29,752 bases of DNA, taken from IMG/VR virus record IMGVR_UViG_3300030102_005170, positions 1-29,752 of that record. One strand, given 5' to 3'. The position numbers were made by a program, and so were the translations under genes. Source of the DNA: a virus. A model generated the notes under the pieces. The model was given only the letters and a program-made list of their open reading frames with translations. It did not search any database and was not told the DNA's origin. Below, piece after piece: positions 1 to 29,752 of the stretch. Every line of letters starts with the position of its first letter. The first letter of the stretch is position 1.

Positions 1-1
1 G

Positions 2-817
2 CAAGTTACCGTTGGCAGCTTTACGTGGCAAAATGGAATTAAAGACACAAAAGTCCAGTTTACGCCAAATCCTAACGGAAGGTTTAAAATCAGCTGGGTT
101 CCGAATGTAGAACAACAAAATAATATTATAATTAAAAATGGCGTTAAATATCCAGGCAATGAACACATGGGTGCGTTTGGTTGTGATAGTTATGATATAT
201 CTGGTACTACCGATGGGCAAGGGTCCAAAGGCTCATTACATGGTTTAACTAAGTTTAGCATGGAAAATGCGCCTGCTAATATGTTCTTTCTTGAATATAT
301 AGCTAGACCGCAAACTGCTGAAATATTTTTTGAAGATGTTTTAATGGCATTAGTATTTTATGGGATGCCTTTATTAGCAGAAAACAATAAACCTAGGTTA
401 TTATATTATTTAAAAAGAAGAGGCTATAGGGGCTATTCAATGAATAGACCTGACAAAGCTAAAAATAAATTATCAGTTACAGAAAAAGAAATAGGTGGTA
501 TACCTAATTCTAGTGAAGATATAAGACAAGCTCATGCCGCGGCAATTGAAACTTATATAAATGATTATGTAGGAATAAAACCAGGCGGACAATATGGAGA
601 CTTGTATTTTAATAGAACATTAAATGATTGGGCTAAGTTTGATATAAATAAAAGAACAAAATTTGATGCTGCTATTAGTTCTGGGTTAGCAATTATGGCA
701 TGTAATAAAAATAAATATAGACCTCATGCCGAAAGAACAAAACCAAAAGTAAATATTAATTTTTCAAAATACGAAAACAAAGGTACTATATCTAAAATAA
801 TAAACAATTATGGCTGA
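2..817 (+). CDS. Terminase large subunit, C-terminal nuclease part (partial, 5' end outside window)
   Basis: The frame is open from base 2, so the gene starts upstream of the window and the ATG at 167 is internal. About 271 codons are visible. The visible part fits the RNase H-like nuclease domain of a phage packaging terminase, which cuts the DNA concatemer while the missing N-terminal ATPase drives DNA into the prohead. A likely first metal-binding Asp lies in FGCDSYDISG (Asp about codon 62 of the visible part). A C-terminal acidic/helical segment, KFDAAISSGLA, fits the last catalytic Asp of the fold. No Walker A or B is expected here because the ATPase is cut off. Its stop overlaps the portal start by 8 nt, the classic terminase-portal order. 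The call rests on motif, gene order and resemblance to TerL of Bacteroidota podoviruses; no alignment was run. Confidence 0.8.
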   Translation, partial: QVTVGSFTWQNGIKDTKVQFTPNPNGRFKISWVPNVEQQNNIIIKNGVKYPGNEHMGAFGCDSYDISGTTDGQGSKGSLHGLTKFSMENAPANMFFLEYIARPQTAEIFFEDVLMALVFYGMPLLAENNKPRLLYYLKRRGYRGYSMNRPDKAKNKLSVTEKEIGGIPNSSEDIRQAHAAAIETYINDYVGIKPGGQYGDLYFNRTLNDWAKFDINKRTKFDAAISSGLAIMACNKNKYRPHAERTKPKVNINFSKYENKGTISKIINNYG

Positions 818-3236
818 ATCAGTTATGAAATCACACTTTCCAAGCCAAACCGTAGGAGACGATGTAAAGTTAAGTATGGAGTATGGCTTAGAAGTTGCTA
901 GAGCTATAGAAAATGAATGGTTTAAAAAATCACACGGAGTAAATAGATTTTTTCAAAATCAAAATAATTTTCATAAACTAAGATTATATGCTAGAGGTGA
1001 ACAATCTATACAAAAATATAAAGATGAATTATCTATTAATGGTGATTTATCATATCTTAATTTAGATTGGAAGCCTGTGCCTATTATACCTAAATTTGTA
1101 GATATAGTTGTAAATGGTATTGCAGAAAGAACTTACGATATAAAAGCTTTTTCACAAGACCCGTTTGGTGTTAACAAGAGAACAAAGTATATGGAAAGTA
1201 TTCTTTCAGATATGAAAACAAAAGAAATATCAGACTTTGCTCAACAAGAATTTGGTATAAATTTATATAATACACCGGCAGATCAATTGCCTGAAAATAA
1301 TGAAGAATTACAATTGCATATGCAGTTAAACTATAAGCAATCTATTGAAATTGCAGAAGAACAAGCTATTGCAACAGTATTTAATCAAAATAATTACGAG
1401 TTAACTAAAAAAAGATTTTATTACGATTTAGCTGTATTAGGCATGGGGTGTGTTAAAAACACTTTTACACAATCAGAAGGTATAAAAATTGAATATGTGG
1501 ACCCTGCTAATATTGTTTATTCTTATACAGAGTCACCATATTTTGATGATATATATTATGTAGGTGAAATTAAAAACGTAAATATAACTGAAATTAAAAA
1601 ACAATTTCCTGAATTTACAGATCAAGATTTAGAACAAATACAAAAAACCAGCACTAGAGATTATAATAGCTATAATAAATATAATTCACAAAGAAATAAT
1701 ACTGATAATAATTCTGTTCAGCTAATGTATTTTAGTTATAAAACTTATATGAATGAGGTTTATAAAGTAAAAGAAACTGCAACAGGCGCTGAAAAAATTA
1801 TTAGAAAATCAGACGCATTTAATCCTCCTCCTGATGCAAAAGGTTTAAGATTTGAGCGTATTGCAAAAAATATTGAAGTTCTTTATGAAGGAGTTTATAT
1901 TCCAGGCAGTAAAAAACTTTTGAAATGGCAATTAGCTGAAAACATGCTTCGCGAAAAGAGTGATGTTAATAAAGTAAAATTAAATTATTCTATAGTTGCA
2001 CCAAGAATGTATAATGGTAAAGTTGAATCATTAGTTAGTAGAATTACAAGTTTTGCTGATATGGTACAGTTAACACATTTAAAAATACAGCAAATACTTT
2101 CTAGAATGGTTCCTGATGGTGTATATGTCGATGCAGATGGATTAGCAGAAGTTGATTTAGGCAATGGTAGTAATTACAATCCACAGGAAGCATTGAATAT
2201 GTTCTTCCAGACTGGTAGTATTATTGGAAGGTCATTTACGTCTGATGGAGACATGAATCCTGGTAAAGTGCCAATACAAGAAATAAATAATAGTGCGGGA
2301 ACTGGTAAATTAGCGGCATTAATAAGCACATACAATTATTATTTACAAATGATGCGAGATGCTACAGGTCTTAATGAGGCTAGAGATGGTAGTACACCAG
2401 ATAAAAACGCGTTAGTTGGTGTACAAAAATTAGCAGCCGCAAATAGTAATACTGCTACAAGACACATATTACAAAGTGGTTTATTCTTAACAGCAGAAAT
2501 GGCTGAAAAAATATCTTTAAGAATATCTGATGTATTAGAATATTCACCAACAGCAAATGCTTTTATACAAAGTATTGGTTCACATAATGTAGGTACATTA
2601 AAAGAATTAGCTGAATTACATCTTCATGATTTTGGTATTTTCTTAGAATTGGAACCGGATGAAGAGGAAAAACAATTATTAGAAAATAATATTCAAGTAG
2701 CAATAGCACAAAACAATATTGAATTAGAAGATGCTATTGATATTAGAATGATTAAAAATGTTAAACTTGCTAATCAACTACTAAAGTTAAGAAGAAAAAA
2801 GAAAGCAGAAGCAGACCAGCAAAAAGCGCAAGCAAATATTCAAGCGCAAGCCCAAGCAAACGCACAAGCACAGCAGGTAGCTGCTCAGGCAGAAGTGCAA
2901 AAACAGCAAGCATTAACGCAAAGTAAAATTCAACTTGAAGCAGCAAAAAGTGAATTAGATTCAAATAAATTGTATACAGAAGCACAATTGAAAAAAGAAT
3001 TAATGCAGATGGAGTTTGAAATGAATATGGCTTTAGCGCAAGTAAAAGCTAATGCCGATTCATCTGTAATGAATAAAAAAGAAGATAGAAAAGACGAAAG
3101 AACAAAAATTCAAGCAAGTCAACAAAGTAAGTTGATACAACAAAGAAAAAATAATACACCGCCGAAAACTTTCGAATCCGCAGGAAACGATGTAATAAGC
3201 GGTAATTTTGGCTTAGGTGCGTTTGAACCTAAGTAA
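810..3236 (+). CDS. Portal protein (808 aa)
   Basis: Predicted portal: the dodecameric ring at one capsid vertex through which DNA enters and leaves, and on which the head-tail connector docks. It directly follows the terminase, with start and stop overlapping by 8 nt. At 808 residues it is in the range of large P22-like/crAss-like portals. The N-terminal part (about residues 45-110) has a long helix then LDWKPVPIIPKFVDIVVNG, typical of the portal clip/stem approach in this group. The last ~150 residues (from about 655) are extremely Lys/Gln/Ala-rich (repeated QAQA runs) and should form a long coiled coil, as in the barrel extension of P22-type portals. It has no signal peptide or membrane segment. 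The assignment is firm from position and size, moderate from sequence. Confidence 0.85.
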   Translation: MAESVMKSHFPSQTVGDDVKLSMEYGLEVARAIENEWFKKSHGVNRFFQNQNNFHKLRLYARGEQSIQKYKDELSINGDLSYLNLDWKPVPIIPKFVDIVVNGIAERTYDIKAFSQDPFGVNKRTKYMESILSDMKTKEISDFAQQEFGINLYNTPADQLPENNEELQLHMQLNYKQSIEIAEEQAIATVFNQNNYELTKKRFYYDLAVLGMGCVKNTFTQSEGIKIEYVDPANIVYSYTESPYFDDIYYVGEIKNVNITEIKKQFPEFTDQDLEQIQKTSTRDYNSYNKYNSQRNNTDNNSVQLMYFSYKTYMNEVYKVKETATGAEKIIRKSDAFNPPPDAKGLRFERIAKNIEVLYEGVYIPGSKKLLKWQLAENMLREKSDVNKVKLNYSIVAPRMYNGKVESLVSRITSFADMVQLTHLKIQQILSRMVPDGVYVDADGLAEVDLGNGSNYNPQEALNMFFQTGSIIGRSFTSDGDMNPGKVPIQEINNSAGTGKLAALISTYNYYLQMMRDATGLNEARDGSTPDKNALVGVQKLAAANSNTATRHILQSGLFLTAEMAEKISLRISDVLEYSPTANAFIQSIGSHNVGTLKELAELHLHDFGIFLELEPDEEEKQLLENNIQVAIAQNNIELEDAIDIRMIKNVKLANQLLKLRRKKKAEADQQKAQANIQAQAQANAQAQQVAAQAEVQKQQALTQSKIQLEAAKSELDSNKLYTEAQLKKELMQMEFEMNMALAQVKANADSSVMNKKEDRKDERTKIQASQQSKLIQQRKNNTPPKTFESAGNDVISGNFGLGAFEPK

Positions 3237-3269
3237 TATATAAATTGTATAATCATATAATATTTTATT

Positions 3270-4523
3270 ATGGCAAAAGAAATTAAAGCTAAAGCGTTAG
3301 CCACGGAAGAAGAATTATCCGTGCAAGAAAAAGAAGAGGTAGTTCAAAAAAATGCAGGATTTGATGAAGAATCAGGAATGTATAAAGTCGACTACAATAA
3401 AATTAATAATCAAGAACAAGAAGATGCCGTTCAAGAACAAGAAACAGAAGATAGCGTGCCTAGCGGAAGCAGCGAGGTTGAAGAAAATGGGGAAGAAGCC
3501 GAAGTGGGATTGCAAGAAATACGCGATGAAGAAGAAGAAGTAACTGAAGAGCCGGCAGAAGAAGCGGTATTAGAAGAAATTACAGATGAAGAAGATACAG
3601 TTGACGATACGGGAGTGGAAGGAAGCCCTGAAGTTACCAACACCCCACCGCAACAAGAAGAAGTATTACCGGAAGTTAAAGCACAAGAAGCAATAGAATA
3701 TCCAGAAAATATTCAAGACTTAGTTAAGTTTATGAATGAAACTGGGGGTACACTTGAAGATTATGTTGCTTTAAATAAAGATTATGAAAAGTTCGAACAG
3801 ATGGATTTATTACATGAATATTATTCGCGTACTAAACCACATTTATCAGCAGATGAAATTGCATTTTTAATTGATGACAGTTTTTCTTATGATGAAGAAA
3901 TAGACGAACCAACAGATATAAAAAGAAAGAAATTAGCTTTTAAAGAAGCTGTTGCGGAAGCAAAATATCAGCTTGAAGCAGCTAAAGTTAATTATTATAA
4001 AGAAATTAAAGCTGGGTCAAGGTTAACACCTGAAGCCCAGGAAGCTATCGATTTTTTCAATAGATATAATGAAGAAACCGAAGCTAGTCAAAAAATAGCA
4101 CAATCTCAAAGAGATGTGTTTAACAATAAAACCAATTCGCTTTTTAACGATAATTTCAAAGGTTTTGAATATAATGTCGGGGATAAGAGATATAGGTTTA
4201 ATGTGAAAAATGTAAATCAAGTTAGAGAAACCCAGAGTGACATCAATAATTTTGCTAAGAAGTTCTTAAATAAAAATAATGAGATGGACGACGCTACTGG
4301 TTATCACAAGGCTTTATTTACGGGGATGAACGCCGACGCTATTGCTCAACACTTTTACGAACAAGGTAAAGCAGATGCTATTAAGCAATCTGTTACATCT
4401 GCCAAAAACATAAACATGAGTCCTCGATCAGGGCATCAGGATGTTGAAGTTGGAGGAATGAAAGCAAGGGTTATTAGTGGAGATGATTTATCAGGAATTA
4501 AACTAAAATTAAAAAACTATTAA
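3270..4523 (+). CDS. Acidic scaffolding-like protein (417 aa)
   Basis: It lies between portal and major capsid protein, the usual place of the scaffolding protein that directs prohead assembly and then leaves. Residues ~20-130 are extraordinarily rich in Glu/Asp with few hydrophobics and are probably disordered. The middle (about 150-330) is charged and helical with coiled-coil character. The C-terminus (about 375-417) is basic, ending LSGIKLKLKNY, which would suit binding to the capsid inner face. This acidic, helical, basic-tail layout is known for scaffolds; here it is inferred, not shown by homology. The start follows an A/T-rich leader with no Shine-Dalgarno. The DNA of the acidic part is richer in G/C (AGC, GCC, GCG, CGC codons) than the flanks and contains an overlapping +1-frame reading frame at 3424-3543. 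Alternative: a minor head protein. Confidence 0.6.
   Translation: MAKEIKAKALATEEELSVQEKEEVVQKNAGFDEESGMYKVDYNKINNQEQEDAVQEQETEDSVPSGSSEVEENGEEAEVGLQEIRDEEEEVTEEPAEEAVLEEITDEEDTVDDTGVEGSPEVTNTPPQQEEVLPEVKAQEAIEYPENIQDLVKFMNETGGTLEDYVALNKDYEKFEQMDLLHEYYSRTKPHLSADEIAFLIDDSFSYDEEIDEPTDIKRKKLAFKEAVAEAKYQLEAAKVNYYKEIKAGSRLTPEAQEAIDFFNRYNEETEASQKIAQSQRDVFNNKTNSLFNDNFKGFEYNVGDKRYRFNVKNVNQVRETQSDINNFAKKFLNKNNEMDDATGYHKALFTGMNADAIAQHFYEQGKADAIKQSVTSAKNINMSPRSGHQDVEVGGMKARVISGDDLSGIKLKLKNY
3424..3543 (+). CDS. Candidate overprinted 39-aa basic protein inside the scaffold gene
   Basis: An ATG-TAA frame of 39 codons lies one base out of register with the scaffold gene. The product is Lys-rich with two Cys and one Trp (start MPFKNKKQKIACLAEAARL, end with KWDCKKYA and a Lys tail). 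It looks more like a small phage protein than a random shadow. However, Lys-richness is a trivial result of shifting GAA repeats to AAG, and the raised G/C content continues past its stop. It has no distinct ribosome site. The open frame extends upstream to an in-frame ATG at 3352, which would give 63 aa. Treat as a hypothesis. Confidence 0.2.
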   Translation: MPFKNKKQKIACLAEAARLKKMGKKPKWDCKKYAMKKKK

Positions 4524-4536
4524 AAACTTTTGAAAA

Positions 4537-5988
4537 ATGGCAAACAATAATACGTTTACTGGCCCTGGCGCTAGTAGTTTAGTTAGCCCAGCAAGTAATA
4601 AAGTAACGCTTGCGTCTAACTATTTAAACTTCCATGGTACAGACGGAAAAAATTGGTCACAACAATTTTTACCTGAGCTGTATGCTCAAGAGGTTGAAAG
4701 ATACGGAAATCGTTCTGTTTCTTCATTCTTGAGAATGGTAGGTGCTGAAATGCCTATGGCTTCTGATCAAGTTATTTGGTCTGAGCAAGGTAGATTACAC
4801 CTGGCATATAAAGGTACTATCAACTGTACAAACGGTGCGGTTACTGCAATTAAAGACATTGATAACGAAAGTGGTTCTTCAATAGCTCACTCTGTAAGAG
4901 TTGGTGCTACTGTAGTAGCTTCTATTGTTGGTGGTGCTGGAACTGTAGTAGTTAAAGCTAAATGTAGCGCTGTAGCAGCTGATAACCTATCTTTAACATT
5001 ATTACCTTACGGTGCTGAAAACTTTGATGATTTAGCAACATTAGCAAGTGGAGACACTGCTGTTGTTATTAGATTCTTCGTTTACGGTTCTGAATTTGGT
5101 AAAGGTTCTGATTCAATGACTGAAGCTGTTGAGCCAAACTTTAAATCATTTACTAACAGACCAATTATTATCAAAGATCACTTTGAAGTTTCTGGTTCTG
5201 ATACAGCTCAAATTGGTTGGGTTGAAGTAAGTGGTGAAGCTGGACAAACTGGCTACTTATGGTACATGAAGGCTGAAGGTGATACAAGAGTAAGATTTGA
5301 AGATTACTTAGAAATGTCTATGATTGAAGCTGAAAAAGCTGCTACCGGTTCTGGTACTGCTGCTTCTGACGTAGCTGTTCAAGGTACTGAAGGTCTTTTA
5401 TCTGCTATCGGCGACAGAGGTATTGTAGCAACAAACCAATTTGACTCGGGTGCGGTATTATCAGAATTTGATGACCTATTAAAAGAATTAGATAAGCAAG
5501 GAGCTATTGAAGAAAATATGTTATTCTTAAATAGAGACGCTAATCTAGTTATTGACGACTTGTTAGCTGGATTAAACCCAGGTATTACAGGTGGTGTAAA
5601 CTTTGGTGTATTTGAAAACTCTGCTGACATGGCACTTAACTTAGGATTCTCTGGATTTAGAAGAGGTTCTTATGACTTTTATAAAACTGATTGGAAATAT
5701 CTTAACGATAAATCTACAAGAGGTTTAGTAGGAGGATTGAAAGGACTTTTAGTACCAGCTGGTACATCTTCAGTGTATGACCAAATGTTAGGTAAAAATG
5801 TTAGAAGACCTTTCTTACACGTAAGATATAGAGCTTCTGAAACTGATGATAGAAGAATGAAATCATGGATTACTGGTTCAGTAGGTGGTGCATCTACAAC
5901 TGGTAAAGACATTATGGAAGTTCACTATCTGTCAGAAAGATGTCTAGTAGTTCAAGCTGCTAACAACTTTATCAGATTTGACTCTTAA
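4537..5988 (+). CDS. Major capsid protein (483 aa)
   Basis: This is predicted to be the main shell subunit, expected to have the HK97 fold; hundreds of copies form the head. Evidence is its position after portal and scaffold, a length typical of crAss-like and related podoviral capsid proteins (~480-500 aa), and an N-terminal region (about residues 44-95) with ERYGNRSVSSFLRMVGAEMP and SEQGRLHLAYKG, which I associate with that capsid group. It has no membrane segments. Codon use differs from its neighbours: many AAC, GAC and TTC codons and GCT/GGT for Ala/Gly, as expected for the most highly translated gene. It starts 13 nt after the scaffold stop. A strong UUCG hairpin terminator follows at once, which would set its dosage apart from downstream tail genes. 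Confidence 0.85.
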   Translation: MANNNTFTGPGASSLVSPASNKVTLASNYLNFHGTDGKNWSQQFLPELYAQEVERYGNRSVSSFLRMVGAEMPMASDQVIWSEQGRLHLAYKGTINCTNGAVTAIKDIDNESGSSIAHSVRVGATVVASIVGGAGTVVVKAKCSAVAADNLSLTLLPYGAENFDDLATLASGDTAVVIRFFVYGSEFGKGSDSMTEAVEPNFKSFTNRPIIIKDHFEVSGSDTAQIGWVEVSGEAGQTGYLWYMKAEGDTRVRFEDYLEMSMIEAEKAATGSGTAASDVAVQGTEGLLSAIGDRGIVATNQFDSGAVLSEFDDLLKELDKQGAIEENMLFLNRDANLVIDDLLAGLNPGITGGVNFGVFENSADMALNLGFSGFRRGSYDFYKTDWKYLNDKSTRGLVGGLKGLLVPAGTSSVYDQMLGKNVRRPFLHVRYRASETDDRRMKSWITGSVGGASTTGKDIMEVHYLSERCLVVQAANNFIRFDS

Positions 5989-5998
5989 TACTTTATTT

Positions 5999-6037
5999 AA
6001 AAGGAATGGGTGCTTCGGCACCCTGCCCTTTTTATTT
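5999..6037 (+). terminator. Rho-independent terminator with UUCG tetraloop after the capsid gene
   Basis: The inner stem GGGTGC (6008-6013) pairs with GCACCC (6018-6023) across a TTCG loop, an exceptionally stable tetraloop. A 3-nt by 3-nt internal loop separates it from an outer stem AAAAGG (5999-6004) pairing with CCTTTT (6027-6032), followed by a T run. It starts about 10 bases after the capsid stop codon and lies upstream of the next gene at 6060. Confidence 0.9.
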
Positions 6038-6059
6038 TTAACTTTTATTATATTATATC

Positions 6060-6845
6060 ATGGAAAAAACAAAAAAAGCAAAGGTTGAAAAACCTAAGGT
6101 TGAAGAGGTTGTGGCACCTAAAGTAAAAAAACCACAATTTGTAGATAAACTATATGAACTAACAATAGGAGAATCTCCTATAGTTTATATATTAAAAAGT
6201 AGAGGATGTTTATGGTTTGATCCTAACAAGGGATATGAAAGAGAAATAAAATATTGTGAAAATCAAAATACAATATTTGTTGATGAAATGAAAGGTCCTG
6301 AAAAATTAAGCCATATTATGTTTAGAGATGGAAAATTATATGTTCCAAAAGAAAAACAAACTTTACAAACATATTTAGCATATCACCCAGATTTAAATAA
6401 AAAATTTAAAGAACACAATCCAGTACAAATAGCCGAAAACGATATTGACTATTTAGAAATGGAAATTAAAGCTTTAAATTTAGCTCAAACATTAGAATTA
6501 GATCATATTGAAGCAATTTTAAGAGCTGAAATTGGAAATGGGGTATCTAAGATGACTTCTAAGGAGCTTAAAAGAGATTGCTTACTATTTGCTAGAAGAA
6601 ATCCTTATTTATTCTTAGAATTAGCTAATGATGAAAATCTAAATATTAGAAATGTAGGTATAAAAGCAACAGAACAAGGTATTATTAAATTATCAAATGA
6701 CCAAAGAACATTTATGTGGGGGTCAACAGATAGAAAATTAATAAAAGTTCCGTTTGACGAAAATCCTTATTCAGCATTAGCAGCTTACTTTAAAACCGAT
6801 GACGGAATTGAAGTATTTCAAAATATTGAAAAAAAATTAAAGTAA
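6060..6845 (+). CDS. Conserved-looking unknown protein between capsid and connector genes (261 aa)
   Basis: No function recognised. The N-terminus (residues 1-25) is a Lys/Glu/Val/Pro tail, KVEKPKVEEVVAPKVKKP, probably disordered. The body looks globular, with an aromatic/beta-rich part at about 30-105 (GCLWFDPNKGYEREIKYC, then MFRDGKLYVPKEKQTLQ) followed by helices. The last part holds KVPFDENPYSALAAYFKTDDG. I associate these segments with an uncharacterised protein seen beside capsid genes in marine phage genomes, from memory only. It has no membrane segment or signal peptide. Flanked by a terminator upstream and a hairpin downstream, it may be a separate small transcription unit. A virion-associated or head-completion role is a guess from position. 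Confidence 0.7.
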   Translation: MEKTKKAKVEKPKVEEVVAPKVKKPQFVDKLYELTIGESPIVYILKSRGCLWFDPNKGYEREIKYCENQNTIFVDEMKGPEKLSHIMFRDGKLYVPKEKQTLQTYLAYHPDLNKKFKEHNPVQIAENDIDYLEMEIKALNLAQTLELDHIEAILRAEIGNGVSKMTSKELKRDCLLFARRNPYLFLELANDENLNIRNVGIKATEQGIIKLSNDQRTFMWGSTDRKLIKVPFDENPYSALAAYFKTDDGIEVFQNIEKKLK

Positions 6846-6860
6846 AGCAATTGTAGGGGA

Positions 6861-6884
6861 AAAGGCCTGCGATTGTGGGCCTTT
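6861..6884 (+). promoter_or_regulatory. Intergenic hairpin before the connector gene (weak terminator or attenuator)
   Basis: AAAGGCC (6861-6867) and GGCCTTT (6878-6884) are perfect 7-bp complements around a 10-base loop, in the 58-base gap between genes ending at 6845 and starting at 6904. No T run follows (the next bases are AACCTATAATAATAAT), so it is not a canonical terminator. An RNA-processing or 5'-stabilising hairpin fits equally well. Confidence 0.55.
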
Positions 6885-6903
6885 AACCTATAATAATAAT
6901 ATA

Positions 6904-7611
6904 ATGGCAGTAAATGTAAATACAGTATACCAAAGGGTATTAGCTATAACAAATAAAGAACAACGAGGATATATTACACCTCAGGAATTTAATACTATTG
7001 CAAATCAAGCACAGCTTGATATATTTGAGCAATATTTTTATGATTTAAATCAGTTTGGAAGGATTCCTGGTAATCAAACAGATTATTCAGACATGTTAGA
7101 TATACTCGAAGAAAAAATTAGTATATTTGAAAAAATTAATGTATCAGTATCAGGTGGCACAACTTTACCAGCTGATTTGTACAGGTTAGGTTCTATACTA
7201 ACTAACTGCCCTACATGTAGAGAAGCAGAGCAAGTAACTCAAAAAGAATGGTTATATATTCAAAAATCTCCTATTGCTCAACCATCAGATGAATTTCCTG
7301 TATACATAAGAGACAATGCCGGCATAAAAGTATACGGTAATGTTAACACATCCACAAATTTACCTACACAAATAACTAATGGGGTATATGTTAACTATGT
7401 TAAAATCCCAGCAACAGTTTCATGGGTTGCAGATTCTACAACAGGTTTATATCTTTCAAATAATTCGGTTGATTTTGAATTACATGAATCAGAAGAAACA
7501 GAACTAGTTAATAAAATATTAGCATTAGCAGGTATATTATTAAAAGACGGAAACCTTTATCAAACAGGTTCAGCTGAAGAAATGAAAAATGTACAACAAG
7601 AAAAAGCATAA
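6904..7611 (+). CDS. Head-tail connector / ring protein (235 aa)
   Basis: Predicted to form part of the connector stack under the portal. The N-terminus MAVNVNTVYQRVLAITNK, then RGYITPQEFNTIANQAQLDIFEQYF in two adjacent helices, is a pattern I associate with ring/connector proteins of crAss-like and similar podoviruses. A beta-rich middle follows (about residues 80-195, including LPADLYRLGSI), and an acidic helical C-terminus (ESEETELVNKILALAGILLKDG), where such adaptors usually contact the portal or tail. A CPTC pair sits near residues 101-104. The start follows a TAATAATAATATA leader with no Shine-Dalgarno. It is spaced 3 nt from the next structural gene. Family membership is inferred from pattern and context. 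Confidence 0.6.
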   Translation: MAVNVNTVYQRVLAITNKEQRGYITPQEFNTIANQAQLDIFEQYFYDLNQFGRIPGNQTDYSDMLDILEEKISIFEKINVSVSGGTTLPADLYRLGSILTNCPTCREAEQVTQKEWLYIQKSPIAQPSDEFPVYIRDNAGIKVYGNVNTSTNLPTQITNGVYVNYVKIPATVSWVADSTTGLYLSNNSVDFELHESEETELVNKILALAGILLKDGNLYQTGSAEEMKNVQQEKA

Positions 7612-7614
7612 TAA

Positions 7615-8733
7615 ATGGCATTCATAAATCAAACAAATTACCAATATTATACTCCGGGACAAAGATTTACAGCAACTGCAAATCAAACCGAGTTTTTATT
7701 AACATTAGATCCTTTACCTTCATTCAAATCAAATTTTATTGTTCTTGTAAATGACGAAGAAGTAGATGATAATATATATAATTACAGTGCAAGTGGCGGA
7801 AATGCCGGTAAAGTAATATTTACATTTGGAAATCAAAGAGCAGCTGGAGATCTTGTTGAAATAAAATTAACTAACCCTATTATTGCTGGTAATTATAGAT
7901 ATATATCTTTAAGCGATATAGTTAATAATTTTATGGTATCTTATGTGGGTAAAGACAAAATAATACCTAGAATAAAGAGAACAGATGTTTTATTTCATGC
8001 TAAAAGAGGCATACAAGAATTTAGTTATGATGTAACTAAAGTTGAAAAAATACAAGAAGTTGAAGTTGGTAGTAATTTATCAGTGTTAATGCCACAAGAT
8101 TATGTAGATTATGTTCAAATATCTAGAATTGATAATGCTGGAATTGAAAGACCCCTATATCCAATGCGGTTTACATCAATACCTAGTGAATCTATATTAC
8201 AAGATTCAGAAGCAGAATATTTATTTGATGATGATGATAGTTTATTAAAACAAACACCTGCCACACAAACAAGATTTAAAGACGCAGATACTGGAAACTT
8301 TACAGGATTATTTGATAATGATGTTAATAATGATCTAGAAAGAGCTCACGAAAGAATATCTGAATATGGTGGTAGATTTGGGGCATTTCCTGAATTTGCA
8401 CAAAAAAATGGTAATTTTATAATAGATGAATTAAACGGAAAATTTCATTTTAGTTCTGATTTAGCTAATACAGTTATAACTATTAAATATGTTTCAGATG
8501 GTATGGGTACAGATGCAGAAATGCGCGTACATAAATTTGCAGAAGAAGCAATTTATAAACATATTATTTATGCTGTAGTTAGTGCAAGAACGGGTTTTCC
8601 AGAATATATTGTACAAAGATACAAAAGAGATAGATTTGCATCAATAAGAAATGCAAAATTAAGGTTAGCTAATTTAAATCCTAAAGAGCTTGCCCAAGTT
8701 ATGAGAAATAAATCAAAAGTAATAAAACACTAA
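7615..8733 (+). CDS. Tail tube / adaptor-like structural protein (372 aa)
   Basis: Predicted structural protein of the short tail or connector. Residues ~1-95 look like a separate beta domain (QRFTATANQTEFLLTLDPLP, VNDEEVDD, then a Gly/Asn/Ala stretch and VIFTFGNQRAAGDLVEIKL), similar in pattern to small Ig-like or tailspike-head modules. Residues ~100-372 resemble P22 gp4/T7 gp11-type adaptors: SLSDIVNNFMV, a helical segment with RIKRTDVLFHAKRGIQEF, beta strands with LMPQDYVDYVQISRI, then an acidic insert and a C-terminal helical pair ending in a basic tail. It starts 3 nt after the previous stop and ends 3 nt before the stabilization-like gene, so the three are co-translated. It could be called tail tubular protein A by synteny; I leave the symbol blank. 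Confidence 0.6.
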   Translation: MAFINQTNYQYYTPGQRFTATANQTEFLLTLDPLPSFKSNFIVLVNDEEVDDNIYNYSASGGNAGKVIFTFGNQRAAGDLVEIKLTNPIIAGNYRYISLSDIVNNFMVSYVGKDKIIPRIKRTDVLFHAKRGIQEFSYDVTKVEKIQEVEVGSNLSVLMPQDYVDYVQISRIDNAGIERPLYPMRFTSIPSESILQDSEAEYLFDDDDSLLKQTPATQTRFKDADTGNFTGLFDNDVNNDLERAHERISEYGGRFGAFPEFAQKNGNFIIDELNGKFHFSSDLANTVITIKYVSDGMGTDAEMRVHKFAEEAIYKHIIYAVVSARTGFPEYIVQRYKRDRFASIRNAKLRLANLNPKELAQVMRNKSKVIKH

Positions 8734-8736
8734 AAT

Positions 8737-11700
8737 ATGCCAGAAATTAAAAATGCTTTTATACAAGGTAAAATGAATAAAGACCTTGATGAAAGATTAA
8801 TTCCTAATGGTGAATATAGAGATGCAGTTAATATAGATGTTGACTATTCTGAAGGTAGCGATGTTGGTGCATTAAAAAATATTTTGGGTAATACTCAAAG
8901 AGATACAATAAGTTTAAGCGGCGCTAAATGTATTGGTACTGTAAAAGATATTGAAAATAATAAAATATATTGGTTTATTACATCTTCAGCAAAAGATTTA
9001 ATAGCAGAATGGGATTACCAAACAAATACATATGATACAATACTAGTTGATCAAAGCAATATATTAAATTTTAATACTTCTAATTTTATAACTGGGGCAA
9101 ATGTTATTGATGGTATTTTATTTTTTACAGATAATTTAAATGAACCTAGGCAAATAGATATTGAATATTGGAGAGGTCAAACTTCTGGATCTTCAGGAAC
9201 CAGTTCTGGACTAAGTGCAGAAAGAATAACTGTTATTAAAAAATCTCCATTAGCTGCGCCGACTTTAGAAATGAATAGTTCCTCAAGAGGTGGTAATGGA
9301 ACAGCGGGTAATACAGGTATATTTATGAGTGCAAACCTAGGTACTAGTACTAATGCAGGTACTTTGGGAACGCCTAGAGATTCTGGTTATCTATTTTCCT
9401 CATCTCAATCAGGCATTAGTAAGTTTATTGTAGCTGGAGGAACAGCAACTGACCCTAATTATCAAGCTAACGATGTTATTATACTAACTCATAAATTTAC
9501 AGAATCTGATGATACTGTAAAAACAATTAAAGTTAGAATAAAATTAGCAAACAATTATTCACAGCAAGGAGGCAGTAATGCTGGTGTTTTTTCAAATGCT
9601 GAAATATTAACTATATCTGAAAAAGTTCCTCTGGAATCTGTCTTATGGACATGTATATTAGAAGAAGAAGAACCATTATTTCAAGAAAAATTCCCTAGAT
9701 TTGCTTATAGATATAAATATAATAATGGGCAGTATTCTTGTTTTTCTCCATTTTCTAACGCTGCATTCTTACCTGACCCAACCGTTGGTGCTGGCACTGG
9801 TATAGAATACGATGTAAAATCAGGGACTAATTTAGCAATGGTTAATAGTCTAAGGTCACTAAAGCTAAAAGATTTAAACCATAATATTCATGCCGATGTT
9901 GAAGAAATAGATATACTTTATAAAGATTCTGTAGGTACAAATTGTTATTTAGTCGACACTATCAAAAGAAATACCAGCAATGCTTTTCCAAGTCCTTTGG
10001 AATTTGAAGTGAAAGATGATCAAATATTTAAAACTTTACCATCAAATCAATTACTAAGATTGTTTGATAGTGTACCTAGAAAAGCTAAAGCACAAGAAAT
10101 TACAGCAAATAGATTAATATATGGTAATTATACTGAAAACTTTAATTTAAAAGATTCTAGTGATCCACCAGCAAATGTAGAGCCTGTATTTTCAGTAGGT
10201 ATACATAATAGATATAATCCTACTGATTCAAATTATAATGATATTAAAAAAGAAAGACAATCTATAAAGTCAAAAAGAACATATCAATTTGGAGTTGTTT
10301 ATATGGATGAGTTTGGTAGGCAAACGCCTGTATTAACAAGTAAAACAGGTGTTATAAAAGTTGGTCAAGAAGGAGCGTCTTTTTCAACTAGATTTAAAGT
10401 TGGTATAACTTCTAACCCGCCTGCTTTTGCAAAAACTTATAAATATTTTATAAAAGAAATAGCATCTAAAACACATAACTTTATAGGTGATAGTTTTTAT
10501 CAAGATAAAGAAGGGTTTATATATGTTGCAATACCATCCGCAGATGTTAACAAAGTAGATGTTGACGATAAAATAGTGCTTAAAAAGAAAAGAGGTAATG
10601 ACATTTCAAATATTACAGAAGAATTTAAAGTATTAGATAAATATACTACCCCACCTCCGTTTTTAGCTAAACCTTTAAAAGAGGTATATGTTCCAGATGT
10701 ATTTGTATTTAGTAAAAACCTTGAACAGGATAGAGACTTACATGTATTAAAGCCCGGTGCCTCACCTGTACCAGGTAGAAATAGAATAACTGTTGCTGCA
10801 ATGTATAAATTACAGGAAACAAATATTGATAGTGGTGATGAAATTGGCAGTGATACTAAAAGAGGTGTAAGTAAAGAAGCATATGGTTTTTTAAACCCAG
10901 GAGCAAAAGTAAAATTTGTTACTGGCTCGGGGGAAACAGATGTGTATACAATAGCAAACAAAGAATTAGACTTAGGAGACAATAATGATTTTGAATTGCA
11001 TTTTACAGAAGAATTTGGAGACGATGTAAAAATTCTTTACGATGATTTTGACAGAGATAAGTTATTAAACCCTAGTGGCAATGTAAATGTTGGAGCCACA
11101 TTAGTTGGTGGAGATTCATCTTTAAACGTAAGCACTACTAACGGTGGAAAACATTATGGAGGCGGTATAAAAATGGTTGTTGTTGATACGGTTGATGAAA
11201 GCGGTAAAGAAGAATATCAAGGTAAATTTTTTATAAAAATAAGAAATAATACTAACTTATTAGCAGAATTAAAAGGTGAAGAAGATTTAAATAACCTACA
11301 AGTATTAAGTACAATATCTTTAGATGGTAATCAAACTGATGATGACCCAAGACAATTTCATATGTATGGTGGCGGAAAAGCTAATACTGATTCATCTGTA
11401 ACAAGATTAGGTGTTGCTGGGGCATTAACACCAATGCAGGGTGGTTTTAGAGGAGATACTAATCATGGTACTGGTCAAACAGCAACTGATGGTCAATCTT
11501 TTAATCCTTCAAGAGGATTTATTACTAATACAGAACTAGATCAAGGGTACCATTTTTGTATAAGAACAGATAAGCCATATGCTGACAAAAATTCAAAATA
11601 TGCAACGCTTCCTCTGGTTACTGGCTTAGAAAAAGCGCCATCTAATAAAAATAATTACAATACAGATAATCCTGTTTATTTAAAATTTGATAGATCAAGA

Positions 11701-13482
11701 ACACAAATTGCAGCGGGACAGCCAGCAGACAATAATATATATAAAATAGAAAGAGTATTTAAATATCTTGAAAGAGGTGGAAGCCCTTCTCAGTTTAACG
11801 ATGGGGATGCTGTTTATTTAATAAAGCTAGATAAAAATTTAGCTCAAGATTTAATTTTTAATGGAGATATAGAGCCTTCAACAACTGGTACTGAGGCTAA
11901 TATAATGCAAATATCAATATTAGAATTTAGAAAAGAAGATCAATTAATAGGTATACCAGAACCCCCTATATTTGAAGTATTACCTAAAGATGACGTTGAC
12001 ATTGATATATATTACGAAACACAAGAAGTGTTTACTATAGCTAGTGATGGCACTAATGATCATGGTAATGCCAATGTATTATCTTATTATAATTGTTTTT
12101 GTTTTTTAAACGGAGTTGAGTCTATGTCAATTAGAGACACTTTTAATGGTGCTCCATTAGGAAAGGGTGTTAGGGTGTCGACTGTTTTTGAAGATAAACC
12201 TTATATAGAAGAAAATCATAAAAATAATTTAATATTTTCTCAAATATATAATAACAAAAATGCATTAAATAGGTTAAACCAATTTATTATTGCAGAACCT
12301 ATTACTAAAGAAATTAATCCAGATTATGGTAGTATACAATTATTACATACTAGGTATAATGATATAATTGCATATTGTGAAAATAAAGTTGTAAAAATAT
12401 TAACAAATAAAGACGCTTTATTTAACGCTGACGGTAATGTTAATGTAACATCTAATAAAGCTGTACTGGGCCAGGCAATGCCATATAATTCAAATTTTGG
12501 TATAAGCAAAAATCCAGAAAGCTTTGCTTCTTATACGCATAGATCATATTTTACAGATAGAAAAAATGGGGTTGTTGTAAGACATTCTATGGACGGCATG
12601 GAAGAAATATCAGGGTATGGAATGAAAGATTTCTTTAGAGATGCACTACCTGCTAATACAGGTTATATGATAGGTTCATATGATGTTAGAAAACATCAGT
12701 ATAATATTAGTACTCACCCTACAAATGCAAATAGTACTGTTTCTTTTTCTGAATCAATAAATGGATGGACCAGTAAAAAATCATTTATCCCAGAGGCTGG
12801 CGAAAGTATACAAAATAAATATTTTACTTTTAAAAATGGACATATATTTGAACATCATGTTGGAGAGGTTTGTAAATTTTATGGTTCTAAAACAGCTCCG
12901 TATGTAGAGGTTATTTTAAATGAATTTCCTGCTAATATGAAGAATTTTAGAACATTAAATTATGAAGGCGACGATGGGTGGACATGCCCTAGCATAATTA
13001 CTGACCAACAAGATGGAGCTGTAGATTCGTTTGTTAATAAAGAAAATAAATATTTTAATTATATAAGAGGTAAAGGTGAAACAACTGCTACAATAGATTT
13101 TAAAGCTTTAAATACGCAAGGAATTGGTATATATAGTAGTGTTACAGGTAATCCAGGTAATACAATTACGTATGTTTTTGAAAATAATGTACCTAATGAT
13201 TTACAAGTTGGCGACACATTATATTATCTATATCCATTTACAAATGTTGTAACCGCAATAGGTACTGTTACAATTGTTACATCAAATTCAGTTACAGCTG
13301 GATATTCAACAGTGCCTCCTATTAGTGGATCTTTTTCGCCTTATTTTGTGTTTTATGTTAAAAATTCAAGATGGGAAACAAGTGGATTATTGGGTTATCA
13401 TGCGACTGTAAAACTCCAAAACACGTTAAATGCAGTTAAAGAAATATACTCTGTGGGAAGTGAAATTAGTATAAGTAGTTAA
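8737..13482 (+). CDS. Giant tail stabilization-like protein (P22 gp10-type, 1581 aa)
   Basis: Predicted to form the tail hub/nozzle that closes the DNA channel. The N-terminus (FIQGKMNKDLDERLIPNGEY, then AVNIDVDYSEGSDVGALKNI) is the signature I associate with P22 gp10-like stabilization proteins. It is followed by repeated beta-strand/turn units of propeller type (KIYWFITSS, GILFFTDN). A second recognisable block is at residues ~510-600 (SIKSKRTYQFGVVYMDEFGR), also typical of crAss-like stabilization proteins. The C-terminal third repeats short beta motifs (FPEAGES-like, YFTFKNGHIFEHH, FRTLNYEGDDGW) and ends in a beta-rich domain. P22 gp10 is near 470 aa, so this is over three times longer; the extra mass probably carries receptor-facing domains, since no separate tail fibre gene is evident. 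No signal peptide. The adjoining gene starts 30 nt downstream. Confidence 0.7.
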   Translation: MPEIKNAFIQGKMNKDLDERLIPNGEYRDAVNIDVDYSEGSDVGALKNILGNTQRDTISLSGAKCIGTVKDIENNKIYWFITSSAKDLIAEWDYQTNTYDTILVDQSNILNFNTSNFITGANVIDGILFFTDNLNEPRQIDIEYWRGQTSGSSGTSSGLSAERITVIKKSPLAAPTLEMNSSSRGGNGTAGNTGIFMSANLGTSTNAGTLGTPRDSGYLFSSSQSGISKFIVAGGTATDPNYQANDVIILTHKFTESDDTVKTIKVRIKLANNYSQQGGSNAGVFSNAEILTISEKVPLESVLWTCILEEEEPLFQEKFPRFAYRYKYNNGQYSCFSPFSNAAFLPDPTVGAGTGIEYDVKSGTNLAMVNSLRSLKLKDLNHNIHADVEEIDILYKDSVGTNCYLVDTIKRNTSNAFPSPLEFEVKDDQIFKTLPSNQLLRLFDSVPRKAKAQEITANRLIYGNYTENFNLKDSSDPPANVEPVFSVGIHNRYNPTDSNYNDIKKERQSIKSKRTYQFGVVYMDEFGRQTPVLTSKTGVIKVGQEGASFSTRFKVGITSNPPAFAKTYKYFIKEIASKTHNFIGDSFYQDKEGFIYVAIPSADVNKVDVDDKIVLKKKRGNDISNITEEFKVLDKYTTPPPFLAKPLKEVYVPDVFVFSKNLEQDRDLHVLKPGASPVPGRNRITVAAMYKLQETNIDSGDEIGSDTKRGVSKEAYGFLNPGAKVKFVTGSGETDVYTIANKELDLGDNNDFELHFTEEFGDDVKILYDDFDRDKLLNPSGNVNVGATLVGGDSSLNVSTTNGGKHYGGGIKMVVVDTVDESGKEEYQGKFFIKIRNNTNLLAELKGEEDLNNLQVLSTISLDGNQTDDDPRQFHMYGGGKANTDSSVTRLGVAGALTPMQGGFRGDTNHGTGQTATDGQSFNPSRGFITNTELDQGYHFCIRTDKPYADKNSKYATLPLVTGLEKAPSNKNNYNTDNPVYLKFDRSRTQIAAGQPADNNIYKIERVFKYLERGGSPSQFNDGDAVYLIKLDKNLAQDLIFNGDIEPSTTGTEANIMQISILEFRKEDQLIGIPEPPIFEVLPKDDVDIDIYYETQEVFTIASDGTNDHGNANVLSYYNCFCFLNGVESMSIRDTFNGAPLGKGVRVSTVFEDKPYIEENHKNNLIFSQIYNNKNALNRLNQFIIAEPITKEINPDYGSIQLLHTRYNDIIAYCENKVVKILTNKDALFNADGNVNVTSNKAVLGQAMPYNSNFGISKNPESFASYTHRSYFTDRKNGVVVRHSMDGMEEISGYGMKDFFRDALPANTGYMIGSYDVRKHQYNISTHPTNANSTVSFSESINGWTSKKSFIPEAGESIQNKYFTFKNGHIFEHHVGEVCKFYGSKTAPYVEVILNEFPANMKNFRTLNYEGDDGWTCPSIITDQQDGAVDSFVNKENKYFNYIRGKGETTATIDFKALNTQGIGIYSSVTGNPGNTITYVFENNVPNDLQVGDTLYYLYPFTNVVTAIGTVTIVTSNSVTAGYSTVPPISGSFSPYFVFYVKNSRWETSGLLGYHATVKLQNTLNAVKEIYSVGSEISISS

Positions 13483-13512
13483 TACGTAATAATAAATATA
13501 TAAAAATATATA

Positions 13513-14229
13513 ATGGAAAGTATAGTAGAAATATCAAAATTAATAATAGAAGCACCTACGGGAGGAGTGAATTGGGCTGTTGCCCCAGCGGTAGCCGCGG
13601 CAGGTATACAGGCAGCTGGCCAAGCAGTAGGCGGACTTATAAAGTTTGGTGCTAGTTTATTTGGTGGCGGTAAAAGAAGGCGTGAACAAAGAAGAGCGGC
13701 TCAAGAACTAAAACAAGAAAAACAAGCTTTTAGAGATATGGATATAACTAATCCATATAAAAATATTACTAACCCTTATTCTAATTTAACAGTTAATACT
13801 CAAGCAGCAGATTTTGCCGCACAACAAAGTGCACAAGGAGCCGCAAACATTATGAGTAGTATGGCGGCCACAGCAGGTGGCGGAGGTGTAGCGGCATTAG
13901 CACAAGCAATGGCTAATTCACAAGCTCAACAAGCTCAACAAGCTTCGGCAAGTATTGCAGCACAAGAGCAAAGAAATACAGTATTAGCAGCCCAAGGTGA
14001 ACAACAAAGACAAGCGGCTATAGCAGGTGGAGAACAACAAGCTCAAAAAATGAACTATGAAAGGCAAAGTACTTTATTAGGTATGGCTCAGCAAAGAAAA
14101 GCAGCGGCAGATCAGGCAAGAAAAGATGCGACAAATCAATTAGTTGGTGGATTAAGTGATATGGCTGGGGGAGCTGTTGGTTTAGGAGTGGCATCAGGAA
14201 AAATAAATATACCAGGATTAAAAGTATAA
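13513..14229 (+). CDS. Ala/Gln-rich internal virion (ejection) protein (238 aa)
   Basis: A probable internal protein ejected with DNA to help form a channel across the envelope, comparable in position and composition to T7 gp14. Residues ~15-52 form a glycine-zipper-like hydrophobic stretch (WAVAPAVAAAGIQAAGQAVG, then GLIKFGASLFGGG) followed at once by a basic cluster KRRREQRR, a membrane-inserting layout. Residues ~85-205 are Ala/Gln/Ser-rich and should form long helices/coiled coil, with a short DNA-level tandem repeat giving QAQQAQQAS. A second Gly-rich hydrophobic segment near the C-terminus (GGLSDMAGGAVGLGVASG) could also insert. The next gene starts 1 nt after the stop. No homology is recognised beyond composition and synteny. 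Confidence 0.6.
   Translation: MESIVEISKLIIEAPTGGVNWAVAPAVAAAGIQAAGQAVGGLIKFGASLFGGGKRRREQRRAAQELKQEKQAFRDMDITNPYKNITNPYSNLTVNTQAADFAAQQSAQGAANIMSSMAATAGGGGVAALAQAMANSQAQQAQQASASIAAQEQRNTVLAAQGEQQRQAAIAGGEQQAQKMNYERQSTLLGMAQQRKAAADQARKDATNQLVGGLSDMAGGAVGLGVASGKINIPGLKV
13921..13945 (+). repeat. Short 9-bp tandem repeat in the ejection-protein gene
   Basis: CAAGCTCAA is repeated twice perfectly, then partly (CAAGCTT), encoding QAQQAQQA. It is an in-frame 9-bp repeat that can gain or lose units without breaking the frame. Confidence 0.8.
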
Positions 14230-14230
14230 T

Positions 14231-15646
14231 ATGGCAGATAAAAATTTAATACTAGGGGCAAGATTAGCAGCAGGTGGTTTTAACACTGGCCTAGCAGACA
14301 CTATAGATAAAAGTATACAAAGAACTACTAATAGTTTATTAAGTATGGCTCAATATCAAATGCAGCATAGAGCTGAAATAGATAGAAGGGCGTTTAATAT
14401 ACTTAATAAGTTTCCAGAAGAAATAAACTTTTCTAAGCTAGATAATGTAACAAGGGAATCTTTAACACCTTGGGCTTTTGACAACAAAAATAAATTTTAT
14501 AATTTAGCTAATTTATTAGCAGAGGCCACTCCAGGCTCTCAAGAGTTTATGAATTATCAAAATCAATTAAGCGCAATTACACAATCATATAACAATGTAA
14601 ACGATAATTTACTTTGGCTACAATCAAGACGAAAAGAATATTCTGAAAATCATAATAGAATATCTAAAGGATTTGATGCTGGTAAAAAAGGTGCATTAGA
14701 TAATATATTATTACCAGATGAATTAGATTATACAGTAACTTATGATGATTTTGGTAATCCTACATACAAAACGACACATGACGGTAAAGATTATGAGTTT
14801 ACTAAAAAAGACTTTGATTGGTTTGAGCAAGATGATGAATATTCAGTAGATATTGGTAAATATTATTCAGCAGCAGAAGAAAATGGCTTAAAAGGAATTG
14901 ATTATTCAAATCAAGCATTTAATCTTACAATAAGCAATATTGAAAGAGAAGTCAGACGATTAATTGAAGATGGCGGTGAAGAAAGAATATTATCTATATT
15001 ATATGATGATATGTTTGCTAATTCATTTACTGATTTTGAAAGGTCTAAGTTTTACGAAGACCCAATGGCTGCAAAAGAAATAATTATTCAAAAAACTATT
15101 CAAGCTATTAAAACAGGTAATAATAATGCTTATAAGGTATGGCAAAAATCACAAAAATCTGAAAAACTTCCGTTTGGTCAAAGTCTTAGAGATGATATAG
15201 CTGTAACTGGAACTCAATTTAATCAAGCTTTAGATTTTGCTGGAGTTACAGGTAAAAGAAAAAACTTTAATGTAAATAAAATTAAAGCAGATTTACAAAG
15301 GGCTGCGGGTGTAAATTCTAATGCAGTTATATTAACAAAAGAAGAGTTTGTACAAAGATTAATAGATCAAGATTCTCAGGATAATATAAAAACTAAAGAA
15401 GATGTTTTTAAATTATATGAAGAAAAAGAATTATATATTGACTCAAATAATAGCGGTTATTTCCAACCGATACCTTATAGTATAGGCAATGCGGATGATT
15501 TATTTAATTTGTATATAGACATGGCTGAAATGTCTGATGATGTAAAAGCTTACTGGAGAAGTGTATTTAAACAAAGATATAGAAAACCTAAAGACTTACC
15601 AGGACTAGACATACCCAATAATAATAAGATAGATTTTAAATTATAA
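14231..15646 (+). CDS. Putative internal virion / tail-associated protein (471 aa)
   Basis: No family recognised. It starts 1 nt after the Ala/Gln-rich ejection protein and lies 6 nt before the giant internal protein, the place of T7 gp15 between gp14 and gp16. That synteny is the main argument for an ejection-protein role. The protein is soluble, helical and rich in Asn, Lys, Tyr and acidic residues. The N-terminal ~60 residues (GARLAAGGFNTGLADTIDKS, then ARG-free helical SLLSMAQYQMQHRAEID) could form an amphipathic helix. The middle is acidic (DWFEQDDEYSVDIGKYYSAA). The C-terminal part (from ~300) is basic-acidic mixed and ends NNNKIDFKL. No signal peptide, membrane segment or catalytic motif was seen. 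Confidence 0.5.
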   Translation: MADKNLILGARLAAGGFNTGLADTIDKSIQRTTNSLLSMAQYQMQHRAEIDRRAFNILNKFPEEINFSKLDNVTRESLTPWAFDNKNKFYNLANLLAEATPGSQEFMNYQNQLSAITQSYNNVNDNLLWLQSRRKEYSENHNRISKGFDAGKKGALDNILLPDELDYTVTYDDFGNPTYKTTHDGKDYEFTKKDFDWFEQDDEYSVDIGKYYSAAEENGLKGIDYSNQAFNLTISNIEREVRRLIEDGGEERILSILYDDMFANSFTDFERSKFYEDPMAAKEIIIQKTIQAIKTGNNNAYKVWQKSQKSEKLPFGQSLRDDIAVTGTQFNQALDFAGVTGKRKNFNVNKIKADLQRAAGVNSNAVILTKEEFVQRLIDQDSQDNIKTKEDVFKLYEEKELYIDSNNSGYFQPIPYSIGNADDLFNLYIDMAEMSDDVKAYWRSVFKQRYRKPKDLPGLDIPNNNKIDFKL

Positions 15647-15652
15647 AATAGT

Positions 15653-18600
15653 ATGCCGGATTATAAATTTGACGGGGTAACTTATAGTGAAGATGAAATT
15701 GCAAAAGCAGCAGGAAATCTTAACTTATCTTTAGAGGATTACCTTAAAAAATATCCTGATGTAACAGTAGTTAATACAGAGACAGATAGTAATTTTGCAG
15801 AAGATTTTACAACACCTATTCCAGAAGGAGCTATTCAAGAGTTTAAAGAAGAAAAAGAAGGATATGAAGGTTATAGAGATAGGTTAGGCGAAAACTTTGC
15901 ATTCCATTTAAACGCATTTAAAGCAGGTTTACGCGTTGTTCCGGGTATTAGAGAAGTTAGTTCATTTATGCCAATTGAAGGTATTATAGAAGCAGCGGAA
16001 CCAGCTTATCGGGAAGCTAAATTAAATAGTATAATATTTAAAAGGCTATATGGTAAAACAAAAGATGAAATATCCGACGAAGATTTTCAAGTATTTTTAC
16101 AAGCTGGTAAAAAATATAGCGAATCATTAGAGGGTATGAAGGCTTTTAATAGATGGAGCGATGAATATGACAAAGTTGTAGAAAATGGCGGTAATCCTTT
16201 TGAAGCAACTTTATTAGCAACCGCAAGAGAAGGTACTACAGGGCTAGCGTCTCAAGTTTTTAAATCTATTGCGGGCAGCTTATTATCAACTGGCGAGGAA
16301 GGCTTAGACATAATAACTGGGCAAGAAAGCGCCGATACCGGTATTACAGATGCCGCTGCGGGAGCTGGTTTAGCAGTAGCCCTTGGTCAAGTTGGACCCC
16401 TTTCTGTATTACCTGAAGAAATTGTTTCTATACCGTTAATGAGTTTTGCTGGATATAGTAAAGGGTCAGCTGAATATATGGAAAAAATGCTTTCATATTA
16501 TTCACAAATACAAGAAGTTTTAGCAGAAGATAATAAAGAGATGACTTTAGAAAATATAAGAGAGTTATTTAATGATGAAGCTAAAATAAAAAATATTGAA
16601 AGAAAAGCTGCTTTAAGAGGTGAAACAATAGGTTGGGTAGAAGGTATAGGTTCATTAATAGGTTTCGGCGCGGCTAGACGTATTAGTGCTGCAACTAGAA
16701 AAAATCTTTTCGGCAGCACAAGTAAAACTGTAAAAGCATTTGGTGGTAGTAAAGGTGTTTCAACTATAACAGGTTTAGGTACTGGTAGTGCGGTAGAAAT
16801 GGGAGCAGGATCATTAGGTGAAACTTTAGGTTTAATAGCTGAAGAAAAGCCTTTAGATGCTAAAGAAATAATATTAGAGGGTATATCAGGCCCATTTAGT
16901 GCAGCGCCCGTTCAAGTTTTAAATCAAATAACTTCACAAGGATCATTTAAAAAATCAATATTTAAAATAAATGGTGAAGTTGTTAGTGAGGAAAAAATTA
17001 AAGAGTATTTAGAAATAGCACCTGAAGATATAGGTGATATGAATTTAGAAGCTGAAAACGATCCTTTTGTTGAAAAATTAATTAGTGAACAACAAATAAA
17101 GGCTGGCTTATCTGCTGAAATAAACGCTAGAGTAACAGACCCTGCCGATAGAGCTGCTTTATTAGAATTAGAATTTGAAAAATTAAAATATTTAAATTCT
17201 AAAACAACTATGGGTAAAAACACCCTTAAAAGTATTCAATCAGAAATCGATGTAATTGCTGATAAATATGCTAAAGTTGGTAGAAAATCTAAAGCAACAT
17301 TAGATATAGAATCAAAACAACAAAAACTTAAGCAAGATATAGGTAAAAGAAATATAGCTGCTACTAAAAGATTTGTAGAAACACAAGGCAAAACTTTTGG
17401 TTTAGAAACTGAAGTTTATGCGGACGAAAAAGCAATATTAAAAAGATTAAAAGAATTAGGTGTATCTAAAAAGAATATAAATAAGTATTCTAAAGCATCG
17501 GATGAAGTTGGCGGATTTATAATAGGTAAAAAAATATTTATTAATGAAGATGTAGCCTCAAAAACAGAACAAGTAAATGTAGGTGGCCACGAATTATTGC
17601 ATGGTATATTAAATAATGTAATAGGTAATTCTAAAGAACAAGCTGAATTAGTAGCTAAATTTAAAAAAGTACTAACTAAAAAACAAAGAGACAAAGTACA
17701 AGAAAGATTAAATGATAACTACGAGGTAGAATCGCATGATAGAGAATATATTACTGCATTTTCAGATTTAATAAGAGATAAAGAAATAAGTTTTGATGAT
17801 GGCGTAATGAATCGTTTAGGTAATATAATTGCCGATGTATTTAGATTCGCTGGATTCAAAAAAATTAGTTTTAAAGACGGTAGAGGCGTTTATAATTTTT
17901 TAAGGGAGTATAACAGGGGTATTGAAAAAGGAGAGCTTAGCGAAAGTATAACAAGCTTATTTGACCCCTCTAAAGTACCTTCTAATAGAGAATTAGTTGA
18001 ATCAAAAAAGAAAGCGGAAAAAACACCTGAAAAATCATTACAAGAATTAGCAGAGGAATATCAAGCTGAAAATAGTGAAAACGTAGTTGACTTTGTAAAT
18101 CAATATTACAGATTTGGTTTATCCATGATGGGATATGATATATCTAAAAAAGATTTAGTTGGTGTTGATAGAGCTAAAGGATTTTTAACAGATGTTTTTA
18201 ACAGTATATTAACAAATTACAAACAAACAGATCCTGAAACTGGTGCAAAACAAAAGTTTACTACATATGCTGGCGATATTATAAGAAAAAGAGGTAAAGG
18301 ATTTTTTAAAGCAGAATTAAGTAAATTAGAAGGTAGAATTAGTCTTTCTGATGAAAGAACAAAAGAATTAAAGAATATAGAATCAGAGATTGAAGAAGTT
18401 GTACCAACTATTGATCCTATTCTTGATATAATTACTTTTGACGAAAACTTAACTGTAGAAGAACAAAATGAATTAATACAGGAAATTGAAAATGAATATG
18501 CAGCTAATTTAGATAAAGTAGATTTAACTAATTATAAAACAGCCAAAGACGCATCACCCTCAACAACACAAAAAATATTTGGTGAAACTGCTGAACAAGA

Positions 18601-21600
18601 ATTAAAAACTTTTGAAGAAAAAGCAGAAACAATATATAATTTATTTCCTGAAAACCAAAGAAGATTAACAATAAAAGGTAGTACTAAGTCAGCGACTGGT
18701 TTAAAACCTGTTATAAGAAATAATTTTTATGTTAAGGGTGACAGAGCAGATATGACTGCGGGTACTGCAGCGGGTAATCCTATACAAGCAAAAATTCCTT
18801 TTGATAAATTTATACCTTCAATAGATAAATTTGATTCTAAAGACCATGGTAAAACTATTGAGGACAAATTTGGCGAATTGTCTGGAACTAAAGGTCCTAA
18901 GAATAGAAATCAAAAAACATTTAGAGATGCTGTTAAAGCTGAAATAGGTAAAGCTATAACATTATATGTTGCTAGAAAAAGAGAAAGTAATCAAGAAATT
19001 ATTAATCAAATGGCAGATGGTAAATCGCCAATGAGTTTTGCAAGAAAAAGTAAAATTACAATTGCTAAATCAAAAAAAGGTGAAGCAATGTTTAGTAATG
19101 ATACAAAATTAACAAATAAACAAATATTTGATAAATATGTAGGGAAAGGCTGGTATGAAATTACTGACAGAAAAGGCATTGAAAAATATATTGCAGATGT
19201 AAAAACAATATTAGAAGTTGGTAATTGGCCAGAAGGTTTTTGGGGAACTGATATGTGGAGTAGAGGCCCACATTTACAAAGTTTAGGCAGAACAGATAAA
19301 GATTATTTAAGGGCAGAACTTAAAAAAATTGAAGGATTAAAACCATTAAGAGGAGATGATAGATACGCAAAAATCAAACCTTCAACTGAGTTTGGAAAGA
19401 AAGGAAAAGAAGTAAGAAAAAACGCAACTAAATCTAAAGTTAAAAAATATAATGATAGAAATTTAAATAACTTTGACACAATGTGGAATGAGATTGTTAA
19501 AGTTGTTAGAGAAAATCCTAAATTATCTGTTGCTTTTTTCCATATGCTTGAAAATACACAAAAGAATTTAAACCATTATCACAGATTAGGTGCTGAATTA
19601 TTATATATAGATTCAAAAACAAATGAAGATGTTGTTTTTGAACATGCTTTAACTCAAGTAAGTGCTTTTAGATATTTAATGGATTCTGCATTAGATAAAA
19701 AAAGAAACTGGGCAAGTGATTTTAAAGCATTAAAAGATAACTATAAGCTTATTGCTGTATCAAAAGTTAATAATGAAATGCTTGGTAAAGCAGGACTATC
19801 ACAGCAAATGTCTATAGAAGATGCTTGGAATATAAGTAAAGATTATTGGTGGCAAAGATATTTTAATTATGTTGTTTCACAAATAGCAGACAATGATGGT
19901 AACTTTGGTATAAATCCAAATAATTTAATTAATCCTCAAACAGGTAAAACCTTAATGCAAGAATTAAATGTTGATATAAATGGAGAGGTTATAAATGAAG
20001 GTGTATTTAATCAACAACAAAAATCAATGGATTTTTCTAGACGTAAGAAAAAACCAGCTATGACAAAAGCACAAAAACTAGATAATCAAGTTGAGGCAAT
20101 AATAAATAAAAAATATAGTGGTAAAAATCTTAGCGTTGAATTAAATAGAATTTTACAAGAAAAGAAAGGAATACCTACAAGACAAAAAGTTCAAAAAGCT
20201 GAAGCAATATTAAAAGGCGAACAGGCACAAAAAGATGTTAGTTTTTTTAGAAAATTATTTATATACCCAGAAGCAAGAGATTTTGCTGGCTTAATGTATA
20301 GTTTTTTTGGTAAAGCAAGAGAAGGTGAAGCACAAAAAGCTTGGTTTAAAAGAAATTTTGATGATCCTTTTAACGCGGCAATGAATAAACTTTCAACAGC
20401 TAGAGTAGCAATGTTGGAAGATTTTAAAGCTTTAATGAATCAATTACCTACAATTAAACCTAAACGTAATAAATTTGGAATTAAAACTAGTCCTTTAAGT
20501 GAAAAAATAGAAGAAGGTTCTATATATACAAAAGAACACGCAGTACGAGTTTTTATGTGGACAAAAGAAAAAATGGAAATTCCGGGTATATCTAAAAAAG
20601 ATTTAAAGAAACTTTTAAAGCATGTAAAAGATAATCCTGAATTAGAAATTTTTGCAAATAAAATTTTACAATTAAAAAGATCAGAAAAATATATAAAGCC
20701 AGATGAATCTTGGATAGCAGGAACTGTAAAATCAGATTTATTACAAAATTTAAGTGATACAACTAGAGCGGAATTATTAAAAGAATGGAATAAAAATATT
20801 AAAGAAACATTCAATGAAAATAATTTAAATAAAATAGAATCTCTTTATGGTAAAGATTTTAGAGTTGCTTTAGAAGATAGTATTAGAAGAATGAGGACTG
20901 GTATAAATAGAAGAGAAAATGCACCTAAATATATTACTGAGTTTACAGATTGGTGGAGTAATTCTATTGGTGTTACAATGTTTATTAATATTAGATCAGC
21001 ATTATTGCAAACAATTTCCTTTGTTAATTTTATTAATTATAGTGATAATAATATCTATGCTTCCGCAAAAGCCTTTGCAAATCAAAAACAATTTTGGACA
21101 GATTTTAAATTTTTATTTAATTCAGATTTCTTAAAGGATAGAAGAGGTGGTCTAAGGTTAGATATAAATGAAGCGGATATTGCAAATGCCGCTAGAAAAA
21201 ACGGTGCTAAAGGAGTAATTGCTAAAGTATTACAAGCAGGTTTCTTGCCTACCCAAATGGCAGATAGTTTTGCTATAGCTTTAGGTGGTGGATCATTTTA
21301 TAGAAATAGAATAAATACATATTTAAAAAGAGGGCTTTCACAAAAAGAAGCGGAACAAAAAGCTTTTAACGATTTTAGATCATTAGCAGAAGAATCACAG
21401 CAATCAAGTAGACCAGATAAAATTAGCATGGAACAATCTGGTGCAGCTGGTCGTCTTATATTGGCGTATGCAAATACACCACAACAATACTATAGAATAA
21501 AAGTAAAATTAATTAGGGATATAGTTAATAAACGTAGAATACAAGGATTAACTTTAGGGCAAAGTAGAGCAGTTCAATTAAGCAAAATAACATATTATTT

Positions 21601-22219
21601 AGCAATACAAAATGTTATATTTAATGCAATGCAACAAGCTTTATTTGCTCTTTTATTTGAAGAAGATGATGAAGAAAAAGAAAAGTATGTATCTGTTGCT
21701 AATGGAATGACTGATTCAGTACTAAGAGGTATGGGCTTTAGAGGAGCATTTATTGCTACAGCTAAAAATATAGTAATGAAATATATGGAAGAAAAAGCAA
21801 AAGAAAGTGATGGTAATTGGAAAACTAATCCTAATTATTTAGCTGCTGCAGAAAAACTACTTACTTTATCTCCGCCTGTAGATTCAAAATATAAAAAGGT
21901 AAAACAATTTTTTGCGCTTTTACAATATGAAAAAGATAAAATTGAAACAGAAGGTTTTTCATTAGAAAACCCCGCATTTATGATGGCGGCATTAGCAGTT
22001 TCTTTCTTCTTCAATGCGCCCGCTAATAGAGTATTATTAAAATTAGATAACATTACTACGGCATTCGATGATGAGTTGAAATTCTGGCAAAGAGTATCGT
22101 TATTAGCAGGTTATCCTGCATATCAAATTGTTCCTGATGAAAACGAAGAAAAATCGCCTAAAATGCAAATTAAAATAACAAGACCTACGAAAAAAATAAA
22201 AATTAAAAAAATAAAGTAA
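15653..22219 (+). CDS. Giant internal virion protein with HExxH metalloprotease-like motif (2188 aa)
   Basis: The largest gene in the window, placed where T7 has gp16, so probably packaged in the head and ejected into the cell. The N-terminus (DYKFDGVTYSEDEIAKAAG, then LNLSLEDYLKKYPDV) is a short module I associate with N-termini of large virion proteins of marine phages. An N-terminal hydrophobic region near residues 195-275 has Gly/Ala-rich stretches that could insert in membrane. At residues 646-650 is HELLH (HExxH) within GGHELLHG; a Glu near 698 in REYITAF is a candidate third zinc ligand (gluzincin-like). Residues ~1450-1480 show a break-like linker with FSRRKKKPAMTKAQK. The rest is mostly helical, ending in a basic tail. 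No lysozyme or transglycosylase motif was identified. Function beyond ejection is inferred. Confidence 0.65.
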   Translation: MPDYKFDGVTYSEDEIAKAAGNLNLSLEDYLKKYPDVTVVNTETDSNFAEDFTTPIPEGAIQEFKEEKEGYEGYRDRLGENFAFHLNAFKAGLRVVPGIREVSSFMPIEGIIEAAEPAYREAKLNSIIFKRLYGKTKDEISDEDFQVFLQAGKKYSESLEGMKAFNRWSDEYDKVVENGGNPFEATLLATAREGTTGLASQVFKSIAGSLLSTGEEGLDIITGQESADTGITDAAAGAGLAVALGQVGPLSVLPEEIVSIPLMSFAGYSKGSAEYMEKMLSYYSQIQEVLAEDNKEMTLENIRELFNDEAKIKNIERKAALRGETIGWVEGIGSLIGFGAARRISAATRKNLFGSTSKTVKAFGGSKGVSTITGLGTGSAVEMGAGSLGETLGLIAEEKPLDAKEIILEGISGPFSAAPVQVLNQITSQGSFKKSIFKINGEVVSEEKIKEYLEIAPEDIGDMNLEAENDPFVEKLISEQQIKAGLSAEINARVTDPADRAALLELEFEKLKYLNSKTTMGKNTLKSIQSEIDVIADKYAKVGRKSKATLDIESKQQKLKQDIGKRNIAATKRFVETQGKTFGLETEVYADEKAILKRLKELGVSKKNINKYSKASDEVGGFIIGKKIFINEDVASKTEQVNVGGHELLHGILNNVIGNSKEQAELVAKFKKVLTKKQRDKVQERLNDNYEVESHDREYITAFSDLIRDKEISFDDGVMNRLGNIIADVFRFAGFKKISFKDGRGVYNFLREYNRGIEKGELSESITSLFDPSKVPSNRELVESKKKAEKTPEKSLQELAEEYQAENSENVVDFVNQYYRFGLSMMGYDISKKDLVGVDRAKGFLTDVFNSILTNYKQTDPETGAKQKFTTYAGDIIRKRGKGFFKAELSKLEGRISLSDERTKELKNIESEIEEVVPTIDPILDIITFDENLTVEEQNELIQEIENEYAANLDKVDLTNYKTAKDASPSTTQKIFGETAEQELKTFEEKAETIYNLFPENQRRLTIKGSTKSATGLKPVIRNNFYVKGDRADMTAGTAAGNPIQAKIPFDKFIPSIDKFDSKDHGKTIEDKFGELSGTKGPKNRNQKTFRDAVKAEIGKAITLYVARKRESNQEIINQMADGKSPMSFARKSKITIAKSKKGEAMFSNDTKLTNKQIFDKYVGKGWYEITDRKGIEKYIADVKTILEVGNWPEGFWGTDMWSRGPHLQSLGRTDKDYLRAELKKIEGLKPLRGDDRYAKIKPSTEFGKKGKEVRKNATKSKVKKYNDRNLNNFDTMWNEIVKVVRENPKLSVAFFHMLENTQKNLNHYHRLGAELLYIDSKTNEDVVFEHALTQVSAFRYLMDSALDKKRNWASDFKALKDNYKLIAVSKVNNEMLGKAGLSQQMSIEDAWNISKDYWWQRYFNYVVSQIADNDGNFGINPNNLINPQTGKTLMQELNVDINGEVINEGVFNQQQKSMDFSRRKKKPAMTKAQKLDNQVEAIINKKYSGKNLSVELNRILQEKKGIPTRQKVQKAEAILKGEQAQKDVSFFRKLFIYPEARDFAGLMYSFFGKAREGEAQKAWFKRNFDDPFNAAMNKLSTARVAMLEDFKALMNQLPTIKPKRNKFGIKTSPLSEKIEEGSIYTKEHAVRVFMWTKEKMEIPGISKKDLKKLLKHVKDNPELEIFANKILQLKRSEKYIKPDESWIAGTVKSDLLQNLSDTTRAELLKEWNKNIKETFNENNLNKIESLYGKDFRVALEDSIRRMRTGINRRENAPKYITEFTDWWSNSIGVTMFINIRSALLQTISFVNFINYSDNNIYASAKAFANQKQFWTDFKFLFNSDFLKDRRGGLRLDINEADIANAARKNGAKGVIAKVLQAGFLPTQMADSFAIALGGGSFYRNRINTYLKRGLSQKEAEQKAFNDFRSLAEESQQSSRPDKISMEQSGAAGRLILAYANTPQQYYRIKVKLIRDIVNKRRIQGLTLGQSRAVQLSKITYYLAIQNVIFNAMQQALFALLFEEDDEEKEKYVSVANGMTDSVLRGMGFRGAFIATAKNIVMKYMEEKAKESDGNWKTNPNYLAAAEKLLTLSPPVDSKYKKVKQFFALLQYEKDKIETEGFSLENPAFMMAALAVSFFFNAPANRVLLKLDNITTAFDDELKFWQRVSLLAGYPAYQIVPDENEEKSPKMQIKITRPTKKIKIKKIK

Positions 22220-22221
22220 TT

Positions 22222-22353
22222 ATGGCTAAAGACGCATGTTATAAAAAAGTAAAGGCAAGGTATAAGGTGTTCCCGTCCGCATATGCTAGTGGTGCAATCG
22301 CTAAGTGTAGAAAAGTTGGAGCAGCAAACTGGGGTAATAAATCAAAAAAATAA
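22222..22353 (+). CDS. Small basic Cys-containing phage protein (43 aa)
   Basis: A 43-codon gene, start ATG 2 nt after the giant gene's stop. The product is strongly basic with two Cys: MAKDACYKKVKARYKVFPSA at the start, then YASGAIAKCRKVGAANWGNK and a Ser-Lys-Lys end. The [A]CY-KVK-RY--FPSAYASGA---CRKVGA-NWG pattern is, from memory, common as a tiny uncharacterised protein near late genes of marine phages, which supports it as real. The two Cys and many Lys suggest nucleic-acid or capsid contact, but this is not shown. Followed 6 nt later by another small basic gene. Confidence 0.75.
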   Translation: MAKDACYKKVKARYKVFPSAYASGAIAKCRKVGAANWGNKSKK

Positions 22354-22359
22354 GTTAAA

Positions 22360-22617
22360 ATGAAAGGTAAAGATAAAAAAAATTATAAGCCACATATGAT
22401 GTATTGTAAAGATGGCTCATCAAAAAAAGCTAAAACATATAAAGAACATTTAGCATTAAAGAAAAAAGGCTGTGGACATTCACCAATGAAAATGGACCCA
22501 AACAAAGGCGGTGAAACACAAGGTGGAGGAAAAGCAAAACAAGATCCAAATATAAAACCAGTACCAAATACAGCAGGTAGAAAACCTAAGGGAAAAAATG
22601 GCGGTAAGAAAAACTAA
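22360..22617 (+). CDS. Small Lys/Gly-rich protein with paired Cys and His (85 aa)
   Basis: Unknown function. Highly basic (many Lys) with two Cys and several His: PHMMYCKDGSSKKAKTYKEH near the N-terminus and KKKGCGHSPMKMD near residue 40. The C-terminal half is low-complexity Gly/Lys/Pro/Asn and looks disordered, ending KGKNGGKKN. The Cys and His spacing could bind a metal, but it matches no zinc-finger I can name. It starts 6 nt after the 43-aa gene and overlaps the following gene by 20 nt, so the three small genes are translated together. I expect a DNA- or capsid-associated role from charge, as a guess. Confidence 0.6.
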   Translation: MKGKDKKNYKPHMMYCKDGSSKKAKTYKEHLALKKKGCGHSPMKMDPNKGGETQGGGKAKQDPNIKPVPNTAGRKPKGKNGGKKN

Positions 22618-22876
22618 AAAAGGGGCTGCTCTTAAACGATGGTTTAAAGAAAAGTGGATTGATGTTCGCACTGGCAAACCATGTGGTAGACGTAAGGGTG
22701 AAAAACGTGGTGTTCCATATTGTAGACCAAGTAAAAGAGTATCGGGAGATACTGTAAAAACAGCTTCTGAGATGTCCGCATCAGAAAAAGCGGCAAAAAT
22801 AAGAGAAAAAAAGAATTTAGGTCAACCTGCAGGTAAGCCAAGAAGAGTAAAAAACGTTAAAAGACGCAAAAAATAG
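22598..22876 (+). CDS. Small basic protein of a DUF5872-like type (92 aa)
   Basis: Basic protein (Arg and Lys about a third of residues). The motif KKGAALKRWFKEKWIDVRTG, followed by KPCGRRKGEKRGVPYCRPSKRVS, with two Cys separated by a basic loop and a Trp pair, is what I recall from a small family annotated as DUF5872 in phages and bacteria; this naming is from memory. The C-terminal third is a charged helix (SEMSASEKAAKIREKKNLGQ) and an Arg/Lys-rich end. It uses CGT for several Arg codons, unlike the AGA-dominated structural genes, as does the next gene. It overlaps the preceding 85-aa gene by 20 nt and ends in TAG. Possible nucleic-acid binding. Confidence 0.65.
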   Translation: MAVRKTKKGAALKRWFKEKWIDVRTGKPCGRRKGEKRGVPYCRPSKRVSGDTVKTASEMSASEKAAKIREKKNLGQPAGKPRRVKNVKRRKK

Positions 22877-22907
22877 GTAATTACATATATTATACAAACT
22901 TAAAATT

Positions 22908-24098
22908 ATGAAACAAATTTTAACTATCTTAGCAATATTAATATCATTTAATATTACTGCGCAAGAAGAAAAGAAAAAAAGTAAATTTTTTAAATCTATT
23001 TATGATGAATTATTTAAATATGGTACATTATATATGGCGGGTGATATTAAAAATCCAAGAGAAAACCCTAAAGATTATTTTGTAAGAACAAACCCAGATG
23101 GTAATTTATACACACCACCTGTTGTTGTTGATGGTACAGACTATTATGACTTTGATTATCGTTATGGTTTTGGTATTCGTAAGATAGCAAGGTTTGATTA
23201 TGAAAGAAAAGCTAAGGATTACTATAATGGTACTGAATCTAACGTAGCTATGACAGCTCCTAATTCATCTATTAAAGGTTTAGAGTATGTATTTCATACG
23301 GAAAAAGAAAGGTCCAGAGATGAGATATTTAAAAATCACCGTTATTTTGTAAAACATAGTGGTAAATACCACATGGTTAAGTTAGAAAGTAGAGCACAAG
23401 GTAAAGTTGATTTTAAATACAAGTCAGCTGAAGTTAGAGCTAAATTACCTATTGGTAAAAAGTTTAGCTTATCAGCCGGCGCAATGTATCGTACACATGA
23501 AAGAGCTTACGGATATAATCCAATTGAAATTTGGTTGAACGAAACTAATGAACAAGGTTATCCTATAAATTACTGGTATCAATTAGGTTATAACTATGGT
23601 TATACCGATCAATGGGTAACTATTAATATTGATGGTGAAGATGTATACGATTATTATTGGTATGATCCAGAAGGAAATACAGTGGCCTATACAGATTTAC
23701 AGTTCCGTGATACTATATTTGAATCATTAATTAATCGTTACAATAACGAACAATGGGATTTACTAGATCCATTTGGTGTTGTATCACCTGTTGTCGGTTT
23801 TGATTTTTATCATTTCAAGTCAAATTTCTGGCTTCATGCTTACGGTTCTTATTTATTACCATATCACAAATATGTTGAAGGTGATGAGGACTTTAGTTAT
23901 TTAAATAGAAACAACTGGGGATTAGGCGGATTAAAACCAGATTCAGAACTTGAACAATGGGAAGATTTCCAAGCAGGTATAAACTTTGGATGGAAACTAA
24001 ACAGATCAATAGGTGTATTCTTTGAAGGTGAATATACTAAGTTTTGGGATAGTAGAATATATAACGGATCTGTAGGATTCAACATAACACTTAGATAA
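22908..24098 (+). CDS. Exported beta-barrel-like outer membrane protein (396 aa)
   Basis: Residues 1-19 are a clear signal peptide: MKQ, a hydrophobic core ILTILAILISF, then NITAQ with likely cleavage near AQ|EE. This is the short style typical of Flavobacteriia secreted proteins. After a basic stretch (KKKSKFFKS) the mature part is rich in aromatic residues (Tyr, Trp, Phe) and alternating hydrophobic/polar strands. It ends in amphipathic strands GINFGWKLNRSIGVFFEGEY and SVGFNITLR, as in outer membrane beta-barrels. No helical membrane segment. Arg is often CGT (around YRYGFGIR and FRDT), unlike most genes here, a weak hint of host origin. No homolog is recognised. A possible role is altering the host surface, for example blocking superinfection. 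Alternative: a secreted structural or carbohydrate-binding protein. Confidence 0.6.
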   Translation: MKQILTILAILISFNITAQEEKKKSKFFKSIYDELFKYGTLYMAGDIKNPRENPKDYFVRTNPDGNLYTPPVVVDGTDYYDFDYRYGFGIRKIARFDYERKAKDYYNGTESNVAMTAPNSSIKGLEYVFHTEKERSRDEIFKNHRYFVKHSGKYHMVKLESRAQGKVDFKYKSAEVRAKLPIGKKFSLSAGAMYRTHERAYGYNPIEIWLNETNEQGYPINYWYQLGYNYGYTDQWVTINIDGEDVYDYYWYDPEGNTVAYTDLQFRDTIFESLINRYNNEQWDLLDPFGVVSPVVGFDFYHFKSNFWLHAYGSYLLPYHKYVEGDEDFSYLNRNNWGLGGLKPDSELEQWEDFQAGINFGWKLNRSIGVFFEGEYTKFWDSRIYNGSVGFNITLR

Positions 24099-24099
24099 A

Positions 24100-24504
24100 A
24101 TGGCATATATACAAAAACACAATTACAAAGGAGTATTTAAAATGACTCAGGATAAAATGACTGAGGCAGAAGTACGTGCAAAATACGATAGAACTGCACC
24201 TAAACCAATACCTGTTGATGATGCATCTCCAAATGCAAGACCAGCTGTTTTACCTGGTATAAATAGAGCTGATAGAGCAAAAACATTAACAAAGCAGTAC
24301 GGTGATGTTATGGATAAAGAAGGTAAACCTATTTTAAATCCTTTAAAATTACTTACATCAAATAGATTTAATTACCCAAGATGGGAAGGAAGAATGATGG
24401 ATGCTGCTGTTGAGGGAGTTAAGAATGCTGTAATACCCGGTAGATTTTTAAATAAAATGAGAAGAGCTTATAAATATAATAAGATAACAAAAAATAAAAA
24501 TTAA
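24100..24504 (+). CDS. Unknown basic protein (134 aa; alternative start at 24142)
   Basis: No family recognised. ATG 24100 lies 1 nt after the upstream stop, the usual coupling here. A second in-frame ATG at 24142 is preceded by AAAGGAG (24127-24133, 8-nt spacing), the only strong Shine-Dalgarno-like motif I found in the window, and would give 120 aa. The sequence then runs TEAEVRAKYDRTAPKPIPVD, a Pro/Arg-rich linker, and a basic C-terminal half with FNYPRWEGRMMDAAVEGVKN and helices ending in KMRRAYKYNKITKNKN. No signal peptide or clear membrane segment. It sits between the beta-barrel-like gene and a membrane protein. Confidence 0.55.
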   Translation: MAYIQKHNYKGVFKMTQDKMTEAEVRAKYDRTAPKPIPVDDASPNARPAVLPGINRADRAKTLTKQYGDVMDKEGKPILNPLKLLTSNRFNYPRWEGRMMDAAVEGVKNAVIPGRFLNKMRRAYKYNKITKNKN

Positions 24505-24505
24505 A

Positions 24506-24793
24506 ATGGCAAAGCAGATTGGGGAAGATACTAAAGTAACATTAGATTTAAAAACAATAGGTTTAATAATTGGTGGGGCCGTTTCAATAGCAACGTTATA
24601 TTTTGCATTACAAGCTGATATAGCTCTTGCTAAAGAATTACCAGCACCTGTTATTGATAGAGTTGAATATGATTTGAAAGATGAATTAATTCGTCAAACA
24701 ATTATGGACACTCAAGACGATGTAGAAGAAATAAAAGAAACTATTGATAAAATAGATCAAAGATTATACGACATACAAAGTAAACAAAGATAG
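24506..24793 (+). CDS. Single-pass membrane protein with coiled coil (95 aa; inner spanin candidate)
   Basis: A short basic/acidic N-terminus (MAKQIGEDTK) is followed by one membrane segment at about residues 17-37 (LKTIGLIIGGAVSIATLYFA). A long acidic/charged helix follows from about 45 to the end, probably a coiled coil in the periplasm (DTQDDVEEIKETIDKIDQRL). N-terminal membrane anchor plus C-terminal coiled coil is the layout of a phage inner-membrane spanin (i-spanin), which with an outer-membrane lipoprotein partner fuses the membranes in lysis. The lipoprotein gene at 25697 could be that partner. Layout is seen; the spanin role is inference. It starts 1 nt after the previous stop and ends 1 nt before the thioredoxin-like gene. 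Confidence 0.5.
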   Translation: MAKQIGEDTKVTLDLKTIGLIIGGAVSIATLYFALQADIALAKELPAPVIDRVEYDLKDELIRQTIMDTQDDVEEIKETIDKIDQRLYDIQSKQR

Positions 24794-24794
24794 T

Positions 24795-25193
24795 ATGAAA
24801 TACTTAAATATAATTTTACTTTTAATTACATTTAATTCATTTGGACAAGAATGGATAGTTGATAGTAATTTTGATAGTAAGATAAATGAAAAACAAGCGT
24901 TTGGTGATAATCAAAACCTACCAGTAATAGTTGAATTTTATGCATCATTTAACGACGCTAATAAATTTGAAGATTGGGATAAATTAGAAAACGTTATATA
25001 TTATAGAGCAGATATAGCTAATTGCCCAGCAGCAAAGAAAAAATATAAAGTGCGAATGGCACCAACATTAATTATCTTTAAAGAAGGTATAAAAGAAATA
25101 GTATTCAAAGCAGGGTTAGATTTAATGTTACCAGCAGATTTAAAAGAAATACAAGAATCCATTAACGAAGTCAACGCGGCTTCACAATTTTAA
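24795..25193 (+). CDS. Exported thioredoxin-fold protein lacking CxxC (132 aa)
   Basis: Residues 1-18 are a signal peptide (MKYLNIILLLITF, then NSFGQ/E, a flavobacterial-style cleavage site). Residues ~42-110 follow the thioredoxin pattern: strand VIVEFYASF, helix, strand VIYYRADI, then the cis-Pro loop KVRMAPTLIIFKEG (Pro about residue 90) and a C-terminal helix. The usual WCxxC is replaced by ASFNDANK (residues 50-57), so no redox dithiol is possible; one Cys remains near residue 77. It therefore probably cannot act as an oxidoreductase and may bind or chaperone a periplasmic partner. T7 uses a host cytosolic thioredoxin as a polymerase factor, but this one is exported, so that role is unlikely. 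The fold call is by pattern only. Confidence 0.65.
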   Translation: MKYLNIILLLITFNSFGQEWIVDSNFDSKINEKQAFGDNQNLPVIVEFYASFNDANKFEDWDKLENVIYYRADIANCPAAKKKYKVRMAPTLIIFKEGIKEIVFKAGLDLMLPADLKEIQESINEVNAASQF

Positions 25194-25197
25194 AAAT

Positions 25198-25683
25198 ATG
25201 AGCGAAGGAAAATTCATGACTAGACTATATAACAAGCCTATTCAAAACTTAAATAAAACAGAAAGAAAGGCATATAGTTCAGGGCAAAATAAAGGAATAA
25301 TAGCTGGTATATCTATGATACCTATTGGTAGAGGTATAAGTGCAGGAGCTAGCATTATATCAAAAGCACCTGCGTTAGCAAAAGCTGTAAGAGCTTTTAC
25401 AAATGCACCTAGACAATATCTTAATTTAGCGTCAAAAGGTGTTGCTGTTGGTGATAAAGCTAAAAAAATAAGTACAGTTAGAGATTTAGCATCTCAAACA
25501 CGAGGTAAAATACCAAGATCGGGTGGCTTTAGAGATCCATCGGGTAAAGTTGTTGGGGGAACAGTTCGTGAAACTAGCAATGTTGTAAATACAAGACCTC
25601 TTATTGTAAATAATAAAGTAGTAACTGAGTTACCAAAATTAAGTGAAGTTAAAAATTTAGATAAATTTTTAGGTAAATTTTAA
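25198..25683 (+). CDS. Unknown protein with Gly/Ala/Ile-rich segment (161 aa)
   Basis: No family recognised. N-terminus MSEGKFMTRLYNKPIQNLNK is basic. It is followed by a Gly/Ala/Ser/Ile-rich stretch (about residues 32-62, GIIAGISMIPIGRGISAGAS, then IISKAPALAKAVRA), possibly membrane-active or amphipathic. After that comes a basic middle and a beta-like C-terminal part (RSGGFRDPSGKVVGG, VNTRPLIVNNKVVTELPKLS). No signal peptide. Begins 4 nt after the thioredoxin-like gene and ends 13 nt before the lipoprotein start, so it belongs to the same cassette. Function unknown. Confidence 0.55.
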   Translation: MSEGKFMTRLYNKPIQNLNKTERKAYSSGQNKGIIAGISMIPIGRGISAGASIISKAPALAKAVRAFTNAPRQYLNLASKGVAVGDKAKKISTVRDLASQTRGKIPRSGGFRDPSGKVVGGTVRETSNVVNTRPLIVNNKVVTELPKLSEVKNLDKFLGKF

Positions 25684-25696
25684 AATATAACTATGA

Positions 25697-26035
25697 GTGA
25701 GAAAAATACTTGTCCTTTTTGTGGCGGTTACTGTGGGCTGTGCTAGTTCACAAGACATAGGAAAAGATAAATATTATCATTTTGCAGCAGGTGCTACAAC
25801 GGCAGTAGTTGCAAATGAAATGGAATTACCAAGAGTAGCATCCTCTTTTGCAGCAGGATTTGCTAAAGAAACATATGACTATATACGAAATGGTCAGTTT
25901 GATGCTAAAGACTTGGTAGCCACTACGTTAGGTGGCATAGTAGTAAACTATATAATTAAATTAATAAAAAACAAAAAAAATGTGGAAATTAACAAAGAAA
26001 TACCTGAAGGACATATGGGTCCTTTTATGGAGTAA
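25697..26035 (+). CDS. Phage lipoprotein, YfiM/DUF2279-like (112 aa; GTG start)
   Basis: The start is GTG because an in-frame TGA lies directly upstream (25694-25696) and the next in-frame ATG is far inside. The N-terminus MRKILVLFVAVTVGC fits a lipoprotein signal with Cys 15 as the lipidated residue, followed by ASSQ. The mature part has DKYYHFAAGATTAVVA, then KETYDYIRNG and a Gly-rich hydrophobic segment TLGGIVVNYIIKLI. The DK--HF-AGA ... KE--D pattern resembles the YfiM/DUF2279 lipoprotein family from memory. It could pair with the membrane/coiled-coil protein at 24506 as an outer spanin, though it looks larger and more globular than a typical o-spanin. Its first codons contain a 4-bp tandem duplication (TGAG TGAG, 25694-25701). 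It overlaps the next gene by 56 nt. Confidence 0.6.
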   Translation: MRKILVLFVAVTVGCASSQDIGKDKYYHFAAGATTAVVANEMELPRVASSFAAGFAKETYDYIRNGQFDAKDLVATTLGGIVVNYIIKLIKNKKNVEINKEIPEGHMGPFME

Positions 26036-26282
26036 AACAGAAGTTGACGAAAAAGCAATAGCTACTTTAAAAGAAGTACAAAAAAGATATAAGTTAACTG
26101 CCCAAGAAATTGAAGATGTAGCTTCAGCAATGAAAGAAGTTGCAAATCAAATTGATGATATACCTAATGCTTTAAAAGGAAAAATCCGTAAAGGCAGAAA
26201 AGTTAAAAGTTTAGGTAAAATGACTATGGGTAAAAAGAAGGAAGATCCTTATTATAAAAATAGTAAAAAACTAAATAAATAA
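25980..26282 (+). CDS. Small basic helical protein (100 aa)
   Basis: Unknown. ATG 25980 overlaps the end of the lipoprotein gene by 56 nt. The N-terminal segment MWKLTKKYLKDIWVLLWSKT is amphipathic/hydrophobic with three Trp and could lie at a membrane surface. Residues ~25-70 form an acidic amphipathic helix pair (TLKEVQKRYKLTAQEIEDVA, then SAMKEVANQIDDIPNALKGK). The C-terminus is very basic (KIRKGRKVKSLGKM, then GKKKEDPYYKNSKKLNK), possibly nucleic-acid or lipid binding. Its stop overlaps the next start by 1 nt (TAATG), giving tight coupling to the holin candidate. Confidence 0.5.
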   Translation: MWKLTKKYLKDIWVLLWSKTEVDEKAIATLKEVQKRYKLTAQEIEDVASAMKEVANQIDDIPNALKGKIRKGRKVKSLGKMTMGKKKEDPYYKNSKKLNK

Positions 26283-26653
26283 TGAATATGTTTAAAGATA
26301 AAGAATTAAGGGGATATGTGGGCGCAGCTACAGTATTTTTACTTGTAATGGGTTTACTATTATTTTTGGCATTTTTTGAAATACCAGATACAAACAATGA
26401 TATATTTAAAGTTATTGTGGGTATGTTAGTTGGTAGCTTATCTGTTGTTATATATACTTTTATAGGTAAAAACCCTGAAGAAGTAGAAGCTTTAAAGGCT
26501 AGAAATGAAGCATTAGAAGATAAAGTAAATCAAATGGTTATTGAAAAAGATAAATTAGAAGCATTATTAAGAGATCTTCAAAACGAGATTATAGAAAATT
26601 TATCTATAGCTGGTGGTAAGTTTGAATTTAAAAATAATGGAAAAACTAAGTAA
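26282..26653 (+). CDS. Two-pass membrane protein, holin candidate (123 aa)
   Basis: Two hydrophobic segments: about residues 13-33 (GAATVFLLVMGLLLFLAFF) and 43-62 (VIVGMLVGSLSVVIYTFIG), joined by a short acidic loop. A charged coiled-coil tail follows (ALKARNEALEDKVNQMVIEK). Small two-pass protein directly before an endolysin is the classic holin place; holins open the inner membrane at a set time so endolysin reaches the wall. The coiled coil is unusual for a holin and may mark oligomerisation. The stop overlaps the endolysin start (26637) by 17 nt. Alternative: a spanin or membrane anchor. The role is inferred from layout and neighbour. Confidence 0.55.
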   Translation: MNMFKDKELRGYVGAATVFLLVMGLLLFLAFFEIPDTNNDIFKVIVGMLVGSLSVVIYTFIGKNPEEVEALKARNEALEDKVNQMVIEKDKLEALLRDLQNEIIENLSIAGGKFEFKNNGKTK

Positions 26654-27098
26654 AAACGTAAGTTATAAGGAAGGTGTGTATAGCATTACGGCTGATAGAT
26701 TAGGTTTAGAAAATAAACCTAATGAAGAACAATTAGCTAATATGAAAACAATAGCTGAAAAAGTATTTCAACCATTAAGACAATGGGTTGGAGGACCAGT
26801 AAAAATTAATTCATTTTTTAGATCACCGGAATTAAATAAAGCAATTGGTGGGTCATCTAAATCACAGCATTGCCATGGGCAAGCAATTGATATTGATGAT
26901 ACTTTTGGCAAAAGAACTAATGCCGAAATGTTTACTTATATAAAAGAAATGTTAGACTTTGATCAAATGATTTGGGAATTTGGAGATGATAATAATCCTA
27001 ATTGGGTACATGTAAGTTATGTATCACCTGAAGAAAACAGAAATAGATGTTTAAAAGCATATAAGGAAAACGGTAAAACCAAATATATGGTAATATAA
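26637..27098 (+). CDS. Endolysin, M15-type peptidase (153 aa)
   Basis: Predicted zinc peptidase that cleaves peptide bonds in peptidoglycan at lysis. Residues 76-87 hold the M15 motif SQHCHGQAIDID (His 78 and Asp 85 as zinc ligands), and WVHVS near residue 125 supplies the third zinc ligand, His. An acidic residue before it, in IWEFGDD, is the likely catalytic base. Upstream, INSFFRSPELNKAIGG matches the usual substrate-side segment of the M15_3 family. I chose ATG 26637 over the upstream GTG at 26613, because the sequence between them lies inside the holin frame and adds only eight atypical residues. It has no signal peptide, so it needs the holin to reach the wall. Ends 5 nt before a terminator. 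Confidence 0.8.
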   Translation: MEKLSKNVSYKEGVYSITADRLGLENKPNEEQLANMKTIAEKVFQPLRQWVGGPVKINSFFRSPELNKAIGGSSKSQHCHGQAIDIDDTFGKRTNAEMFTYIKEMLDFDQMIWEFGDDNNPNWVHVSYVSPEENRNRCLKAYKENGKTKYMVI

Positions 27099-27102
27099 AA
27101 AT

Positions 27103-27134
27103 AAAGGGAAGCAATTAAGCCTCCCTTTTTTTAT
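27103..27134 (+). terminator. Bidirectional terminator between late genes and nrd genes
   Basis: AAAGGGAAGC (27103-27112) pairs with GCCTCCCTTT (27119-27128) around AATTAA, with one A-C mismatch. A T run follows on the + strand, and an A-rich flank (AATATAAAAAT) gives a T-rich run when read leftward. It sits in the 35-base gap between convergent genes ending at 27098 (+) and 27134 (-), so it can end both transcripts. Confidence 0.85.
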
Positions 27135-28855
27135 TATCCATCACAAGCTAAACAATTCTCATCCATAGCTTGTTGAGCAATATCTCCTCTTAGTACAGAT
27201 TCCGTACGAACATAATACAAAGTTTTAATACCTTTTTTCCACGCCTCTAAATGAACTTTATTAATCCATTTAGGTGTAGCTACAGAAGGAAATGCTAAAT
27301 TTAAACTAACAGATTGGTCAATGTATTGTTGACGTATACCTGCTTGATTAACTAATTCTAGCTGATTAATTTCCTTGAAAGTTTTGAATATTTCTTTGAC
27401 GGGTATATCGTGACTTCCGTAGGTAATTTTGTCTAATGCTTTGATACCTTGGATTGACCCTCCGTCTTGCAGAATTTGATTCCATATTTTTTCGTTGTCT
27501 AATTTGTGTTTTCTTAATATCTTTTTTAATGTAGGATTTTTTCTTATAAAGGTCCCCTTTGCTGATTGCTCAGTAAATATATTAGCGGCCCAAGGCTCAA
27601 TGCCAGGGCTAACGTTACCACTGAGCTTACTATTAGACACAGTAGGAGCAATAGCCCGCAAATGGGTGTTACGCATACCAGTACCGCGACACCATAACGG
27701 TTCACCATATGTTTCAGCCAAACCACGACTTGCTCTTTCACTTTCAATTTTAATTTGTGAAAATATTTTACGAGTTTCAAACTGTGCGAGTAAACCTTCA
27801 AAAGGAATACCTTTGTTTTGTAAATAGGTATGCCAACCAAGAACACCAAGTCCAAGAGCTCTACCTTTTTCAGCCGACCTAACTGCGTTTTCAAATCCAT
27901 ACCTGTATTTTGCTCTTTGTATAAATTCTTCAAGTACTCCATCCAAGAACCAAATCGCATCATGAATGATGTTTGTGTTTTTCCATTCTTCATATTTTGC
28001 TAAATTTAATGATGATAAACAACATACAAAACTATGTGACTCATCTGTATGTAATGTTATTTCACTACATATATTAGTCATATGTACTTTTAAAGCGTTG
28101 TCTTTGTAAGCCGCTGGATTTTGTTTGTTAGTGTTTCCTTTAAAAAGTATATAAGGTTCTCCAGTCGCTTTACGTTTTTGCAATAACTTACTCCATTTTT
28201 TTCTTGCAACTTTATCGCCTGCTTCAAGTCTTCGCATGAATTTATCGCCGACGACAGCGCATTGATGTAAGTTAAGCGATTGTCTGTTGATGTCTCCTTT
28301 AGGTTCTCTAATTTCGAGCCACTCTTCAAAATCATCGTGGTCAATGTTAATATTAACGCTAGCTGCTCCTCTTCTAACGGATCCTTGATTTGTTGCAAGA
28401 ATAGTTGAATCGTATATTTTACAGAAAGGCACCACTCCGTCGCTTGTTCCATTTCCAGTTATTTTTGCGCCGGCGGGTCTAATCATATTAATTCCGATAC
28501 CTACTCCACCGCCGTGCTTAGCGAGTAACATCATCTCTAAATTCTTTTTACCAATATCTTGTATGCTATCAGCAACATCAATTCCAAAACAACTAATAGG
28601 TAAACCTCTATCTATACCTGTGTTAGAAAGCACTGGGGAAGCTAAACATAACCAGCCTTTCCATATATATTCAAAAAAAGTTTCAGCTAATTCTGGACGA
28701 TATAAACGCTTAGCAACAGTTGTTGCAACACGCTCATAAGCATCTTTAGGTGACTCACCATTATATAAATAGCCTCCTGTTATTGTTTTTTTATAAACAT
28801 CTGTATCACCCCAAGCAGGATAATCAACTCCTTTTTTCCAATCTTTATTCCACAT
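27134..28855 (-). CDS. nrdA: Class I ribonucleotide reductase, alpha subunit (573 aa, no ATP cone)
   Basis: The alpha subunit reduces ribonucleoside diphosphates to deoxy forms for phage DNA synthesis. Visible catalytic features: Cys 89 in PISCFGI (E. coli Cys 225), Asn 261/Cys 263/Glu 265 in TNICSEITL (thiyl-radical Cys 439 and Glu 441), and Cys 278 in FVCCLSSLNL (Cys 462). Also seen are the radical-transfer pair Tyr 547-Tyr 548 in KTLYYVR and a C-terminal redox tail ENCLACDG (Cys 568 and 571). E. coli NrdA is 761 aa; here the N-terminal ATP cone that gives overall dATP inhibition is missing, as in several phage enzymes, so dNTP pools may be unrestrained. It starts 1 nt after the small membrane gene and is transcribed leftward with nrdB. 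Orientation and spacing imply one operon. Confidence 0.93.
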   Translation of the reverse strand: MWNKDWKKGVDYPAWGDTDVYKKTITGGYLYNGESPKDAYERVATTVAKRLYRPELAETFFEYIWKGWLCLASPVLSNTGIDRGLPISCFGIDVADSIQDIGKKNLEMMLLAKHGGGVGIGINMIRPAGAKITGNGTSDGVVPFCKIYDSTILATNQGSVRRGAASVNINIDHDDFEEWLEIREPKGDINRQSLNLHQCAVVGDKFMRRLEAGDKVARKKWSKLLQKRKATGEPYILFKGNTNKQNPAAYKDNALKVHMTNICSEITLHTDESHSFVCCLSSLNLAKYEEWKNTNIIHDAIWFLDGVLEEFIQRAKYRYGFENAVRSAEKGRALGLGVLGWHTYLQNKGIPFEGLLAQFETRKIFSQIKIESERASRGLAETYGEPLWCRGTGMRNTHLRAIAPTVSNSKLSGNVSPGIEPWAANIFTEQSAKGTFIRKNPTLKKILRKHKLDNEKIWNQILQDGGSIQGIKALDKITYGSHDIPVKEIFKTFKEINQLELVNQAGIRQQYIDQSVSLNLAFPSVATPKWINKVHLEAWKKGIKTLYYVRTESVLRGDIAQQAMDENCLACDG

Positions 28856-28856
28856 A

Positions 28857-29105
28857 TTATTTTAAAAAATGATTAATCCAAGCTGCTAAACCGTTAAGAT
28901 TTAGAGCCACTAAGTTCCATTGCTTACGTGATGATACTTGTACTATCACGCAAATAAAACCTATTATAAATAATATAGGTTCTAATGTCCATTGACCAGC
29001 CATCAAAAAAGCTGCACCCGCATATCCAACACGGGATGCAAACTTTTGATAGCTTGTTAATTTATTTGTATAGACTAGTAGTCTAAGTAGTTTTCTTCTT
29101 ACCAT
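28857..29105 (-). CDS. Small membrane protein between nrdB and nrdA (82 aa)
   Basis: The start overlaps the nrdB stop by 7 nt and the stop lies 1 nt from nrdA, so translation is coupled within the operon. After a basic N-terminus (VRRKLLRLLVYTNKLTSYQK) come two probable membrane segments (about residues 27-42, VGYAGAAFLMAGQWTLE; and 43-60, PILFIIGFICVIVQV). A final part, RKQWNLVALNLNGLAAWINH, may be a third amphipathic or membrane segment. I do not recognise a family. Location suggests a role linked to nucleotide synthesis or its membrane placement, but it may simply be a small moron gene. No signal peptide other than the membrane segments. Confidence 0.5.
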   Translation of the reverse strand: MVRRKLLRLLVYTNKLTSYQKFASRVGYAGAAFLMAGQWTLEPILFIIGFICVIVQVSSRKQWNLVALNLNGLAAWINHFLK

Positions 29106-29752
29106 ATGTCTTCAAAATCTTCACCTTCATTAGCCTTGCTATAATCAGTTGGCCTGATTGCAAAAAAGTCGGTATGAGTGTGACCACCAGTAAGATGATA
29201 AAACCAGTTAAGATTATTTGCACAGCCTTCATCATAAGTAAAAACGCCGTTATAACCCAGTTCATTAAGTTTTTCATTTAATCTTTTCTTTATAAAATGC
29301 TTTAAATCTTTTGCTTTAAGGTTTTCAATATCACCCATTTCAAACATTTTATCAATATATTTCATTTCTGCGTCGTGCATTAAGCTAGCCGCTTCTATTA
29401 TATCTTTTTCAGCATCTTTTTTGAGTGTTGGTATTTCTTCACACATATGTCTGAATAATCTACAGCCCATTTTACTATGTAATGATTCATCTCTTACAGA
29501 CCATTTCATTTGTTGTCCGATTCCTTTGAGAAGATTACGTAATTGAAAAGAGTATAAAACAGCGAAAGCACTATATAAACTAACACCCTCTGCGAAGGCG
29601 GAAAAGATTGCCAAGCTACGACCGATCCCCACAGGATCATTCCCGTCATAACCAACCAAATTATCAAATCTTTCTGCCGTAGCAGGCTCGTGTAAAAACG
29701 CTTCAAAGTCTTCAAGTCCAAGTGTTTCATTTAAATAACTATAAGCTACAGC
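29099..29752 (-). CDS. nrdB: Class I ribonucleotide reductase, beta subunit, C-terminal part (partial)
   Basis: The frame is open to the window edge, so the N-terminus is outside; 217 residues are visible. NrdB holds the diiron/tyrosyl radical cofactor for NrdA. Two iron-ligand motifs are seen: a Glu in FAEGVSLYS (visible residue 55, E. coli Glu 204), and Glu 89/His 92 in RDESLH (Glu 238 and His 241). The radical Tyr and the earlier ligands (Asp 84, Glu 115, His 118) must lie beyond 29752. The C-terminal tail ends in acidic EGEDFEDIW, the segment that docks to the alpha subunit in this family. The stop overlaps the next gene by 7 nt. The in-frame TTG near 29659 is only an internal codon. Confidence 0.92.
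   Translation of the reverse strand, partial: AVAYSYLNETLGLEDFEAFLHEPATAERFDNLVGYDGNDPVGIGRSLAIFSAFAEGVSLYSAFAVLYSFQLRNLLKGIGQQMKWSVRDESLHSKMGCRLFRHMCEEIPTLKKDAEKDIIEAASLMHDAEMKYIDKMFEMGDIENLKAKDLKHFIKKRLNEKLNELGYNGVFTYDEGCANNLNWFYHLTGGHTHTDFFAIRPTDYSKANEGEDFEDIW

Follow-up and report, generated by a model that had tools for sequence, protein, structure and literature searches.

Among the closest described systems are the two-component spanins, lambda Rz/Rz1 and others, which have been surveyed (PMC6139136). Approximately 13% of the surveyed phages, including Croceibacter and Bacteroides phages, had no recognisable spanin, and the authors of the survey raised the question of another outer-membrane route and remarked that an outer membrane protein could serve as the o-spanin (PMC6139136). 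The locus described here lies in a window of 29,752 nucleotides, the whole stretch of viral DNA that was analysed, where eight + strand ORFs (g1 to g8) at positions 22908-26653 are followed by the endolysin gene g9. Three of these, g1, g3 and g4, form a recurring trio. Like the two-component spanins, the trio has a protein with an N-terminal TM segment and a periplasmic tail (g3), an adjoining gene for an exported partner, and holin and endolysin genes nearby, and it is proposed to connect the membranes. It differs from them in that the outer-membrane partner is a predicted integral 12-stranded barrel, in that a third periplasmic protein with a thioredoxin fold is present, and in that the core holds no o-spanin lipoprotein, a lipidated g1 barrel being found in a sister clade only. 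The proposed outer-membrane task would be shared with the unimolecular spanins of the T1 gp11 type, but no member of the trio combines a lipobox with a C-terminal TM segment. Phage-encoded exported barrels include lambda Lom, the PA-2 lc porin and the barrels of uncultured phages in BFVD. The g1 protein resembles them in this respect, but no specific sequence relation to them was found; moreover, its gene is linked with g3 and g4 and occurs in virulent-type uncultured phages and not as a prophage conversion gene.

Table 1. Features of the locus and its downstream boundary, in positions of the window.
Feature	Position	Strand	Description
g1	22908-24098	+	396 aa; signal peptide end TAQ; predicted exported outer-membrane beta-barrel with 12 long strands
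g2	24100-24504	+	Basic protein, 134 aa; accessory (6 loci)
g3	24506-24793	+	Predicted single-pass inner-membrane protein; i-spanin-like topology
g4	24795-25193	+	Predicted exported protein with thioredoxin fold; cis-proline PT kept but CxxC lacking
g5	25198-25683	+	Basic protein, 161 aa; accessory (9 loci)
g6	25697-26035	+	GTG start; exported protein resembling YfiM/DUF2279, with a lipobox-like signal in the window
g7	25980-26282	+	Small basic protein; conserved start WxKxxxKDxWxxLWSK
g8	26282-26653	+	Two-TM protein; class II holin-like hairpin; cytoplasmic helical tail
g9	26637-27098	+	M15 peptidase endolysin; ATG start 26637
Hairpin	27103-27128	.	Bidirectional, intrinsic-terminator-like; separates late operon and convergent ribonucleotide reductase operon

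A preliminary description of the locus had noted eight genes of one orientation that either overlap or lie 1-13 nt apart, and the ORF coordinates agree. The gaps from g1 to g6 are 1, 1, 1, 4 and 13 nt in order, g6 and g7 overlap by 56 nt, g7 and g8 by 1 nt, and g8 and the M15 endolysin gene g9 by 17 nt. The unit g1-g9 is ended by the hairpin at 27103-27128. Matches to sigma-70-type promoters were fewer than in shuffled sequences and were left out of the reading.

The eight genes had also been taken as one system, which was rejected: the recurring core is the trio (approximately 290 IMG/VR loci), while g2 and g5 are rare and g6-g8 vary. The linked block that was expected in related phages is thus present, as the trio instead of all eight genes. 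The three genes remain linked in contigs as long as 181 kb, occur in two gene orders and adjoin endolysins of unrelated types; one 59-kb contig has the trio as an operon of its own, at a distance from every lysis gene seen. The distance from g3 to g4 was at most 60 nt in 281 of 301 cases, and that from g1 to g3 at most 500 nt in 227 of 256. When loci were fetched with g3 alone as query (n = 77), g1 was found in 63 and g4 in 74; among 164 units with good flanks, 12 were without g1. The trio genes co-evolve, with a distance correlation of 0.73 for g3-g4 and 0.60 for g1-g3, compared to 0.27-0.37 against the endolysin.

A search of 50,697 annotated phage records gave no match to g1 or g3 and a single match to g4, an unrelated thioredoxin, and the g1 and g3 profiles matched nothing in six whole records, including Panino, elemoF, phi38:1, P2559S and P2559Y. 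Among 84,980 prokaryote genomes, g1 was detected in 11 contigs only. In these contigs the surrounding genes are those of phages and the host labels are implausible (e.g. Woesearchaeota, Maricaulis), and they are apparently misbinned viral DNA; a host-derived barrel was rejected on this evidence at the search sensitivity used.

The g1 protein is, as predicted from its signal peptide and modelled closed barrel fold, an exported outer-membrane barrel. A Sec-export signal is predicted, and by one home-made rule such signals were found in 220 of 242 g1 relatives compared to 157 of 2860 control ORFs. The AlphaFold2 model (pLDDT 81.7) contains 12 long strands and its matches in the PDB, by fold comparison, are generic outer-membrane barrels, all of which bears out the exported beta-barrel proposed earlier. 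Comparison with OMPLA, NanC, KdgM, Tsx and EstA gave VIA-align Z values of 8.8-12.7 at less than 13% identity. The likeness lies in the predicted closed barrel of approximately 12 strands, but it is generic and uninformative on function; for OMPLA, the fold Z of 8.8-10.7 stands alongside the absence of a sequence match. Two models of g1 also differed in their top families (EstA/Tsx/KdgM versus TamA/CymA/BamA), and an enzyme or transporter role was not derived from the fold on account of these generic matches and differing ranks. No sequence match to g1 was found in Pfam, PHROG, NCBIfam or PDB, and strand alternation alone was not significant (p = 0.078). The dN/dS of 0.03-0.05, below the endolysin value, indicates strong purifying selection, and the long loops are likewise under very strong purifying selection.

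The g3 protein has the N-terminal TM segment and periplasmic helical tail of an i-spanin. A conserved cytoplasmic stretch reads VTLDLKTIG, the TM segment starts at residue 13-21 in 90% of members, and the tail, with a median of 59 residues, would as one helix reach only approximately 9 nm. Of the single-pass coiled-coil protein described previously, the one N-terminal TM segment stood, whereas the coiled-coil periodicity is weak only (heptads in the window tail, p = 0.095). Some members displayed weak profile matches to holin and Rz-like spanin families, and the family is, like that of g1, missing from Pfam, PHROGs and NCBIfam. Its dN/dS of 0.03-0.10 is also below the endolysin value.

In a two-component spanin the i-spanin gene has as its partner the gene of a small outer-membrane lipoprotein, the o-spanin; the gene paired with g3 is instead g4, a thioredoxin fold with a signal of the signal-peptidase-I type in most members. 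The fold is supported by Pfam thioredoxin (PF00085, E = 4e-6) and by PDB sequence matches, and export signals were found by the home-made rule in 214 of 241 relatives against 157 of 2860 control ORFs, so that the exported thioredoxin-fold protein suggested before was confirmed. While g4 shares the fold and the cis-proline with thioredoxin (PF00085), it is exported, lacks the CxxC active site in 296 of 298 members (present in 2), and ends in Phe in 263 of 298. Judged by sequence, g4 is not a redox enzyme, and a redox role was rejected on the missing CxxC. Export signals and the barrel model support the earlier view that the phage encodes several envelope proteins directed to the outer membrane, periplasm and inner membrane; neither a lack of such signals nor the lack of a linked block, either of which was to have counted against it, was encountered.

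Downstream in the window, no TM segment was found in g7. The g8 protein is short, has two TM segments and overlaps the endolysin gene, which is the class II holin layout; no holin family matched in the profile search, and from its layout g8 is a putative class II holin, in line with the two-pass holin-like protein of the preliminary description. The endolysin g9 scored 52.1 bits against Peptidase_M15_3 (curated cut-off 23.2) and E = 7e-30 against a PHROG endolysin. PADLOC models gave no match for g1-g6 and weak matches only for g7, g8 and g9, and the trio as a known defence system was rejected for want of a PADLOC match.

In units with long flanks (n = 91), a recognised endolysin was found nearby in 62 and a holin-like gene in 49. 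The endolysin in the same spot swaps between unrelated types, i.e. M15, Amidase_2, and peptidoglycan-binding plus Amidase_2, and a 164-kb contig displayed the order holin-like gene, g1, g3, g4, endolysin. Separate two-TM and three-TM holin-like genes were present in many trio loci, and g3 as the sole holin was rejected on these. In four large phages the trio and an amidase endolysin are separated by tens of kb, and a search for two endolysin families found neither in 13 of 18 large-phage trio records. In large phages the trio is adjoined by additional exported proteins and lipoproteins, and among the exported proteins of L088-type phages is one that contains a type IX sorting domain. The trio phages L195 and L219 carry an overlapping pair of membrane and exported coiled proteins which resembles a spanin pair.

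Phage-encoded barrels and lipoproteins of the outer membrane with exclusion or receptor roles are known, such as the PA-2 lc porin, T5 Llp and Cor, and the trio might likewise act in superinfection exclusion or receptor masking, with g1 blocking or replacing a receptor and g3 and g4 stopping DNA entry, to the benefit of the infected cell or of progeny already released. That the trio can stand alone, and lies far from the endolysin in large phages, is consistent with this; however, the selection on g1, long loops included, is not what a surface arms race usually gives, the trio genes are among the late genes, PADLOC did not recognise them, and lysogens do not use them, since no copies were found in bacterial genomes except in the apparently misbinned contigs. 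We find such a role unlikely. Control of lysis, resembling T4 lysis inhibition in outline, would make g3 a one-TM holin or antiholin, g4 a periplasmic regulator and g1 an outer-membrane sensor. It would account for the adjoining holin-like and endolysin genes and for the one TM segment, periplasmic tail and weak holin-family matches of g3, but g3 is not needed as a holin because separate holin-like genes occur in many of the same loci, and this role appears very unlikely.

A general late remodelling of the envelope apart from lysis, e.g. vesiculation or nutrient uptake via the barrel, agrees with the extra exported proteins and lipoproteins of the large phages and with the type IX sorting domain protein; against it, g1 has generic matches only and none specific to a transport porin family, and the repeated endolysin neighbourhood is left unexplained, which makes it quite improbable. 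Least probable is a canonical two-component spanin in the window, with g3 as i-spanin, g6 as o-spanin and another task for the barrel. The g3 topology would suit, and a lipobox-like signal is present in the g6 of the window and in that of the loci L071 and L017. This part of the earlier assignment of g6 as a lipoprotein stands, but in many relatives the signal peptide is of the ordinary kind (signal peptidase I), and g6 was present in only 45 of the 332 loci with families counted. Although g6 matches the YfiM/DUF2279 lipoprotein model (E = 2.7e-5), its 24.3 bits are far under the curated cut-off of 117 bits, and a YfiM-like protein is unlike a short proline-rich o-spanin.

The preferred reading, to which we give somewhat under an even chance, is that the trio is a three-part envelope-spanning module which, as lysis ends, opens the outer membrane, spanin-like, with the barrel in place of the o-spanin lipoprotein. 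In such a module g3 would anchor in the inner membrane and g4 would join its tail to the periplasmic face of g1, which would stand in for the o-spanin lipoprotein. After the action of holin and endolysin, the g1-g3-g4 complex might pull both membranes together or disrupt the outer one in the fashion of spanins. The preliminary description had argued that three or four of the genes suffice for lysis and had pointed from there to a wider function, with surface remodelling, superinfection exclusion and lysis timing as examples; this does not by itself follow, as the trio could be the outer-membrane part. An outer-membrane step in lysis fits better than a wider function because of the low g1 dN/dS, the nonhomologous endolysin neighbours and the absence from bacterial genomes. 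Tight linkage and co-evolution of the trio, its endolysin and holin context, the low dN/dS and the i-spanin-like topology of g3 were counted in favour of the lysis module. Counted against it were the distant endolysin in large phages, the stand-alone trio, the spanin-like pair of L195 and L219, the 12 of 164 units without g1, the short reach of g3 and its weak coiled-coil signal.

Still tentatively, and with a little less confidence, we propose a widespread three-component system by which marine Bacteroidota phages would disrupt the outer membrane. An integral barrel in that membrane would take over from the spanin lipoprotein, and a redox-dead thioredoxin fold would connect the barrel with an anchor in the inner membrane. 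Even if it is no spanin, the trio is a conserved, phage-only envelope module of three genes, which adds two protein families absent from Pfam, PHROGs and NCBIfam and is distributed over hundreds of marine viral contigs. Many uncultured marine viruses with flavobacteria-type hosts carry the trio, which may give them a previously undescribed route for breaking the outer membrane, and the trio is a concrete, widespread and testable candidate for such a spanin-less route.

The preliminary description had proposed eight closely spaced genes, several of them for envelope-targeted proteins, between the virion genes and the endolysin, and eight plus-strand ORFs with that spacing (g1 to g8) were indeed found there. 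The M15 endolysin gene follows g8 directly and overlaps it, and a hairpin ends the operon. No transcription boundary was seen in the window, a virus record of 29,752 bases, at the start of the cassette, because all genes from the terminase onward share one strand: the end of the terminase gene is followed by the portal, virion genes, a muzzle-like protein, a 2188-aa protein and the lysis region, with ribonucleotide reductase genes on the opposite strand. Compared with the portals of a spring phage genome, Maribacter phage Panino and the Flavobacterium elemo phages, that of the window shows 42-52% identity. In most relatives of g1 and g4, Gln stands directly after the end of the signal peptide, as in the Q-rule of the Bacteroidetes, where signal peptides end before Gln (PMC5837995), and on this sequence feature a host among the Bacteroidota is likely.

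Coordinates of the features in the window and in the loci compared
Locus	Positions	Strand	Feature
Window	8737-13482	+	1581-aa virion protein, match to crassvirus muzzle C-terminal domain (PF25729, E 7e-7)
Window	22222-22876		Three short, strongly basic proteins (charges of +11, +18 and +26) between the 2188-aa gene and g1
Window	22908-26653	+	Cassette genes g1 to g8
Window	26282-26653	+	g8, two TM segments
Window	26637-27098		g9, M15 endolysin
Window	27103-27128		Hairpin with T runs on both sides
L075	9682-10017		g3-like paralogue, naming its type
L184	9682-10017		g3-like paralogue downstream of g1, g3 and g4
L210	10090-10422		g3-like paralogue downstream of g1, g3 and g4
L195	11720-12398		Overlapping gene pair, spanin-like layout
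L219	9222-9894		Overlapping gene pair, spanin-like layout
L282	4313-6502	+	730-aa exported protein between g4 and the endolysin region
L333 (Croceibacter phage P2559S)	27300-28065		Candidate pair 3′ of the endolysin
L333 (Croceibacter phage P2559S)	27508-28065		Unannotated exported ORF overlapping gp29

The eight genes did not hold as one fixed system, since g2 turned up in 6 loci and g5 in 9. The scans covered 160 loci retrieved through g1 or the endolysin, 77 more through g3 and 80 more through a sister barrel related to g1, and the recurring set over these loci was g1-g3-g4, hereafter the trio. Some contigs being cut, g1 was found in 63 and g4 in 74 of the 77 g3-retrieved loci; among the 80 sister-barrel loci, g3 was present in 72 and g4 in 68. 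With tblastn alone, g1 was found in 58 of 80 endolysin-retrieved loci. The scans share loci, and the 247 units are distinct by exact g3-g4 sequence only, so that the counts are of sequences and not of independent events. The order was either g1-g3-g4 or g3-g4-g1, with g3 and g4 at most 60 nt apart in 281/301 cases, and all 18 whole records examined had exactly one g1. Pairwise distances in 122 loci correlated at 0.73 for g3-g4, 0.60 for g1-g3 and 0.39 for g1-g4, and lower, at 0.27-0.37, between trio and endolysin.

By prediction, g1 is an outer-membrane barrel without a narrower family. It is exported, and its AlphaFold2 model, with a mean pLDDT of 82 from 118 sequences versus 71 from 33, is a barrel of 12 long strands in which residues 198-288 make up a long, structured loop domain. 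Structure matches in PDB were barrels from many families, and by sequence no match was found in Pfam, PHROGs, NCBIfam or PDB. The sister clade, encoded in 446 loci, is about 30-34% identical to g1 and has a lipobox in 56/89 short-form members. The g3 protein has a single TM segment; conservation covers a cytoplasmic stretch as well as E, K, D and R positions in the tail, which is about 59 residues long. Several large phages have another g3-like gene (LTEESKVQLDIKALIG...) after the trio. Judged from its sequence, g4 is a thioredoxin by fold and not by active site: it has an export signal, CxxC is absent, and 263/298 members end in Phe.

Among the other genes, g6 is similar to YfiM, and g2, g5 and g7 encode basic proteins, none with an assigned function. 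The g8 protein is 77-96% identical among phages whose barrels share only about 55-75%, and is weakly similar to PADLOC 4TM effector models (E 1e-5) and Pfam S_4TM. The basic proteins preceding g1 match phrog_727 and DUF5872, and many relatives have them close to the trio, in shifting positions.

Endolysins adjoining the trio belong to unrelated families (M15, Amidase_2, and a peptidoglycan-binding domain with Amidase_2). In the 164-kb contig containing L198, a two-TM holin-like gene is followed by g1, g3, g4 and an amidase endolysin; L219 has a holin-like gene, g1, a lipoprotein, g3, g4 and an amidase-like protein. Two loci (L244 and L248) lack g1, and their g3-g4 is followed by an amidase and a holin-like gene with three TM segments; L229 also lacks g1 and has a small lipoprotein between g4 and the endolysin. 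For 91 units the flanks reach 4 kb or more upstream and 7 kb or more downstream; a recognised endolysin was present in 62 of these and a holin-like gene in 49, as raw counts. The amidase is far from the trio in four large phages. The trio can form its own operon, being the sole plus-strand cluster among minus-strand genes in L238. The 730-aa protein of L282 ends in a type IX secretion sorting domain (PF18962, TIGR04183) and is a candidate phage-encoded cargo for the host type IX system; relatives occur in L256 and other L088-type loci, about 54-94 loci in all.

For the trio we tentatively favour, at a little under an even chance, a function in which it would disrupt the outer membrane in the manner of spanins. 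By prediction, the trio covers all three extracytoplasmic compartments that face any lysis set (outer membrane, periplasm and inner membrane), and the endolysin type is swapped around a constant trio, as expected of a separate lysis function; both favour this reading. The strong constraint on g1, loops included, does not fit a barrel caught up in an arms race at the cell surface: dN/dS against close relatives was 0.03-0.05 for g1, next to 0.03-0.10 (g3), 0.05-0.13 (g4), 0.06-0.09 (g8) and 0.08-0.19 (endolysin). Nor does a conversion gene fit, as prophage copies are lacking in the prokaryote genomes searched, and both points favour the spanin-like reading. A spanin survey placed Croceibacter and Bacteroides phages among the spanin-less and stated outright that an outer-membrane protein could serve as o-spanin (PMC6139136); unimolecular spanins were reported for only few flavophage isolates (PMC8776804).

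The chief objections to that reading are phages with trio and endolysin apart, the short tail and weak coiled-coil signal of g3, and an overlapping spanin-like pair in two trio phages. Each of those pairs (L195 and L219) combines a TM protein whose tail is helical with an exported protein whose TM segment is C-terminal. In P2559S, which counts as spanin-less, the N-terminal TM segment of gp29 is accompanied by a helical tail, and the ORF overlapping gp29 combines a helical region with beta-like stretches at its C-terminus; the two are possibly an overlooked spanin-like pair. The trio itself is not classed as a two-component spanin, because the exported partner of g3 is not a lipoprotein and the putative outer-membrane part is a barrel, but it may work like one.
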